64,000 nt of DNA from Lutibacter sp. A80 (GTDB lineage: Bacteria; Bacteroidota; Bacteroidia; Flavobacteriales; Flavobacteriaceae): assembly GCF_022429645.1 (NCBI RefSeq), contig NZ_CP092480.1, positions 1,594,501 through 1,658,500 of the forward strand, read 5' to 3'. Position numbers and translations under genes: made by a program. The notes under the pieces were generated by a model. The model was not told the origin of the DNA and did not search any database. It saw only the letters and a program-made list of their open reading frames with translations. Below, piece by piece: positions 1-64,000 of this stretch (positions within the stretch are counted from its first letter, which is position 1; each line of letters starts with the position of its first letter).

Positions 1-402
1 GACTTTATTGAGACTAATAAATTAGTTATTAATTTTGCTTGGGACACTGCAGATGATTTTGACATTTTAACGTATAGCGATACATCAGTATACCCAGAAA
101 CTTTATGGGGTACTGGTGGAGCTACAGGTGATAATCCTGAAATTGATACTTCTATTTGGTTAGATGACCCATCAGGGACATACTATGTAACAATTTTAGA
201 TTGGGGAACAGGAATTGATTGGGACTATACTTTTACCTTAGGTTATCCTGATGGTAGCGTAGAAACTATAACAGGTACTTTCGACGGAACAAATTACCCT
301 TATACCAGTTTTATAGGACCTGAAAGTTGGGGTTTTCCAAACGCTTATAAAATACTTAAAGTTGAAAATAATGGTGCTAGCTTTGTAGTAACTAAACTTT
401 AG
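1..402 (+). CDS. C-terminal end of an unknown protein (partial)
   Basis: An open frame runs from the first base to a TAG at 400-402, giving about 133 residues; its start lies before the window. The protein is acidic, aromatic and beta-rich, with short segments such as VINFAWDTADDFDIL, LDDPSGTYYVTILDW and GTFDGTNYPYTSF. The run 'AWDTADDFDILTY' recalls extracellular beta-sandwich domains, but I recognise no family. It is followed directly by a strong terminator, so it closes its transcription unit. The reading frame is certain; the function is unknown. Confidence 0.75.
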   Translation, partial: DFIETNKLVINFAWDTADDFDILTYSDTSVYPETLWGTGGATGDNPEIDTSIWLDDPSGTYYVTILDWGTGIDWDYTFTLGYPDGSVETITGTFDGTNYPYTSFIGPESWGFPNAYKILKVENNGASFVVTKL

Positions 403-420
403 TAAAAAAATTAATAAAAG

Positions 421-452
421 AAAAGACTTTCCAAATGGAAAGTCTTTTTTTT
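421..452 (+). terminator. Rho-independent terminator of the first gene
   Basis: A perfect 12-bp stem (AAAAGACTTTCC / GGAAAGTCTTTT, 421-432 and 437-448) with an AAAT loop runs into a T-tract. It starts 18 bases after the stop codon of the partial gene. Confidence 0.9.
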
Positions 453-542
453 TATAAGCATAATTGCTGTAAAAAAATTTAATTAAACATAACAATCACA
501 ATAATTTATTTAAAATATTAATATTCTTAATTTTAAAATAAT

Positions 543-550
543 TAAATTTG
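543..550 (+). promoter_or_regulatory. -7 promoter box of the MORN gene
   Basis: TAAATTTG matches the Bacteroidota -7 consensus TAnnTTTG and lies 20 bases before the ATG at 571, just after the preceding terminator. No convincing -33 element was identified. Confidence 0.55.
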
Positions 551-570
551 AGAATCAAAATCACCATCTT

Positions 571-1248
571 ATGAAAAATCTTAAAAACATTTCTTTATTT
601 ATTTTAATATTCATAGCACTTCCAATTTACGCACAAGAAAACTGTAAAGTTTTAAAAAAAGATATAAATACCGAGTACAAAGGTGAGTGCTCTAAAGGCT
701 TAGCACATGGTACAGGTATTGCAAAAGGTTTAAACACTTATGAAGGACAATTTAAAAAAGGACTCCCTAATGGAAAAGGAACTATAACTTACGCAAATGG
801 AAGTACTTACTCTGGAGAGTGGAAAAAAGGTGAAAGAAACGGAGAAGGAAAATTTACTATAAACATTAATGGTAAAGATTCTATTGCTGATGGTATTTGG
901 AAAAAAGATGTATTTGTTGGCAAAAAGAAAGTGAAAGAATACGATGTAATTAAAAAAATTGGAGTTTCAAGATATATGATACGAAAGCTTAACGATAAAG
1001 GAAATCAAGTTACAGTTAGAGTAAAAAATAACGGCATGTATGTTGCAACAACAAATAACATTAATGGCTCAAGCGGTAATTTAGTTTTTAGCCAAGGTAG
1101 AGCTATTTTTGAAAATATAAATACATATCCTTTTAATTGCGATATGAATTATGAAACACAAAGTAAAATGGGAACAACATCCTATAATGTTGAGTTTCGT
1201 TTTAAAATTTTAGCCAAAGGAGAGTGGTTAGTTGAGCTTTATCACTAA
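571..1248 (+). CDS. Secreted MORN-repeat protein
   Basis: This 225-residue protein begins with a Sec signal peptide (about residues 1-22, ending IYAQ). Three MORN-type repeats follow at about residues 36-96, recognisable from YKGECSKGLAHGTG, YEGQFKKGLPNGKG and YSGEWKKGERNGEG. The C-terminal 120 residues are basic and resemble no domain I know. MORN repeats form beta-hairpin rods that act in binding or scaffolding; no catalytic motif is visible. The gene stands alone between a terminator upstream and the susC1 regulatory region downstream. The repeat assignment is secure, the role is not. Confidence 0.85.
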   Translation: MKNLKNISLFILIFIALPIYAQENCKVLKKDINTEYKGECSKGLAHGTGIAKGLNTYEGQFKKGLPNGKGTITYANGSTYSGEWKKGERNGEGKFTININGKDSIADGIWKKDVFVGKKKVKEYDVIKKIGVSRYMIRKLNDKGNQVTVRVKNNGMYVATTNNINGSSGNLVFSQGRAIFENINTYPFNCDMNYETQSKMGTTSYNVEFRFKILAKGEWLVELYH

Positions 1249-1409
1249 AAAATCTAGCTAAAAACATCAAAATGATTGAAAAATTGGAGATAAATTAAGT
1301 ATTATTTGACTTAATAATAAAGTTAATTTAATATTTCTTTAATTTTTATACACATAAATTATAAAAATAATTCAATCAACATGTATTTATTAAAAAACAA
1401 CAAACTTAC

Positions 1410-1476
1410 TTAGAAATAATTTAAAAACAGTTAGTTACAAAAACTGTTAGCTCTTGCAATTTAGAAATAATCTAAA
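1410..1476 (+). repeat. 16-bp direct repeat pair, candidate operator
   Basis: TTAGAAATAATTTAAA (1410-1425) recurs as TTAGAAATAATCTAAA (1461-1476) with one mismatch, start to start 51 bases, close to five helical turns. The copies flank an inverted repeat AACAGTT/AACTGTT and lie about 115-180 bases before the -7 box of susC1. Paired direct repeats are a common form of activator site, but no regulator gene is adjacent. Confidence 0.45.
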
Positions 1477-1589
1477 TATATCAATGTATTTTAACAAAAT
1501 TCAAAGCAACCTTATTGAGAATTTTACATCTAAATATTGATAAAACCCCATATATTATAGAAAAAACTGCCTTAAACTAAAAATTTTAT

Positions 1590-1597
1590 TATATTTG
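1590..1597 (+). promoter_or_regulatory. -7 promoter box of susC1
   Basis: TATATTTG fits TAnnTTTG and lies 33 bases before the ATG at 1631. It also overlaps a TTG at 1595 that would extend the susC frame by 12 codons; the promoter position argues for the ATG. Confidence 0.55.
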
Positions 1598-1630
1598 AGG
1601 CCTTTAAAATTTAATCTAAACAATTATACA

Positions 1631-4600
1631 ATGAAAACAAAGTTTAATGGAATTTTAACGCTTTTATTAGCGCTTCTTGTACAAATATCATTTGCACAAG
1701 AAAAAACAATTTCAGGTACTGTTTCTGACGAGACAGGTCCATTACCTGGAGTAAATGTAATTATTAAAGGTACAGCCAATGGTACCCAAACAGATTTTGA
1801 TGGTAAATTCAATTTAAAAGCTTCAGCAGGAGATGTTCTTGTTTTTAGTTATGTTGGAATGACAACTATAGAAAAAACAGTTGGTTCATCAAGTACTATG
1901 AATGTAACTATGACTGGTTCTAACCTTTTAGAAGAAGTAGTAGTAGTTGCTTACGGTTCACAAACTAAAAAATCTATAGTTGGTGCCGTAACAGTTGTTG
2001 ACTCAGATGTAATAGAGAAACAACAAGTTACTTCAGTAACTTCTGCATTACAAGGAAGTGTACCTGGGGTTAACATTATTAGTTCAGGTGGACAACCTGG
2101 AGACAATGCTACTATTAGAATACGTGGTATTGGATCTATTAATGCTTCACAAGATCCTTTAATTGTAGTTGATGGTGCCGCTTTTAATGGTAACTTAAAC
2201 ACAATTAGTCCTGATCAAATTGAATCATTAAACGTATTAAAAGATGCGTCTTCTACTGCCCTTTATGGTTCTAGAGGTTCTAATGGAGTTATTTTAATTA
2301 CTACTAAAAAAGGAAAATTAAGTTCTCCTACAAAAATTAGCATAAAATCTTCTGTAGGTATTGCTGATCAAGCTGTAGACTACCATGATTTAGTAAGTGC
2401 TGATGAGTATGCTACTTATACTTGGGAAGCATTAAAAAATGCATCTCAATATGTAGATGGTAATACTTCTGCAGATGCTGCTACTTATGCAACTAATAAT
2501 TTAATTGCTGAATTTGGAGGTTACAACCCTTGGGGAATTGCTAATCCAGTTGACACAAATGGAAACTTAGTTTCTTCTACAAAAAAATGGGAAACTGATT
2601 GGGCAGATTACTTATTTAATGATGCTGCTGTAAGACAAGAACATGCATTATCTATTTCTGGTGGTAGTGAAAGCACTTCTTACTATGTTGGTGCAAACTA
2701 CTTAAACCAAGAAGGTTCTATTGAAACTTCAGAATTTGAACGTATTTCTACAAGAGTAAATTTAGATACAAAAGTTAACGACTGGTTAAACGTTGGATTT
2801 AATACTTCTTATTCAACTTCAACTCAAAATTACCCAGAACAATCTGGTAGTGCTTATCAAAGTGCTACAGCTTGGATTTTTGCGGTACCTTCAATTTACC
2901 CTTTAAATAGAAGAGATGCAAATGGTGATTTAGTTTTAGATAATTTTGGAAATACAATTTACGATTACGGTAATACTTTATTACAAGCTACAAATGGATC
3001 TAGACCTGCTTTAAGTGGTGAAAATGCTGTTGGAGCCTTATATAAATACAAAGTACAATACAAACGTGACAACTTTACAGCAAATGGTTATGCTAAAGTT
3101 GATATTACAGATGATTTATACTTTAAAACAAACTTATCATACGAAAAGTATTTATACGATTCTTATGAATATGCACATAATGAATTTGGGTATGCTGCTA
3201 ATGTTGGTGGTAGAGTTTCACAAGATAGAGATATAACATCTACTATTAACTGGATTAATCAATTAAACTATACTAAGTCTTTTGATGACCACAATTTTTC
3301 TATTGATGCAATTCATGAATCTTATAAATTAAAAATTGATGCATTAGGTGCTCAAGGTACAGGTTACTTACCAAATGTAACAGTTTTAAATGGTAGTACA
3401 ACACCTGAAAGTGTTAGTGGTTACCTATCAGAAGAACGCTTAGAAAGTGTTTTAGGTAGAATTGCTTATAATTACCAAGATAAATATTATTTAGAAGGTA
3501 CATTTAGAACAGATGGATCTTCAAGATTTGATGAGTCAGTACGTTGGGGTAATTTCTTCTCTGTTGGTGGTTCTTGGGTAGTATCTGATGAAGAATTTTT
3601 GGCTAATAGTGATGTTATTAGTTTCTTAAAATTAAAAGCTTCATATGGTGAATTAGGTAACAATAGAGGAATAGGTTATTTCCCTTATAAACAATTATTT
3701 GACACTGGTTGGAATCAATTAGATAATACTGGTGTATTATTAGGTGGTGTAGCTGATCCATTTTTAAAATGGGAAAAAACAGCATCTTCAAACTTTGGAG
3801 CAGACATTAGATTTTTACAAGATAGATTTTCTTTAGGTGTAGATTATTACTCTAAAAAATCTGTAGATTTAATATACGATAAACCTTTATCTCCTTCAAC
3901 AGGAAACTCTAGTATTACTACCAATGTTGGTTCTGTAAAAAACTATGGATGGGAATTCTCAATTAGCTCTCGTAATATTCAAAAACAAAATGTTGAATGG
4001 ACTACTAATTTGAATTTCTCTTTTGATAAAAATGAAATTAGTGAATTAACTCAAGATGGATTTATTAATGGAACAAAACGTTGGGAAGTTGGTAAATCTT
4101 TATATGAATTCTATATTAGAGAATACGCAGGTGTAAATCCAGATAACGGTAAAGCTATGTGGTATCAAGATGTTTTAGATGCTAACGGAGATCCTACTGG
4201 AGAACAAGTTACTACAGAAGTTTATGCTGATGCTTCAAGAAACTATACTGGAAAATCGTCTTTACCAGATGTAATTGGAGGTCTAACAAACTATGTAAGA
4301 GTAGGAGACTTTGACTTAAACCTATTATTTAACTTTAGTATGGGATCTTATGTATACGATTCCACATATGCTGGTTTAATGTCTGGTTTTGAATCTGTAG
4401 GCTCAGCTTCTCCAGATGTTGCTGACCGTTGGCAAAATCCTGGAGATATCACTGATATTCCAAGATTAGAAGCTGCTTCAAACGACTATAACTCTACATC
4501 TGATAGATTCTTATTTAAAAATGATTATTTAAGATTAAAAGCACTTAACTTTGGTTATAACGTACCTACCGACGTTATAAATACTATTGGTTTATCTAAG

Positions 4601-4744
4601 TTAAGAGTATTTTTCCAAGGAGATAATTTATTAACTTTTGCAAGCCACGAAGGTATTGATCCTGAACAAAGTGTTTCTGGTACAACTGATAACAGATCTT
4701 TCAATCAAAGAATTGTTTCGTTTGGTTTAAATTTAGAATTTTAA
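1631..4744 (+). CDS. SusC/RagA-family TonB-linked outer-membrane transporter
   Basis: This 1037-residue protein is the beta-barrel half of a SusCD importer. It has a Sec signal peptide (to about residue 22, ISFAQ), then a carboxypeptidase-D regulatory-like domain (ISGTVSDETGPLPGVNVIIKG), the LEEVVVVAYGSQ segment leading into the plug (about 110-230, with VDGAAFNGN and the LKDASSTALYGSRGSNGV signature), and a long barrel ending in the aromatic FGLNLEF. I chose the ATG at 1631 because the 12-codon TTG extension overlaps a promoter box and weakens the signal peptide. The SusD partner follows after 14 bases. No CAZyme, protease or regulator gene is linked, so the ligand cannot be inferred. Confidence 0.95.
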   Translation: MKTKFNGILTLLLALLVQISFAQEKTISGTVSDETGPLPGVNVIIKGTANGTQTDFDGKFNLKASAGDVLVFSYVGMTTIEKTVGSSSTMNVTMTGSNLLEEVVVVAYGSQTKKSIVGAVTVVDSDVIEKQQVTSVTSALQGSVPGVNIISSGGQPGDNATIRIRGIGSINASQDPLIVVDGAAFNGNLNTISPDQIESLNVLKDASSTALYGSRGSNGVILITTKKGKLSSPTKISIKSSVGIADQAVDYHDLVSADEYATYTWEALKNASQYVDGNTSADAATYATNNLIAEFGGYNPWGIANPVDTNGNLVSSTKKWETDWADYLFNDAAVRQEHALSISGGSESTSYYVGANYLNQEGSIETSEFERISTRVNLDTKVNDWLNVGFNTSYSTSTQNYPEQSGSAYQSATAWIFAVPSIYPLNRRDANGDLVLDNFGNTIYDYGNTLLQATNGSRPALSGENAVGALYKYKVQYKRDNFTANGYAKVDITDDLYFKTNLSYEKYLYDSYEYAHNEFGYAANVGGRVSQDRDITSTINWINQLNYTKSFDDHNFSIDAIHESYKLKIDALGAQGTGYLPNVTVLNGSTTPESVSGYLSEERLESVLGRIAYNYQDKYYLEGTFRTDGSSRFDESVRWGNFFSVGGSWVVSDEEFLANSDVISFLKLKASYGELGNNRGIGYFPYKQLFDTGWNQLDNTGVLLGGVADPFLKWEKTASSNFGADIRFLQDRFSLGVDYYSKKSVDLIYDKPLSPSTGNSSITTNVGSVKNYGWEFSISSRNIQKQNVEWTTNLNFSFDKNEISELTQDGFINGTKRWEVGKSLYEFYIREYAGVNPDNGKAMWYQDVLDANGDPTGEQVTTEVYADASRNYTGKSSLPDVIGGLTNYVRVGDFDLNLLFNFSMGSYVYDSTYAGLMSGFESVGSASPDVADRWQNPGDITDIPRLEAASNDYNSTSDRFLFKNDYLRLKALNFGYNVPTDVINTIGLSKLRVFFQGDNLLTFASHEGIDPEQSVSGTTDNRSFNQRIVSFGLNLEF

Positions 4745-4758
4745 AAAAAAAATAAATC

Positions 4759-6183
4759 ATGAAAAAAATATTTATAAAATTAACAATTGTATGTCTTATT
4801 GCAGTAACTGCTGTTAGTTGTGGAAAAGACTACTTAAACGACCCTGCACCAACAGATGCTGTAACATCTGATGTTATTTTTGGGTCAAGAACTGGGGCTG
4901 AAGCATTTATGTCTGGTATACTTAGATTATTTAGAGCTCAATACACAGATAATGATTCTGCAGGTTTAAACTCTATTTATTATGCACGTACCGTAAAAGG
5001 AAATGATGTAATTCAAGGACCAACTTGGTTTCTTTATGACTACGAAAATGCTAATAGAGAACCAACATACAGAAGAACTACATTTACTTGGAACTTTTGT
5101 TTTGATATGATTAATCAAACAAATTCTTTTATTAATGGAGTTCAAGCTAGTGAATTATCAGATATTGATAAAGCTGAATTAATTGGACAAGGTAAAGCAA
5201 TAAGAGCTTTTTATTACTTTCAATTGGCAATGGAGTTTCAACATACTTACAGTTACGACTCTTCATTACCAGCTCCTCCTATTTACACTGAGTTGTCTTT
5301 AGATGGAAAACCAATGAGTACATTACAAGAAATGTATGACTTAATAATTTCTGATTTAACAACAGCAATAGAAGAATTACCAGATACTAGATTAGGAAAA
5401 TCTTATATTAATAAAGCTGTTGCAAACGGAATACTAGCAAGAGTTTACCAAACTACAGGTAACTGGAGTGGTGCAGAAGCAGCTGCAAGAGCTGCTTATG
5501 GTGGTGACCCTGCAAGTGTTTTAAATGCTTCATCTTACCAAAACGGGTTTAATGATATCAGTAATGTAGAATGGATTTGGGGAATGCCTCAAAGTGATGA
5601 CCAATCTAATTACTATTGGGGAGCTCCACACTCACATGCAGATCATTATGTATTATCTTATCAAGGAACGTACTTTAACAATGATTTTGTAAGTTTATTC
5701 TCAAATACAGATGTTAGAAATATGTTTGAAAATGGTTATGGAGTTGAAGAATCTAGTTACCAACACAATATAACTACTAAATTTGCTTTTACCTTTGATG
5801 CAGATCACCCTATTATTAGATCAGCTGAAATGATTTTAGTTGAAGCTGAAGCTAAATACTATAATGGAGATGAAACTGGAGCTCACAATTTATTATGGGC
5901 ACTTCAATCTAATAGAGATGCAAATGCAGTTAAATCTTCAAATACTGGATCAGATTTATTAGAAGAAATCCTAGTTGAAAGAAGAAAAGAACTATATGCT
6001 GAAATTGGTGTAGAATGGTTTGATGCAAAACGTTACAGAAGAGGTATTACAAGAACTGGAAACCATAGAGTTGGATCTTCAGCAAACTTATTACCTGATG
6101 ACAAAAAATTCTTCTTAAAAATACCTCAAGAAGAAATTGATGCAAATGAAAATATTGACGCTAGCGTAAATGCAGACAGATAA
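4759..6183 (+). CDS. SusD/RagB-family outer-membrane lipoprotein
   Basis: A 474-residue surface lipoprotein that would cap the SusC barrel and bind the substrate. The N-terminus is a lipoprotein signal ending at VSC (Cys21), followed by GKDYLNDP, typical of the family. The SusD N-terminal helical region covers the first ~190 residues (AIRAFYYFQLAMEFQH) and the C-terminal part carries the family hallmark EILVERRKELYAEIG with WFDAKRYRRG. It is co-transcribed with susC1 and followed by a strong terminator, so this is a minimal two-gene operon. The substrate is unknown. Confidence 0.94.
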   Translation: MKKIFIKLTIVCLIAVTAVSCGKDYLNDPAPTDAVTSDVIFGSRTGAEAFMSGILRLFRAQYTDNDSAGLNSIYYARTVKGNDVIQGPTWFLYDYENANREPTYRRTTFTWNFCFDMINQTNSFINGVQASELSDIDKAELIGQGKAIRAFYYFQLAMEFQHTYSYDSSLPAPPIYTELSLDGKPMSTLQEMYDLIISDLTTAIEELPDTRLGKSYINKAVANGILARVYQTTGNWSGAEAAARAAYGGDPASVLNASSYQNGFNDISNVEWIWGMPQSDDQSNYYWGAPHSHADHYVLSYQGTYFNNDFVSLFSNTDVRNMFENGYGVEESSYQHNITTKFAFTFDADHPIIRSAEMILVEAEAKYYNGDETGAHNLLWALQSNRDANAVKSSNTGSDLLEEILVERRKELYAEIGVEWFDAKRYRRGITRTGNHRVGSSANLLPDDKKFFLKIPQEEIDANENIDASVNADR

Positions 6184-6206
6184 TATTTTTAAATAAATAT
6201 ATTTTA

Positions 6207-6234
6207 AAACCACCTCAATTGAGGTGGTTTTTTT
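6207..6234 (+). terminator. Rho-independent terminator of the susCD1 operon
   Basis: A perfect 10-bp stem AAACCACCTC / GAGGTGGTTT (6207-6216, 6221-6230) with an AATT loop is followed by a T-run. It begins 23 bases after the susD stop. Confidence 0.93.
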
Positions 6235-6248
6235 ATTAAAAATATGCC

Positions 6249-6256
6249 TACATTTG
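6249..6256 (+). promoter_or_regulatory. -7 box of the rlmB-type gene, start-proximal
   Basis: TACATTTG fits TAnnTTTG exactly and ends only four bases (CAAC) before the ATG at 6261. A transcript starting at the usual distance would begin at or next to the start codon, so a leaderless mRNA is expected. Confidence 0.65.
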
Positions 6257-6260
6257 CAAC

Positions 6261-7001
6261 ATGGAAAACGAAGTTTCAAAAATATTTGGTATTAGAGCTG
6301 TTATAGAAGCAATTAATTCTGGAAAAACAATAAGCAAAATTTACCTTCAAAAAGGATTAAGCGGAGCCTTATCTTCAGAATTAAATACGCTTATAAAAAA
6401 ACATAATATTGCTACAAGCTATGTACCCATTGAAAAATTAAATAGATTTTCTAAAAACAGTAATCATCAAGGTGTTGCTGCTCAAATATCTCCAATAGAT
6501 TTTGTAGATCTGGAAACTTTAATAACTACAACTTTAGAAAAATCTTCTACTCCTCTATTTTTATTATTAGATCAAATATCTGATGTACGAAATTTTGGTG
6601 CCATAATTAGAACTGCTGAATGTACTGGAGTAAATGGTATAATAATTCAAAAACAAGGAAACGCTCCTGTTAGTGCCGATACTGTAAAGACTTCGGCTGG
6701 TGCTGCTTTTAAAATGCCTATTTGTAAAGTTGACCATATTAAAGATGCCGTTTTTCAATTACAAGCAGAAGCTATTCAAATTGTTGCTGCTACAGAAAAA
6801 ACAGATAATTTAATTTATGCTGTTGATCTAAAATTACCAACTGCAATAATAATGGGCTCGGAAGATAGAGGTATTAACCCTTCTATTTTAAAAATAGTAG
6901 ATCAAAAAGCTAAATTACCTCTTTTAGGAGAAATTCAATCATTAAATGTTTCTGTTGCTTGTGGCGCATTTTTATATGAAGCTACGCGACAAAGATTATA
7001 G
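6261..7001 (+). CDS. rlmB: SpoU/TrmH-family 23S rRNA 2'-O-ribose methyltransferase, RlmB type
   Basis: At 246 residues this has the usual RlmB length. The N-terminal substrate-binding domain (about 1-85) starts with FGIRAVIEAI and contains the HQGVAA signature. The SPOUT catalytic domain carries all three motifs: NFGAIIRTAE, then the IMGSEDRGI loop, and LNVSVACGAFLYEATRQ at the C-terminus, which forms the SAM-binding knot. RlmB methylates the ribose of G2251 in 23S rRNA in E. coli; a closely related TrmH-family target is possible. The preceding promoter and terminator indicate that it is transcribed alone. Confidence 0.9.
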   Translation: MENEVSKIFGIRAVIEAINSGKTISKIYLQKGLSGALSSELNTLIKKHNIATSYVPIEKLNRFSKNSNHQGVAAQISPIDFVDLETLITTTLEKSSTPLFLLLDQISDVRNFGAIIRTAECTGVNGIIIQKQGNAPVSADTVKTSAGAAFKMPICKVDHIKDAVFQLQAEAIQIVAATEKTDNLIYAVDLKLPTAIIMGSEDRGINPSILKIVDQKAKLPLLGEIQSLNVSVACGAFLYEATRQRL

Positions 7002-7036
7002 TTTAATAACTAAGAAATTTTACTGTTTAATTTCAA

Positions 7037-7750
7037 CTATTTATTGTTCTCTTTTGTAATTTTATATTCATAATTCACCGTTAATTTTTCCTCAGTTACA
7101 GGTTCTTCTTCTGGTGGATTATAATTACCGTGTTCATCAAATAAATTTTCAAAATCTTTATTTTCCGTAAATTGAAATTTTTCTGGTTGTGGACCTTGCT
7201 TCCTAAAAAAGTAAGAAAAAATAAGTCCCACTAAAAAACCTGATAGATGTCCTTCCCAAGATATTCTTTCTTCTGTAGGAAAAATATACCAAACCATACT
7301 TCCATATAAAAAAACTACAATTAAAGACAAAGCTGTTAACCTATAATATTTTCTAAAAATTCCACTAAAAAATATAAAACTAACTAATAAATACACAACA
7401 CCACTCGCACCAATATGATAAGAAGGACGTGCAAAAGACCAGGTTAAAATCCCTGTAAATAATAAACCTAGAATAAGCACCTTATTAGCAATTTTTCTAT
7501 AGAAATAATATAAACTAACCAGCATAACCAGTAAAGGGATAGAATTATTAAATAAATGTTTTGTACTACTATGAATAAAAGGTGAAAACAAAATACCTTT
7601 TAACCCACCTAAAGTTTGTGGATAAATACCATACTTGTTAAAATTATATCCAAATTTTATTTCAATAAAATAGATAAACCACAACAAAAAAATGATTGAA
7701 ACAGGAAATACAACTACTCCCCTTTTATATTTAAAATTCTGTTGCTCCAT
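7037..7750 (-). CDS. Rhomboid-family intramembrane serine protease
   Basis: A 237-residue integral membrane protein with about six transmembrane segments between residues 12 and 185. It keeps the rhomboid catalytic serine in HIGASGVVY (Ser116), the catalytic histidine in EGHLSG (His168), and the HLFNN motif (His65) of the oxyanion region. The last 45 residues are a hydrophilic, acidic cytoplasmic tail rich in Glu and Pro. Rhomboids cleave membrane proteins within the bilayer; the substrate here is unknown. It converges on the rlmB-type gene and has its own promoter. Confidence 0.92.
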   Translation of the reverse strand: MEQQNFKYKRGVVVFPVSIIFLLWFIYFIEIKFGYNFNKYGIYPQTLGGLKGILFSPFIHSSTKHLFNNSIPLLVMLVSLYYFYRKIANKVLILGLLFTGILTWSFARPSYHIGASGVVYLLVSFIFFSGIFRKYYRLTALSLIVVFLYGSMVWYIFPTEERISWEGHLSGFLVGLIFSYFFRKQGPQPEKFQFTENKDFENLFDEHGNYNPPEEEPVTEEKLTVNYEYKITKENNK

Positions 7751-7763
7751 AACTTATAAATAA

Positions 7764-7771
7764 CAAATATA
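7764..7771 (-). promoter_or_regulatory. -7 box of the rhomboid gene
   Basis: On the minus strand this reads TATATTTG, an exact TAnnTTTG match, 13 bases before the ATG at 7750. Confidence 0.6.
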
Positions 7772-7979
7772 AGTCCATAATAATTTAATCTGTAATATTG
7801 TCAGTAATTAATAGATAATAGTGTAATGGCTAAATTAAAGCATTAATTTTGTTAACCTTCATCTTTATAAATTTAGTTATCTTAATTATTAATTTTAGTG
7901 CATCTATTTTAGAATATCAATAAATAACAAACTTAGTTTCAAATTCGAAATTCTTAATTAAAAAATGCAACATAATTAG

Positions 7980-7987
7980 TATTTTTA
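7980..7987 (+). promoter_or_regulatory. Putative -7 box of rarA, start-proximal
   Basis: TATTTTTA differs from TAnnTTTG only in its last base and lies four bases (CAAA) before the ATG at 7992, the same spacing as the exact box before the rlmB-type gene. It suggests a leaderless transcript. Confidence 0.45.
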
Positions 7988-7991
7988 CAAA

Positions 7992-9266
7992 ATGAATGAA
8001 CCATTAGCTGAACGCATACGCCCAAAAACTTTAGATGACTATATTAGTCAGCAACATTTGGTTGGTAAAAACGGTGCTTTAACGCAACATATTAAAAGAG
8101 GTATTATACCTTCATTAATTTTATGGGGACCTCCAGGTATTGGAAAAACTACCTTGGCAAATATTATTGCAAAAGAATCTAAAAGGCCTTTTTATACATT
8201 AAGCGCCATAAGTTCTGGAGTAAAAGATGTAAGAGATGTAATTACCAAAACAAAACAAAGCGGCGGATTATTTACAGACAAAAATCCAATTTTATTTATT
8301 GATGAAATCCATAGGTTTAGTAAATCTCAACAAGATTCTTTATTAGGTGCTGTAGAAAAAGGTTGGGTTACTTTAATTGGTGCAACTACTGAAAACCCTA
8401 GTTTTGAGGTAATTCCCGCACTACTTTCGCGTTGTCAAGTTTATATTTTAAATTCTTTTAGTAAAAAAGATTTAGAAGAATTATTAGAACGTGCTTTACA
8501 AACTGATAAATTTATTTCAGAAAAAGATATAAAAATAAAGGAAACAGAAGCTTTATTGAGAGTTTCTGGTGGTGATGCCAGAAAACTACTAAATATTTTT
8601 GAGCTAGTAGCAAATTCTGAAGACGAACCTATTGAAATTACGAATGATATGGTGCTTTCAAAAATTCAGAAAAACACGGTATTATACGATAAAACTGGGG
8701 AACAACACTACGATATTATTTCAGCCTTTATTAAATCTATTAGAGGAAGTGATCCAAATGGTGCTGTTTATTGGCTTGCTAGAATGATTGAAGGTGGCGA
8801 AGATGCTAAATTTATTGCTAGAAGATTGCTAATTTTAGCAAGTGAAGATATTGGAAACGCCAACCCTACTGCATTAATTATGGCAAATAACACATTTCAG
8901 GCTGTAAATACTATTGGATTTCCAGAATCACGAATTATATTAAGTCAGTGTGCAGTTTACCTAGCTAGTTCACCTAAAAGCAATGCCAGTTATGAGGCCA
9001 TAGGAAAGGCTCAGGCTTTAGTTAAAGAAACAGGCGACTTATCTGTACCATTACATTTAAGAAACGCTCCTACCAAGTTAATGAAAGAATTAGATTATGG
9101 TAAAGCGTACAAATATTCGCATAATTATGAAAATAATTTTGCTGAACAAGAATTTTTACCTGACGAGCTAAAAAACACAACATTATTTGAACCCGGAAAT
9201 AATCCAAGAGAAAATAACCTCCGCGCATTTTTAAAAACTCGATGGAAGGATAAATATGGATATTAG
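7992..9266 (+). CDS. rarA: Replication-associated recombination protein A (AAA+ ATPase)
   Basis: A 424-residue AAA+ ATPase of the RarA/MgsA/WRNIP1 family, which acts at stalled replication forks. The start [18 protein letters not shown] is the standard family N-terminus. Walker A is GPPGIGKT (about 46-53), Walker B FIDEIHRF (about 102-109), and sensor-1 lies in [12 protein letters not shown]. The C-terminal half contains the conserved [30 protein letters not shown] region in shorter recognisable pieces and the [10 protein letters not shown] motif of the tetramerisation domain. It is a single gene, convergent with the next. Confidence 0.96.
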
Positions 9267-9414
9267 TTAATGGTTTTAGTTGTTAGGCAACAATCTAAAT
9301 ACAATTAACCTAGATATAACATCTAAATATTTTCAATTTTACACCCACACAGATTAGAACCTTAAACTTAACCGTTTCTAACTTTATGTAACTTTGAACC
9401 TTTGCCCTTTTAAA

Positions 9415-10299
9415 CTAAATACGTTTATACACTTTTTTACCTTTAGCCGTATCTACATTTAAATTTCCATTAGTAGTTACTTCAACCAATTGTGGCTGTT
9501 TAAATGCACGCCATTTTATAATATAAATATTTGATTTTGACGTTTTATAAATTGTTGCAAACTCAACATTTTCATCGCCTCCAATAACAGTAAATTCATT
9601 GTTGTTTTTAGCAATACGCGTTTCTCCCCAAGTATCAAATAAATAAGTTCCTTCAATTGATTTAGCGGTTACACTATTTTGTGTTTCTACTTCTAAATTA
9701 GATTTTGCATTAATTTCTTTATTAACTATTACTGTTTTTTCAGCTTTTACTTCTTCAACAATTTTTGGTTTAGTTACTTTTTCCAAGTTTTCTTTAACTT
9801 CAACTTTTTCAACTTCATCTACAGCAATAGCTTCACTTGTATTAGTTTCTTTAACAGAAGTACTACCTGAATAGCTATAATTTAACGCTTCAATATCTTC
9901 AAAAGCTTCTCTAATTGTAACTTGGTATGCTTTTTTATAATCTTTTATTTTAGACTTAACTTGCTGTGTTGAAAAAATGGTATTGTTATAACAATCTACT
10001 AAATCTATATTTAATTTTGTACTAAACATTCCCGATTCGTTATTAATTATCCCCTTTAAAGCCATACATCCGTTATTAGCTAATTCTTCAGGAAATTTAT
10101 CTGTTGAAAAATATGCAGTAAAACCAGCTCTTTCAAATAAAAATTTAGTTAAAGAATTAATTTGATAACTATCTTCACTTTTTTGAAATTCGTACTGTTT
10201 TGGAATAATTATATACTTATAATCATTAATACTTTTTTGAGCAAAAGCAAACGTGCTACTTAAAATTAATAAGAAAGCTACTAAACTAGATTTATTCAT
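9415..10299 (-). CDS. Secreted protein of unknown function
   Basis: This 294-residue protein has a clear Sec signal peptide (MNKSSLVAFLLILSSTFAFAQ). Residues 22-145 form a compact region with a single NGCMALKG cysteine and a second Cys in VDCYNNTIF, likely a periplasmic fold. Residues 150-225 are a low-complexity Lys/Glu/Val linker (EVEKVEVKENLEKV and similar). The last 70 residues form a small beta-rich domain starting GTYLFDTWGETRIAKNN. I do not recognise the family. It starts 9 bases after the YjjG-type gene and is probably cotranscribed with it. Confidence 0.8.
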   Translation of the reverse strand: MNKSSLVAFLLILSSTFAFAQKSINDYKYIIIPKQYEFQKSEDSYQINSLTKFLFERAGFTAYFSTDKFPEELANNGCMALKGIINNESGMFSTKLNIDLVDCYNNTIFSTQQVKSKIKDYKKAYQVTIREAFEDIEALNYSYSGSTSVKETNTSEAIAVDEVEKVEVKENLEKVTKPKIVEEVKAEKTVIVNKEINAKSNLEVETQNSVTAKSIEGTYLFDTWGETRIAKNNNEFTVIGGDENVEFATIYKTSKSNIYIIKWRAFKQPQLVEVTTNGNLNVDTAKGKKVYKRI

Positions 10300-10308
10300 A
10301 ATATATTT

Positions 10309-10989
10309 TTAAAGATATTTTTTTATTTCGCTTAACAAATTTACAGATTTAATATTTTCTGAAACAGGTTCTTTATTAAAATTACAAAATATAACATCTA
10401 AGCCTACATTTTTGGCACCCATAATATCTGCTTCCCAATTATCGCCAATCATCATAGATTCACCAGATGTTGCATTTGCCTTACTTAAAGCAAAATTAAA
10501 AATTTGTGGGTTCGGTTTTTTTACACCAGCATTTTCGGATGTTATTACTTGATTAAAATACTTATCTAATCCAGAATTTTTTAATTTTTTAGATTGTACT
10601 TCATTAAAACCATTTGTAATAATATGCATTTGATAGTTAGGTTTTAAATACTCTAAAAGTTCGTGAGTACCTTCAAAAAGCTGATTATTATCTGGTAAAT
10701 ACTCTATATAATCTTCGGCCAAATTGTCTATTAAGTTACTAGTAGCTTTAAACTTTATTATTTGAAAAGTATCTTTTAATCTACCAACTCTTAACTCTTC
10801 TTTAGTAACCTGCTCATTTCTATACAATTTCCAATATTTTTGATTAATGCCTCTGTAATAATTTAGAAATTTTTCTAAATCTACTTTAACATTATGTTTT
10901 TCAAAAATTGTATTAAATGTTATATCAGAATTTGTTTCAAAATCCCAAAGCGTGTGATCTAAGTCAAAAAATATGTGGTTTATTTTCAT
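10309..10989 (-). CDS. yjjG: YjjG-family HAD nucleotidase
   Basis: A 226-residue haloacid-dehalogenase-type phosphatase. Motif I is FFDLDHTLWDF (nucleophile Asp9, general acid Asp11), motif II is ITNGF, motif III lies around the KKPNPQIF lysine, and motif IV is MIGDNWEADIMGA. YjjG enzymes dephosphorylate non-canonical pyrimidine nucleotides as housecleaning enzymes. The DHTLWDFETN signature is particular to this subfamily. The gene is divergent from the glycosyltransferase gene with 65 bases between the starts. Confidence 0.9.
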   Translation of the reverse strand: MKINHIFFDLDHTLWDFETNSDITFNTIFEKHNVKVDLEKFLNYYRGINQKYWKLYRNEQVTKEELRVGRLKDTFQIIKFKATSNLIDNLAEDYIEYLPDNNQLFEGTHELLEYLKPNYQMHIITNGFNEVQSKKLKNSGLDKYFNQVITSENAGVKKPNPQIFNFALSKANATSGESMMIGDNWEADIMGAKNVGLDVIFCNFNKEPVSENIKSVNLLSEIKKYL

Positions 10990-10993
10990 TTGA

Positions 10994-11001
10994 TAAAAAT
11001 A
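10994..11001 (-). promoter_or_regulatory. Putative -7 box of yjjG, start-proximal
   Basis: On the minus strand TATTTTTA (one base from TAnnTTTG) lies four bases (TCAA) before the ATG at 10989, the same geometry as at rarA. Confidence 0.4.
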
Positions 11002-11038
11002 TGAATATAATACAGACCTTAAAAACTATTTTAACCAT

Positions 11039-11046
11039 TATATTTG
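11039..11046 (+). promoter_or_regulatory. -7 box of the GT4 gene
   Basis: TATATTTG, an exact TAnnTTTG match, ends eight bases before the ATG at 11055. It lies downstream of the alternative upstream ATG at 11001, which argues that 11055 is the true start. Confidence 0.55.
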
Positions 11047-11054
11047 TTAAAATT

Positions 11055-12194
11055 ATGTTATTGAATAAAAAACTACATATTCTATTTTTAAGTGGATGGT
11101 ATCCTTCTAGAATATCGCCGCAAAATGGTGATTTTATTCAAAGACATGCAGAAGCAGTGGCAACAAAACATAAAGTTACACTAATTTACGTAGTTACAGA
11201 TGAAAATATAAAAAGTAAAGAACAAACTACTAACCTTATAAATAATGTGTTAACTAAAGTTATTTACCTTCCTAAAGCTTCTAATAGAATTTCAAAATTC
11301 TTTTCTTTTTTATATACTTATTTAAAAGAAATCAACTCAATTGAAGATTTTGACTTAACACATCTTAATATTACTTTTCCTAAAGGAATTATAGCATTGT
11401 ATTTAAAATGGTTTAAAAACAAACCTTATATTATTTCTGAGCATTGGAGCGGATATCAATCACCCTTAAACAAGTCAATTGGAATTCTACAAAAATTAAC
11501 TACCAAAATAATAATTAGGTATGCTAAGTATGTATGCCCTGTCTCACAAAACCTAACAAATTCAATGATTAAATTTGGTTTAAAAGGCAATTATTATAAT
11601 ATTCCAAATGTTGTAGATACCACAATTTTTAATACTTCTAAAAAGAAAACAAAGCAATTTATTATTACTCATATTTCAGGCATGGATGATAAAATTAAAA
11701 ATATAACTGGTATTTTAAATACAATTAAAAAACTTGAAAATTACATTCCTAATATGAAATTTAATTTAATTGGTAATAATTCTAACAATTATAAAAATCA
11801 AATTAAAAATTTAGATATTAAAAATATTTATATTAAAGAACAAATACCTCATAAAAAAGTTGCTGAAATTTTAAAAGAATCTAATGTTTCTATATTATTT
11901 AGCAATTATGAAAACCTACCTTGTGTAATAATTGAATCATTCTCCTGTGGAGTTCCTGTTGTATCGACAAATGTTGGAGGTATATCCGAATTTTTCCCAA
12001 AAGAGTTTGGATATTTAATACAACCTAAAGATGAAATTGCTTTAGAAAAAGCAATTCTAAATATTTATCAAAAAAAATTAATTTCAAATAAAAATGAAAT
12101 GCATAAATATGCTGATGAAAATTTTGGAATTAATAAAATCTGTAAATCATATTCTAATTTATATTATAAAACGTTAAAGAGCTCAAGTTGTTAA
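11055..12194 (+). CDS. Glycosyltransferase family 4 protein
   Basis: A 379-residue GT-B fold glycosyltransferase. It begins MLLNKKLHILFLSGWYPS, the usual GT4 N-terminal strand, followed by the glycine-poor loop SRISPQNGDFI. The C-terminal nucleotide-sugar domain ends with the EX7E-type motif in VIIESFSCGVPVVSTNVGG. I chose the ATG at 11055; the frame stays open further upstream (ATG 11001, then into yjjG antisense), but the promoter box and family alignment favour 11055. It opens a plus-strand two-gene unit with the flippase, overlapping it by 7 bases. It probably adds a sugar to a surface polysaccharide or lipid-linked oligosaccharide; donor and acceptor are unknown. Confidence 0.9.
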   Translation: MLLNKKLHILFLSGWYPSRISPQNGDFIQRHAEAVATKHKVTLIYVVTDENIKSKEQTTNLINNVLTKVIYLPKASNRISKFFSFLYTYLKEINSIEDFDLTHLNITFPKGIIALYLKWFKNKPYIISEHWSGYQSPLNKSIGILQKLTTKIIIRYAKYVCPVSQNLTNSMIKFGLKGNYYNIPNVVDTTIFNTSKKKTKQFIITHISGMDDKIKNITGILNTIKKLENYIPNMKFNLIGNNSNNYKNQIKNLDIKNIYIKEQIPHKKVAEILKESNVSILFSNYENLPCVIIESFSCGVPVVSTNVGGISEFFPKEFGYLIQPKDEIALEKAILNIYQKKLISNKNEMHKYADENFGINKICKSYSNLYYKTLKSSSC

Positions 12195-13432
12195 GTTTTA
12201 TCTCAAATTTTTTAAATAGATCTGGAAGTTATGTTTTTATTGCAACAGTAATTTCTAGACTACTTTCTTTTCTTGCTTCGTGGATTGCCTTACAATTAAT
12301 ACCTAGTAAAGAATTAGGGGCGGTAATATATGCTTTTCAAATAATTTCATTTATCATTCCTATGGCAGGAATGGGGCTAAATCAAGGTTTATTAAGATAT
12401 GGAGCACAATTAAAACTTAATAAAGAAAAAAACAAATTATTTATTTATACACTAAAATATGGAATTTTAGTTAGTATTATATTAATTGGACTTTTAATTG
12501 TAGGTTCTTTTTTAATTGATTTCAAATTAGAAAACACAAGATTTTATCTTATTCTTTTAACAACTGCAATTACAGCTCATTTTGTTTTCGGATTAATAAA
12601 AATTCAATTTAGATTATATAAAAACAATAAATTATTCTCATTTATCGAGGTTACTTATAATCTGCTATTGGTATTTTTTGTTACTCTTTTAAGCTACTAT
12701 TTTAATGAATTTGGATATGCTATTTCTTTAATAATTACCCCTATAATAACTTGTTTGTATTTTCTAAGTAAAATCAATATAAAATGGAATGAAAAGGTGA
12801 ATCTTAAAATTATTAATTTTTCATTCTGGAAATATGGTTTTTTTGCTAGTCTTTCAAACGTAACAACTCAACTTCTTTTTGCTATTGATATTTTATTGAT
12901 TGGAAGTATTTTAAATAATTTAGAATTAGTAACAGCTTACAAATACATTTCATTAATTCCTTTTAGTTTCTTGTTTTTATCACAAGTAGTAATAACAACA
13001 GATTTTGTGAATTTTACTGAAAAAATATATAAAAAAGAATATATAAGAAAATACATTCTAAATTATTTAAAATTGTTTATTCTTATTAGTTTCACCTGCT
13101 TTGGTTTTATTTACATATTTGCACATTATATTCTGTTATTTTTCAATAAAGAATATATTCAATTTGAATCAACATTATTAACACTAACTTTTGGTGTTAC
13201 TGGTATTTTAATTTTACGTGGAATTTTTGGAAATTTATTATCCTCTATTGGAAAAGCAAGTGCTAATTTTATAATTACATCAATAGCTTTGTTAATTAAC
13301 ATTTTATTGAATTATATACTTATTCCAAAGTATGGAATATTAGGAGCAGCAATAACTTCAGCAATATTAATGTGGTTTACAGGCATTTTATCTATGCTAT
13401 TCTTTTTATACTATTATAAATCAAAAAGTTGA
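12188..13432 (+). CDS. Polysaccharide flippase (Wzx/MATE-like, MOP superfamily)
   Basis: A 414-residue, very hydrophobic protein with about 12-14 transmembrane segments. The N-terminus (VFIATVISRLLSFLASWIAL) and the later GNLLSSIGKASANF / LIPKYGILGAAITSA region are typical of polysaccharide-transport flippases that move lipid-linked repeat units across the inner membrane. The start is a TTG at 12188 that overlaps the end of the GT4 gene; no ATG occurs in frame for over 170 bases, so translational coupling through TTG is likely. It ends 2 bases before the oppositely oriented GNAT gene. Confidence 0.88.
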   Translation: MLSFISNFLNRSGSYVFIATVISRLLSFLASWIALQLIPSKELGAVIYAFQIISFIIPMAGMGLNQGLLRYGAQLKLNKEKNKLFIYTLKYGILVSIILIGLLIVGSFLIDFKLENTRFYLILLTTAITAHFVFGLIKIQFRLYKNNKLFSFIEVTYNLLLVFFVTLLSYYFNEFGYAISLIITPIITCLYFLSKINIKWNEKVNLKIINFSFWKYGFFASLSNVTTQLLFAIDILLIGSILNNLELVTAYKYISLIPFSFLFLSQVVITTDFVNFTEKIYKKEYIRKYILNYLKLFILISFTCFGFIYIFAHYILLFFNKEYIQFESTLLTLTFGVTGILILRGIFGNLLSSIGKASANFIITSIALLINILLNYILIPKYGILGAAITSAILMWFTGILSMLFFLYYYKSKS

Positions 13433-13434
13433 AA

Positions 13435-14547
13435 CTATGTAAATACAACATCTCCATCTCCAAATTGTATTGTACTTTTTTTTATTTCGGGAAATTCTCT
13501 TAACAACTCTTTGGTTATAAAATAATTTTGAACAAATTTCTTACTTTTTAATTTAAGATATTTTTCATTTAAAAAAGTAGTATTCAACAAATCATTATAT
13601 ATGGTTAAATGATTTATTTTATGTGTTAAGCATAATTTTAATATTACATTTATTAAATAATCTTTTAAATTAGGAGTGATATATATATAGGGTATTTTTA
13701 ACTGTTGGTCTCTAATATTAATTAATACAACTCCTGTAATTTCTCCGCTATTTGAATTATATATTACGTACCATTCAGATTTAAACTTGTTAGCAAAAGA
13801 TGAAAAATAATAATTTTCCGATTTATCTTTTGTTCCAATGTCCGTTTTTATCCATGGATACTTATGTATCCATTCAAATTCTTTAACACCTCTACAAAAC
13901 AACTCATTTTCTTTAAAAGATTTTAAAAAATTTTGCTCTTTTCCCGTCCATTTTTCAATTTTATTAAATTTATATAAATCTTTGTTTTTAATTTTTAAAA
14001 AATTAAAACGAACATCAAATCCAGAATTTAAAATTGTATCTAAAACGCCGAGTAATAATTTACTCTTTTTAAAAATAATGGATTTTGGTGGTAATAATTC
14101 TTTAAAACTAAACCGCATATAATGTCTATAACCATTAATAGAGTTTAATAATTGAAACTTCTCTGTTTTATCGTATACAGCTTTTGATTCATTCGCATAA
14201 TTAGTATACATTAATTTCCCTTCCCAATCTTTAAAAACTTCATTAAACAAAAGAGATGAAATACCATTTCTTCTATAATTTTGATGCGTCCAAGTCCCGC
14301 TTAACCATCCGAATCTAATCGTTTTAGCAGCTGATTTAAAAGTATCTGCAAATACACTTTTATAACCAACTAATTCGTTTTTAATAAACCCTAAATATAG
14401 AACAACATCGTTATTTCTTGAATTTGGGTTATGTATATAAGAAATTGCTCTAAGCTCTGAAATTGGCTTATTTTTGAAGTTGGCAAACTCATTAGATAAT
14501 AAATAAGCTTCCAAATTCTCTAATGTAATTTTCTTAATAGTTACCAT
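13435..14547 (-). CDS. GNAT-superfamily N-acetyltransferase
   Basis: At 370 residues it has an N-terminal GNAT domain: NDVVLYLGFIKNELVGYKSV forms the central strands, and HQNYRRNGISSLLFNEVF is the acetyl-CoA pyrophosphate loop (R/Q-x-x-G-x-S variant). The C-terminal half has no motif I recognise, though its length suggests a second GNAT-like fold. It is the last gene of a four-gene minus-strand unit (gap 1 base to the deacetylase), so it probably acylates a sugar or peptide of the same surface product. Acceptor unknown. Confidence 0.78.
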   Translation of the reverse strand: MVTIKKITLENLEAYLLSNEFANFKNKPISELRAISYIHNPNSRNNDVVLYLGFIKNELVGYKSVFADTFKSAAKTIRFGWLSGTWTHQNYRRNGISSLLFNEVFKDWEGKLMYTNYANESKAVYDKTEKFQLLNSINGYRHYMRFSFKELLPPKSIIFKKSKLLLGVLDTILNSGFDVRFNFLKIKNKDLYKFNKIEKWTGKEQNFLKSFKENELFCRGVKEFEWIHKYPWIKTDIGTKDKSENYYFSSFANKFKSEWYVIYNSNSGEITGVVLINIRDQQLKIPYIYITPNLKDYLINVILKLCLTHKINHLTIYNDLLNTTFLNEKYLKLKSKKFVQNYFITKELLREFPEIKKSTIQFGDGDVVFT

Positions 14548-14548
14548 A

Positions 14549-15538
14549 TTATCTTTTCATAACGCTTTTGCCAAGTGGAATTTTTATAAAATACTTTAAA
14601 TATTCTTTAATTAAAAATAGCTTTGTATTCTTACCAAAATTTTCAAAAGAAACACGCTGTAAATTATTTTTTACCATATCCCTTTTTAGTCCAGATGTTC
14701 CAAAACTGACATCTAAAATACTATCATCTAATCTGTTGAAAAAATCTATTGATACACCAAAATCGGTAAAAGGAAACGAAAAAGCTTTAATATGTTGATT
14801 TAATTCTTTATCAACCCAATTTAAACTATTTAAAGTTTGTTCCAATTGATCCTCTTGTGATAATTTATAATATAAAGGGTGATTTGTTGAATGAGCTCCA
14901 AAAGTAAATCCTTGTTCTATTAATTTTGTTATTTGATTTTTTAAAAGATACGGTTTTTCATTTTCTAAAAAATCAGAAAAATTGTAATTTAATTTGTTTG
15001 CCAACTCATCCAATAAATGCATATTACTATATTCAATTTCCAATAAACATTTTGAAATATCACTATTTGAAAATTCGTTTTGTTTGAAGAAATGATGAAA
15101 AATTAATTTATCATCATTTTCACTATTTAAATAATTATCTAATAATAAACTTGCTTTAAACCTATAAAACAAATCATTATTATCAACAAAATCCGTATTT
15201 ATAAAAACGGTTGCAGGTATTTTCCTTTTCAATAAAATAGGCGCTACTATTTCATAAAAATTAGCTAAACCATCATCAAAAGTCAAATGGAAATAGTTTT
15301 CTTTTATGGGGTTTTGTGTTTCAATTAATTCACTCATTTTTTTTAACGAAATAGGTTTGTAGAATTCCATTAAAACATCTAAATCATTTTCAAAATTGGA
15401 TATACTTCTGGGTGAATATAAATGTTTAATATACGTTGGTGCTGTATCAGAAACAGCATGATAAAACGGAATTAAAATCCGATGTTTCGAATTAATTATT
15501 AATTTATTTAATATTATTGATGTAATTTTTTTTATCAA
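14549..15538 (-). CDS. Polysaccharide deacetylase (NodB-homology)
   Basis: A 329-residue carbohydrate esterase family 4-like protein. It shows motif 1 TFDDG (with LTFDDGLANFYE, the metal-binding Asp pair), motif 2 HSTNHP in FGAHSTNHPLYYKLS, and a downstream FSFPFTDFG strand corresponding to motif 3. No signal peptide or long membrane segment is visible, so it may be cytoplasmic, membrane-peripheral, or act on a lipid-linked intermediate. Its start overlaps the stop of the FemAB-like gene by 4 bases, indicating coupling. Confidence 0.85.
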   Translation of the reverse strand: MIKKITSIILNKLIINSKHRILIPFYHAVSDTAPTYIKHLYSPRSISNFENDLDVLMEFYKPISLKKMSELIETQNPIKENYFHLTFDDGLANFYEIVAPILLKRKIPATVFINTDFVDNNDLFYRFKASLLLDNYLNSENDDKLIFHHFFKQNEFSNSDISKCLLEIEYSNMHLLDELANKLNYNFSDFLENEKPYLLKNQITKLIEQGFTFGAHSTNHPLYYKLSQEDQLEQTLNSLNWVDKELNQHIKAFSFPFTDFGVSIDFFNRLDDSILDVSFGTSGLKRDMVKNNLQRVSFENFGKNTKLFLIKEYLKYFIKIPLGKSVMKR

Positions 15539-16413
15539 TTTTTAAAACTATAATAGTTAAACTTTTTAGCTCCAAAACTTTTAAAAAACTTTGCAATACC
15601 TGGTATCATAGATCCTTCAAAATCTAAAATTTCATTATCTGCAATATGTTGTTCAATTATTGAATTAAATAATAAAGACATAGCTCCATAAATTTTACCT
15701 TGTTGTGTAGTTGCAGAAAATAAATGAATTAATCTTTTATTATAATCTAAAAAAAAAGCAGCACTTACTAATTCTTCTTTAAAGTAAACGCCATAAGTAA
15801 AACCCAATTTTCTTAAAGATAATTCTTTAATTAATTTTTCAAGTTTATTAAAATTTTTAATACTAATTTTATGATTTGAGTTTTCTTTTTTTAATAAAAT
15901 AAAATCCTTCAAACTTATATTTTTAGCAATTTTAAGCTGATTATCTTTAGCTTTTTTGATATTTCGTTTCAAGTTTTTTGAATAATTTCTTTCAATTTCG
16001 TTGTAACCAATCATTAAATTTAATTCCAAATTCACCTTTTCACTACAATTGTCTTTAATAAGATCGGTAACTTTAAAATTAAATATATTGAAATTATATG
16101 ATCTCGGTTTTAACTTTAAAAAATTATAAATAAACAATTGAAATTGTTCTTTAGAAATTTCTGAAACAGAAAAAACACCTAATTGTTGACAAAACGGAGG
16201 TTGATCTATTTTTCTTAAAAAGAAATGTCTTTTTCTTTTTAAAAAAGGCAACGGCATAACAGCTTCATAATCATTTAAAACCAGTGCATCCCAATTATCT
16301 GCTACACAATCTAAATACCAACTAAATGCATAGATACGTGAATTTACAGATGCTTCTAAACAAGCATTGTATTTATTATCATCTAATTGATTTCTTTTTA
16401 AATAGCGAATCAT
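15535..16413 (-). CDS. FemAB/GNAT-like acyltransferase
   Basis: A 292-residue protein resembling the Bacteroidota FemAB-like group of the GNAT fold. It has a SWYLDCVADNWDALVLNDY N-terminal region with PLPFLKRKR, and a C-terminal GNAT-like half with FTYGVYFKEELVSAAFFLDY followed by QGKIYGAMSLLFNSII, which aligns with the CoA-binding region. FemAB proteins add amino acids or acyl groups to cell-wall or surface glycans. It sits between two deacetylase-like genes, consistent with surface glycan decoration. The precise reaction is inference. Confidence 0.7.
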   Translation of the reverse strand: MIRYLKRNQLDDNKYNACLEASVNSRIYAFSWYLDCVADNWDALVLNDYEAVMPLPFLKRKRHFFLRKIDQPPFCQQLGVFSVSEISKEQFQLFIYNFLKLKPRSYNFNIFNFKVTDLIKDNCSEKVNLELNLMIGYNEIERNYSKNLKRNIKKAKDNQLKIAKNISLKDFILLKKENSNHKISIKNFNKLEKLIKELSLRKLGFTYGVYFKEELVSAAFFLDYNKRLIHLFSATTQQGKIYGAMSLLFNSIIEQHIADNEILDFEGSMIPGIAKFFKSFGAKKFNYYSFKN

Positions 16414-16426
16414 AGTTTAATAAAAC

Positions 16427-17722
16427 TTAATCTAAAAGCATTTTTTTATAAATAGCGCTCCAACCTTTCCATTTATCATTTTCACTCAACGTTTCATTAT
16501 GAAACAAGGTAATAAAAGTTCCATTTACTTTTTGAACTTCATTTTTTAAATCCATAATTTTTTGAAGACTTTCTTTATTCGAAAGATTCATAAAGTCTTT
16601 TAATGCAGTATCCGTTAAAGCAAAAGGAAATAATTTTAATGGTGTTTTAATTTCAAAATCTAAGTCGTAAAAATAAAAAGGTGTACAGGTACTAGCTCTA
16701 AAACCAACCTTTTTAGCATACCCCATAGTATAATCTTCTTGTATATCTAAATCTATTAAATTTTGATAGGTTTCTGGAATTATCAGTCGTATAAAATGTT
16801 GTCTGGAAAATGAGATTGGTGTATTAATTATGCTTTCTAATCTCGATTTTTCTTTTTTTAATTTTTCGTCATTTCTTAATGAAAAATAAGACGGTTTAAA
16901 GCCTATTTTAGCATAATCTGCTACTGACTTTATCAACGATTTAAATTTATTATTAGAAAATGAAATATTTTTATCGAACGTAGTATAATCTCCAATTAAA
17001 AAGAAAAAAAGGGTTGTAATATTATGTTCTTTTTTTAATTCTAATAATTTAGAAAATGTATTATACGGATCTTTTCTAAAATTTAAATTTGTTAATAAAC
17101 GATGCCAAATATTTACAAATTTAAAACCAAAAAAATCTAATAAATACCCACCTATAGACCTAACAACTCCTTTATGCTTATATGCAAATGCGGTATCTAC
17201 ATCAATAGTTGAAATTAAGTTAAATGTTCTTTTTTTATAAGTGTATGAAGGGAATTTTTCCTTTAAATGTTCTAAAAATTTATAAGCCCAAATATCTACT
17301 AATGGTTGCTCTAAAAAATTATTTTTAAACGCTAAACTTTCTTCAACAGGAAAACGTTCATGCATATCTTGTACATGTGGCAGATACTCTTCGTATCTAC
17401 TTATTAAATAAAAGCTAGCTGCAAAAACATCAAAAGGAATACTCGATGCTTCTCCTGCAGGAAAAAAACAAGGAATTTCATCCCAATTTAAAATATTTAT
17501 ATCAATATCATTTATTCCTTGTTCAAATAATAAATCATGGCTTCTAATAAAAAATTCGGAACCTAATGGCGATTTAGAATACGTTATTTTTGGTCCATTA
17601 TGAGCAACAAATTCATCTACTTTTGTTGAAAAAACAACAGGTATTTGTAAAATTCTTACAAAAAAATGTTTAAAAATATAATTTAACCTCGGTGTAATTT
17701 TGTGTGTATAAACTAGTAGCAC
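16427..17722 (-). CDS. Polysaccharide deacetylase-like protein with N-terminal DUF7033-type domain
   Basis: A 431-residue protein. The first ~130 residues (MLLVYTHKITPRLNYIFKHF onward, with CFFPAGEASSIPFDVFAASF and SRYEEYLPH) are characteristic of a Bacteroidota domain preceding a degenerate NodB barrel. The barrel includes STIDVDTAFAY in place of the usual TFDDG and SRQHF in place of the HSxxHP motif, with ITLFHNETL near the end. The metal site may still form, but activity is not assured. First gene of the minus-strand four-gene unit, it probably modifies the same surface polysaccharide. Confidence 0.78.
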   Translation of the reverse strand: MLLVYTHKITPRLNYIFKHFFVRILQIPVVFSTKVDEFVAHNGPKITYSKSPLGSEFFIRSHDLLFEQGINDIDINILNWDEIPCFFPAGEASSIPFDVFAASFYLISRYEEYLPHVQDMHERFPVEESLAFKNNFLEQPLVDIWAYKFLEHLKEKFPSYTYKKRTFNLISTIDVDTAFAYKHKGVVRSIGGYLLDFFGFKFVNIWHRLLTNLNFRKDPYNTFSKLLELKKEHNITTLFFFLIGDYTTFDKNISFSNNKFKSLIKSVADYAKIGFKPSYFSLRNDEKLKKEKSRLESIINTPISFSRQHFIRLIIPETYQNLIDLDIQEDYTMGYAKKVGFRASTCTPFYFYDLDFEIKTPLKLFPFALTDTALKDFMNLSNKESLQKIMDLKNEVQKVNGTFITLFHNETLSENDKWKGWSAIYKKMLLD

Positions 17723-17894
17723 TTTATTTGATTTAATGGTTTATTTATTGAAAGGTTTAATTGTATAAAATTAAATTATTAATTAGTTTGTAATTTTTAA
17801 TGGTATTAAGTATTTACTTTGCTTAGTCACTAAATTATAGAATCCTTTGAATCAGCACATTTCTTACTTTTCAATATTTTAACTTTTCAAAAAC

Positions 17895-18593
17895 CTACAT
17901 CAAACTTTCATCGGCAAAGCTAAAATACGCATTTTCCGTTATAATTAAATGATCTAAAACTTTAATATCTAAGGTTTCTCCTGCTTTTTTTAATTTAGAT
18001 GTAATTAATTTATCTGCATTGCTAGGCTGTAGCTTCCCTGAAGGATGATTATGACATAAAATAATTGCTGTTGCATACAATTCAATTGCTTTTTTAAACA
18101 CTAACCTAACATCAACCAATGTGCCCGTTAAACCTCCTTTACTAGATTGCTGTTTGTATAGAACTTTATTAGAATTGTTTAAAAAAATAATCCAAAACTC
18201 TTCGTGTTGTAGTTCTCCAATTATTGGCTGCATAATACTAAAAACAGCCTTACTACTGGTTATTTTAGGTAATTCTAATGCTTCCTCTAACCTTCTTCTT
18301 CTACCAAGTTCTAAGGCTGTAATTATTGAAATTGCTTTGGCTTCACCAATTCCTTTAAATTTTTGTAAATCTAAAACCGATAGTTTACCTAATTTATTAA
18401 TACTATTATCTATGGAGTTTAATATTTTTTTAGATAGCTCTACTGCACTTTCATTTCTATTTCCAGATCCAATTAAAATAGCTATTAATTCTGCATCAGA
18501 AAGTGCTGATTTCCCTTTTAATAAAAGTTTTTCTCTAGGCCTATCTCCTTCAGCCCAGGATTTTATAGAAAAAGATTTATTTTCATAATTCAT
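17895..18593 (-). CDS. radC: RadC-family JAB/MPN-domain protein
   Basis: A 232-residue RadC homologue. The N-terminal helix-hairpin-helix region (WAEGDRPREKLLLKG, FKGIGEAKAISIITALELG) leads to a JAB1/MPN metal-binding domain with ILCHNHPSGKLQPSNADK, which holds the HxH and downstream Asp of the zinc site. Despite the name, the cellular role of RadC is unsettled. I chose the ATG at 18593; a TTG two codons upstream is possible. It has its own promoter and no mobile-element genes nearby, so it looks chromosomal. Confidence 0.94.
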   Translation of the reverse strand: MNYENKSFSIKSWAEGDRPREKLLLKGKSALSDAELIAILIGSGNRNESAVELSKKILNSIDNSINKLGKLSVLDLQKFKGIGEAKAISIITALELGRRRRLEEALELPKITSSKAVFSIMQPIIGELQHEEFWIIFLNNSNKVLYKQQSSKGGLTGTLVDVRLVFKKAIELYATAIILCHNHPSGKLQPSNADKLITSKLKKAGETLDIKVLDHLIITENAYFSFADESLM

Positions 18594-18607
18594 AAGCAAG
18601 TTTTACT

Positions 18608-18615
18608 CAAATATA
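18608..18615 (-). promoter_or_regulatory. -7 box of radC
   Basis: Minus strand TATATTTG, exact TAnnTTTG, 14 bases before the ATG at 18593. Confidence 0.58.
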
Positions 18616-18639
18616 AGTATTTAAAAATATATGCTTATA

Positions 18640-18742
18640 AAATAAAAAAAGAGAGCTATTAAAAATAGCTCTCTTAAACTTAATTCAACTAATTTAAATT
18701 TTTGTGTTAGATATACAAACTCATTATGCTTATTAAACACTA
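18640..18742 (-). ncRNA. Candidate small RNA downstream of susD2
   Basis: Inferred only from flanking signals: a promoter-like segment (-7-like TATATTTA at 18749-18756, with TTGGTCGAA 24 bases upstream of it) and an intrinsic terminator at 18644-18675. Between them lie about 70 bases with no gene except a five-codon ATG frame (MSLYI). The upstream susCD2 transcript already has its own strong terminator, so the second one needs its own transcript or is a relic of a lost gene. No known RNA family is recognised. Confidence 0.35.
18644..18675 (-). terminator. Intrinsic terminator without an assigned gene
   Basis: On the minus strand a perfect 12-bp stem (AAGAGAGCTATT / AATAGCTCTCTT) with a 3-base loop is followed by a run of T. 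On the plus strand no T-run follows, so it works in the minus direction. Confidence 0.85.
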
Positions 18743-18748
18743 TATAAA

Positions 18749-18789
18749 TAAATATAATTTTTAAGAAATTATTAAAAAATTTCGACCAA
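18749..18789 (-). promoter_or_regulatory. Promoter-like segment of the candidate small RNA
   Basis: On the minus strand TTGGTCGAA (18781-18789) is followed after 24 bases by TATATTTA (18749-18756), one base from TAnnTTTG. The same 9-mer and the same octamer, 30 bases apart, stand upstream of susC2. Confidence 0.35.
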
Positions 18790-18911
18790 CAACCAAATTA
18801 AAATGATGAATAAACGTAAAAAAAAATTATAAGCACTGATACCCAATGTTCTAAAATTTAATTTTTAGTTTAAACTAAATAAAGCTAATTAGTTCAACTT
18901 TAAAATAATCT

Positions 18912-18959
18912 TTATTAAAAATAAATAGCCAAAACTTAGAATTCTAAGTTTTGGCTATT
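18912..18959 (-). terminator. Rho-independent terminator of the susCD2 operon
   Basis: A perfect 16-bp stem (AATAGCCAAAACTTAG / CTAAGTTTTGGCTATT, 18924-18939 and 18944-18959) with an AATT loop; on the minus strand it runs into TTATTTTTAAT. It begins 28 bases after the susD2 stop. Confidence 0.93.
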
Positions 18960-18987
18960 CGTACTTTATAAAAATTTTAAATAAATT

Positions 18988-20655
18988 TTATTTAGCAAAC
19001 CATAATTTAGTTCCTTGCAAATCATCACCTTGTTCAGATATTGCTTGCGTATAATTAGGATTACTTTGTGCTCCACTACCGTAGCGCATACGTTGTGGGT
19101 ATTCACCATTTAAAGTTCCTAGTTCGTAAATTATAGAATTTGAAACCCCTTGAGATAACTCTGTAGGGTATCCTGTATCTCTAACTACAGCCCATGCTTC
19201 AAAACCATCAGTATAACTTACTAACCAACGTTGTATAGCTATCTTCTCTAATTTTTCATCTAAGGTTCCTACATTAATATTTGCTGCATCTTGAGTACTA
19301 ATATAGGTTTCTACATCACCATCAGAAATTTCCCAAATCTTCATTGCTTCTCTAATTCCATCAGCAAATAAAGTTTGAGGATCACCAGAACCTATTCCTT
19401 TTAATGCTGCTTCTGCTTGTAAAAAGTAAGCCTCTGCACTTGTCAAAACAATTTCTGGATAAACATCTTCACCTTCTCCCATTTTTTGAGTAATTAATTC
19501 TCCTGGTGCACTATACATATCTATTTTAACCATTGGCTGAATATCACTATTTACTCTTGTAGGCTGTCCAATATATTGTCCTTCTTCAACATTAATTGTA
19601 GTAATATCTCCAGAAGTAGTTGCTGTGTAAACAGCTCCTGCTTCATCTAGAGCTCCCATTAAGAAATCTAATCTTTGTTGGTCATCACCATCTGATACTT
19701 CAAAAGTAAATTCTCCTCCAACAGCTGGTGAAGCATAAATTGGAAGTCTTGGGTCTTGAGTATTCTTTAATTGGTTTATTAAAGTAGCTCCAACAGACCA
19801 ATATCCACCACCAGGAAAATTATTCCATACATCTCCATAAGCAGCTGCACCCCACTGACCAATAATATCATCTTTTTCCATAAGTACACTTCCTGAAGAA
19901 GCATCTAATAGAGGAGCACTTAAAGCTGAAGTAATAGTACTTGAAGCAAAATCATCTCCTGGTGCACCTAATGCACGCATACCTACTCTTAATTTTAATG
20001 TATTTGCTAATTTTTTCCATTTTTGTAAATCTCCTCCACAATATACATCATTTTCATCTACGTCATCTACACCAGAACCTGTTCTTTCTGAATCACCAAT
20101 TATTGCCATTGCTTCGTCCAAATCTGCAATAATCCCTTTATAAATATCACTTTGAGCATCGTATTTAGGAGTTAAGTTACCATCAATACCAGCTTCGCTA
20201 TATGGTAACATTCCAAAAGTATCTGTGTACATTTGATAATACAATGATTTCATAATTAAACCCATTGCATACATTTTTTCATTTTCAAATTCTGCACCAG
20301 TTTTTGTTAAATCCATAAATCCTTTAATGTCTCCAAAGTAACCAGCTAACCAATCCCAAGCGGCATCTGTATAACCTCTATTGTAAGTATAACCTAATCC
20401 ATCATTCCACCAAGAAACATTGCTTCCAAATGTAAAATGTCCGGCATATCTATCTACATGAATTAAATGCGCTCTCCAATATGCATAACGACCCGGAGCA
20501 TATAAAGTATGTTGTGGTTGCGTTATAAAAAATTTAGCACTTAAATCTGAAGATTCAAATCCTTGATTGTTTGTGTTTATTTCATCAAAATCTCCAGTAC
20601 ATGAAAATGTGAAGAACATTAAAACACTATATATTGTTATTTTTATATTTTTCAT
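18988..20655 (-). CDS. SusD-like nutrient-binding outer-membrane lipoprotein (SusD-like 2 type)
   Basis: A 555-residue lipoprotein with the lipobox TFSC (Cys19) followed by acidic residues (TGDFDEIN), compatible with surface export. The opening FDEINTNNQGFESSDLS, the TDTFGMLPYSEAG motif and the late VLTSAEAYFLQAEAALKG region identify the SusD-like 2 subgroup rather than classical SusD. It follows susC2 after 11 bases and ends the locus with a strong terminator. With SusC2 it would bind and import oligosaccharides from the adjacent enzyme genes, most likely N-glycan fragments. Confidence 0.93.
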   Translation of the reverse strand: MKNIKITIYSVLMFFTFSCTGDFDEINTNNQGFESSDLSAKFFITQPQHTLYAPGRYAYWRAHLIHVDRYAGHFTFGSNVSWWNDGLGYTYNRGYTDAAWDWLAGYFGDIKGFMDLTKTGAEFENEKMYAMGLIMKSLYYQMYTDTFGMLPYSEAGIDGNLTPKYDAQSDIYKGIIADLDEAMAIIGDSERTGSGVDDVDENDVYCGGDLQKWKKLANTLKLRVGMRALGAPGDDFASSTITSALSAPLLDASSGSVLMEKDDIIGQWGAAAYGDVWNNFPGGGYWSVGATLINQLKNTQDPRLPIYASPAVGGEFTFEVSDGDDQQRLDFLMGALDEAGAVYTATTSGDITTINVEEGQYIGQPTRVNSDIQPMVKIDMYSAPGELITQKMGEGEDVYPEIVLTSAEAYFLQAEAALKGIGSGDPQTLFADGIREAMKIWEISDGDVETYISTQDAANINVGTLDEKLEKIAIQRWLVSYTDGFEAWAVVRDTGYPTELSQGVSNSIIYELGTLNGEYPQRMRYGSGAQSNPNYTQAISEQGDDLQGTKLWFAK

Positions 20656-20666
20656 TTCAAAAATTA

Positions 20667-23600
20667 TTAAAATTTAACGTTTAAACTTAAACCTAAACTA
20701 CTTGTTGTTGGCAAGTTGTAGAACAATACTCCTTGTGCAAAATTACTAGTTGAATAACTTGCTTCTGGGTCAAAATTATCACTTTTCTTATATAAAAAGA
20801 ATAAGTTTCTTCCTGTTAAACTTAAAGAAGCATTTTTAATAAATGTTTTTTCTAACATAGCGTTTGGGAAGTGGTATGATAAACTTACCTCTCTTAAACG
20901 TGCATTTGTTTGTTCAATTATATATTCTGAAGCAATACCACTTACAGCACCCCAATAATCTTGAGCACTAATATTTGTAGTGTTTTGTGTTAGAACTCCA
21001 TCATTGTCCCAAACACCGTCAACAGTAATTCCTCCTTCTCTGTATTGTAATGTTTTTTTAGAAACACCGTTAGCATCTAAAGCAGCATCTGTACCTGAAT
21101 ACACTTCTCCTCCAATTCTAAAGTCAATTAAAAAGTTTAATGAAAAGTCTTTATAATTAAACGTGTTACTAAATCCACCAGTCATATCTGGTTGATAATT
21201 TCCTAATTTTACTCTCTCTTCACTAGCTTGTGGACGACCAGTTGCTGTTAATAACAGTTGTCCATCTTCTGTAGTTTTCCAAGTTTTTCCGTAAATATCT
21301 CCAAATCCTTCACCTACTTGAGCTCTTACATCAACTACTCCACTATTAGTAGAACTAAATTGAAAATAATCTTGACCGTCAATTAAACTTACAAGTTCGT
21401 TTTCATTTTTAGCTAAGTTTAAAGAAACATCCCATCTAAAATTATCATTCATTATTGGAGTACCTCCTATCATAAATTCAAAACCTTTATTTGATACTTC
21501 ACCTACGTTTTCTCTAAAATATGAAAATCCAGTTGCAGGATCTACTGGTACATCAAAAATTAAATCTTTAGATGATATTGAGTAATATGTAAAATCTGCA
21601 AATAATCTATTGTCTAAAGCTTTTATTTCAAAACCAATTTCAGATGAAGTTACATCTTCAGGTTTTAAGCTTTCACTATATTTAATATTTGGAGTGTTAA
21701 CAGTAATATTACCTAAATAACCACTTGAAGCAACACCATATAAGTTTACAATTTGCTGAGGGGCGGTATCGTTACCTACATTGGCATAACTTAAACGTAA
21801 TTTTGCCATATTAATTTTTGAAGACTCTCCAAAATCAAACATTCTATCTAATAACATACTTAAACTAGCAGATTTATAGAAATAAGATCTATTTTCACTA
21901 GAAAGCGCTGAAGACCAGTCATTTCTACCTGTTAAATCTAAATATACCATTCCTCTATAAGCTAAAGAACCAGAACCGTAAATAGAATTTACTTTCTTTT
22001 CAATTAAATCTGATTGATTAACGCTTAATTTTAATGCATCTGTATTTCCTATAAAGTATTTTCCAGGAATTTTAAAATCAGATCCTGAAATATTAGAAGA
22101 TCTAACAGTAGAATGTAATGCATTTCCACCTATATTTAAAGCTAAGTTGAAATCGTCATTAAGATCATCATTATACATTAATAAAAAATCATAATTTGTT
22201 TCAGAACGTTCGTTAGAGCCATAACTTATGGTTCCTTGTGGGTAAAAATGATGTCCAACAGCATGGTACCCTTCAGTATCATGTGAAACTACATCTGTAC
22301 CTACTCTAACAAATGCCTTAAAGGTATCTGAAAAATCATACTGAGCTTTAGCAAAACCTGAAAAACGTTTTCTTTTATCCTCGTTTTTATCTTCATAAAG
22401 AATCCAATAAGGGTTACCTCCACTATTTGTAGCTGAAAGCACTCCATAACCTTCATCAAGGTTTTGATATGTTTTTAAATCGTTTATATCAATATTTCTA
22501 TTTATACCGTATACATAAGCCATAATACCTTCAGTACCTTGAGAAATACGATTTTTAGCATCTTGTAAAAAGTATGTTACTTTAGCATCTAACGTAAATT
22601 TGTCGGTAATTTTACTAAAACCTCTTAAATTAAAGTTATTTCTATCAACAGTAGAGTTTGGAACAATCGCATCCATTGAAGTATTAGAATAAGAAAAACG
22701 CAATGAAGAATTCTCGTTACTATTACTAATTGCTAAAGTATTAACAATACTAGATCCTGTATCGAAAAAATCTTTTACATTATCTGGCTGTGCCACATAA
22801 GGTCTAGTTTCTCCATTGTAATATAACTGATCAGATCCATCAAATTTTGGTCCCCAAGAACCATTACTTTTTAATTCGGTTAAATCAGTAGCAAAAGCAC
22901 CATCTTTACCAGCTCCATATTCATTTTGATATTCTGGTAAAAACAATGGATTTTGGAAAGAAATATTTGAAGATAATGAAATACCTAATCCTTTATCTTT
23001 ACTTCCTTTTTTGGTTGTAATTAAAATTACACCATTACTTGCTCTTGACCCGTAAAGTGCTGCTGCATTAGGTCCTTTTAATACAGACATAGACTCAATA
23101 TCATCTGAGTTTAAATCTGAAATACCAGTACCTAAATCTGACTTACTATACTCTCCTGAACCAGATCCATTTGCAGAACCAATACCTGAATTGTCAATTG
23201 GCACACCATCCACCACATATAATGGTTGGTTATTACCTGTAATTGAGTTATTACCTCTAATTACAACCCTTGTTCCTCCTCCTGGCCCAGAAGCAGATTG
23301 AGTAATTACAACCCCTGCTACTTTTCCTGAAAGTGAATTAACAACATTAGATTCTTTTGCTAACGAAACTGAAGATCCATCAACTTCAGAAACAGAATAA
23401 CCTAATGATTTTTTTTCTCTTGAAATACCTAATGCAGTTACAACAACTTCGTCAAGAGTCTCTGCACTTTGAACTAAGGCAACATTTATTGTCCTTTTTC
23501 CATTTACAGTAATTTCTTGGTCTGCATAACCTAAAAATGAAAATTGTAATATCGCTGTATCACTATTTACATCAATACTGTAATTACCATCAAAATCTGA

Positions 23601-23759
23601 TGAAACACCCGTAGACGTACCTTTAATAATTACATTAACACCTGGTAACGGAACACCGTCCGTAGCATCAGTAATAGTTCCTGTTACTGTTTGGGCTTGA
23701 ATACTAGCATTGGCTAATAAACAAAAAACTAAAAACAGTTTTAGTACTTTTTGTATCAT
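20667..23759 (-). CDS. SusC/RagA-family TonB-linked outer-membrane transporter
   Basis: A 1030-residue TonB-dependent importer. It has a signal peptide (to about residue 22, ASIQAQ), a carboxypeptidase-D regulatory-like domain (VTGTITDATDGVPLPGVNV), the LDEVVVTALGIS segment, a plug with LKGPNAAALYGSRASNGV, and a barrel ending SLGLSLNVKF. LGISREKKSLGYSVSEV is typical of the SusC group paired with SusD-like 2 proteins. It forms the transport module of the large PUL; a ~180-base region separates it from the enzyme genes and holds its own promoter, so transport and enzymes may be expressed separately. Confidence 0.95.
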   Translation of the reverse strand: MIQKVLKLFLVFCLLANASIQAQTVTGTITDATDGVPLPGVNVIIKGTSTGVSSDFDGNYSIDVNSDTAILQFSFLGYADQEITVNGKRTINVALVQSAETLDEVVVTALGISREKKSLGYSVSEVDGSSVSLAKESNVVNSLSGKVAGVVITQSASGPGGGTRVVIRGNNSITGNNQPLYVVDGVPIDNSGIGSANGSGSGEYSKSDLGTGISDLNSDDIESMSVLKGPNAAALYGSRASNGVILITTKKGSKDKGLGISLSSNISFQNPLFLPEYQNEYGAGKDGAFATDLTELKSNGSWGPKFDGSDQLYYNGETRPYVAQPDNVKDFFDTGSSIVNTLAISNSNENSSLRFSYSNTSMDAIVPNSTVDRNNFNLRGFSKITDKFTLDAKVTYFLQDAKNRISQGTEGIMAYVYGINRNIDINDLKTYQNLDEGYGVLSATNSGGNPYWILYEDKNEDKRKRFSGFAKAQYDFSDTFKAFVRVGTDVVSHDTEGYHAVGHHFYPQGTISYGSNERSETNYDFLLMYNDDLNDDFNLALNIGGNALHSTVRSSNISGSDFKIPGKYFIGNTDALKLSVNQSDLIEKKVNSIYGSGSLAYRGMVYLDLTGRNDWSSALSSENRSYFYKSASLSMLLDRMFDFGESSKINMAKLRLSYANVGNDTAPQQIVNLYGVASSGYLGNITVNTPNIKYSESLKPEDVTSSEIGFEIKALDNRLFADFTYYSISSKDLIFDVPVDPATGFSYFRENVGEVSNKGFEFMIGGTPIMNDNFRWDVSLNLAKNENELVSLIDGQDYFQFSSTNSGVVDVRAQVGEGFGDIYGKTWKTTEDGQLLLTATGRPQASEERVKLGNYQPDMTGGFSNTFNYKDFSLNFLIDFRIGGEVYSGTDAALDANGVSKKTLQYREGGITVDGVWDNDGVLTQNTTNISAQDYWGAVSGIASEYIIEQTNARLREVSLSYHFPNAMLEKTFIKNASLSLTGRNLFFLYKKSDNFDPEASYSTSNFAQGVLFYNLPTTSSLGLSLNVKF

Positions 23760-23788
23760 TTAGTTTATAAATTTGAGTTAATAATAGT

Positions 23789-23835
23789 TAAATATAACAA
23801 AAAATTAACATAAATTAAGTTAAAAATTCGACCAA
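23789..23835 (-). promoter_or_regulatory. Putative promoter/operator of susC2
   Basis: On the minus strand TTGGTCGAA (23827-23835) precedes a -7-like TATATTTA (23789-23796) by 30 bases; the ATG follows after 29 more. The arrangement is repeated at 18749-18789. Confidence 0.4.
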
Positions 23836-23941
23836 TAACACCTAAAGACAGTTAAATGAATTTTGTTTCAGTATTAAAGAAATATCAAACATTTAAGCGT
23901 TAATTTAGCATTAAATTTAAACTCTTATTTAACCTTAAATT

Positions 23942-24781
23942 CTAATTTATAGAAACTTCAACAAAAACGGGTAAGTGGTCTGAAGGGTATTTACAATTTT
24001 TAGAATCGCTTAAAACAGCATACTTCTCCACAGTAATATTTTTTCTACTTGTAAAAATATAATCAATTCTATCTGTTACTGGCTTGTTAAATTTAAAACC
24101 ATTAAAAGTACCTATTGGACCAAATGGTTTTGTTTTACTTATACTTTTTGAATCGTTAAGTACTTTTGAAAGCAATTGAATTGGTTTAGCTTCTGGTGTT
24201 AAATTAAGATCACCCATTAACATTACAGGCAAATTTTTCAGATTAAATTCAGTTATTTTCTCTATTATTAATTCAGCACTTTTAATTCTTGCTTGTGTAC
24301 CAATATGATCAAAGTGTGTATTAAAAACATAAAATTGCTGTTTTGTGGTAACATTTTCGAATAATCCATAAGTACAAATACGTTCCATAGCGGCATCCCA
24401 ACCTACAGAAATTTCTGATGGGGTTTCACTTAACCAAAATGTATTATTTTCAATCGCTGTAAAACTTTTAGAATTGTAAAATATAGCACTATATTCTCCT
24501 TTTGTTTTTCCATCATCTCTACCTACTCCAATATAATTATAATCAACCAAAACACTATCTAAAAAATGTACTTGATGTTGAAGCCCTTCTTGAATTCCAA
24601 AAATATCTGGGTGGTAATAATTAATTTGATCACTTAAAAATTCTTTTCGCTTATGCCAATGGTTTTTACCATCATTAGCATTACCATACCGAATGTTATA
24701 AGTCATTATACTTAGTTTTTCTTGCGATTTATCACAAGAAACAAAAGCTATTAATATTAGTAAAAAAGTAATTTTTTTCAT
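23942..24781 (-). CDS. Endonuclease/exonuclease/phosphatase-family lipoprotein
   Basis: A 279-residue lipoprotein (lipobox FVSC, Cys16, then DKSQEK) with a DNase I-like fold. Family motifs are MTYNIRYGN near the N-terminus, DIFGIQEGL with the metal-binding Glu, NTHFDHIG, LMGDLNLTPE (catalytic Asp/Asn pair) and the terminal SDHLPVFVEV. Members hydrolyse phosphomono- or phosphodiesters. Its position at the end of an N-glycan locus, 5 bases after the GH97 gene, suggests a glycan-linked phosphate substrate, such as phosphomannose, but this is inference; nuclease activity cannot be excluded. Confidence 0.88.
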   Translation of the reverse strand: MKKITFLLILIAFVSCDKSQEKLSIMTYNIRYGNANDGKNHWHKRKEFLSDQINYYHPDIFGIQEGLQHQVHFLDSVLVDYNYIGVGRDDGKTKGEYSAIFYNSKSFTAIENNTFWLSETPSEISVGWDAAMERICTYGLFENVTTKQQFYVFNTHFDHIGTQARIKSAELIIEKITEFNLKNLPVMLMGDLNLTPEAKPIQLLSKVLNDSKSISKTKPFGPIGTFNGFKFNKPVTDRIDYIFTSRKNITVEKYAVLSDSKNCKYPSDHLPVFVEVSIN

Positions 24782-24786
24782 TGAAA

Positions 24787-26808
24787 TTAATTAATAGGTG
24801 TAAATTTTATGGCTTGTCCTCCACCAGCAGCTAATTTTAAATTTAAAATGGAGTTAGCATCAACTTCTTCTGAATAAATTTCAATAGCTTGTGGGTTCGT
24901 TTTCCAATCGGCATCCATTCCATCTGCATAAATTTCAGCAATATATTTTTTATTAGCATCTAGAAAAGATAATTTTATTTCTAAGGTTCTTTTATTCTTA
25001 TCGGTACAACTCCCTAAAAACCAATTATCACTATTTTTATCTTTCCTAACAATGGTTATATAATCTCCAATTTTACCATTTAGTACTTTTGAAACTTCCC
25101 AATCTACTCCAAAATCTTCTATAAATTTAAAAGCTGGTTCATTTTCATAATTTTCAATTAAATCTGATGCCATTTGCATTGGACTATACAAAATAACAAA
25201 CAAGCTTAATTGTTTAGCTAATGTTGTATTTACTCTAGATGTACCATCATCTAAATCATTCCATTTTATTCTATTTTTTGAATTCTTAAATAAAATATCA
25301 AATGTACCTGGAGTATAATCGAATGGTCCTGCCAAACCTCTTGTAAAAGGAATTATTGTATAATGCTCAGGTGGGTTTCCTGCACTCCAAGCATTCCATT
25401 CCATTCCTCGAGCACCTTCTCTTGTCATCATATTTGGATAAGTTCTTCTAATTCCAGTTGGTTTTATCGGTTCATGAGCATTAATCATAATTTGATACTT
25501 CGAGGCTTTTTCTACAACTTTTCTATAATGATTTACCATATATTGCCCGTGATGAAATTGTCCTTTGGTTTTTATTGCACCAGCATATCCTGTTTTTACG
25601 GCTTTTACACCTATATTATGATACAACCTTAAAACTTTATCTAAATTATCTTCAAAATAAGCCGCATCTCCTCCTGTTTCTACATGACCAATAAACTGAA
25701 CATTTTTTAAGTTTGCATAATATGCAATTTCATTTAAATTGAAATCTGGGTAGGGTGTTACAAAATCGAATGCACCTTTTTTACCCCAATTTTCCCAACC
25801 GGTATTCCAACCTTCAACTAGTACACCTGAAATATTATGATTGGCAGCAAAATCTATATATTTTTTTGTGGTAGCAGTAGTTGCTCCATGTCTTTCTCCT
25901 AATGTCCAAGTGTGTGTCCCTAAATGCATCCCCCACCAAACACCTATATATTTCATGGGTTGAATCCAAGATGTATCTTCTATTTTATTAGGTTCGTTTA
26001 AATTTAAAATTAAATTTGATACTATTAATTTTTCTGCACTATCTGCTATTTGAATAGTTCGCCAAGGCGAAACCATTGGCGTGTTAGTTTTAACCTTTAC
26101 ACCATCTGGCCAAGGCACTAAATTAGTTTTAAATGAAAAGTCTTTCTCTTTATTTTTAACTAAGGTCATACCAGCATAATCTGTTAAATTAGCTTCATGA
26201 ATACTAATAAAAACGTTATTATTACCTTCTAATGTTATGGGTGTATTTGCTGTTTTAATTGAATTTAAGGCTGCATTTTGAAATAATTGCTCGTAAGAAT
26301 CAAAATTTGCTGGCGTATACCAACCTTTATAATTTTTAGAAAAATTAAATTCTGTTAATTCTTCAGAAATTAAAACCTCTTTTAAATTTGCTTGCTCTGG
26401 AAGTTCATATCTAAACCCTACACCATCATTAAAAACTTTAAAGACAACGTTCATTTTTCTAAAAGGTTCTACTTTTTCTCGAAGAGAAACTTCTAATTTA
26501 TTAAAATTATCAATAATTTCTATATTCTCTCCCCAAACTTGTGTCCACTTAGTATTTGAATTTGATATTTTAAAATCACTTACCAAAAAATTACCATTCA
26601 TCGGTTTTGATTTTTTTAATAAATAACCCAAATTTGATGGTTTCATAATTATAGAATCTTTAAAACTTACTTCATAATTTACACTTCCATCTTTTACACG
26701 AACTTTAACTTCAATTTTAGTATCTGGTGAAGCTATTTCTATTATTTCTTCATTGTTACAACTTAATAACAACAATAAATTTAATCCTATAATTATAAAA
26801 TTTCTCAT
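24787..26808 (-). CDS. GH97 glycoside hydrolase, inverting (SusB) type
   Basis: A 673-residue lipoprotein from the ATG at 26808 (lipobox LLLSC, Cys17, followed by NNEE); an ATG six codons upstream is possible but spoils the signal peptide. The N-terminal beta-sandwich leads into a TIM barrel with GVWWGMHLGTHTW, VEGWNTGWENWG, and the diagnostic AVKTGYAG and NAHEPIKPTGIRRTYPN. Retaining GH97 alpha-galactosidases carry an Asp nucleophile and HG in these two places, whereas KTGY and HE mark the inverting alpha-glucoside branch. Within an N-glycan locus, terminal alpha-glucose of immature glycans is one possible target; substrate not certain. Confidence 0.9.
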   Translation of the reverse strand: MRNFIIIGLNLLLLLSCNNEEIIEIASPDTKIEVKVRVKDGSVNYEVSFKDSIIMKPSNLGYLLKKSKPMNGNFLVSDFKISNSNTKWTQVWGENIEIIDNFNKLEVSLREKVEPFRKMNVVFKVFNDGVGFRYELPEQANLKEVLISEELTEFNFSKNYKGWYTPANFDSYEQLFQNAALNSIKTANTPITLEGNNNVFISIHEANLTDYAGMTLVKNKEKDFSFKTNLVPWPDGVKVKTNTPMVSPWRTIQIADSAEKLIVSNLILNLNEPNKIEDTSWIQPMKYIGVWWGMHLGTHTWTLGERHGATTATTKKYIDFAANHNISGVLVEGWNTGWENWGKKGAFDFVTPYPDFNLNEIAYYANLKNVQFIGHVETGGDAAYFEDNLDKVLRLYHNIGVKAVKTGYAGAIKTKGQFHHGQYMVNHYRKVVEKASKYQIMINAHEPIKPTGIRRTYPNMMTREGARGMEWNAWSAGNPPEHYTIIPFTRGLAGPFDYTPGTFDILFKNSKNRIKWNDLDDGTSRVNTTLAKQLSLFVILYSPMQMASDLIENYENEPAFKFIEDFGVDWEVSKVLNGKIGDYITIVRKDKNSDNWFLGSCTDKNKRTLEIKLSFLDANKKYIAEIYADGMDADWKTNPQAIEIYSEEVDANSILNLKLAAGGGQAIKFTPIN

Positions 26809-26988
26809 TTTAAAAAATTTAATCATTTAGTAATCAACTTGTAAAAAACACATTTTACCTAATATAAATATGATGTTTCAATTTGTTTATTGAAAAAATT
26901 TTATATAATTCACTCAAAAAAGAATTTTAGCTACTTTTTAAAAAAATTTCAAGTTTTTTAATATCGTCTTTTAAAGGTTTTAGCTTAA

Positions 26989-29634
26989 TTATTCTACTAC
27001 CTCAAACATTAGTTTTTGTAAATCTTGAGAATTTCCACCAATCATAACTTCAAATTCTCCTGGCTCTACTATTTTCTCCATTTTCCGATTCCAAATGGAA
27101 AGCTCTTCTGAAGTTAATACAAATTCAATTTTCTTTGTTTCGCCCTTTTTAAGATGTATTCTTTTAAACCCTTTTAAAGTTTTTTTAGGAGTTGTTACAC
27201 TGCTATAAATATCATTAATATATAATTGAACAACTTCATCTCCATCATAATTTCCTATATTTTTAACATTTACGCTCACTTTAATTTCTCCATCAATATT
27301 AATTTTTTTTGAACTTAAGCTAAAGTCTGAATATTTAAATTCAGTATAACTTAATCCATATCCAAAAGCGTATAGTGGGTTTTCACTTTCACTAACATAT
27401 CTATGTATTGCTGAAGGTTTTTGATTGTAATAAATTGGCAATTGCCCAACAGATTTAGGGAAAGTAATAGGCAATCTTCCTGCTGGATTATAATTACCAA
27501 ACAACACATCTGCCACAGCTTTTCCTCCTGCTTCACCTGGAAACCAAGCCTCAACAATTGCTGGAATATTTTCATCTATCCAATTTATAGAAAGTGGACG
27601 CCCGTTTAACAACACACAAACTACCGGTGTGCCTGTTTTCTGAATTGCTTTTATTAACGCTTCTTGCTTTCCATGTAAATCTAAAGTAGCCACATCTCTA
27701 TTTTCTTCAACCAACTCTTTAGACTCCCCTAATACTACAATTGCTACATCTGCATTTTTAGCAATATTAATAGCTGGCTGAAAATCTACTTTTTCTAAAT
27801 TCCAACGCAAATGGGCTCTAGCTCCCCAGCCACCTTCCCACATTTCTATGCGGACTTTATATTTTCTTCCGGCTTCTATATTTACTGGAGTTGTAACAAT
27901 ATTAGTACTTCCTTTACTCCAATTATCAATAACTAACTCGTTATCTAACCACATTCTAATACCATCATCTGAACTTAAACCCAACCAACCCTCAAAAGAT
28001 TTATCTCCCTTAATAAATCCAGTCCATCTAATAGAAATTTCATCATCATTTACACCATCTGCAGGTGACCAAGGCCAATCGAAATCTAATTGTTTGTCTA
28101 TTCTTGTTAGCGCTGGTTTTCCTTCTAGTTTTCTATTATTAAAATACTCTCCTTTCAATCCATTTTGAGATTCATCTGGAGTAAGTAAATTAGCAGAAGG
28201 AATTACTTGTCCTTTAACTATTAGTGGAACTCCTTCTTCATAAAAAACTTTTGCAGTAGGACTTACAACTTTTTTTATACCTTCTAAAACTGTAGTTGCA
28301 ACTTTATTTCTTACCGAATAACCTCCTAATCTAGAAGCATTTGCATTAGGACCAATTACAGCTATTTTAGTTAATTTTTTACTTAGCGGTAACGTTTCTT
28401 CTTTATTTTTCAATAAAACAACAGATTTACGTCCTACCTCTAAAGCGATTTCTTGATGTTCCTTTGAATGAAAACGCTCTTTAATTAAATTTGTTTTTGT
28501 GTATGGATTTTCGAATAAACCTAACAAAAATTTAAGTCGTAAAACACCTCCAGCTGCTCTATTTATTTGACTTTCTGTCAATTCCCCTTCATTAACAAGC
28601 TCTATAATAGTTTTTTGCCAAAATTCATTTGAAAAATCATAAAACTGCATATCTACTCCAGCAGTTACTGCTTGCTTAATACTTTCTTTAGGAGAGTCTG
28701 CAGCGTAATGTGTAGTTTGAATATATTTTATAGCTCCTAAATCTGAAACTACAATTCCTTTAAATCCCCATTCTTTTCTTAAAACATCTGTTAATAACCA
28801 CTCATTTGCAGCACAAGGAATTCCATCTAATTCAGAATAGGCACACATAGCCCCTAAAGCCCCACCTTTAACATATGCTTTTTCAAAAACAGGTAAAAAA
28901 TCTTCTCGTGCTGTTCGTTCTCCTACAATTACTGGTGAAGAATTACCTCCAGCTTGCGGATAACTATGTACTGCAAAATGTTTTGGTTCTGCTATAATAG
29001 AGCTATCTGAAGAAAGTGAATCTCCCTGCATTCCAGTAATCATTGCTAATCCAATTTCACCGGCTAAATAGGTATCTTCACTAAATGTTTCTGCAACTCT
29101 TCCCCAGCGAGGTTCTCTACCTACACCAAGTACAGGACCTAACCCAAAATGAACTCCATGTGCACGCGCTTCAGTTCCAATTACAGTTCCTACTTTTTTC
29201 ATTAAATCTGTATCCCACGAAGCTCCCATACCAATATTCATTGGAAAAGCTGTAGCTCCTTCTCCAAAATATCCATGCAACATTTCACACACTATAAGTG
29301 CTGGAATACCCCATCTATTACTTTCAATTACATTTTTTTGAAGTTTATTTATCATTTCTGCCGAATTTGGATAAATATCGTGAATAGCTCCAACTCCCAG
29401 ATTTCCTATTGTATTTATTGTTTTAGATTCAGAAAACTCTTCACCTTCTTTAAAATACGCGCCTTTATACATATCCATTTGACGGACTTTTTCCTCTAAA
29501 CTCATTTTAGACAATAAGTCTTGTACTCTATCTTCAATAGGTAATTTAGCGTTTTGATAAGGGTATAGACTCTGCGCATTTGAAGTATTATAAAGTCCAA
29601 ACACCAAAAATAAAAGCAGGTATAAATTTTTCAT
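26989..29634 (-). CDS. GH3 beta-glycosidase with PA14 insertion
   Basis: An 881-residue secreted enzyme. Signal peptide to about residue 20 (NTSNAQ); GH3 N-terminal barrel with KHFAVHS and the nucleophile in IVVSDLGAI (about Asp298); GH3 C-terminal domain interrupted by a PA14 domain at about 490-625 (LKGEYFNNRKLEG, GLSSDDGIRMWLDN); then a fibronectin III-like C-terminal domain. PA14 inserts narrow the active site of GH3 beta-glucosidases toward short substrates. Activity could be beta-glucosidase, beta-xylosidase or N-acetyl-beta-glucosaminidase; sequence alone does not decide. It starts 38 bases after the PNGase gene. Confidence 0.9.
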   Translation of the reverse strand: MKNLYLLLFLVFGLYNTSNAQSLYPYQNAKLPIEDRVQDLLSKMSLEEKVRQMDMYKGAYFKEGEEFSESKTINTIGNLGVGAIHDIYPNSAEMINKLQKNVIESNRWGIPALIVCEMLHGYFGEGATAFPMNIGMGASWDTDLMKKVGTVIGTEARAHGVHFGLGPVLGVGREPRWGRVAETFSEDTYLAGEIGLAMITGMQGDSLSSDSSIIAEPKHFAVHSYPQAGGNSSPVIVGERTAREDFLPVFEKAYVKGGALGAMCAYSELDGIPCAANEWLLTDVLRKEWGFKGIVVSDLGAIKYIQTTHYAADSPKESIKQAVTAGVDMQFYDFSNEFWQKTIIELVNEGELTESQINRAAGGVLRLKFLLGLFENPYTKTNLIKERFHSKEHQEIALEVGRKSVVLLKNKEETLPLSKKLTKIAVIGPNANASRLGGYSVRNKVATTVLEGIKKVVSPTAKVFYEEGVPLIVKGQVIPSANLLTPDESQNGLKGEYFNNRKLEGKPALTRIDKQLDFDWPWSPADGVNDDEISIRWTGFIKGDKSFEGWLGLSSDDGIRMWLDNELVIDNWSKGSTNIVTTPVNIEAGRKYKVRIEMWEGGWGARAHLRWNLEKVDFQPAINIAKNADVAIVVLGESKELVEENRDVATLDLHGKQEALIKAIQKTGTPVVCVLLNGRPLSINWIDENIPAIVEAWFPGEAGGKAVADVLFGNYNPAGRLPITFPKSVGQLPIYYNQKPSAIHRYVSESENPLYAFGYGLSYTEFKYSDFSLSSKKINIDGEIKVSVNVKNIGNYDGDEVVQLYINDIYSSVTTPKKTLKGFKRIHLKKGETKKIEFVLTSEELSIWNRKMEKIVEPGEFEVMIGGNSQDLQKLMFEVVE

Positions 29635-29672
29635 TATTATATTGATATTATATTTACTAATTTTTTAAACCT

Positions 29673-30854
29673 CTATTCTTCATAGGTAACATAAGCTGAA
29701 ACCAGCCAATGATTTAATTTATCTCCTTCAGCTGCTGTTGCTGGAATAGAAATTTTAACAGTATGTTTTCCTGGGTTTAGATAACTTAAATCAATTTTAA
29801 AAGGTTTTACTGATGAACCAGGACACCAATTAGATCTTGACAAATCTGATGATGCAATACGTTCTTCAATTTCTTTTATTTGATACGATCTTGTTTTAGA
29901 ATCTATATAGGAAGCGGAATCTTTTTTTATCCAAACACCAGAAGTTGGATTAAACCTTCTAAAAGAAGCGCAATCATCTCGCCAAGGAACGGTGTCTAAA
30001 ACTAGTTTATTATCTATAAAAACACTGTTTTTAATTTTTATAAACTCATCACCTCCACTATGTCCACCATGGCCGGTAGTGGTGTAATACAATTTAACAT
30101 TTTTGGCTTTTTTAGGCAATTCAAAAGTTTGCTCTAAAACTGTTCTTGCAAAAAAATCTGGTAATGATTGCCCGTTTACATACGGAACAGTATTTACCAA
30201 AGCTATTACTTTTTGAGTTTTTCTAGAACGATTAGAATAGCTTAATTCTAAGTCTACTTCATACCCTTCTGCAGTCCAACTATCAATCCAAACACCAACA
30301 TAAAAAGTATTTGTTACCAAACTTTTTAATTGTGAAATATCTTGTTCCCAAACTACTTGTTTTTCCCAAGAAGGAATGTAAACAGGTCTTCTATATTTTA
30401 CAGTATTATCGCTATAATATCCAACACCAAAAGGAGTCATAAAACGCAATAACTCTACAACTGGCTTGTAGGTATCAGTTGCTTTTACACCTTTAAATTT
30501 AGTATCTATTGTAGAAGCTATTGGAAATTCTTTATTCCCTTTTGAAATATCTATAATAGATAATTCATCTAAATTATTTACCACAAAACAAGAACCAGAC
30601 TTATCCCAACGATCTCCATTTGAACGTACCGTTAATTTAATGCTAACATCTGTCCCTTTTTTAAACTTTGGAACCGATACTTTTTTATAAATTATTCTTC
30701 CAGATTGTAACCGTTCAACTTCAATATCTTTTCCTGGAGTACCATTAAAATTTATTGGCTCTTTTTTAAATACGGTGTAAGTAATTTCTTCTTGAGCATT
30801 TACTGAAAAAATTGCAGTAAACAACAATGTTATAAAAAGTGTATTTAATTTCAT
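29673..30854 (-). CDS. PNGase F-like peptide-N4-(N-acetyl-beta-glucosaminyl)asparagine amidase
   Basis: A 393-residue secreted protein (Sec signal ending FSVNAQ, no lipobox) matching the two-domain PNGase F of Elizabethkingia. The N-terminal domain has SNGDRWDKSGSCFVV, which should carry the catalytic Asp; the middle has TTGHGGHSGGDEFIKIKN with the second acidic residue; the C-terminal domain has WRDDCASFRRFNPTSGVW and SRSNWCPGSSVKPF, strong family signatures. PNGase F hydrolyses the GlcNAc-Asn bond, freeing whole N-glycans and leaving Asp. It defines this locus as N-glycan directed. About 200 bases separate it from the upstream GH92 gene, so it may head a subunit with GH3. Confidence 0.9.
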   Translation of the reverse strand: MKLNTLFITLLFTAIFSVNAQEEITYTVFKKEPINFNGTPGKDIEVERLQSGRIIYKKVSVPKFKKGTDVSIKLTVRSNGDRWDKSGSCFVVNNLDELSIIDISKGNKEFPIASTIDTKFKGVKATDTYKPVVELLRFMTPFGVGYYSDNTVKYRRPVYIPSWEKQVVWEQDISQLKSLVTNTFYVGVWIDSWTAEGYEVDLELSYSNRSRKTQKVIALVNTVPYVNGQSLPDFFARTVLEQTFELPKKAKNVKLYYTTTGHGGHSGGDEFIKIKNSVFIDNKLVLDTVPWRDDCASFRRFNPTSGVWIKKDSASYIDSKTRSYQIKEIEERIASSDLSRSNWCPGSSVKPFKIDLSYLNPGKHTVKISIPATAAEGDKLNHWLVSAYVTYEE

Positions 30855-31062
30855 TTTTATTGATTCATCTGGTTATTCGTACTATAATACATTTCGTTTA
30901 TTACCCTGACTTATTTACTCACACATTTCTTATTATAATTTAAGAAACTTATAAGTCTTCATTTTTAAGATCACATATTATAAAAACCGTTATATTTAAA
31001 CTTGATAAGGTGCTAAAAACAAGTTTAGCATAACGTTAATTTTTAATATTATTAGATTTTAT

Positions 31063-33288
31063 TTACTTCAAAATAACTTTTAAGCTGTTTCCATTTACCA
31101 ATTCATTATGGTTAATAAAATAACTTTTATGTTTTTTACCATTCAATAAAATTTGATTTATATATCCGTTTGTGTTGGTTTCTTTTTCAATAACCAATTC
31201 ACTATTTTTATAATACTTTGAATCTAATTGAATCGTTATTTTATCAAATAATGGTTTTGTAATAGTGTATTTAGGTTCTCCTGGGGCAATTGGATAAATA
31301 CCCATCATTGCATACACAACCCAGGTAGACATTGTTCCAGTATCATCATTTCCAGGAATTCCATCGGATGTGTTTTTAAAATATTTTTTAACTAATGCTT
31401 CAACTGTTTTCTGACTTCTCCATTCCTCACCTTTTACATAATTAAATAAAAATGGATAGGCTATATCTGGCTCATTTGCCATATCAAATTGATTGTCGTC
31501 AAAAACTTTTTGTAATTGATTGGTAAATGCTTTATTACCTCCCATTAATTTTTTAAGTCCTAAAATATCATGTGGAACCATAAAAGCATACTGCCAAGCA
31601 TTTCCCTCGATAAAACCGACATTCTCAGTAAAGTTAGCTCCATCGTTAGGATCAAAAGGTTCGTACCAATTACCATTGCTTAGTCTTGGTCTTAATAAAT
31701 CTATATTTTTATCAAATAGTTTTCTGTAAGAAATTGAACGATTTTTATAACGCTTATAATCGGCTGTTTTACCTAATTCTTTTGCTAATAACGCTATAGA
31801 ATAATCGGCTGCATTGTATTCTTGTGTAGTTGAAACAGACCCACCATTATCGGTTGTTAAATAGCCTTTTTCAATATAATCTTTCAGTCCCGGACGTACT
31901 GGATTATTTTCAATCTGTTCAGCACTTTTTAGCATTGCATTATATGCCTTTTCTACATCAAAATCTTGAATCCCCTTTAAATATGTATCTGTAATTACAA
32001 TACTTGCTGGGTCTCCAACCATAGTAAATGTTTCTGTAGAATTTAATTCCCATTTTGGTAACCACCCATTTTCATCGTACATATCTAACATACTTTGTAT
32101 CATATTAGACTGTTGTTGTGGATAGACTAATGACAATAATTGATGCACATTTCTATAAGTATCCCATAACGAAAAAACAGTAAAACGTGTACCATCGGTT
32201 TTCCCTATTTTACCTGTTTTAATTTCAGGATATTCACCATTAAAATCGTTTAATGTGTTTGGGTGAATTAAAGTATGATACAAAGCGGTGTAAAAAACTG
32301 TTTTATCATTTGTTGAACCTCCTTCAACCTTAATTCTAGAAAGTAATGTATTCCACTCGTTATAAGTTTCTTTATAAATATCATTAAATGTTTTATTCGA
32401 CGTTTCTTTTTCAAGATTTTCGCGTGCATTTTCTATACTTACATAACTTACACCTATTTTAACTTCAACAGTTTCAATTTTATCAAAATTGTAACTAAAA
32501 TAAGTTCCAATACTATCTCCAGCAACCATTTTTATTGAAGCATCCATTAGCCTAGTTTTACCATTATAACCCATCCATTGTGCTTCTACACCTTTGTAAG
32601 TAGTAGGTTTTTTCCAAACACCAAATTTATCTGCTGGTTTAGAAAATTTAGCTACAAAATAAACTGGATATGCAGCTTCTGGACTGTTGTAACAAAATGA
32701 ACCCACAGAACGCATTCCTTCAATTTCTGTTGAAGAAACCACTTGTACCATAGCACCTTGTTCGTTAGTTAACCCTAAACCTAAATTCAATAAAATATTA
32801 GATTGCCCTTTTGGAAATGTAAATTTACTTACACCAACCCTTTTAGAAGTTGTAAACTCGGCTTTTACATTATATTTATCAATTTCTGAACTGTAATATC
32901 CTGCTTTTGAAATTTCATTTGAATACGTAGAACCATATTTTAAATGATCGGTTTCAAGTTCTCCTGTTGTTGGCATTAATAATAAAACACCCAAATCTGG
33001 ACAACCAACACCGCTTAAGTTAACTTGACTAAACCCTGTTAAAAAAGTGTTTTCGTGTACGTAGGGATTAGACAACCAACGACTGTCTTTTTCTAAAGGT
33101 AAATTTTCTGGACCAGCAACGTTAAATGGGCTTATACTAGCCATTCCTCTAGGTGCAATAGGTCCTGGAAATGTTGCTCCAAAATTAGAAGTCCCAATAA
33201 TCGGATTTACATAATCAACTGGTTCTTGTGCTTGCATTGAAAATACAATACAAAAACTAACTAGTGCAAAAAATATATCTTTCTTCAT
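31063..33288 (-). CDS. GH92 alpha-mannosidase (divergent of the four)
   Basis: A 741-residue secreted enzyme from the ATG at 33288; the 17-codon upstream extension has no signal-like structure. Signal peptide ends SMQAQ. The N-terminal domain opens VDYVNPIIGTSNFGATFPG and has GFSQVNLSGVGCPDLG; the helical barrel has LWDTYRNVHQLL, FIEGNAWQYAF (proposed acid region) and PGNDDTGTMSTWVVYAMMG, the calcium and base motif. Where the other three GH92 proteins have HGNEP or HGNQP, this one has MANEP, so its +1 subsite may differ. GH92 enzymes are calcium-dependent exo-alpha-mannosidases. Confidence 0.93.
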   Translation of the reverse strand: MKKDIFFALVSFCIVFSMQAQEPVDYVNPIIGTSNFGATFPGPIAPRGMASISPFNVAGPENLPLEKDSRWLSNPYVHENTFLTGFSQVNLSGVGCPDLGVLLLMPTTGELETDHLKYGSTYSNEISKAGYYSSEIDKYNVKAEFTTSKRVGVSKFTFPKGQSNILLNLGLGLTNEQGAMVQVVSSTEIEGMRSVGSFCYNSPEAAYPVYFVAKFSKPADKFGVWKKPTTYKGVEAQWMGYNGKTRLMDASIKMVAGDSIGTYFSYNFDKIETVEVKIGVSYVSIENARENLEKETSNKTFNDIYKETYNEWNTLLSRIKVEGGSTNDKTVFYTALYHTLIHPNTLNDFNGEYPEIKTGKIGKTDGTRFTVFSLWDTYRNVHQLLSLVYPQQQSNMIQSMLDMYDENGWLPKWELNSTETFTMVGDPASIVITDTYLKGIQDFDVEKAYNAMLKSAEQIENNPVRPGLKDYIEKGYLTTDNGGSVSTTQEYNAADYSIALLAKELGKTADYKRYKNRSISYRKLFDKNIDLLRPRLSNGNWYEPFDPNDGANFTENVGFIEGNAWQYAFMVPHDILGLKKLMGGNKAFTNQLQKVFDDNQFDMANEPDIAYPFLFNYVKGEEWRSQKTVEALVKKYFKNTSDGIPGNDDTGTMSTWVVYAMMGIYPIAPGEPKYTITKPLFDKITIQLDSKYYKNSELVIEKETNTNGYINQILLNGKKHKSYFINHNELVNGNSLKVILK

Positions 33289-33322
33289 ATTAAAAAAAGT
33301 ATTTAAAAACATAATTATTTTA

Positions 33323-34792
33323 TTAATTAACAGCTTCAATTTTTAGTGTCCAAGCATGTTTTGATGGTAAATTATTTCTTAATTCTTCAGGAATTAAAAG
33401 TTTAAATCCTGATTCCATTTTCTCCCATTTCAACTTTTTATTAGATCCTAACATTTTAATTTTAGCGCCTTTTTTTGGGCTTATAGAATTTACAATAATT
33501 TCGGAAGGAATTTTATTTTCTCCTTCTTTAGCCAAATAAAACAAAAACACATTTCCCTCTTTATTTTGAGTCATGCATATATTTTTTTCTTTATATGGAG
33601 CAATTGGTTTTGTATTATATATGGCACTACTATTTACTTTCATCCAAGCTTCAAACTCCTTTAGCAGGTCATATGCCTGTGGTTCCCAATCACCTTCTGG
33701 TGTTGGTGCAATATTTAATAATAAGTTACCTCCTTTAGCTACAATATCAATTAAGGTATGAATTCCTTCTCTACCTTTCATATATTTAGAGTTTATCCTA
33801 TGAGACCACCCTTCACTTGAAGTTATACAAGATTCCCAGGGATATGGTAATGTTTTATCTGGCACTCTATTCTCTGGAGTTAAGTAATTTTGATTTTTCC
33901 CATAAACAGCTCTATCAACAACAATTAGCCCTGGTTGCTTTTTTCTAGCCTTTAAAACCAATTCATCCATCTTAATATCTTGACTCACCATTTTATGTTT
34001 CATATAACCTCCTTTACTATCCTTTAACTTAAGAATATTAAATTTTTCAGTTTCTTCATCAGAAGCTTTACTCACCCATCCTCCATCTAGCCATAAAATA
34101 TCAACTTTACCATAATCGGTCATTAATTCCAAAATTTGATTATGAGTAAAATCTACATATTTTTGCCATTTTTCTGGATGAGAAAGAGGGTCATAATTTA
34201 CATTTCTATCTATAGGAGGAAAATATGGATCCCAATAATTTTCATGATTCCAATCTGGTTTAGAAAAATATGCCCCTACCCAAAAATCTTCATTTCTAAA
34301 TGCATTGAAAATTTCCTTTGTAATATTTGCTTTAGGGTTTGTACTAAATGCACACTCTTTGTCCGTGATTTTATAATCTGTATACTTTGAATCAAACATT
34401 GAAAACCCATCATGATGTTTGGTGGTAAACACCATGTATTTCATCCCTGCATCTTTTGCAGCTTTAGACCATTTTTCTGGGTTAAATTTTGTGGGATTAA
34501 AAGTTTTTCTCAATCCTTCATATTCCTTTTTATATTTAAAGTAGTTATTCGGGTTGTTACCTTTTGTTCTTTTTTGCCAATCATAATCTTCTGGGCATAA
34601 TGACCAAGATGCAAGTACACCCCATTGGCTGGAAGGTGCCCAATGCATTAACAATCCAAATTTTTTATCCTGCCATTCGTCTAATTTCTCTAAAACTAAC
34701 GGATCAGTTTCTGGAACATATCTTTCCTCTTCATAAATACCTTGAGAAAATGAATTTATTGAAATTAATAATATAAAAAACAACTTTTTCAT
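33323..34792 (-). CDS. GH29 alpha-L-fucosidase (first copy)
   Basis: A 489-residue secreted enzyme with signal peptide to about residue 16 (SFSQ). The GH29 barrel shows KFGLLMHWAPSSQWG, YMVFTTKHHDGFSMFDS, and DILWLDGGW containing the nucleophile Asp; AKGGNLLLNIAPTPEGD is the distal family motif. A small beta-sandwich C-terminal domain follows. It likely removes alpha-linked fucose, such as core or antennary fucose of N-glycans. It differs strongly from the second GH29, so the two probably address different linkages. Cotranscribed between GH92 genes with 34- and 10-base gaps. Confidence 0.93.
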   Translation of the reverse strand: MKKLFFILLISINSFSQGIYEEERYVPETDPLVLEKLDEWQDKKFGLLMHWAPSSQWGVLASWSLCPEDYDWQKRTKGNNPNNYFKYKKEYEGLRKTFNPTKFNPEKWSKAAKDAGMKYMVFTTKHHDGFSMFDSKYTDYKITDKECAFSTNPKANITKEIFNAFRNEDFWVGAYFSKPDWNHENYWDPYFPPIDRNVNYDPLSHPEKWQKYVDFTHNQILELMTDYGKVDILWLDGGWVSKASDEETEKFNILKLKDSKGGYMKHKMVSQDIKMDELVLKARKKQPGLIVVDRAVYGKNQNYLTPENRVPDKTLPYPWESCITSSEGWSHRINSKYMKGREGIHTLIDIVAKGGNLLLNIAPTPEGDWEPQAYDLLKEFEAWMKVNSSAIYNTKPIAPYKEKNICMTQNKEGNVFLFYLAKEGENKIPSEIIVNSISPKKGAKIKMLGSNKKLKWEKMESGFKLLIPEELRNNLPSKHAWTLKIEAVN

Positions 34793-34802
34793 TTATAACT
34801 TT

Positions 34803-37127
34803 TTATTTTTTTGAAGTACTTAAAGAATATGGAACACTTTCTGAAGCACTTCCCCAATTTACATTAGGTGTATTATTCATTTTAAATTCTAACACTCCAC
34901 CATTTTGAATAGCATCAAATTTTATAAAAGTATTGTTATATGGTTTTCCATTTAAATTGGCTGCATCTATATAAAAATTACTTTCAGAATTGTTTTCTGA
35001 ATTAATTTCAAAAGTGTTTCCATTTTCTAAATGTAATGTTGCTTTTTTAAATAACGGACTTCCAATTACGTATTCATCTGCTCCTGGGGTTACCGGATAA
35101 AAGCCTAAAGAACTAAACACATACCAAGCAGATGTTTGTCCGTTGTCTTCATCACCACAATATCCATCTGGTGTTGCAGCGTATAGTTTTGTTAAAACAT
35201 CTCTAACTTTCTCTTGAGCTTTGTATGATTGATTTGCATAATTATACAAGTAAATCATATGTTGAATTGGTTGATTTCCGTGTGCATAATTCCCCATATT
35301 TGCAATTTGCATCTCTCTAATTTCGTGTATTGTAAAGCCATAATATGAAGCATCAAAGGAAGGTGGCATATCAAAAACCTCATCTAATTTTGATGCAAAT
35401 TGCTCTTTTCCACCCATTAAATCAATTAACCCATCTATATCATGAAAAACAGACCAAGTATAATGTAAACTATTTCCTTCAGTAAAAGCATCTCCCCATT
35501 TTAAAGGGTTAAAAGGTGCTTGAAAACTACCATCTTCATTTTTACCACGCATCCAATGTGTTTCTGGATCGAATAAATTTTTATAATTCATAGATTGCTT
35601 GTAGTATTTTTCTGCTAGCTCCATTTTCCCTAATTTTTCGGCCATTTTTGCAATGGTAAAATCGGCATAAGCATACTCTAAAGTTCGCGCTGCATTTTCG
35701 TTAATACCTACATTATAAGGCACATAACCCAAGGTATTGTAATATTCTAAACCTGCTCTACCTACAGAATTAACAGGTCTTCCATCTGCAACTGTTGCAT
35801 TTTTAAGCATTGCTTCTAATAAAACTTCTACATCCATATCTTTAACACCTTTTAAAAAAGCATCAGCAATAATTGGAGCGGAATTAGAACCAATCATACA
35901 ATCTCTATGCCCTGGACTTGCCCATTCCGGCAACCATCCAGACTCTTTATAAGTATTTGCCAAGCCTTGCATAATTTTCCCATTTAATTCTGGATACATC
36001 ATATTAAAAAATGGAAATACAGCTCTAAATGTATCCCAAAATCCATTGTCTGTAAACATATATCCTGGTAATACTTCTCCATTGTATGGACTGTAATGTA
36101 CTACTTCATTATTAGCATCAAACTCATAAAATTTTCTTGGAAACAATAACACTCGATATAAACTAGAATAAAAAGTTCTAATATTATCTATGTTATCATC
36201 TTGAATTTGAATACGCCCTAATTCTGTTTCCCAAGCTTGTTTTACTTTATCTTTAGTCTCCACAAAGGTATCGGCACCTATTTCTCTTGACAAATTTAAC
36301 TGTGCTTGTTCAAGACTTATAAATGATGAAGCGACTTTTACGTGTACAGCTTCTCCTTTTTTAGTTTTAAATCCGATAATAGCACCCACATGTTCTCCTT
36401 CATTATTTGTTGAGTTTTCCACTAAATTCCAACCATCATTCCAAGTATGATTTATTTCAAAATCTTTATCGAACTCTGCAACAAAATAATTATGAAAATT
36501 ATCTGGAACACCTCCACTATTATTTCTACAATACCCAATTATTTTACGTTCTTCTGGAAAAATCTTCACCATAGAACCTTTAAAAAAGGCATCTAACATT
36601 ATGTATGATTTTTCAGATTCTGGAAAGGTAAATTTAAAATGCGCAGCTCTTTCTGTTGGTGAAACCTCAGCGGTTACATCATAATCCGCTAAATAAACTG
36701 AGTAATAATATGGTTTCACCGTTTCTGCTTTATGAGAAAACCATGATGCACGTTCATCTTCCTGAAATTTCAAATCTCCTGTTGTTGCCATTAATGAAAA
36801 CGCTGCGTAATCGTTAATCCAAGGACTTGGTTGATGTGTTTGTTTTATTCCTCTAATTTTATATTCATCGTATTTGTAGGTCCAACCATCTCCCATTTTT
36901 GAAGTCATTGGAGTCCAAAAATTCATTCCCCAAGGTGTTGCAATTGCAGGGTATGTGTTTCCATTAGACAAACTAAATTCAGAATCTGTTCCCATCAACG
37001 GATTAACATAATCCACTAAATCTTTTTTTAAGATATTAGAATTCCCTTCAATACTTTTATTCTCACTACAAGAGTAAAAACTAATAAATAACAGTATAAA
37101 TAAAATTTTAAATGTGGTATCTTTCAT
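34803..37127 (-). CDS. GH92 alpha-mannosidase
   Basis: A 774-residue lipoprotein (lipobox FYSC, then SENKSIE). It opens LVDYVNPLMGTDSEF and uses SNGNTYPAIATPWGMNFW in place of the usual YPGATVPFGM, a recognised GH92 subgroup. The barrel includes NGFWDTFRAVFPFF, GNSLHYTWSVFHDI (proposed acid region lacking the EGN-A-W-Q order of its paralogues), ANMGNYAHGNQPIQH, and CGDEDNGQTSAWYVF. The unusual N-terminal region and HGNQP loop suggest a linkage specificity distinct from the other copies. It follows the second GH29 by 6 bases. Confidence 0.92.
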   Translation of the reverse strand: MKDTTFKILFILLFISFYSCSENKSIEGNSNILKKDLVDYVNPLMGTDSEFSLSNGNTYPAIATPWGMNFWTPMTSKMGDGWTYKYDEYKIRGIKQTHQPSPWINDYAAFSLMATTGDLKFQEDERASWFSHKAETVKPYYYSVYLADYDVTAEVSPTERAAHFKFTFPESEKSYIMLDAFFKGSMVKIFPEERKIIGYCRNNSGGVPDNFHNYFVAEFDKDFEINHTWNDGWNLVENSTNNEGEHVGAIIGFKTKKGEAVHVKVASSFISLEQAQLNLSREIGADTFVETKDKVKQAWETELGRIQIQDDNIDNIRTFYSSLYRVLLFPRKFYEFDANNEVVHYSPYNGEVLPGYMFTDNGFWDTFRAVFPFFNMMYPELNGKIMQGLANTYKESGWLPEWASPGHRDCMIGSNSAPIIADAFLKGVKDMDVEVLLEAMLKNATVADGRPVNSVGRAGLEYYNTLGYVPYNVGINENAARTLEYAYADFTIAKMAEKLGKMELAEKYYKQSMNYKNLFDPETHWMRGKNEDGSFQAPFNPLKWGDAFTEGNSLHYTWSVFHDIDGLIDLMGGKEQFASKLDEVFDMPPSFDASYYGFTIHEIREMQIANMGNYAHGNQPIQHMIYLYNYANQSYKAQEKVRDVLTKLYAATPDGYCGDEDNGQTSAWYVFSSLGFYPVTPGADEYVIGSPLFKKATLHLENGNTFEINSENNSESNFYIDAANLNGKPYNNTFIKFDAIQNGGVLEFKMNNTPNVNWGSASESVPYSLSTSKK

Positions 37128-37133
37128 AATTTA

Positions 37134-38483
37134 CTAATTAAGTTCTACTGCGTTTCCATGTCCTCGATACAATTTTAAAGCTCCTTCTAGCTCAACTTCT
37201 AATATTGTTACATGAGCATCAATATTTTTTTCATTTGGCGTTTCAATTCTTAAAATTCCTGGAATATTATTCCAAGCAGCTCCACCATTTCTTACATACT
37301 TTAAGATTTGATTATTTCCTAAAACTTTAATCGATTTCACTTTATTTTGAATTCCTTTTAATGAAATATAATTTTTAGGAGTGTCAAATAAACATAAATA
37401 AATCTTTGTTTCGTCTTTACTCAACAAAGTTGGCCCATAAAAATGTCCATAAGGTAAACCGGCTTTAGAATTAAATACTGCCGTTTCGTGTTTTTTAATC
37501 CATTCACCTAAAGCTTCTAAACGTTCAACTTGTTCTTTTGCTATAGTTCCATCTGGTTTTGGCCCAATATTCAATAATAAATTTCCACCAGAAGCAATTA
37601 CTTCAACAAATGTTCTAACAATTTGAGATATTGGTTTATAATTAGTGTCGCTTGGATAATATCCCCAGTTGTCATTCATAGTCATACAAAACTCCCAAGC
37701 TCCTTCTGGTCTAACAACAGGAATTCCTTGTTCAGGAGTACTATAATCTCCGTGTGTTTTCAACCTTGAATTTACAATTACCTTAGGATTCCAGGCTAAT
37801 AATGAATCTTTTAAAGACTCAGCTCTCCATTGTTCACTAGATTTTTCCCAATCTCCATCAAACCAATATAAATCTGGATTAAATTTTGTGCTCAATTCTT
37901 TTAATTGACCATTATTAAATTTTATAAAACGCTGCCAAGGTGATAAGAATTTTTGATTTTTTTGTGGATAGTTTTTTCTGGTATCTGGACGAGGAAAAAC
38001 CACCTCATAATCTGGATGTGACCAATCACATAACGAATAATACAACCCTACTTTTAAGCCTTCATTCCTTAAAGCAGCAACGTAAGGTTGCACCAAATCT
38101 TTTTTAGCAGGTGTTTTTTCTTTTACATTTAACTTACTTAATTTAGTATCCCATAAAGCAACACCATCGTGATGTTTAGTTGTAAGTACTGCATAGCGAG
38201 CTCCTATTTTTTTAAATAATTTTGCCCAAGATTCTGGATTGTAATTTTCAGCTGTAAATTCCTTTCCTTGCGACATATAATCTTCATAAGAAATTCTTTT
38301 ATGATACATAGACCAAGATTCTCCAATTCCTTTTACACCATAATATCCCCAATGAATAAAAACACCAAGTTTCGCATTTTTAAACCATTCTAAACGTTCT
38401 TCTTTAGTTAACTTAGTCTCTTGAGCATTTATTTGATTGCTAAAAAGAAATAAAATTACTAGTAATGTGGTTAAATTTTTCAT
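37134..38483 (-). CDS. GH29 alpha-L-fucosidase (second copy)
   Basis: A 449-residue secreted enzyme with signal peptide ending INAQ. Motifs: KLGVFIHWGYYGVKG, YAVLTTKHHDGVALWDT, DLYWFDGDW (nucleophile Asp) and SGGNLLLNIGPKPDGT. It lacks the long insert seen between nucleophile and distal motif of the first copy and ends with a short beta domain. GH29 retaining fucosidases split into broad (A) and linkage-restricted (B) groups; I cannot assign them here by eye. The gene is 3 bases from GH20, well inside the operon. Confidence 0.93.
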   Translation of the reverse strand: MKNLTTLLVILFLFSNQINAQETKLTKEERLEWFKNAKLGVFIHWGYYGVKGIGESWSMYHKRISYEDYMSQGKEFTAENYNPESWAKLFKKIGARYAVLTTKHHDGVALWDTKLSKLNVKEKTPAKKDLVQPYVAALRNEGLKVGLYYSLCDWSHPDYEVVFPRPDTRKNYPQKNQKFLSPWQRFIKFNNGQLKELSTKFNPDLYWFDGDWEKSSEQWRAESLKDSLLAWNPKVIVNSRLKTHGDYSTPEQGIPVVRPEGAWEFCMTMNDNWGYYPSDTNYKPISQIVRTFVEVIASGGNLLLNIGPKPDGTIAKEQVERLEALGEWIKKHETAVFNSKAGLPYGHFYGPTLLSKDETKIYLCLFDTPKNYISLKGIQNKVKSIKVLGNNQILKYVRNGGAAWNNIPGILRIETPNEKNIDAHVTILEVELEGALKLYRGHGNAVELN

Positions 38484-38486
38484 TTT

Positions 38487-40808
38487 TTAATCAATTAAAA
38501 TTTCATCTATAAACAACCAAGTATCTCCGCCATTTGGAGTCTTTTTTAAATTAGTTGCAATAACTTTTACAAATTGTGCTTTTTCAGTAGAGAATTCAAT
38601 TTTAAATTCTTTTAGCTCTGAAGTAGCGTTTTTAACATAAGCTCTTTCTACACTTCCTACTTGCTTATAATTTTCTCCATTTAAAGAAACAAATACTTCA
38701 ATTTTGGTTGGATAATATATTCCCGGCCCTTGATTTTCCATAGAACCTACAATTACATTACTTATTGAAGTTTCTTTTTCTAAGTCTATTACAACCTCCA
38801 TGTCTTTACCTAACCAAGCTTGCCATTGACCATCGTGAAAGTTTTTTGTACCTCGTAATGTATTAACCAGAGTAAATATTCCTGCACCTTGATATCTTTC
38901 ATTATAAATTTCTTTATAAGAAACTTTTTTACCAACAGCTTTATGAAATTTTATAATTTGATTAAACTCTTTTCCAATTGGTTTGTCATTTTCAAATAAT
39001 GAAGCTTTTAAATTAGTAGTTTCTGTAATTTTAAAAGGTCCTGAATATTTTTTAGATGTACTATTTAATTCGGTTCCATCTATTGAATATCTAATATTTG
39101 AGTTAGGAAATTCATTTTTCAACAACACTTCAACAGTATTTTCTTCTAAATTTATTTGCGTATCAGAAGTTACTAGATATGCACTTTTAGCATAATTGAT
39201 ATCTAAAAATTCATATCTCTTAAACATTGAAGAAATTCTCTTAGAAAAATCTTCCCAATTACGAGATTCTTTTGGAGACCAAAGTGCTTCTGACAAAGCT
39301 GCTAATCTTGGAAAAATCATATATTCTGAATGGTCTTCAGTTTTAATTTGTTCTGCCCATAAATTTGCTTGTCCACCTAAAATATGTTTTGTTTCATCCT
39401 CGGTTAAATCTTCAACAATAGGGTCAAATTCGTATACTTTACTTAAAGGCGTATAACCACCCCAAGCTAATGGCTCTTCGTTTTGTGGCCCTTGATAATG
39501 GTCGAAATAACAATGTGTACCAGGTGTCATAACTACATCGTGACCTTGTTTTGCTGCTTCAACACCTCCTTTTACGCCTCTCCAACTCATAACAGTTGCT
39601 TCAGGGGCTAGTCCTCCTTCTAAAATCTCATCCCAACCAATTAATTTTTTTCCTTTTGAATTAATAAATTTCTCCATTCTTTTTACAAAATAACTTTGTA
39701 ATTCCTCAACATTTTCAAGTCCTTCTGTTTGCATTCTTTTTTTACAATGTGGACATATTTTCCAGTTGGTTTTTGTGGCCTCATCTCCACCAATATGAAT
39801 ATATTTTGAAGGGAAAATTTCCATAACTTCTAACAAAACATTTTCTAAAAATTCAAAAGTACCCTCTTTACCTGCACAATAAATATCTGTTATTGGCCAT
39901 AAACCACCTGAAGGCACTCCAATTGGCTTTTCTAGACATGACAATTCTGGATACGAAGCAATTGCAGAAGATACATGTGCTGGCATTTCAATTTCTGGAA
40001 TAATTTCTACACTTTTAGTAGCTGCGTAAGCTACTAATTCTTTTAGTTCTTCTTGCGTATAAAAACCACCATAAGTTCCTTTTTCATCAGGTGAGGTTGT
40101 ATATCTATCATCCCAATGTTTGTCTTCTTGATCTACTCTCCAAGCTCCAACTTCTGTTAATTTTGGATATTTTTTAATTTCAATTCTCCACCCTTGATCA
40201 TCTATTAAATGTAGGTGCAACACATTCATTTTATGCATTGCTAAACGATCTATTACACTTTTTAAATATTCAATTTTGAAGAAATGACGCGAAACATCAA
40301 TCATTAAACCTCTATATTGAAAACGAGGCTGATCTTTTATTTCAACAACTGGAATTATCCAATCTTGGTTCTCAACTACTTTTTGACTTTCAATAGCTGG
40401 AGGTAATAATTGCCTTAAGGTTTCTAAACCATATAAAAAACCAGCATTTTCACTTGCTATTATTGTTATTTTAGTATTTGTTACAGATAGTGTATAGCCT
40501 TCTTTTGATAACTTTGAATCTGTTATAAATTGAATATAACTGCTATTTGACACCTCTTTAACTACTTCAAGATTAAAACCTGCAGCTGTATAAATCTTTA
40601 AATTAAACTGCTTAGCCAACTCTTCTTGAAAAGCATTGGTTGCAACAATTTGTGTGTTTTTTGTAAATTCAAATACTCCTTCTTGTAATTGCAATTCTAC
40701 AGGTTTTGGTATTATATGAATATCACTTTCTACAAAAACCTTAGGTTTTGAACAAGACGCTATTACAATTATTAGTGCTAGCAGTAAAAATTTATAGATT
40801 AATTTCAT
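38487..40808 (-). CDS. GH20 beta-N-acetylhexosaminidase with C-terminal F5/8-type domain
   Basis: A 773-residue lipoprotein (lipobox IASC, then SKPK, lacking early acidic residues and so perhaps periplasmic). The GH20b domain occupies about 30-165 (IIPKPVELQLQEG). The catalytic barrel starts QYRGLMIDVSRHFF and carries the Asp-Glu pair in HIGGDEATKTNW, typical of substrate-assisted hexosaminidases; a CPHCKK motif may bind metal. A chitobiase-like C-terminal domain and an F5/8 type C (CBM32-like) module follow from about 640. It should remove non-reducing GlcNAc or GalNAc from complex-type antennae. Confidence 0.95.
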   Translation of the reverse strand: MKLIYKFLLLALIIVIASCSKPKVFVESDIHIIPKPVELQLQEGVFEFTKNTQIVATNAFQEELAKQFNLKIYTAAGFNLEVVKEVSNSSYIQFITDSKLSKEGYTLSVTNTKITIIASENAGFLYGLETLRQLLPPAIESQKVVENQDWIIPVVEIKDQPRFQYRGLMIDVSRHFFKIEYLKSVIDRLAMHKMNVLHLHLIDDQGWRIEIKKYPKLTEVGAWRVDQEDKHWDDRYTTSPDEKGTYGGFYTQEELKELVAYAATKSVEIIPEIEMPAHVSSAIASYPELSCLEKPIGVPSGGLWPITDIYCAGKEGTFEFLENVLLEVMEIFPSKYIHIGGDEATKTNWKICPHCKKRMQTEGLENVEELQSYFVKRMEKFINSKGKKLIGWDEILEGGLAPEATVMSWRGVKGGVEAAKQGHDVVMTPGTHCYFDHYQGPQNEEPLAWGGYTPLSKVYEFDPIVEDLTEDETKHILGGQANLWAEQIKTEDHSEYMIFPRLAALSEALWSPKESRNWEDFSKRISSMFKRYEFLDINYAKSAYLVTSDTQINLEENTVEVLLKNEFPNSNIRYSIDGTELNSTSKKYSGPFKITETTNLKASLFENDKPIGKEFNQIIKFHKAVGKKVSYKEIYNERYQGAGIFTLVNTLRGTKNFHDGQWQAWLGKDMEVVIDLEKETSISNVIVGSMENQGPGIYYPTKIEVFVSLNGENYKQVGSVERAYVKNATSELKEFKIEFSTEKAQFVKVIATNLKKTPNGGDTWLFIDEILID

Positions 40809-40837
40809 TTCAACAGTTTTATTGTATAAATATTTAT

Positions 40838-41857
40838 TTAATTATCCCAAGACATTTTAAATTGTGCATCTTCCATTCTATTCCCTTTTTCTTCATCATA
40901 AACTGCATAATTAAATCCGGAACGTAAGCTATAACCTGCGTGTTCTCCATTTTTATTTACAGCAATAAATCCAACTTGTAAATACTCCATATCTTTATGA
41001 TTTTTATGCTTATTATAGATACGCTCAACAATTTCTTTACAAGCTTCAAAAGGTGATTTTCCTTGGCGCATTAATTCCACAACCATAGCGCTTCCGGCAG
41101 TTCTAATTACAGCCTCTCCTAAACCTGTAGCTGCTGCTGCCCCAACTTCATTATCTAAGAATAACCCTGCACCAATAATTGGAGAATCTCCTACTCTACC
41201 ATGCATTTTCCAAGCTGCTCCACTTGTAGTACAGCCTCCAGAAATATTACCATCCTCATCTACTACTAACATGGATATTGTATCGTGATTTTCAAAATTT
41301 ATTACTGGTTTGTATTTAGATTCTTCTATCCATTTTTTCCAATCTTTTTCTGCTGCTGCAGTAAGTAAATTTTCTTCAACAAAACCTTCTGAAAGCGCAA
41401 ATTGAAGAGCTCCTTTACCTGATAACATTACGTGAGGTGTATTTTGCAATACTCTTTTTGCTACTGAAATTGGATGTTTTATTCCTTGTAAAAATGCTAC
41501 AGAACCACAATCGCTGTTATGATCCATAATACAAGCATCTAAAGTTACTTTTCCTTCTCTATCTGGAAAACCTCCATAACCAACGCTTCTTACTTTTGGG
41601 TCAGCTTCAGGAATTTTCATTCCTGCTTCAATAGCGTCTAATGCTGGTTTTCCATTTTTTAATTGCTTCCAAGTTGCTTCATTTGCCGGTAAACCGTGAT
41701 TCCAAGTAGAAATAATTAATGGTTTTTTTTTGTTCTTAACCGCAACTTTTTCAGAAGCATCACCTTCCTTTTCGGTAAGCTCTTTACAGCTTAAAACGGT
41801 ACTAATTCCTAAGGTACCTAATGCTGCTTTTTTTATAAAATCTCTTCTTTGTGACAT
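40838..41857 (-). CDS. N4-(beta-N-acetylglucosaminyl)-L-asparaginase (glycosylasparaginase)
   Basis: A 339-residue N-terminal-nucleophile hydrolase. The start MSQRRDFIKKAALGTLG is a twin-arginine signal, followed by LSC, so it is probably a Tat-exported lipoprotein. The autoproteolysis site is HDTISM (predicted nucleophile Thr193 after Asp192), with GGCTTSGAAWKMHGRVGDSPIIGAG contacting substrate in pieces. The enzyme cleaves GlcNAc-Asn to aspartate and amino-GlcNAc, the last step for glycopeptides that PNGase cannot use. Folding and self-cleavage before export would explain the Tat route. It lies between GH20 and GH92. Confidence 0.94.
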   Translation of the reverse strand: MSQRRDFIKKAALGTLGISTVLSCKELTEKEGDASEKVAVKNKKKPLIISTWNHGLPANEATWKQLKNGKPALDAIEAGMKIPEADPKVRSVGYGGFPDREGKVTLDACIMDHNSDCGSVAFLQGIKHPISVAKRVLQNTPHVMLSGKGALQFALSEGFVEENLLTAAAEKDWKKWIEESKYKPVINFENHDTISMLVVDEDGNISGGCTTSGAAWKMHGRVGDSPIIGAGLFLDNEVGAAAATGLGEAVIRTAGSAMVVELMRQGKSPFEACKEIVERIYNKHKNHKDMEYLQVGFIAVNKNGEHAGYSLRSGFNYAVYDEEKGNRMEDAQFKMSWDN

Positions 41858-41867
41858 ACTCTTGGGT

Positions 41868-44108
41868 TTAATTGTACACTTTAGAACTTAAAGCCATGGT
41901 GTTTTTAGAATTTTTATTAGGAAGATTTCCCATTGTAAAAATCAGTTTTCCACCATTCATAATTTCTTTATGTGTAATATAATTTTGTTCAATTATTTTA
42001 CCATTTAACTCTATGGATTGAATGTATATATTTTCTGAACTATTATTTTTAGCTTCAACGGTAAACATGTTTCCATTTTCTAAATTTAAACTTGCTGCAT
42101 CAACATTTGGCGAACCAAAAGCATAAACTCCCTGTGCCGGATTTACAGGATAAAAACCTAAAGCACTAAACACATACCAAGACGACATTTGTCCACAATC
42201 TTCGTTACCACAATGCCCATTTGGTTCATTTTTATATTGAGTCTCTAAAATTTCACGCACTAACTCTTGAGTTTTCCAAGGTTTTTCTATGTAGTTGTAC
42301 AAATATGCCACGTGGTGACTAGGCTCGTTACCATGTGCGTATTGTCCAATCATTCCAGTACTAAAAATTGGTAATTTATCTTCAGGAAGTGGGTTTAAAG
42401 AAAACATAGTATCTAATTTCTTTTCAAATAAATTATTACCTCCAATAATTTTAGTTAAACCTTCTACATTATGTTGTACAGACCAGAAATATTGCCAAGC
42501 ATTACTTTCACAAAAATAAGGTGAGTATTCTTTTGGAATAAACTCTTTTACAAATTCTCCGTTCTTTAATTTAGGACGCATAAATGTACTTTGCGCATCG
42601 TATACATTTTGCCAATTTTCAGAACGTTTTAAAAATGTTTTGTAAGCATCAGTTTTACCTAATGCTTTTGCAAATTGCGCAATACACCAATCGTCATAAG
42701 CGTATTCTAATGTTTTAGAAACCGACCAATTTTCGTGATGTTCATCAACAGGAACATAACCAAGTTCCATATATTCATCAATTTGTCTAGATTTATCTGT
42801 TGCACTTGCAATACAAGCTTCAAAAGCTAATTCGCTATCAAAATCTTTAATTCCTTTAAAATAAGCATCTACAATAACAGGAACGGCATGGTAACCAATC
42901 ATCATATTTGTTTCGTTTCCTTGCATAGACCATACTGGTAATAACCCAGTTTCTTTATAATGTGCTAATAAAGATTGAATCATATCCGAAGTTCTATCTG
43001 AATGTAAAATAGTATATAATGGATGGGCTGCTCTGTAGGTATCCCAGAGTGAAAAAGTATCATATCTATCAAAACCAACTGCTTTTGCAATACTATCATT
43101 TGCCCCTTTATAGTTTGAATTGTAATCACTTAACAAGGTTGGTGCTAACATAGATTGATACAACATTGTGTAAAAAATATGTTTTTTAGTAGTGTCTACT
43201 GTTGAAATTTGAATTTTTTTAAGTTCATTTTCCCATATTTCTTCAGCTTTTAATTTAATTTCATCAAAATTAAAATCAAGAGCTTCAATAGTTAATGACT
43301 TATGAGCACCTTCAATACTTGCAGAAGAAACACCCGTTTTTAAAACAATTTGTTCTGCTTCTTCTGTTTTATAATTTAAAACAATTCTTGTATTTACAGC
43401 TGTAACTGGAGAAGTTGTTAATGAATCGTTTTTAAAAACTTGATACGTTTCAAAAGGTTTAGACAGTTTAATTACAAAATATACACGTTGATCTTTTGCC
43501 CAACCTTTAGACTTTCTATACCCTTCAATAGTAGTATCATCAATTACATTTATATAAGTATCCATGGGTTTATCCCAATTTAATGCGTAGCCTAAATCTA
43601 TAGTAATTTGACTAGCATCATCTTTTGGAAATGTATATCTATGTACCCCAGTTCTTTTGGTAGCTGTTAATTCAGCTTTAATTTCATAATCTAACAAATC
43701 AACCGAATAATAACCCGGAGAAGCGGTTTCTTTATTATGAGAAAAGCTTGAAAAAGGCTTAAAACTATTTTCTTTAATTCGTTTTGAAAATTTACTATTA
43801 GTTGGCATTACTAAAATATCGTATAAATCTCCAGCTCCTGTTCCAGGCAAATGCATATGAGAAAATCCAGAAATAATAGAATCTTGGTAATAATAACCTG
43901 CAATTCTATCCCATCCAGGAATACCAATATCCGGACTTAATTGAACCATTCCAAAAGGAACGGTTGCCCCTGGATATGTATTTCCAGGGCCATCTGTACC
44001 AATAAAAGGATTTACATAATCTATTAATTTTTCAGGTTTAGTTACTTTATTTGTACAGCTACCCAATAAAGTTAAAAAAACGATGCATATAAGTCCAAAC
44101 TGCCTCAT
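41868..44108 (-). CDS. GH92 alpha-mannosidase
   Basis: A 746-residue lipoprotein (lipobox LGSC, then TNKVTKP, no early acidic residues). Features: LIDYVNPFIGTDGPGNTYPGA, GFSHMHLPGTGAGDLYD, SLWDTYRAAHPLY, ESNAWQYFWSVQHNVE, AHGNEPSHHVAYLYN and HCGNEDCGQMSSWYVF. It is the closest paralogue of the GH92 at the head of the operon. The HGNEPSHH loop and GTGAGDL motif are shared with well-studied alpha-1,2-mannosidases, but I cannot assign linkage from sequence alone. Confidence 0.94.
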   Translation of the reverse strand: MRQFGLICIVFLTLLGSCTNKVTKPEKLIDYVNPFIGTDGPGNTYPGATVPFGMVQLSPDIGIPGWDRIAGYYYQDSIISGFSHMHLPGTGAGDLYDILVMPTNSKFSKRIKENSFKPFSSFSHNKETASPGYYSVDLLDYEIKAELTATKRTGVHRYTFPKDDASQITIDLGYALNWDKPMDTYINVIDDTTIEGYRKSKGWAKDQRVYFVIKLSKPFETYQVFKNDSLTTSPVTAVNTRIVLNYKTEEAEQIVLKTGVSSASIEGAHKSLTIEALDFNFDEIKLKAEEIWENELKKIQISTVDTTKKHIFYTMLYQSMLAPTLLSDYNSNYKGANDSIAKAVGFDRYDTFSLWDTYRAAHPLYTILHSDRTSDMIQSLLAHYKETGLLPVWSMQGNETNMMIGYHAVPVIVDAYFKGIKDFDSELAFEACIASATDKSRQIDEYMELGYVPVDEHHENWSVSKTLEYAYDDWCIAQFAKALGKTDAYKTFLKRSENWQNVYDAQSTFMRPKLKNGEFVKEFIPKEYSPYFCESNAWQYFWSVQHNVEGLTKIIGGNNLFEKKLDTMFSLNPLPEDKLPIFSTGMIGQYAHGNEPSHHVAYLYNYIEKPWKTQELVREILETQYKNEPNGHCGNEDCGQMSSWYVFSALGFYPVNPAQGVYAFGSPNVDAASLNLENGNMFTVEAKNNSSENIYIQSIELNGKIIEQNYITHKEIMNGGKLIFTMGNLPNKNSKNTMALSSKVYN

Positions 44109-44114
44109 AAATTA

Positions 44115-45230
44115 TTATTTTAAACTTTCTTTAGTTTCTTTAATTGCTTTTAAATATTCTTCAGTTATTGCCGGGCCATCGAAAAAAGTAACTCCTTTTG
44201 CTCCATTATCTTTTGCTAAATGAATTGCTTGTTTTAACTCGTCAACAGATTTAAATGCTGGAATAAAAACCCCTGTATTTACACCAATTCCTTTATCTTT
44301 TACATCATCAACACCTTGTTTTGTAGCAAAACCAACCCAATCTACCTCTTCATTATAAAAACCATGATAAATCATAGGATATACTTCATTAATTGTCCAT
44401 TTATCCCAACGTTGACGCACCATATGGTCTGCCATTTCTGGATAAGGAAAAACCGCTGCCGTTAAATTTTTATTGTACTTATGAACAATTTCATAAGCAT
44501 CGTTTACCACATCTCTTACTGCATTTAAACGAAATTGTTTCCATTCCATATCAATATCGGTATTTTCAATATTTCTTGGATTTTTATGATGTATTTTTTC
44601 AAACTTACTTACACACGCGTCACAATAACAAAAATCGAATTCTGGCAATTCTTCATCTTGAACTAAATCGTATTTAGGTAATAAACCTATTGGTAAAAAA
44701 ATATCTGAAAAACGAATATAATCTAAATGTACACTTTCAATTCCATCAACTTTAGCCAAACCTTCAACTAAACTTAAAACGTGGTTACGAGATTCTTCTC
44801 TAGTTGGACATAACCATTGGTAGTACCCTACATAAGGACGTGTATCATAACAAGATTTTCCTTCTTTACTAACGGCATACCATTCTGGATGTTTCAAAGC
44901 AATAGTATCTCCAGGGCGATTCATTGCCATAATCCAAGCATGAACCTTTAATCCGTTTTCAGTTGCTATTGGCGTAATTCTTTTTAATAATTCTGGATCC
45001 GTTCCTGTGTTTATTAACACCTCATCAATACCAGCAGATTTATACTTTTTAAATTCTTTTGCGTACTCTTCATTCGCTTTTTCTTTACTAGCTGAAATCC
45101 ATACCCCAAATTCAAAAGGGTTATCAGTTACAATGCCTTCTGAAGTTGATGCATCTGTTTTTTCTTTTGTGGTTTCACAAGAAAAAATAGTTATTATCAA
45201 GACGAAAAATAATAGTTTGTGTAGTTTCAT
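44115..45230 (-). CDS. Putative TIM-barrel glycoside hydrolase (GHL10/DUF187-like lipoprotein)
   Basis: A 371-residue lipoprotein (lipobox IFSC, then ETTKEKTD, acidic). The body reads as a TIM barrel: FEFGVWISASKEKANEEY, GIDEVLINTG, LKVHAWIMAMNRP, VDGIESVHLDYIRFSDIF (conserved acidic strand), an unusual DFCYCDACVSKF cysteine cluster, NLTAAVFPYPEM, INEVYPMIYHGFY and KGVTFFDGPAI. HLDYIRF recalls the GHL10 family of uncharacterised hydrolases. The locus lacks any GH18/GH85 endoglycosidase or GH2 beta-mannosidase, so this protein may supply a missing activity; that is speculation. It is followed closely by GH92 with a 6-base gap. Confidence 0.7.
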   Translation of the reverse strand: MKLHKLLFFVLIITIFSCETTKEKTDASTSEGIVTDNPFEFGVWISASKEKANEEYAKEFKKYKSAGIDEVLINTGTDPELLKRITPIATENGLKVHAWIMAMNRPGDTIALKHPEWYAVSKEGKSCYDTRPYVGYYQWLCPTREESRNHVLSLVEGLAKVDGIESVHLDYIRFSDIFLPIGLLPKYDLVQDEELPEFDFCYCDACVSKFEKIHHKNPRNIENTDIDMEWKQFRLNAVRDVVNDAYEIVHKYNKNLTAAVFPYPEMADHMVRQRWDKWTINEVYPMIYHGFYNEEVDWVGFATKQGVDDVKDKGIGVNTGVFIPAFKSVDELKQAIHLAKDNGAKGVTFFDGPAITEEYLKAIKETKESLK

Positions 45231-45327
45231 ATGTTAATATTTATTGATTTTAATTAGTCATATGTAATTCGCATTTCGACATTGGCGTTTACAACCAAAT
45301 TTCGGTCATGCTCATTTCATAATAAAT

Positions 45328-46389
45328 TTAATTTGAAATAATTTTACCGTTTTCTTTAATAGTTAATGTATTGTTTGTAAAAGGGCTTTTTACCGAAATA
45401 TTATAACCCGTTTTATGATTTTCTAGAGTTGGCTGTAATGTTTTATGATTTACAATAATTGCTTTATTAGTTAAACTATCTATTGTTGTTGCCCAAGTAT
45501 TGTATTTTTCTCTGTAGTTTCTTTGTGCTTTATATAAATTATATAATTGCTGTTTTATGCTATCATCTTGAGGAATTGTAAATGTATCATTTGAGCCTAC
45601 TTCTTTTGAAGAAAAATAAACATAACCCCATTTTTCAGGTTCGTGCATATTTATAACACCTTGTGGAGACCATACCCAATTGTATTCGTGTAATAATTTA
45701 CCATCAGCATCCTCTTTTCTTTGATACTTTCCATCTTCCAACTGAAAATCCCAATTAACTCTTGAAAAATTAACTCTCCAATGTTTATTTTCTGGCACAT
45801 TTTTCTCGAAGTAAGATTTTTTATACGCTTTCCAAGGTATTGCTATTTCTAAAGTCCAACCATTATCTTTATCTGTTGGGTTATTTAAAGTACCATCTAC
45901 ATTTACGGCAGATTTTAATCCTGTTAAAGTCCAATCATTTAACACAACATTTTGCTCTCTGTAAGGTTTTGTAATAAATAAATCCCACACAGTATTTAAT
46001 GCATTAATTTCCAATTCGTAATAATTAAACGTATCACCGTCTGGATCTATAAAAACTTCAAAATCGTTATTATGAAAAATAATGGCATCGTGTTCTGTAA
46101 TATCTGCCCAAACATGTGGTTCTTCCATTTTTGCTAAAATGTAAAAGTACGTTTCATCCCACATCATTTTAACCTGTGTTTTGTAAGTTGGTTCTTTTAC
46201 ACCTTCAATATCTATAAAAGTATCGGACCATGCTATTTTACTCCAAGAAGTTTCTGTAGCTGCTCCATCAACTTTAATAGTTTCAGAAGTTTTGTAAGCT
46301 ATATAACTTTTGGGCATATTATTTTTTGATTGGGCACAACTCACTACTGTAAATAAGCAACAGGCAATAACTAATTTTGTAAATTTCAT
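45328..46389 (-). CDS. CBM9-like carbohydrate-binding lipoprotein
   Basis: A 353-residue lipoprotein (lipobox VVSC, then AQSKNN). Residues 35-250 show the CBM9-like beta-sandwich pattern: IKVDGAATETSWSKIAWSD, VKMMWDETYFYILAKMEEPHVWADI, NNDFEVFIDPDGDTFNYYELEINALNTVWDLF in pieces, and NGWTLEIAIPWKAY. Such domains bind reducing ends or metal-coordinated sugars. The remaining residues form a helical tail followed by a small beta segment. It sits between GH130 and GHL10-like genes, probably as a glycan-binding accessory; enzymatic function is not apparent. Confidence 0.85.
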   Translation of the reverse strand: MKFTKLVIACCLFTVVSCAQSKNNMPKSYIAYKTSETIKVDGAATETSWSKIAWSDTFIDIEGVKEPTYKTQVKMMWDETYFYILAKMEEPHVWADITEHDAIIFHNNDFEVFIDPDGDTFNYYELEINALNTVWDLFITKPYREQNVVLNDWTLTGLKSAVNVDGTLNNPTDKDNGWTLEIAIPWKAYKKSYFEKNVPENKHWRVNFSRVNWDFQLEDGKYQRKEDADGKLLHEYNWVWSPQGVINMHEPEKWGYVYFSSKEVGSNDTFTIPQDDSIKQQLYNLYKAQRNYREKYNTWATTIDSLTNKAIIVNHKTLQPTLENHKTGYNISVKSPFTNNTLTIKENGKIISN

Positions 46390-46399
46390 ATTTAAAATT

Positions 46400-47404
46400 T
46401 TATAAACTATTCTCTTTTGTGTATTTAATTACTTCACTTATTTTTCCAAAAGCCATTGCTACAACTGTATCAGCAGCTCCATAATATACCGCTAACTTAT
46501 CTTCTTTAATATCATGCAAAGCTGCACATGGAAATACAACATTTGGCACATCACCAACTTGTTCGTAATTTACATGAGGACCTAACAAATAAGGTTGTGT
46601 TCTATATTTTACTTGATCTGGTTTATGTTCATCTAAAATGGCAGCTCCCATTGCATATCTAAATCCATTGCAAGTATTTATTACACCATGGTATAACATT
46701 AACCAACCTTCTTTAGTTAAAATAGGAATTGGTCCTGCACCAATTTTTGTGCATTGCCATGCACTATCTTCAAAAGGTGTAGCTTTCATAACACAACGAT
46801 GTTCTCCCCAATATTTCATATCGGGACTGTAACTGATATAAATATCTCCAAAAGATGTGTGTCCATTATCACTTGGGCGACTTAACATTGCATATTTTCC
46901 ATTTATTTTTTGTGGAAATAGCACTCCATTTCTATTAAAAGGAAGAAATGCATTTTCGCATTGAAAAAACTCTACAAAATCAAAAGTGTAACCAATTCCA
47001 ATTGTTGGACCGTTATAACCATTACACCAAGTAATCCAATATCTATCTTCAATAAAAACAACACGAGGGTCGTATTTATAATCAGAATCTATCATTTCAG
47101 TATTTCCAGCTTGCATCACTATTGGTTCGTGATTAATATTCCAGTCAATTCCATTTTTACTAAAACCTGCAAAAATATTCATTTGAACTGCTTTATTATC
47201 ACATCTAAAAACACCAGCAAAACCATCTTTAAAAGGCACCACTGCACTATTAAAAATACTATTAGAGCTTGGTATTTGATCTCTTTTTATAATTGGATTT
47301 TCTGTATATCTCCAAATTACATCAGTACTATCTTTAGGTTTATCTTGCCAAGGTATTGTATTCACTATATTGTATATTTTAAAGTTTATTTGTTTTATTT
47401 TCAA
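46400..47404 (-). CDS. GH130 beta-mannoside phosphorylase, probable mannosyl-GlcNAc type
   Basis: A 334-residue protein without a signal peptide, hence cytoplasmic. It has a five-bladed propeller pattern with [38 protein letters not shown] (DPR holds the catalytic Asp), [21 protein letters not shown] and [14 protein letters not shown]. These features fit the GH130 group that phosphorolyses beta-1,4-mannosyl-GlcNAc, known from bacterial N-glycan pathways, giving mannose-1-phosphate and GlcNAc. It is 4 bases downstream of the symporter gene, so uptake and phosphorolysis are probably coupled. It replaces a hydrolytic beta-mannosidase. Confidence 0.92.
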
Positions 47405-47408
47405 CTAT

Positions 47409-49289
47409 TTAGTTAGGCAGTTTTCTAACACGATCTAACCAGGTAAATTTAAGTATTATGGATGTGATTATAAAAACCACTAATGAAATCCACATTTTTG
47501 GGTAATCTCTAATCATTAAATAAATTGGTAATACAATCATACTCGATTGCCAAACAATACCAATAGCACAATTCATCATATCTAACCAAAATTCTGAATT
47601 TTTTTCAGCTGTTTTATCATCTTTTTTTAATTCATTTAAAACGGGTTTCCAAAATCCCCAAGGATGTACATTTTTATAAAATGATTTTAGCACTTCCATA
47701 TTTGTTGGAGCACTTAAATACGTTCCTAAAAAAGAACCCAACAACGAAAAACCAAATATAATTGGAAATAAATAAATAGCTGAAATATTAGATAAATCAT
47801 AAAGCATTGAACCTTCTGTAAAATTACCTTTATTTTGATCTAATAAAAACTGCAAACTAGCAATAATTAAACCGGCTAACATTCCCCAAAAGTATCCCCA
47901 ACCGTTAAAGCGCCACCAAATCCACTTTAAAAAATTTGCTGCCACATAACCTCCAAAAAGCGCACTTGTTATCCATAATGTTAACGAGTTAATTGAATCT
48001 GCAAAAAAGCCCATAAAAACACCTAAACCAACCACTATAAATGAAGCGATATGACTTGCTTTTACATAATGTTTATCGGTGGCTTCTGGTTTAAAATATT
48101 TTTTATAAATATCGTTTACAATATATGCAGGCCCTGCATTTACAAAGGCTGAAAAAGTTGACATAAATGCTGCTAACAATCCGGCTAACAACAGTCCTTT
48201 AATACCTACTGGTACATGAAAATTAATAACTCTAGGTAAAATAATTTCTAAATCTGCTCCTGTTAAATTTGGATTAGCAATCATTTCAGGTGCCAATACA
48301 ACTAAGGCAATAACAACAACTCCTCCGATTAATAAATACCTTGGAATAAATAATATTAAATTTGTAAAACCAGCCATATACGCTGCCTCTTTAACCGTTT
48401 TTGTTGATAAAATACGTTGCATATCAAAACTAGGAGTTGGACCAGCAATACTTGCAAAAAATCCTTTAAATAAACTCATCCCAATTAAAGCACCAAACAT
48501 TTTATAACCTTCAGAATCGACTAAATCGTTAAAAGCTTGGTATTTTGAACTATCCCAATGTGTATCTAATTCCCAACCAAAAAATACATTTTTCCATTCG
48601 GATGTAATTACACTATTTATTTCTACATCACTAAATGCAAAAAAAGCATACCCCGCCACTAACACACCTGCAATTACCATAATACCGTATTGTAAAACTT
48701 CAGTAGCAACAACAGAAAACATTCCTCCTTTTATGGTATAAATTGTTGTAAGAAAAATAATAATTAAAGCATATGATTGTTCTGAATTAAAAAGGATAGA
48801 ATTTCCTATTTGTAAGGTAAAATCCCAAGGTAAAATAACAGTCATAAACTTACCAACACCTTCAAAAAAGTAAGCTATAAAACCAATTGCTGCAACTACG
48901 GCAAAAATTGCCACAATTTTATGAGAAGCTCTACCAGCCTTATCATCTCCAAAACGAGTTAAAATCCATTCGGAACCTGTCATAATATTAGACCTTCGTA
49001 TCCAAACGGCTAAAAACATCATTATAAAAATTTGATTCCAAATTGGCCACAACCACATTAACATAAAACTTTTAGCTCCGTAGAGAAAAAGCCAACCTAC
49101 CATTAATGCTGTTCCCGAAATATCAAACATTCCAGAACCGTTACTTAAACCCAGAAAATACCATTTAATATTATTTCCTCCTAAAAAATAGGAATTTAAA
49201 CCTTTTGATGCTTTTTTAGATACCCAAATCCCCACAAAAAGTGTTAGTAAAACGTAAATCGCAATTATTGATGCGTCAATTATATCCAT
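47409..49289 (-). CDS. Sodium:solute symporter family transporter
   Basis: A 626-residue inner-membrane protein with about 13-15 transmembrane helices. It begins MDIIDASIIAIYVLLTLFVG, followed by GLNSYFLGGNNIKWYFLGLSN (SSS helix 1 region) and GMFDISGTALMVGW, and includes LLAGLLAAFMSTFSAFVNAGPAYIVNDIY, the sodium-site helix, in recognisable parts. SSS family members couple Na+ to uptake of sugars, amino acids and other small solutes. Its place between GH92 and GH130 indicates import of the released core disaccharide or a monosaccharide. The C-terminal ~90 residues include two further helices. Confidence 0.92.
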   Translation of the reverse strand: MDIIDASIIAIYVLLTLFVGIWVSKKASKGLNSYFLGGNNIKWYFLGLSNGSGMFDISGTALMVGWLFLYGAKSFMLMWLWPIWNQIFIMMFLAVWIRRSNIMTGSEWILTRFGDDKAGRASHKIVAIFAVVAAIGFIAYFFEGVGKFMTVILPWDFTLQIGNSILFNSEQSYALIIIFLTTIYTIKGGMFSVVATEVLQYGIMVIAGVLVAGYAFFAFSDVEINSVITSEWKNVFFGWELDTHWDSSKYQAFNDLVDSEGYKMFGALIGMSLFKGFFASIAGPTPSFDMQRILSTKTVKEAAYMAGFTNLILFIPRYLLIGGVVVIALVVLAPEMIANPNLTGADLEIILPRVINFHVPVGIKGLLLAGLLAAFMSTFSAFVNAGPAYIVNDIYKKYFKPEATDKHYVKASHIASFIVVGLGVFMGFFADSINSLTLWITSALFGGYVAANFLKWIWWRFNGWGYFWGMLAGLIIASLQFLLDQNKGNFTEGSMLYDLSNISAIYLFPIIFGFSLLGSFLGTYLSAPTNMEVLKSFYKNVHPWGFWKPVLNELKKDDKTAEKNSEFWLDMMNCAIGIVWQSSMIVLPIYLMIRDYPKMWISLVVFIITSIILKFTWLDRVRKLPN

Positions 49290-49303
49290 CCTTATTAATA
49301 TTC

Positions 49304-51568
49304 TTAATTAGTGATTCCCCAATTTTTATTTGGAGTGTTTCCCATTACAAATTGAAGTGTACCACCTTGCAAAATTTGTTTATGGCTTATTGAAGTACTA
49401 TTAAATACTTTTCCATTTAATGTAGCAGATTGAATATATATATTTTCATCTGAAACATTTTCTGCTTTTATTGTAAATGAAATATCTTCAGAAATTTTAA
49501 TTGTTGAAGATTTAAATAATGGACTTCCTATTTGATACTCTCCAGAAGCAGGACTGTATGGATATAAGCCCATAGAACTAAATACGTACCATGCCGACAT
49601 TTGTCCGCAATCTTCATTTCCACTTAAACCATCTGGAGTTGTATTGTATTGTGTTTTTAAAATTTCGCGCACCCAATATTGCGTTTTCCAAGGCTTATTT
49701 GCATAATTGTACATATATGCAATATGATGACTTGGTTCGTTTCCGTGTGCATATTGTCCTATTAACCCCGTTATATCTGCCGAAACATTATCTCCTGTAA
49801 TTTCTGAAGACTCTGTAAATAGCTGCTCTAATTTATCTGTAAATTTATCTTCGCCTCCATGTAATTTAATTAGGTTTTCAACATCATGCAAAACAAACCA
49901 ACTATGTTGCCAAGCATTACCTTCTGTATACTCTGCATGCACTCTGTGTGCTGAATATTTTGGATCGAATGGTTCTTTCCAAGCATTACCTTTTGCATTT
50001 TTACCACGCATAAAACCTGTTTCTGAGTCGTATAAATGTTGGTATGCTTTAGAACGATTTAGAAAATACGTATAATCTTCTTCCTTACCCAATTCTTTAG
50101 CTATTTGAGCTACACACCAATCGTTATAAGCAAATTCTAAGGTTATTGTTACAGATTCATCTAATAAATCGTGAGGAATATATCCGTATTTTTTATAATA
50201 CTCTAAACCTCTATCGTCTTGCATCATTGTGGTTTTCATAGCTTCATAAGCTTTATTAATATCAAAACCTTTAATACCTTTTACATAAGCTTCAGCAATT
50301 ACTGGAATTGAGTGATAACCTGTCATTGTATTGGTTTCATTTCCATATAAGGTCCAAACTGGTAATTTTTTATTTGTTTGGTAATATTCTAACATTGTAT
50401 TTATAATGTCCGAAACTTTATCTGGAGCTAAAAATGTTAATAAAGGTTGTTCTGCTCTAAACGTATCCCAAAGAGATAACGTTGAATATGCCGTATAATC
50501 ATCGGCTTTTATAATTTCATCGTTTTCTTTTCTAAATTCATTATTTGCATCGCTAAAAGTAACGGGAGCAACTTGCGTATGATACAATGCTGTATAAAAA
50601 ATTGTTTTTAAATCTTCATTATCTGTTTCAATGGTGATGTTTGATAAATTTTTATTCCAAATTTTAGAAGACTCATTTTTTATAGCTTCAAAATCAATTG
50701 TCTCTTTTGATAAATTTTCTAAAGCATTGGCCTCGCTAACCGATGAAACGGCTACTTTTACTAAAAGCTGATTAGAATTTTCTGAATTAAAAAAGAGTTG
50801 TGCAAAAGCCTTTTCACCTTCAACAGTAGTTACATTACTTTTATAAGCACCATCATTTACCAATTGATATGTTTTTATTGGTTTAGAAAATTGTGCAACA
50901 AAAAATACCTTTTGATTTTTTGCCCAACCCGTAGAATGTCTATATCCCGAAATGGTATTTTCATCTAATATAGTTATTTTTGAAGCCGTTGTTTTATCCC
51001 AATTAATAGCAAAACCTAAATCAATTACTACAGATTGTTCATCTTTTTCTGCAAAAGTATATTTATGGTAAGCGGTTCTTAAACTAGATGTTAATTCTAC
51101 ATTTATATCAAAATCTTTTAACTTTACGCTATAATATCCAGGCGAAGCACTTTCTTGATTATGAGAATAGAAAGATTTATAAGGAATATCATCTCTTGTT
51201 TTAATTTGTGTAGCTAAATCAACCTTTTTATTTATTGGCATTAAACGGATATCTGCTAAATCTCCAATTCCAGTTCCGCTTAAATGCAGATGACTAAAAC
51301 CAATAGTTATAGAATCTGAATAATGATAACCAGAACACCAATCCCAACTAGAGATACCGTTATCTGGACTCACCTGTAACATTCCGAACGGCACCGTTGC
51401 CCCTGGATATGTATGACCATGTCCACCTGTTCCAATAAAAGGATCTACAAATTTTGTAAGATTTTTTTGAGGAATTATTTTTGCTTCATTTGTAGAATCT
51501 TTACAAGAACTAATTCCTAACAAAATTCCTATTAAACAAAGTAATTGTAGTTGCTTTATTTTCATCAT
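49304..51568 (-). CDS. GH92 alpha-mannosidase, first gene of the PUL
   Basis: A 754-residue lipoprotein (lipobox ISSC, then KDSTNE). Motifs: FVDPFIGTGGHGHTYPGATV, GFSHLHLSGTGIGDLAD, SLWDTFRAEQPLL, EGNAWQHSWFVLHDVE (proposed acid Glu), AHGNEPSHHIAYMYN and SGNEDCGQMSAWYVF (proposed base Asp, calcium region). It is the most upstream minus-strand gene of the locus, directly divergent from the LytS gene with 126 bases between. Two adjacent ATGs occur; the first is used. Exo-acting calcium-dependent alpha-mannosidase; linkage unassigned. Confidence 0.94.
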   Translation of the reverse strand: MMKIKQLQLLCLIGILLGISSCKDSTNEAKIIPQKNLTKFVDPFIGTGGHGHTYPGATVPFGMLQVSPDNGISSWDWCSGYHYSDSITIGFSHLHLSGTGIGDLADIRLMPINKKVDLATQIKTRDDIPYKSFYSHNQESASPGYYSVKLKDFDINVELTSSLRTAYHKYTFAEKDEQSVVIDLGFAINWDKTTASKITILDENTISGYRHSTGWAKNQKVFFVAQFSKPIKTYQLVNDGAYKSNVTTVEGEKAFAQLFFNSENSNQLLVKVAVSSVSEANALENLSKETIDFEAIKNESSKIWNKNLSNITIETDNEDLKTIFYTALYHTQVAPVTFSDANNEFRKENDEIIKADDYTAYSTLSLWDTFRAEQPLLTFLAPDKVSDIINTMLEYYQTNKKLPVWTLYGNETNTMTGYHSIPVIAEAYVKGIKGFDINKAYEAMKTTMMQDDRGLEYYKKYGYIPHDLLDESVTITLEFAYNDWCVAQIAKELGKEEDYTYFLNRSKAYQHLYDSETGFMRGKNAKGNAWKEPFDPKYSAHRVHAEYTEGNAWQHSWFVLHDVENLIKLHGGEDKFTDKLEQLFTESSEITGDNVSADITGLIGQYAHGNEPSHHIAYMYNYANKPWKTQYWVREILKTQYNTTPDGLSGNEDCGQMSAWYVFSSMGLYPYSPASGEYQIGSPLFKSSTIKISEDISFTIKAENVSDENIYIQSATLNGKVFNSTSISHKQILQGGTLQFVMGNTPNKNWGITN

Positions 51569-51694
51569 TTTTCGAATTTTAAATTTTGGATTTTAATTAT
51601 AGTTATAAATATTACTTATTTTAGTGATTTTAAAAAAAAAATTAGACGTACTACACATAAACAAGGTTAAACATTAAAAAAAGTTAAAAAAACA

Positions 51695-52777
51695 ATGTCG
51701 GTAACAAATTATAAAGCCACATCAATTTCATCTAAAATTCAAGAAATATCTTTAAGACATCATATAATATTTTGGTCTTTATATTTTATTTTTAACACAT
51801 TCCGTTGGGGAAGTTATTTTGATGATTACCTATATTCTCTAAAAACAAACCTTATTGGCTTTCCAATACACATGACTTTAAGTTATTTAAATGTATATGT
51901 GTTTATGCCTAATTTTATATTTAAAAAAAAATACTTAACCTATATTATTTTACTTGTACTGTCTCTTTTTACCATGTTACTTGTAAAGTTTAATTTAACA
52001 TATTACTTAGTAAGTGAAAATGTTTGGCCTGAAGGAACCGAAGTTATTAGCAAGTTAACCTTAAATTATTCTATAGATATGATGATTGGTGAGTTGTATG
52101 TAATTACGTTTGTTACTGCAATTAAAATTACCATGGATTGGTTAAAGGAACATAAAAGAGTTACGGATTTAGAAAAAACACAGCTAGAAACCGAATTATT
52201 ATTTTTACGAACTCAAATTTCTCCTCATTTCTTTTTTAATACCTTAAACAATATTTATTCACTTTCTTTAGAAAACTCTAAAAAAACACCAAAAATAATT
52301 CTGAAACTATCAGAGTTAATGCGTTATTTTTTATACGAAACAAAAAAAAGTAAGCAAACTTTAGAAAAAGAAATTATTAGCATTCAAAATTATTTAGACT
52401 TAGAGCGTATTAGATTTGATAATAATTTAGAAGTAAATATGACTATTTCTGGAGATATATCAAACAAAAAAATTGCTCCAATGCTATTACTTTCCTTTAT
52501 TGAAAACGCATTTAAACACGGTGCAAACAAAAATATAGGTAAAACTAAAATTGATATTGATTTTTTAATTAAAGATGATTTTCTTTACTTTACAATATCA
52601 AACCCAATACCAACTACAACAACACAGAAACAACATGAAGAAAAAACTACAGGTGGAATTGGTTTAGAAAATGTAAAAAAAAGGTTAGCTTTGGGTTATC
52701 AAAAAAAAGAATACAATTTAAATATTGAACAAAAAAACAATTTATTTATAGTGGCTCTTAAAATTAAACTAAAATGA
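51695..52777 (+). CDS. LytS-type sensor histidine kinase
   Basis: A 360-residue membrane sensor kinase of the PF06580 (His_kinase) type. About four transmembrane helices lie in residues 22-148, then a short coiled-coil (LEKTQLETELLFLRTQ). The phospho-acceptor box is ISPHFFFNTLNNIYSL (His178), followed by PMLLLSFIENAFKHG (N-box) and GGIGLENVKKRL (G-box). It overlaps the response-regulator gene by 4 bases (ATGA). It is divergent from the PUL, which makes it a candidate sensor for that locus; no periplasmic ligand domain is visible, so it may sense a membrane or transporter signal. Confidence 0.93.
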   Translation: MSVTNYKATSISSKIQEISLRHHIIFWSLYFIFNTFRWGSYFDDYLYSLKTNLIGFPIHMTLSYLNVYVFMPNFIFKKKYLTYIILLVLSLFTMLLVKFNLTYYLVSENVWPEGTEVISKLTLNYSIDMMIGELYVITFVTAIKITMDWLKEHKRVTDLEKTQLETELLFLRTQISPHFFFNTLNNIYSLSLENSKKTPKIILKLSELMRYFLYETKKSKQTLEKEIISIQNYLDLERIRFDNNLEVNMTISGDISNKKIAPMLLLSFIENAFKHGANKNIGKTKIDIDFLIKDDFLYFTISNPIPTTTTQKQHEEKTTGGIGLENVKKRLALGYQKKEYNLNIEQKNNLFIVALKIKLK

Positions 52778-53478
52778 AAACAACCTGCGTTATAATTGAT
52801 GATGAACCCCTAGCAATAAATGTTATAAAAAATCATTTAAAAGAATTTAATGATATAGAATTAGTAAAAACTTTTACTAACGCTGTTGAAGCTTTATCTT
52901 TTTTTAAAAATAATGCGGTTGATCTTATTTTTTTAGATATAAACATGCCTTTATTGGATGGTTTAAATTTTATAAAATCCCTAGAAAAAAAGCCACTTAT
53001 AATTATTACCACAGCACATATTGAATATGCTGTAGAATCTTACGAATTAGATGTTTTAGATTATTTGGTAAAACCTATTCCATTTCCAAGATTTGTAAAG
53101 GCAATAAACAAAGTTTCTAAAAATTTAAACAAACAAACAGTAAACAAACAACAACCTGAAAAACTATATTTTTTTATCAAAATTGATAAAAAGAAAATGA
53201 AAAAAATCTATTTAGATGAAATTTTAGTTGTTGAAAGTTTAAAAGACTATTTAAAAATAACCACTGTTGATAATAGATTTATTATACACCAAACCCTTTC
53301 AAGTTTTACCAAACAACTACCTCAAGATAACTTTATACGCATACATAGATCCTATACAATTGCTATTGATAAAATTGATACTATAGAAGGAAATAGCGTT
53401 GAAATAGCTGGGGTTAGATATCCTTTTGGAAGAACTTATTGCGAAGAAGTAAAAAATAAAATTTTAAATTTATATTAA
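52774..53478 (+). CDS. LytTR-family response regulator
   Basis: A 234-residue two-domain regulator. The receiver domain has the acidic pair in VIIDDEPLA and the phospho-acceptor in LIFLDINMPLLDG (Asp55), with the conserved Lys in YLVKPIPF. The C-terminal LytTR DNA-binding domain includes IYLDEILVVESLKDYLKI, NFIRIHRSYTIAIDKI and VEIAGVRYPFGRTY. LytTR proteins bind paired direct repeats, often upstream of nearby operons. No HTCS, AraC or ECF/anti-sigma gene is in the window, so this pair is the best candidate PUL regulator. Confidence 0.94.
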   Translation: MKTTCVIIDDEPLAINVIKNHLKEFNDIELVKTFTNAVEALSFFKNNAVDLIFLDINMPLLDGLNFIKSLEKKPLIIITTAHIEYAVESYELDVLDYLVKPIPFPRFVKAINKVSKNLNKQTVNKQQPEKLYFFIKIDKKKMKKIYLDEILVVESLKDYLKITTVDNRFIIHQTLSSFTKQLPQDNFIRIHRSYTIAIDKIDTIEGNSVEIAGVRYPFGRTYCEEVKNKILNLY

Positions 53479-53493
53479 ATTAAGTTTATTAAC

Positions 53494-53514
53494 TGATTTT
53501 AATGTCTAAAATCA
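53494..53514. repeat. Inverted repeat between LytTR and trkA genes
   Basis: TGATTTTA (53494-53501) and TAAAATCA (53507-53514) form an 8-bp stem with a 5-base loop, followed by ATATTTTG. It may be a weak terminator of the LytS/LytTR unit or an operator of trkA, whose promoter lies just downstream. Confidence 0.4.
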
Positions 53515-53536
53515 ATATTTTGAAAATAAGATATAA

Positions 53537-53544
53537 TATCTTTG
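53537..53544 (+). promoter_or_regulatory. -7 box of trkA
   Basis: TATCTTTG, exact TAnnTTTG, 16 bases before the ATG at 53561. Confidence 0.58.
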
Positions 53545-53560
53545 CATTAAATTTTAAGTC

Positions 53561-54907
53561 ATGAAAATTATTATTGCTGGCGCTGGAGATGTTGGATTTC
53601 ATTTAGCAAAGCTTCTTTCTTTTGAAGCTCAAGATATTTATTTAATTGATACCGATATTGAAAAACTAGAATATGCAAGTAATCATATTGATGTAATTAC
53701 AAAAAAAGGTGACGCAACTTCAATTAAGCTACTAAAAGAAATTAATATAGATAAAGCCGATATTTTTTTAGCGGTAACAGAATCTCAAAATACAAATTTT
53801 ACAATTGCTGTTTTAGCAAAAAAATTAGGTGTTAAAAAAACTATTGCCAGAATTTCTAATCACGAATTTACTCAAAGTTCTGAAATAGATTTTTCTGAAA
53901 TTGGTATAGATAGCATGATTTCTCCTGGGGAATTAGCTGCAGATGAAATTAAAATGCTCCTAAATCAATCTGCTTTTAATGATACTATTCAATTTGAAAA
54001 TGGTACCTTAAATATTTTAGGAAGCACTCTGGAATATAATTCACCTTTAATTAACCTAACAGTACAAGAAGCTAGAAAAAAATTTCACGATATAGAGTTT
54101 ATAACCATTGCTATAAAACCAGAAAACAGTAACGAAACAATAATTCCTAGAGGAAATACTGTTTATCATGCTGGCGATCAAATTTATTTTTCAACACCAA
54201 AAGAAAGTATAAAAAATCTTTACAAATTAATGGGAAAAACCCAATTTGGAGTAAAACATGTAATGATTTTAGGTGGTGGAAAAATTGGAGTAAAAGCGGC
54301 ACGAAACTTATGCGATAATAAATTTAATATTAAACTACTTGAAATTAATAAAACACGTGCAAAAGAAGTTGCTGAAAAGCTACCCAATGCATTAATTATT
54401 AAAGGAGACGGACGTGATGTTGAGCTTTTAGAAGAAGAAAATATTTCTGAAATGGATGCCTTTATAGCCGTAACAGGAAACTCGGAAACAAATATAATGT
54501 CGTGTTTAGTTGCAAAATCTAAAGGGGTTAAAAAAACCATTGCTTTGGTTGAAAACATGGACTATATCAATATTTCACAAACCATTGGTATTGACACCCT
54601 TATAAACAAAAAACTATTAGCTGCAAGTGCTATTTTTAAACATGTTAGAAAAGGAGATGTTTTAAAACTAGCCAACTTACATAATGTAGATGCAGAAGTT
54701 TTAGAATTTAGAGTAAAAGAAAATTCATCCGTTACAAAAAAACTAGTAAAAGACATAAATATTACCAAAAAAGCTGTTTTTGGTGGTGTTATTAGAAATG
54801 GTGTAGCGCATATGACTTTTGGAGATTTTCAAATATTAGCTGGAGACAAAGCAGTTGTTTTCTGCCTACCTGAAGCTATTCATAAAGTAGAAAAATTGTT
54901 TAACTAA
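53561..54907 (+). CDS. trkA: Trk potassium uptake regulatory subunit TrkA
   Basis: A 448-residue peripheral membrane protein with two RCK modules. Each has a Rossmann nucleotide site: IIIAGAGDVGFHLAKLL at the N-terminus with IDTDIEKLEYA, and HVMILGGGKIGVKAARNL from about residue 230 with LEINKTRAKEVA. Each is followed by a TrkA_C domain. TrkA gates the TrkH channel in response to NAD(H)/ATP. Its length equals that of E. coli TrkA, and trkH starts 3 bases after its stop, so the two form a standard complex from one transcript. Confidence 0.96.
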   Translation: MKIIIAGAGDVGFHLAKLLSFEAQDIYLIDTDIEKLEYASNHIDVITKKGDATSIKLLKEINIDKADIFLAVTESQNTNFTIAVLAKKLGVKKTIARISNHEFTQSSEIDFSEIGIDSMISPGELAADEIKMLLNQSAFNDTIQFENGTLNILGSTLEYNSPLINLTVQEARKKFHDIEFITIAIKPENSNETIIPRGNTVYHAGDQIYFSTPKESIKNLYKLMGKTQFGVKHVMILGGGKIGVKAARNLCDNKFNIKLLEINKTRAKEVAEKLPNALIIKGDGRDVELLEEENISEMDAFIAVTGNSETNIMSCLVAKSKGVKKTIALVENMDYINISQTIGIDTLINKKLLAASAIFKHVRKGDVLKLANLHNVDAEVLEFRVKENSSVTKKLVKDINITKKAVFGGVIRNGVAHMTFGDFQILAGDKAVVFCLPEAIHKVEKLFN

Positions 54908-54910
54908 TTC

Positions 54911-56410
54911 ATGAAAGGTCTTAATTTAAAAATTATTATTAGTTTTTTAGGATTAACTTCTATGTTAAACGGAGCATTTATGCTTTTTGCCGTTCCTTTT
55001 AGCATGTATTATGGAGAATCTGAAAAATGGGGAATACTACAAGCAGGATTATTAACTATTTTTATTGGTTTTATCCTATGGTTTTTTAATAGAAATGCAA
55101 AAAAAAATCTTGGGAAAAAAGAAGGTTATTTAATTGTTACTTTAGGATGGCTTATGCTAACCATAACAGGAACATTACCCTATGTTTTTACAAACACCAT
55201 ACCGGTTTATACCAACGCTTTTTTTGAAACAATTTCTGGATATTCAACAACAGGGTCTTCTATTTTAACCGATATAGAATCTATACCAAAGGGAATTTTA
55301 TTTTGGCGTAGTGCAACACATTGGATTGGTGGTATGGGAATTATTGTTTTAACCGTTGCCATATTACCTTTATTAGGAATTGGAGGAATGCAGTTATTTA
55401 TGGCTGAAGCACCTGGACCCTCAGCTGACAAAATGCATCCTAGAATTACAGAGACAGCAAAAAGACTTTGGATAATTTATTTTATTTTAACCTTCACAGA
55501 GTTTTTTCTTTTAAAAATTGCTGGAATGACTTGGTTTGATGCTATAAATCACGCCATGGCAACTATGAGTACTGGTGGTTTTTCAACAAAAAATACAAGT
55601 GTTGCTTATTATGATTCTTCACCCATAATCCAGTATATAATTATTATTTTCATGTTTATTGCTGGTGCAAATTTTGTACTCTCCTATTTTGCTCTAAAAG
55701 GAAAAATTAGAAAAGTTTTTAAAAGTGAAGAGTTTAAATATTACCTATTCGGAACAATTATAGCGACCCTATTAATTACGTTTTTAATTGTAAACTATCA
55801 AGATGCAAATTTACAAACTAGCTTAAACCATACCTACCCTTGGGGTGTAACAGAAAATGCTTTTAGACATGCTGCATTTTCGGTAGTTTCTGTATTAACT
55901 ACAACCGGTTTTGTTTCTGCCGATTTTACAATGTGGAATTCTATGGTAACTGCCATTATTTTCTCATTATTTTTTATAGGTGGTTCAGCAGGGTCAACAA
56001 GTGGTGGAATAAAAATAGTGAGACATGTAATAATGATAAAAAGTAGTTTTTATGAATTTAAAAAATTATTACATCCAAATGCTATAATCCCCGTAAGATA
56101 CGACGGAGCAAGCATACCTAAATCCATTATTTATAATATATTATCTTTTTTTGTATTATATATGTTAATATTTATTGGAAGTAGCCTATTATTAACCTTT
56201 ATGGGCTTAGATTTTCAATCAGCTATGGGTGCTGCAGCTTCTTCATTAGGGAATATTGGTCCTGCTATTGGATCAGTAAGTCCTGTAGATAATTTTGCTC
56301 ATCTAACAATTTCTGCTAAATGGATGTGTTCTTTTTTAATGCTAATTGGTAGGTTAGAATTATTTACTGTACTTATTTTATTTACACCTTTCTTTTGGAG
56401 AAAATGTTAA
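54911..56410 (+). CDS. trkH: Trk potassium channel-forming subunit TrkH
   Basis: A 499-residue integral membrane protein with four membrane-pore-membrane repeats. The four selectivity-filter loops are visible as SGYSTTGSS, STGGFST, LTTTGFVSA and SLGNIGPAIG. Additional elements GGSAGSTSGGIK (intramembrane gate loop) and SAKWMCSFLMLIGRLELFTVL fit TrkH rather than KtrB. It takes up potassium with TrkA from the same operon and ends 5 bases before the oppositely oriented DUF59 gene. Confidence 0.95.
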   Translation: MKGLNLKIIISFLGLTSMLNGAFMLFAVPFSMYYGESEKWGILQAGLLTIFIGFILWFFNRNAKKNLGKKEGYLIVTLGWLMLTITGTLPYVFTNTIPVYTNAFFETISGYSTTGSSILTDIESIPKGILFWRSATHWIGGMGIIVLTVAILPLLGIGGMQLFMAEAPGPSADKMHPRITETAKRLWIIYFILTFTEFFLLKIAGMTWFDAINHAMATMSTGGFSTKNTSVAYYDSSPIIQYIIIIFMFIAGANFVLSYFALKGKIRKVFKSEEFKYYLFGTIIATLLITFLIVNYQDANLQTSLNHTYPWGVTENAFRHAAFSVVSVLTTTGFVSADFTMWNSMVTAIIFSLFFIGGSAGSTSGGIKIVRHVIMIKSSFYEFKKLLHPNAIIPVRYDGASIPKSIIYNILSFFVLYMLIFIGSSLLLTFMGLDFQSAMGAAASSLGNIGPAIGSVSPVDNFAHLTISAKWMCSFLMLIGRLELFTVLILFTPFFWRKC

Positions 56411-56415
56411 TTATT

Positions 56416-56733
56416 TTAAAGCCCTAAAATTTGTTTTCCTTCTTCTGAAATATTAGCAGTTGTCCATTTTGGTTCAAAAACCACATTTACATTGGTGCAA
56501 ATTGAAGGGTGCTTTTGAGAAATTATTTCTTTAATATTGGTAATAATAGTTTCACCTAATGGACACGATGGTGTTGAGAATGTTAAATCAATATTTACCT
56601 CTGCTTCTCCATCGTAGTTTAGTTCATAAATTAAACCTAAATCAACAATATTAATTTCAATTTCTGGATCCATTACATTTTTTAATAATTCTAAAAGTTC
56701 TAATTCAAATTCTGTAATTTCTTGTTTATTCAT
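56416..56733 (-). CDS. MIP18/DUF59-family iron-sulfur assembly factor (SufT/PaaD-like)
   Basis: A 105-residue protein covering one MIP18 (DUF59) domain: LLKNVMDPEIEINIVDLGLIYEL and FSTPSCPLGETI with the conserved cysteine of the active loop, then VVFEPKWTTANIS. Such proteins help insert or mature Fe-S clusters. The gene is last of three minus-strand genes, overlapping the membrane protein gene by 8 bases. The link to a membrane protein of respiratory type and to DUF2249 suggests maturation of a metalloenzyme in nitrogen-oxide or oxygen respiration. Confidence 0.9.
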   Translation of the reverse strand: MNKQEITEFELELLELLKNVMDPEIEINIVDLGLIYELNYDGEAEVNIDLTFSTPSCPLGETIITNIKEIISQKHPSICTNVNVVFEPKWTTANISEEGKQILGL

Positions 56734-58015
56734 TTTCTATAGATTTAACTTTATGGGTAATTATTTTAAATATGTTCACATTGTATAAAATAGCAACTAA
56801 CAATAAAGCATAGCTTCCTATTTTAATAAGCAGCAATTGATTTATTAAAAAGCCTACTACAAACATTCCAATAAACACAAAATAGAGTACAAATTGAATG
56901 CTCGCTATTTTTTCCGAATACAATTCTCTTGGCAACGGTGTTTTTGTTTTTCCTACTAATTTTTTATACTTATTTAACCAAATAATAAATGGTAATGTTT
57001 TATAAGTTTGACCTAAAATTAAGGTTGTAATCAATCCAAAAATAATGGAGAAACCGTAAAAAGTTATAATTCTGTACATAAATTCAACTTCAAAAGAAGC
57101 ATTTAAAACTATAAAACCAATAAAAATAAATGGTACAAATACAGCTGCAATTGCAAGCATAGAATACTGCATACCAACATCTAATTTTTTACGTAATCTC
57201 TTTTTGTATGAATCATAAATAAAGGAAACAAAAAACAAAATTCCACCAATAATTAAGCTTGGAATTAAATAATCTAATTCACTCTTCTGAAATAAAAACC
57301 AATTTAGTACAGCTACTAATAATCCGCCATTTATTAAATAATATGCATATTTTAATTTCTGTTCTTTTAACTCGTGTGAAATTAAAAACATTGGAATTAA
57401 GGTTGCTCCCACTCCAATAATTAATAGTACAAACCAACCAATTAAACCAACGGTTGCGTGTATTTTTAAATAATGAAGATGAATTTCAGAAAGGAAATTA
57501 AACTTAAAATTTAAGGCAATTATAGTTCCAATTAACTCGGTTATTAATAACCATAAAACAGCTGTAATTACAAAGGTTGATTTTATGTTTTTTAAGGTTG
57601 CACTTTTATAAGTTAGCCCAACATTTACCACAAATAATAACAACGATAAAAACATACAAACCGATGCATAAGGCAATAATGTTACGTATGATGCTATCCA
57701 AAATGAATACGATAAAAACAACACGCTAAACCCTGAAAACCAAAAGGTGACTTTTGCTAATTTTTCACTGTACAAAGCGGTTTCAAAAACCACTGGAATT
57801 AGTTGATATAATGCTCCAAAAACAATCATAGAAGCCCAACCTAAAACAGCAATATGCGTTATAGCTATTAACTTTGTGTTAAAGTAAGCTTGTAACAAAC
57901 TTTCATCAGCCAAAATCAATAACACAGCTAGAATTAATAAACTAATTGCCCCAAAAATAAAATGAGGTACAACTACACTACTGTGCGGCGCATTATTTGT
58001 TTGTAAACCATTCAT
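56726..58015 (-). CDS. Multi-spanning membrane protein, heme-copper-oxidase-like
   Basis: A 429-residue protein with about 12 transmembrane helices. Histidines lie within membrane segments in KLIAITHIAVLGW, near the first third, and in HLHYLKIHATVGLIGW, mid-protein, arranged like heme or copper ligands in CcoN/NorB-like folds, but it is shorter and lacks a full oxidase motif set. It may belong to the NnrS/CcoN-like group tied to nitric oxide metabolism. The start overlaps the DUF2249 stop by one base, so the three genes form one operon. Confidence 0.75.
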   Translation of the reverse strand: MNGLQTNNAPHSSVVVPHFIFGAISLLILAVLLILADESLLQAYFNTKLIAITHIAVLGWASMIVFGALYQLIPVVFETALYSEKLAKVTFWFSGFSVLFLSYSFWIASYVTLLPYASVCMFLSLLLFVVNVGLTYKSATLKNIKSTFVITAVLWLLITELIGTIIALNFKFNFLSEIHLHYLKIHATVGLIGWFVLLIIGVGATLIPMFLISHELKEQKLKYAYYLINGGLLVAVLNWFLFQKSELDYLIPSLIIGGILFFVSFIYDSYKKRLRKKLDVGMQYSMLAIAAVFVPFIFIGFIVLNASFEVEFMYRIITFYGFSIIFGLITTLILGQTYKTLPFIIWLNKYKKLVGKTKTPLPRELYSEKIASIQFVLYFVFIGMFVVGFLINQLLLIKIGSYALLLVAILYNVNIFKIITHKVKSIENE

Positions 58016-58800
58016 TAGGCTTTTCTAATTAATAGTTGAATATTATTCTCGTCAATTTTATTGTAAAAAATATCGAAATTTCTTTCTTTTAATTCAGGTA
58101 ATAAAAATTGAGGTACTTTTTTATGATCTACTACCAAACAAAAATCGTTAGGTAATGTTTCTAACTTTTCTAAAATGGTTGTCATTGGTTCTGGCATTTC
58201 TAAATGACGCACATCTACATAGTCCATTTTACCAATGTACGTTTTATAAATATCGTCAAAATTATTTTCAGTTGTACAAGTAGATTCAACTGTATGCAAT
58301 GCTACCTCTTCCACCTTTTGAAAATAGGTGTGCACTAAATCATCTTTTCTTTTAACTTCAGTACTAAATCCTTTAGATTTTAATACATTAATTAATGGAA
58401 TAGGCTCAAATGAATTTATAATTTCTAACGTTTGATTTTTTTCTAACAGTTTAATCTTCTGCATTATTTCTTTAAAAGGATCTTTTCCTTCTGCTATAAT
58501 AGCACGAACATCAAAACTTACCAAGTTTGTTTTATTTATACTAATTTCCTTAGTTAAGTCAGTTTCTACAGCACTGTTTTCAACTTGAAACCCGATTTCT
58601 TTTAATTTATTTAAAAATACTTCAATAGTAACACCTCCAATTTTAGCAGCATCTGCTATTGTAACTCGTGGTGCTAAAGCTCGACGCAATAAAGGGTTCT
58701 TTAATTTTTTGAAATGCGAATTTATTGATGCAATAGTATCTATAACATCTTTATTTTCTTTAATGAGTGCAGATATTTTAGTTTTTTGAGAAACCTTCAT
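58015..58800 (-). CDS. DUF1858-DUF2249 protein with two DUF2249 domains
   Basis: A 261-residue soluble protein. Residues 1-75 resemble the DUF1858/ScdA N-terminal domain (TKISALIKENKDVIDTIASI, RVTIADAAKIGGV). Two DUF2249-like modules follow: SFDVRAIIAEGKDPFKEIM to about residue 170, and VDVRHLEMPEPMTTILEKL to the end, both with the DVR opening typical of these SirA-like domains. They occur beside denitrification and hemerythrin genes and may deliver sulfur or sense NO; no catalytic function is established. Promoter box at 58822-58829. Confidence 0.82.
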   Translation of the reverse strand: MKVSQKTKISALIKENKDVIDTIASINSHFKKLKNPLLRRALAPRVTIADAAKIGGVTIEVFLNKLKEIGFQVENSAVETDLTKEISINKTNLVSFDVRAIIAEGKDPFKEIMQKIKLLEKNQTLEIINSFEPIPLINVLKSKGFSTEVKRKDDLVHTYFQKVEEVALHTVESTCTTENNFDDIYKTYIGKMDYVDVRHLEMPEPMTTILEKLETLPNDFCLVVDHKKVPQFLLPELKERNFDIFYNKIDENNIQLLIRKA

Positions 58801-58821
58801 CTTATTTAGAATTTATCTAAA

Positions 58822-58829
58822 CAAAGATA
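58822..58829 (-). promoter_or_regulatory. -7 box of the DUF2249 operon
   Basis: Minus strand TATCTTTG, exact TAnnTTTG, 21 bases before the ATG at 58800. Confidence 0.55.
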
Positions 58830-58835
58830 TAAAAA

Positions 58836-58852
58836 ATAAAAGACTCTTTTAT
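58836..58852 (-). terminator. Weak possible terminator of mpl
   Basis: On the minus strand ATAAAAG-AGT-CTTTTAT forms a short AT-rich stem followed by TTTTTTA, 14 bases past the mpl stop. Weak pairing lowers confidence. Confidence 0.35.
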
Positions 58853-58866
58853 CTTTTATTAAAAGG

Positions 58867-60222
58867 TTATTTCAATAATTCTTTTAATTTTTTAAAATCC
58901 AATCCACCATAATCACCTGAACTCATAAGTAATAATGCGGAATTTTCTAAATTTTGATTGAATAAATAAGATCTAAATTCTTCTGGTTTTGTATAAATAA
59001 TTATGTCTTCTCGGTTAAATGCGGTTTTAATTTGATTTGCAGAAACTTCTTTCATTTTTTTAATTTCAACAGCGTGTGGAGAATAAAATACAACTGCAAC
59101 ATCCGCTTTATCTAAAGCACCTTCATATTCTTTTAAAAATTCTGCGTTTAAACTACTATAGGTGTGCAGCTCCAAACAAGCAATAACTTTACGTTCTGCG
59201 TACTGATTTTTAACAGCAGTTGTTGTGGCTTTCACTTTACTTGGTGAATGTGCAAAATCCTTAAAAACTACAGCATCATCATTTTCAGCTATTTTTTCTA
59301 AACGCTTACTTGCTCCTTTAAATGAAGCGATAGCTTCATAAAAGTCGTCTTCTCCAACACCCATATGTTGACAAATCCACTTTGCTCCTGCCATATTCTG
59401 TAAATTATGTTTTCCAAAAAAATCAAGCGGCATTTCACCTTCAGCAGTTTCTATAAAGGTAGTACCATTAATAATTTTGTAATCTGGCGTTTTATATGGG
59501 TATTTTTTAATTGGACTTTCAGAATTTTCTACTACTTTTTTTACCTCTACATCTTCTTCATTATAAACCATAATTCCACCATTAATTAGTGAATCTGTAA
59601 AAATAGAAAATTGCGCTACATAGTTTTCAAATGTTGGAAATACGTTAATATGGTCCCAAGCAATACCGCTCAAAAGCGCAATATTTGGTTTGTATAAATG
59701 AAATTTAGGTCGCAAATCTATTGGAGAACTCAAATATTCGTCGCCTTCTAACACCATAAATTCATTTTCTGAAGTTAAATGCACCATCGTATCAAAACCT
59801 TCTAACTGTGCACCAACCATATAATCTACTTCAATTTCATGATAATTTAATACGTGTAATATCATTGAAGTTATAGTAGTTTTACCATGAGAACCACCAA
59901 TTACAACCCGTGTTTTATCTTTGCTCTGTTCATATAAAAATTCGGGATATGAATATATTTTAACACCTAATTCTTTAGCTTTCAACAACTCTGGATTGTC
60001 TGCTTTTGCGTGCATTCCTAAAACAATGGCATCTAAATCTTTAGTAATTTTTTCTGGAAACCAACCAAATTCTTTAGGTAATAACCCTTTTTTTTCTAAA
60101 CGAGATTTTGAAGGTTCAAAAATAGTATCGTCACTTCCAGTAATTTGGTATCCTTTTTGTAATAGTGCTAAAGCAAGGTTGTGCATGGCACTTCCGCCAA
60201 TGGCAATAAAATGTAAATTCAT
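58867..60222 (-). CDS. mpl: UDP-N-acetylmuramate:L-Ala-gamma-D-Glu-meso-Dap ligase
   Basis: A 451-residue Mur-ligase family enzyme for peptidoglycan recycling, joining recovered tripeptide to UDP-MurNAc. It begins MNLHFIAIGGSAMHNLALAL, with the UDP-binding domain; ATP site VVIGGSHGKTTITSM; metal and substrate residues in LEGDEYLSSPIDLRPKF and WDHINVFPT; and a C-terminal ligase domain with FKDFAHSPSKVKATTTA. The SAMHNLA signature (rather than GMSGIA of MurC) and DEYLSSP favour Mpl. Transcribed alone, divergent from the macroglobulin gene. Confidence 0.93.
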   Translation of the reverse strand: MNLHFIAIGGSAMHNLALALLQKGYQITGSDDTIFEPSKSRLEKKGLLPKEFGWFPEKITKDLDAIVLGMHAKADNPELLKAKELGVKIYSYPEFLYEQSKDKTRVVIGGSHGKTTITSMILHVLNYHEIEVDYMVGAQLEGFDTMVHLTSENEFMVLEGDEYLSSPIDLRPKFHLYKPNIALLSGIAWDHINVFPTFENYVAQFSIFTDSLINGGIMVYNEEDVEVKKVVENSESPIKKYPYKTPDYKIINGTTFIETAEGEMPLDFFGKHNLQNMAGAKWICQHMGVGEDDFYEAIASFKGASKRLEKIAENDDAVVFKDFAHSPSKVKATTTAVKNQYAERKVIACLELHTYSSLNAEFLKEYEGALDKADVAVVFYSPHAVEIKKMKEVSANQIKTAFNREDIIIYTKPEEFRSYLFNQNLENSALLLMSSGDYGGLDFKKLKELLK

Positions 60223-60329
60223 ACGTGTTTTTAATTAATGTGGTAAAAGTACAAATACGTAATTTAATTTTATAAATTTAATAGTTTCAATTAACAATTA
60301 TTTTACCTAATTGTATAAATAAATTCAAT

Positions 60330-63300
60330 ATGAAAAAATTCACTTTAATAATTATGTCGCTATTTTTATTTTCTAACAATACTAATGCTCAAAAAAGTTA
60401 TAATAATTACGACAAACTTTGGCTTAAAGTGACTCAATTTGAAACTGATAAACTTCCAAAATCTGCTTTAAAAGTTGTTAATGAAATTTATACAAAAGCG
60501 AAAGAAGAAAATAACAGCCCACAAATTATAAAAGCTTTATTACACCAATCTAAATACGCTTTAACACTTGAAGAAGAGGCTCAATTAACGATTATAAATT
60601 CATTTAAAACGGAAATTAACTCAGCTAAATTTCCAACAAAAAACATATTAGAAAGTGTTTTGGCTAACTTATATTGGCAGTATTTTCAACAAAATAGGTA
60701 TAAATTTTACAACAGAATAAAAACAACTGAAAAGGTTGATTCTGTAGATTTTAGAACTTGGGATTTACAAACCATTTTTACAGAGATTCATACGCATTTT
60801 CAAAATTCTTTACAAAACGGATTGGTAGCTCAACAAACAGATTTAAGTCAGTTTGATGAAATTTTAAACCTTCAAAAAAATTCAAAAAAGTTTAGACCAA
60901 CTTTATTCGATTTTTTAAATCATAATGCCTTAAAATTTTACAAAACTTCTGAAACTGCTATTACACAAGCTAATTATAAATTCGAAATTGACAATGACAC
61001 GTATTTTAATAATAACAAAGCATTTTCTCTATTAGAATTAAAAGTAAAAGACAGTCTTTCTTTACAATTAAACGCATTAAAAATATATCAAAATATACTT
61101 GCTTTTCATACTAAAAGCGGTAATATAGATGCTTTAATTTCAGCAGATATAGAACGTTTAAAATTTGTAAAAGAACATGCTATAGTTAACCAAAAAGATG
61201 AACATTTTTTAGCAGCATTGCAACAATTAAAAAATGAATTTTCTTTAAACGAAACAGCAACATTGATCGATTTTGAAATTGCTACTATTTATGCCAATGA
61301 AGCTTCTAAATATAACGCAACAAGCAATACCAAAAATCAATTTAAAAATATTGAAGCCTTAAAAATATGTGAAATTGCAATTGAACGATTTCCTGAAAGT
61401 ATTGGTGCAAAAAATTGCAAGCAATTAAAACAACGAATTTTAAAAAGCAGTTTAGATATAACTACCGAAAAACATATTCCAATAGAAAAAAACAGTAAGA
61501 TTTTAGTAAATTATAAAAATATTGAAAACCTATATTTTACAATTTATACTATCTCAGAAAACCAACTTTCAAGTTTTAATAAAATCTATAATAACAACGA
61601 AAAAATAGCTTTTATCAAAAAACTAAATCAATTTAATTCTTTTCAACAAACCCTAAAAACAGAAAACGATTATCAGCAACATGCTACCGAAATTGCAATT
61701 CCACCTTTAAAAAATGGGCAATACCTAATTTACGCATCTACCATTAAAAGCGTAAACGAAGAAAGTCTTTTTGCCACTACTACAATCCAGGTTACAAATC
61801 TTGCCTTGATTGAAAACCGCTTAAATAACAATTATACGTACCAAGTAGTTGATAGAAATAATGGAAAACCTATTGCAGGTGCAAAAGTGAACATAAAAAA
61901 CTACAATACCGGACGTTATAACAACCCTATTAATAAAAATTATACGACCGACAAAAATGGGCAATTGAGTTTTACTTCAACAGATTCAAATAGAAATGTT
62001 GTAATTTATATTAATACCGAACATGATAAAGCTCGTTTTGGTGATTATTATTTTAGTAATTACAACTACACGGAGCCTAAAAACAATATAACAATAAAAA
62101 CATTCTTATTTACGGATAGAAGTATTTATAGACCAAGCCAAACAGTTTATTTTAAAGGTATTTTTATTGAAAAAGACGATGATAAGTCAACACCTTACAC
62201 AGACGAGTTTGTAACGGCCTCACTATATAATGTAAATAATGAAAAAATAAGCGAACTAAATTTAAACACCAACGAATTTGGTGCTATTAGTGGTGAATTT
62301 ATACTACCAACCAACGGACTTTTAGGGCAATATTCTATTCAATTAATTCAATTAGGACATACTTACCAACGTTATTATTTTTCTGTTGAAGAATATAAAC
62401 GCCCAAAATTTGAAACCAATTTTAATCCTATAACCGAAACTTATAAAATTAACGATAGTGTTACAATAACAGGAAATGCTATGGCGTATGCAGGTAGTAC
62501 TATTTCTAATGCTAAAGTAACATACCGAGTTCATAGAAAAGTAATCTATCCAAGATGGTTTTATTGGTACAGACCTTATTTTACTCCTTCAGAACCACAA
62601 GAAATTACTTATGGAGAAACCTTAACAAACGCTGAAGGAAATTACAATATCACTTTTAAAGCTTTAGCAGATAAAAGCATTGATAAAGAAAATCTACCAA
62701 TTTTTTATTATGAAGTAACTGCAGATGTTACCGATATAAATGGTGAAACCAGAAGCGCTTCTACAGTAGTAAAAGTAGGTTACCACGCATTAACTGCTGA
62801 AATTAATATAGACAGCCCAATTGATAAAGACACTAAAGAAAACCTGCTAAAAATAGAAACTAAAAACTTAAATAATCAAACTATTTCGGCTAAAGGAAGT
62901 GTAAAAATATACAAGCTACAAGCTCCAGAAAACGTTTTAAGAAAACGTGTTTGGACTGCACCAGATTACCAATTATATACTTTTGAAGAATTTAAAACTA
63001 AATTTCCAAATGAAGCTTTTTCTAATGAAGATAATGCAGCAAATTGGAAAAAAAGCAGCCTTGTTTTTAATACCAATTTTAACACCGAAAATAGTACAGA
63101 AATTGCACTTAAAAAAATTAAAAATTGGGAATCGGGTAAATATATTATAGAATTAGAAAGTAAAGATAAATTTGGTCAATTGGTTACCGATAAGCAATTA
63201 ATTACGGTATTTAGTAAAAATGACAAACAAGTTTCAGACAAGCAATTATTCTCTATTTCTCTAAATAAAAACAGCTATAAACCTAACGAAACTGTAACTT

Positions 63301-64000
63301 TAAAAGTTGGATCTGCTTCAAAAGATTTAACAGTAACTATTGATATTGAAAAAAATGATAAAATAGTTGACACTCAAATAATTCATTTAAATAATCAAAT
63401 TAAAACACTAAAAATTCCTGTTACAACAAATGATTTAGGCGGATTTGCAATTCATTATAGTTTTACAAATTTCAACACATTTGAAAACGGCACATTGCCA
63501 ATTGTGGTTCCATATCCTGTAAAAGAATTGGAAATAGAAACACTCACATTTAGAGATAAATTACAACCTGGACAAACCGAAACTTGGAGTTTTAAACTAA
63601 AAGGAAATAAAGGAGAAAAAGTAGCAGCTGAATTATTAGCAAGTATGTACGATGCTTCTTTAGATCAATTTAAATCGCATAATTGGCAATTCTACCCAAA
63701 TTCACGTCCTGCTTATTATGCCCAAACTAGCAAAAGAGCGTATCAAAGTTTTCAAACTTCTCGCTTCAAAATTAATAATTTAGAAAATACTTATTACGGA
63801 CTAATACAACAACAGTTTGATGCTTTAAATTGGTTTGGTTTACAATTAAATAGAAACCAAATCCTAATTAGAGGTGTTAGCTCAATCCAAAAATTTAAAA
63901 GTGTTAATAACAACGTAGTTGCTTCAGATATGATTATGGCTGTAGAAGAAAATGAAGAAGATCTTGAGGAAGTTGTTACAGTTGCTTATGGAACAAAAAA
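60330..64000 (+). CDS. Alpha-2-macroglobulin family protein with TonB-plug-like segment (partial)
   Basis: The frame opens at ATG 60330 and runs without a stop through the window edge (1223 codons). It has a signal peptide (MKKFTLIIMSLFLFSNNTNAQ), a helical N-terminal region, then macroglobulin domains: FTDRSIYRPSQTVYFKGIF is the MG2 hallmark, and ETLTFRDKLQPGQTETWSF begins a later MG/bait-region domain. No thioester motif is reached. The last visible residues, EEDLEEVVTVAYGTK, resemble the plug start of SusC proteins, for example LLEEVVVVAYGSQ in SusC1 of this window. Bacterial A2M proteins inhibit proteases or act at the periplasm; the plug resemblance could mean envelope coupling. Confidence 0.88.
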   Translation, partial: MKKFTLIIMSLFLFSNNTNAQKSYNNYDKLWLKVTQFETDKLPKSALKVVNEIYTKAKEENNSPQIIKALLHQSKYALTLEEEAQLTIINSFKTEINSAKFPTKNILESVLANLYWQYFQQNRYKFYNRIKTTEKVDSVDFRTWDLQTIFTEIHTHFQNSLQNGLVAQQTDLSQFDEILNLQKNSKKFRPTLFDFLNHNALKFYKTSETAITQANYKFEIDNDTYFNNNKAFSLLELKVKDSLSLQLNALKIYQNILAFHTKSGNIDALISADIERLKFVKEHAIVNQKDEHFLAALQQLKNEFSLNETATLIDFEIATIYANEASKYNATSNTKNQFKNIEALKICEIAIERFPESIGAKNCKQLKQRILKSSLDITTEKHIPIEKNSKILVNYKNIENLYFTIYTISENQLSSFNKIYNNNEKIAFIKKLNQFNSFQQTLKTENDYQQHATEIAIPPLKNGQYLIYASTIKSVNEESLFATTTIQVTNLALIENRLNNNYTYQVVDRNNGKPIAGAKVNIKNYNTGRYNNPINKNYTTDKNGQLSFTSTDSNRNVVIYINTEHDKARFGDYYFSNYNYTEPKNNITIKTFLFTDRSIYRPSQTVYFKGIFIEKDDDKSTPYTDEFVTASLYNVNNEKISELNLNTNEFGAISGEFILPTNGLLGQYSIQLIQLGHTYQRYYFSVEEYKRPKFETNFNPITETYKINDSVTITGNAMAYAGSTISNAKVTYRVHRKVIYPRWFYWYRPYFTPSEPQEITYGETLTNAEGNYNITFKALADKSIDKENLPIFYYEVTADVTDINGETRSASTVVKVGYHALTAEINIDSPIDKDTKENLLKIETKNLNNQTISAKGSVKIYKLQAPENVLRKRVWTAPDYQLYTFEEFKTKFPNEAFSNEDNAANWKKSSLVFNTNFNTENSTEIALKKIKNWESGKYIIELESKDKFGQLVTDKQLITVFSKNDKQVSDKQLFSISLNKNSYKPNETVTLKVGSASKDLTVTIDIEKNDKIVDTQIIHLNNQIKTLKIPVTTNDLGGFAIHYSFTNFNTFENGTLPIVVPYPVKELEIETLTFRDKLQPGQTETWSFKLKGNKGEKVAAELLASMYDASLDQFKSHNWQFYPNSRPAYYAQTSKRAYQSFQTSRFKINNLENTYYGLIQQQFDALNWFGLQLNRNQILIRGVSSIQKFKSVNNNVVASDMIMAVEENEEDLEEVVTVAYGTK

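Follow-up and report, generated by a model that had tools for sequence, protein, structure and literature searches.

A probable small RNA gene with a susC-type promoter beside a putative N-glycan utilisation locus of Lutibacter

Most of what is known about PUL-associated small RNAs comes from gut Bacteroides, and marine Flavobacteriaceae are little covered. In Bacteroides thetaiotaomicron, GibS is a 145-nt RNA that is induced by GlcNAc and carries the promoter element PM2 (PMC7366714), and the FopS RNAs repress susC of the high-mannose N-glycan PUL72 (PMC11697453). Here we analysed a window of 64,000 nucleotides from Lutibacter sp. A80 (genome G000), in which a sequence-only reading had proposed a small RNA; the candidate segment is placed between susD2 and radC, all on the minus strand. 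The nearest named matches of SusD2 come from L. litoralis (83%) and L. oceani (78%), and these closest relatives by themselves point to a Lutibacter genome. The best current reading of the segment, to which we give a probability of about 0.62, is that of a gene for a small non-coding RNA, ~95 nt long, with its own promoter and terminator, driven together with the PUL by a LytTR regulator and acting in trans; judged from the DNA, the small RNA is probable rather than proven. The features are as follows.

18608 to 18615, minus strand: the -7 box of radC itself, TATATTTG, distinct from the small RNA and recognised by sequence, with a comparable box in members of the genus that have no PUL at this place
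18644 to 18738, minus strand: predicted small RNA of ~95 nt, 5' end near 18738, its start placed 6 nt downstream of the conserved -7 box and its end in the T-run
18649 to 18675, minus strand: intrinsic terminator of the small RNA, stem AAGAGAGCTATT-TTT-AATAGCTCTCTT of 12 pairs, plus T-run
18745 to 18752, minus strand: probable -7 box TTTATTTA, at +28 from half-site B
18749 to 18756, minus strand: box TATATTTA of the sequence-only reading, at +24, present here and not conserved at +24 in G026, G006 and G008
18781 to 18793, minus strand: half-site B GTTGTTGGTCGAA, of the T[AGT]GTCGAA class, containing TTGGTCGAA (18781-18789) of the sequence-only reading
18806 to 18814, minus strand: half-site A TTTATTCAT, which precedes half-site B by exactly 21 bp
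18923 to 18960, minus strand: terminator of the susCD2 transcript, palindromic and scoring as terminator-like on both strands
18988 to 20655, minus strand: susD2, SusD-like lipoprotein (PF12771, 1e-60)
20667 to 23759, minus strand: susC2, SusC/RagA TonB-linked transporter (TIGR04056, 2.3e-197)
23827 to 23839, minus strand: GTTATTGGTCGAA of the susC2 promoter, whose TATATTTA lies at 23789-23796
51695 to 52777, plus strand: histidine kinase partnering the LytTR regulator (PF06580, 5.2e-23)
52774 to 53478, plus strand: LytTR response regulator and candidate activator (PF04397, 8.3e-18, and PF00072), with syntenic orthologues in G026, G006 and G008

The PUL (~18988-51568, about 33 kb) encodes PNGase F, several GH92 enzymes, GH3, GH97, GH29, GH130 and an asparaginase-type enzyme, a content that makes an N-glycan PUL the natural reading. 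The interval from the PUL to trkA contains the histidine kinase and the LytTR response regulator, both on the plus strand (51695-53478). The sequence-only reading had noted a strong minus-strand terminator with no gene ahead of it, the susCD2 transcript ending earlier. All of this was borne out: the stem runs from 18675 to 18649 with 12 pairs and a T-run, a separate terminator (18923-18960) serves the susCD2 transcript, and no minus-strand ORF of at least 80 aa lies between the two. The predicted RNA is antisense to no long ORF and lies on the same strand as susD2, downstream of it. The next gene on this strand is radC (ATG ~18593), ~50 nt past the small-RNA terminator, and this order would suit a regulated leader or attenuator in which transcription from the LytTR promoter reaches radC past a conditional terminator. 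However, radC has a box of its own just before its start codon, which has its counterpart in genus members without the PUL here, and no alternative antiterminator was identified; to our knowledge, radC has no link to glycan use. We regard such a leader as very unlikely.

A terminator scan found terminator-like sites across the region no more commonly than in shuffled sequences, so detection by itself proves little and conservation is what counts. The fold of 18643-18739 gave z = -2.6, with the terminator contributing most. Covariation in related genomes, which the sequence-only reading had named as a check, was seen in the terminator stem: across four Lutibacter genomes (G000, G026, G006 and G008), 93.8% of the cells were paired and three pairs had changed on both sides, while none or one pair had done so in a control with the partner slid. 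With four sequences, this covariation is supportive, short of decisive.

The proposed promoter consisted of TTGGTCGAA and TATATTTA in the same order as before susC2, and the stated spacings, 24 before the small RNA and 30 before susC2, proved exact. In the 3.93-Mb genome, TTGGTCGAA is followed by TATATTTA within 15-40 nt at two places only, the small RNA and susC2 (reversed control, 0); singly, TTGGTCGAA occurs 13 times genome-wide versus 65 for the reversed control. The two-part site is a GTTRTTNG direct repeat with a period of exactly 21 bp, followed 28 nt on by a -7 box, and the motif first noticed is one half of it. Half-site A scores 6, 6, 6 and 5 of 7 at 21 bp in the four Lutibacter small-RNA promoters, and TTNNTTT[AG] is found at +28 in all four (TTTATTTA, TTAATTTG, TTTCTTTA and TTTCTTTA). 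The susC2-like promoter is upheld as a prediction, with the qualification that TATATTTA at +24 is not conserved in relatives. This pattern favours 18745-18752 over TATATTTA as the probable conserved -7 box. The box at 18745-18752 deviates at position 2 from TAnnTTTG, the flavobacterial sigma-A box, which lies at -12 to -5 (PMC9723704). Because the conserved box lies at +28, the 5' end is predicted at ~18738, close to the 18742 proposed earlier. About 20 nt that follow the -7 box in G026 and G006 are absent from G000 (window 18740-18750), which shortens the RNA.

Boxes like TATATTTA arise readily in AT-rich DNA, and the terminator scan alone did no better than chance. The promoter-like pair might thus be fortuitous, or a non-functional duplicate of the susC2 promoter, with the terminator a mere backstop against read-through into radC. 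Since the motif pair is confined to two genome sites and both the 21-bp repeat and the +28 box are conserved in four species, we consider this quite improbable.

The same architecture was found before susC genes. T[AGT]GTCGAA lies upstream of 28/70 susC orthologues (reversed control, 2), and these 28 promoters, anchored on that motif, served for counting the +28 box and the 21-bp repeat. A..TTT[AG] stands at +28 in 17 of them, and the upstream GTTRTTNR repeat has its only strong peak at offset 21, with at least 6 of 7 positions matched in 12/28 (background 0.9%). The class (GTTRTTNG at 21 bp, TCGAA, +28 box) is conserved across Flavobacteriaceae in the susC upstream regions L107-L177. A limited literature search found no published description of a susC promoter class with the 21-bp direct repeat, GTTRTTNGTCGAA and the -7 box 28 nt on. 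Within the A80 genome, 51 places lie within 2 mismatches of GTTGTTGGTCGAAA, and five of these are intergenic. Four precede the small RNA, susC2 and the genes for a GH20 hexosaminidase (PF00728, 1.5e-122) and a ROK kinase (PF00480, 1.4e-26); the fifth is a probable chance match. It is plausible that the genes at these sites other than the small RNA (susC2, GH20 and ROK) serve N-glycan or GlcNAc functions. One further susC/susD pair, with TTGGTCGAA upstream of its susC, is present in the PUL of the L. litoralis-like genome (L201:12370-17413; G006:C4, about 88370-93410).

Published LytTR sites consist of two repeats of 9-11 nt with 11-13 nt between them (PMC4847170), and the 21-bp period of the susC promoter class and of the four small-RNA promoters has this geometry. 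A LytTR response-regulator/histidine-kinase pair flanks the PUL in all four genomes, and relatives of this regulator lie near susC in many motif-bearing loci; the motif is missing from some susC orthologues that have a LytTR gene nearby (L111, L120 and L134). Genetic linkage and repeat geometry make the LytTR response regulator linked to the PUL a plausible common regulator of the small RNA and susC2, which would bind at the direct repeat. A second LytTR pair in G008 adjoins nagB (L190 and L239; G008:C1:523433-527457), with the motif and TACATTTA 28 nt downstream.

In a DNA search covering 38 genomes of the genus, matches came from G026 (81% over query 170-391) and G006 (70%), and both begin at the promoter, not at the susD end. 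Conservation sets in near the promoter (~18821), and the preceding spacer is at background level. Against G026, the RNA body (measured over 18740-18676) is 92% identical and the terminator 91%, compared with 59% for the adjacent spacer, 60% for radC fourfold sites and 86% for susD fourfold sites; because the susD sites themselves reach 86%, the value for the body is clear only against the radC sites and the spacer. The corresponding values against G006 are 74% and 79%, compared with 51%, 42% and 63%. Forced alignment of unrelated AT-rich spacer gives ~50%. Promoter and terminator are in place in G008, and the similarity of its body to that of G000 is not significant (score 26; shuffle mean 19.2, maximum 30). 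In all four Lutibacter genomes, the slot after susD consists of a terminator, the promoter motif, a non-coding body of 95-124 nt and a second terminator. The sequence-only reading would have given up the RNA if promoter and terminator were not conserved together in relatives; they are so conserved in three. Its RNA unit of ~100 nt ending at the terminator is upheld as a prediction, the body being conserved in G026 and G006.

In most genus members examined, trkA stands directly upstream of radC and divergent from it, and in G000, G026, G006 and G008 the PUL and the LytTR pair lie between the two genes, an arrangement consistent with insertion of the PUL. Among the radC neighbourhoods read, the small-RNA unit was found only in these four genomes. 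A covariance model run on 397 genomes of the family gave strong matches only in G000 and G006, with G026 and G008 absent among the matches listed, and no convincing match outside Lutibacter. The matches in the other ten genomes (E 3e-4 to 1e-2) were rejected, as they look like gene-end terminators and have no GTCGAA upstream. Two genomes of one genus (L211 and L217) have in common an intergenic segment that carries a terminator and precedes a gene resembling those of secreted proteases; this weak match to the model is possibly another small RNA or a 3' end.

In related genera, the gene following susD is nagB (L109, L131 and L132) or another susC (L108), each led by the same motif. The A80 segment could accordingly be what is left of a LytTR-driven gene, plausibly nagB, since lost from the susD-radC interval, with its promoter and terminator surviving and any transcript non-functional; the insignificant similarity of the body to G008 agrees with such an origin. 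However, the body is conserved beyond the spacer and the radC fourfold sites in G026 and G006, the slot is gene-free in all four genomes, and the body has no credible similarity to nagB flanks, so nagB was rejected as its source. The scar of a deleted gene, which the sequence-only reading had offered as its alternative, is thus weakened by the conservation of the body and retained as the main rival. We hold it to be unlikely, and it keeps an appreciable share of the probability because a motif-led gene occupies the slot in related genera. As a speculation, the RNA may have arisen from a promoter unit like those before nagB and susC in related genera.

The predicted RNA contains no ORF of at least 8 codons in G000, G006 or G008. 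In G000, a GTG-started frame from just upstream of the predicted 5' end reads through the terminator, as a short mRNA for a small peptide might have it, but this frame is interrupted in G026, and together with the lack of ORFs within the RNA this makes a peptide barely credible. At the level of sequence, the segment has features of a stand-alone small RNA: a promoter of its own, recognised as sequence by the 21-bp repeat and the +28 box in four genomes, an intrinsic terminator of its own, and a non-coding body that is constrained in G000, G026 and G006, though not in G008. A search against the gene starts of the PUL region gave no target that recurred consistently in three genomes. Complementarity to the stretch of tmRNA immediately ahead of the tag reading frame scored 32 in G000, above all 318 window segments, but we took it as chance because the score was 27 in G026 and at background in G006 (20).

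The small-RNA reading is supported by the joint conservation of promoter and terminator in four Lutibacter genomes and of the body in three. According to this reading, the promoter carries a two-part direct-repeat site in common with susC2, and the LytTR regulator (52774-53478) probably switches on the small RNA and the PUL upon N-glycan or GlcNAc signals. The RNA would be made from 18738 to 18644 on the minus strand and would most likely base-pair with mRNAs in trans, where it could for instance damp the SusC mRNAs of the PUL itself or competing ones; this role is the likeliest by analogy with FopS and GibS in Bacteroides. More tentatively, a PUL small RNA in the same LytTR regulon as its susC could form a built-in feedback or feed-forward loop, which we consider possible though doubtful. 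Such a loop, if real, would provide an N-glycan utilisation locus in Flavobacteriaceae with its own post-transcriptional arm. The candidate brings a predicted regulator, a defined putative binding site and a testable inducer, and it reveals a susC promoter class common to N-glycan/GlcNAc genes across Flavobacteriaceae.

No credible Rfam match to the small RNA was obtained at gathering or relaxed thresholds. Among flavobacterial RNAs, Rfp18 and other independent small RNAs of Flavobacterium psychrophilum are likewise stand-alone, and Rfp18 is conserved in its genus; Rfp18 concerns proteases, and the available part of that study reports no PUL link (PMC9723704). DonS-type RNAs (PMC7366714) are also small (78-128 nt) and linked to a mucosal-glycan PUL, but they are divergent from and antisense to susC, whereas the candidate lies on the same strand downstream of susD2 and is not of the DonS type. 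The FopS RNAs are similarly linked to an N-glycan PUL, whose susC they target; they comprise 14 paralogues with canonical promoters and a 5' seed, whereas the candidate is a single copy beside its PUL with a PUL-type promoter. GibS differs in its 145-nt length, its conservation within Bacteroides and its PM2-driven expression, where the candidate has no Rfam match, but it too is an intergenic stand-alone RNA, highest on GlcNAc and tied to glycan metabolism (PMC7366714). By these comparisons, the candidate would belong to a known kind, the PUL-linked small RNAs represented by GibS, FopS and DonS, while matching no Rfam family.
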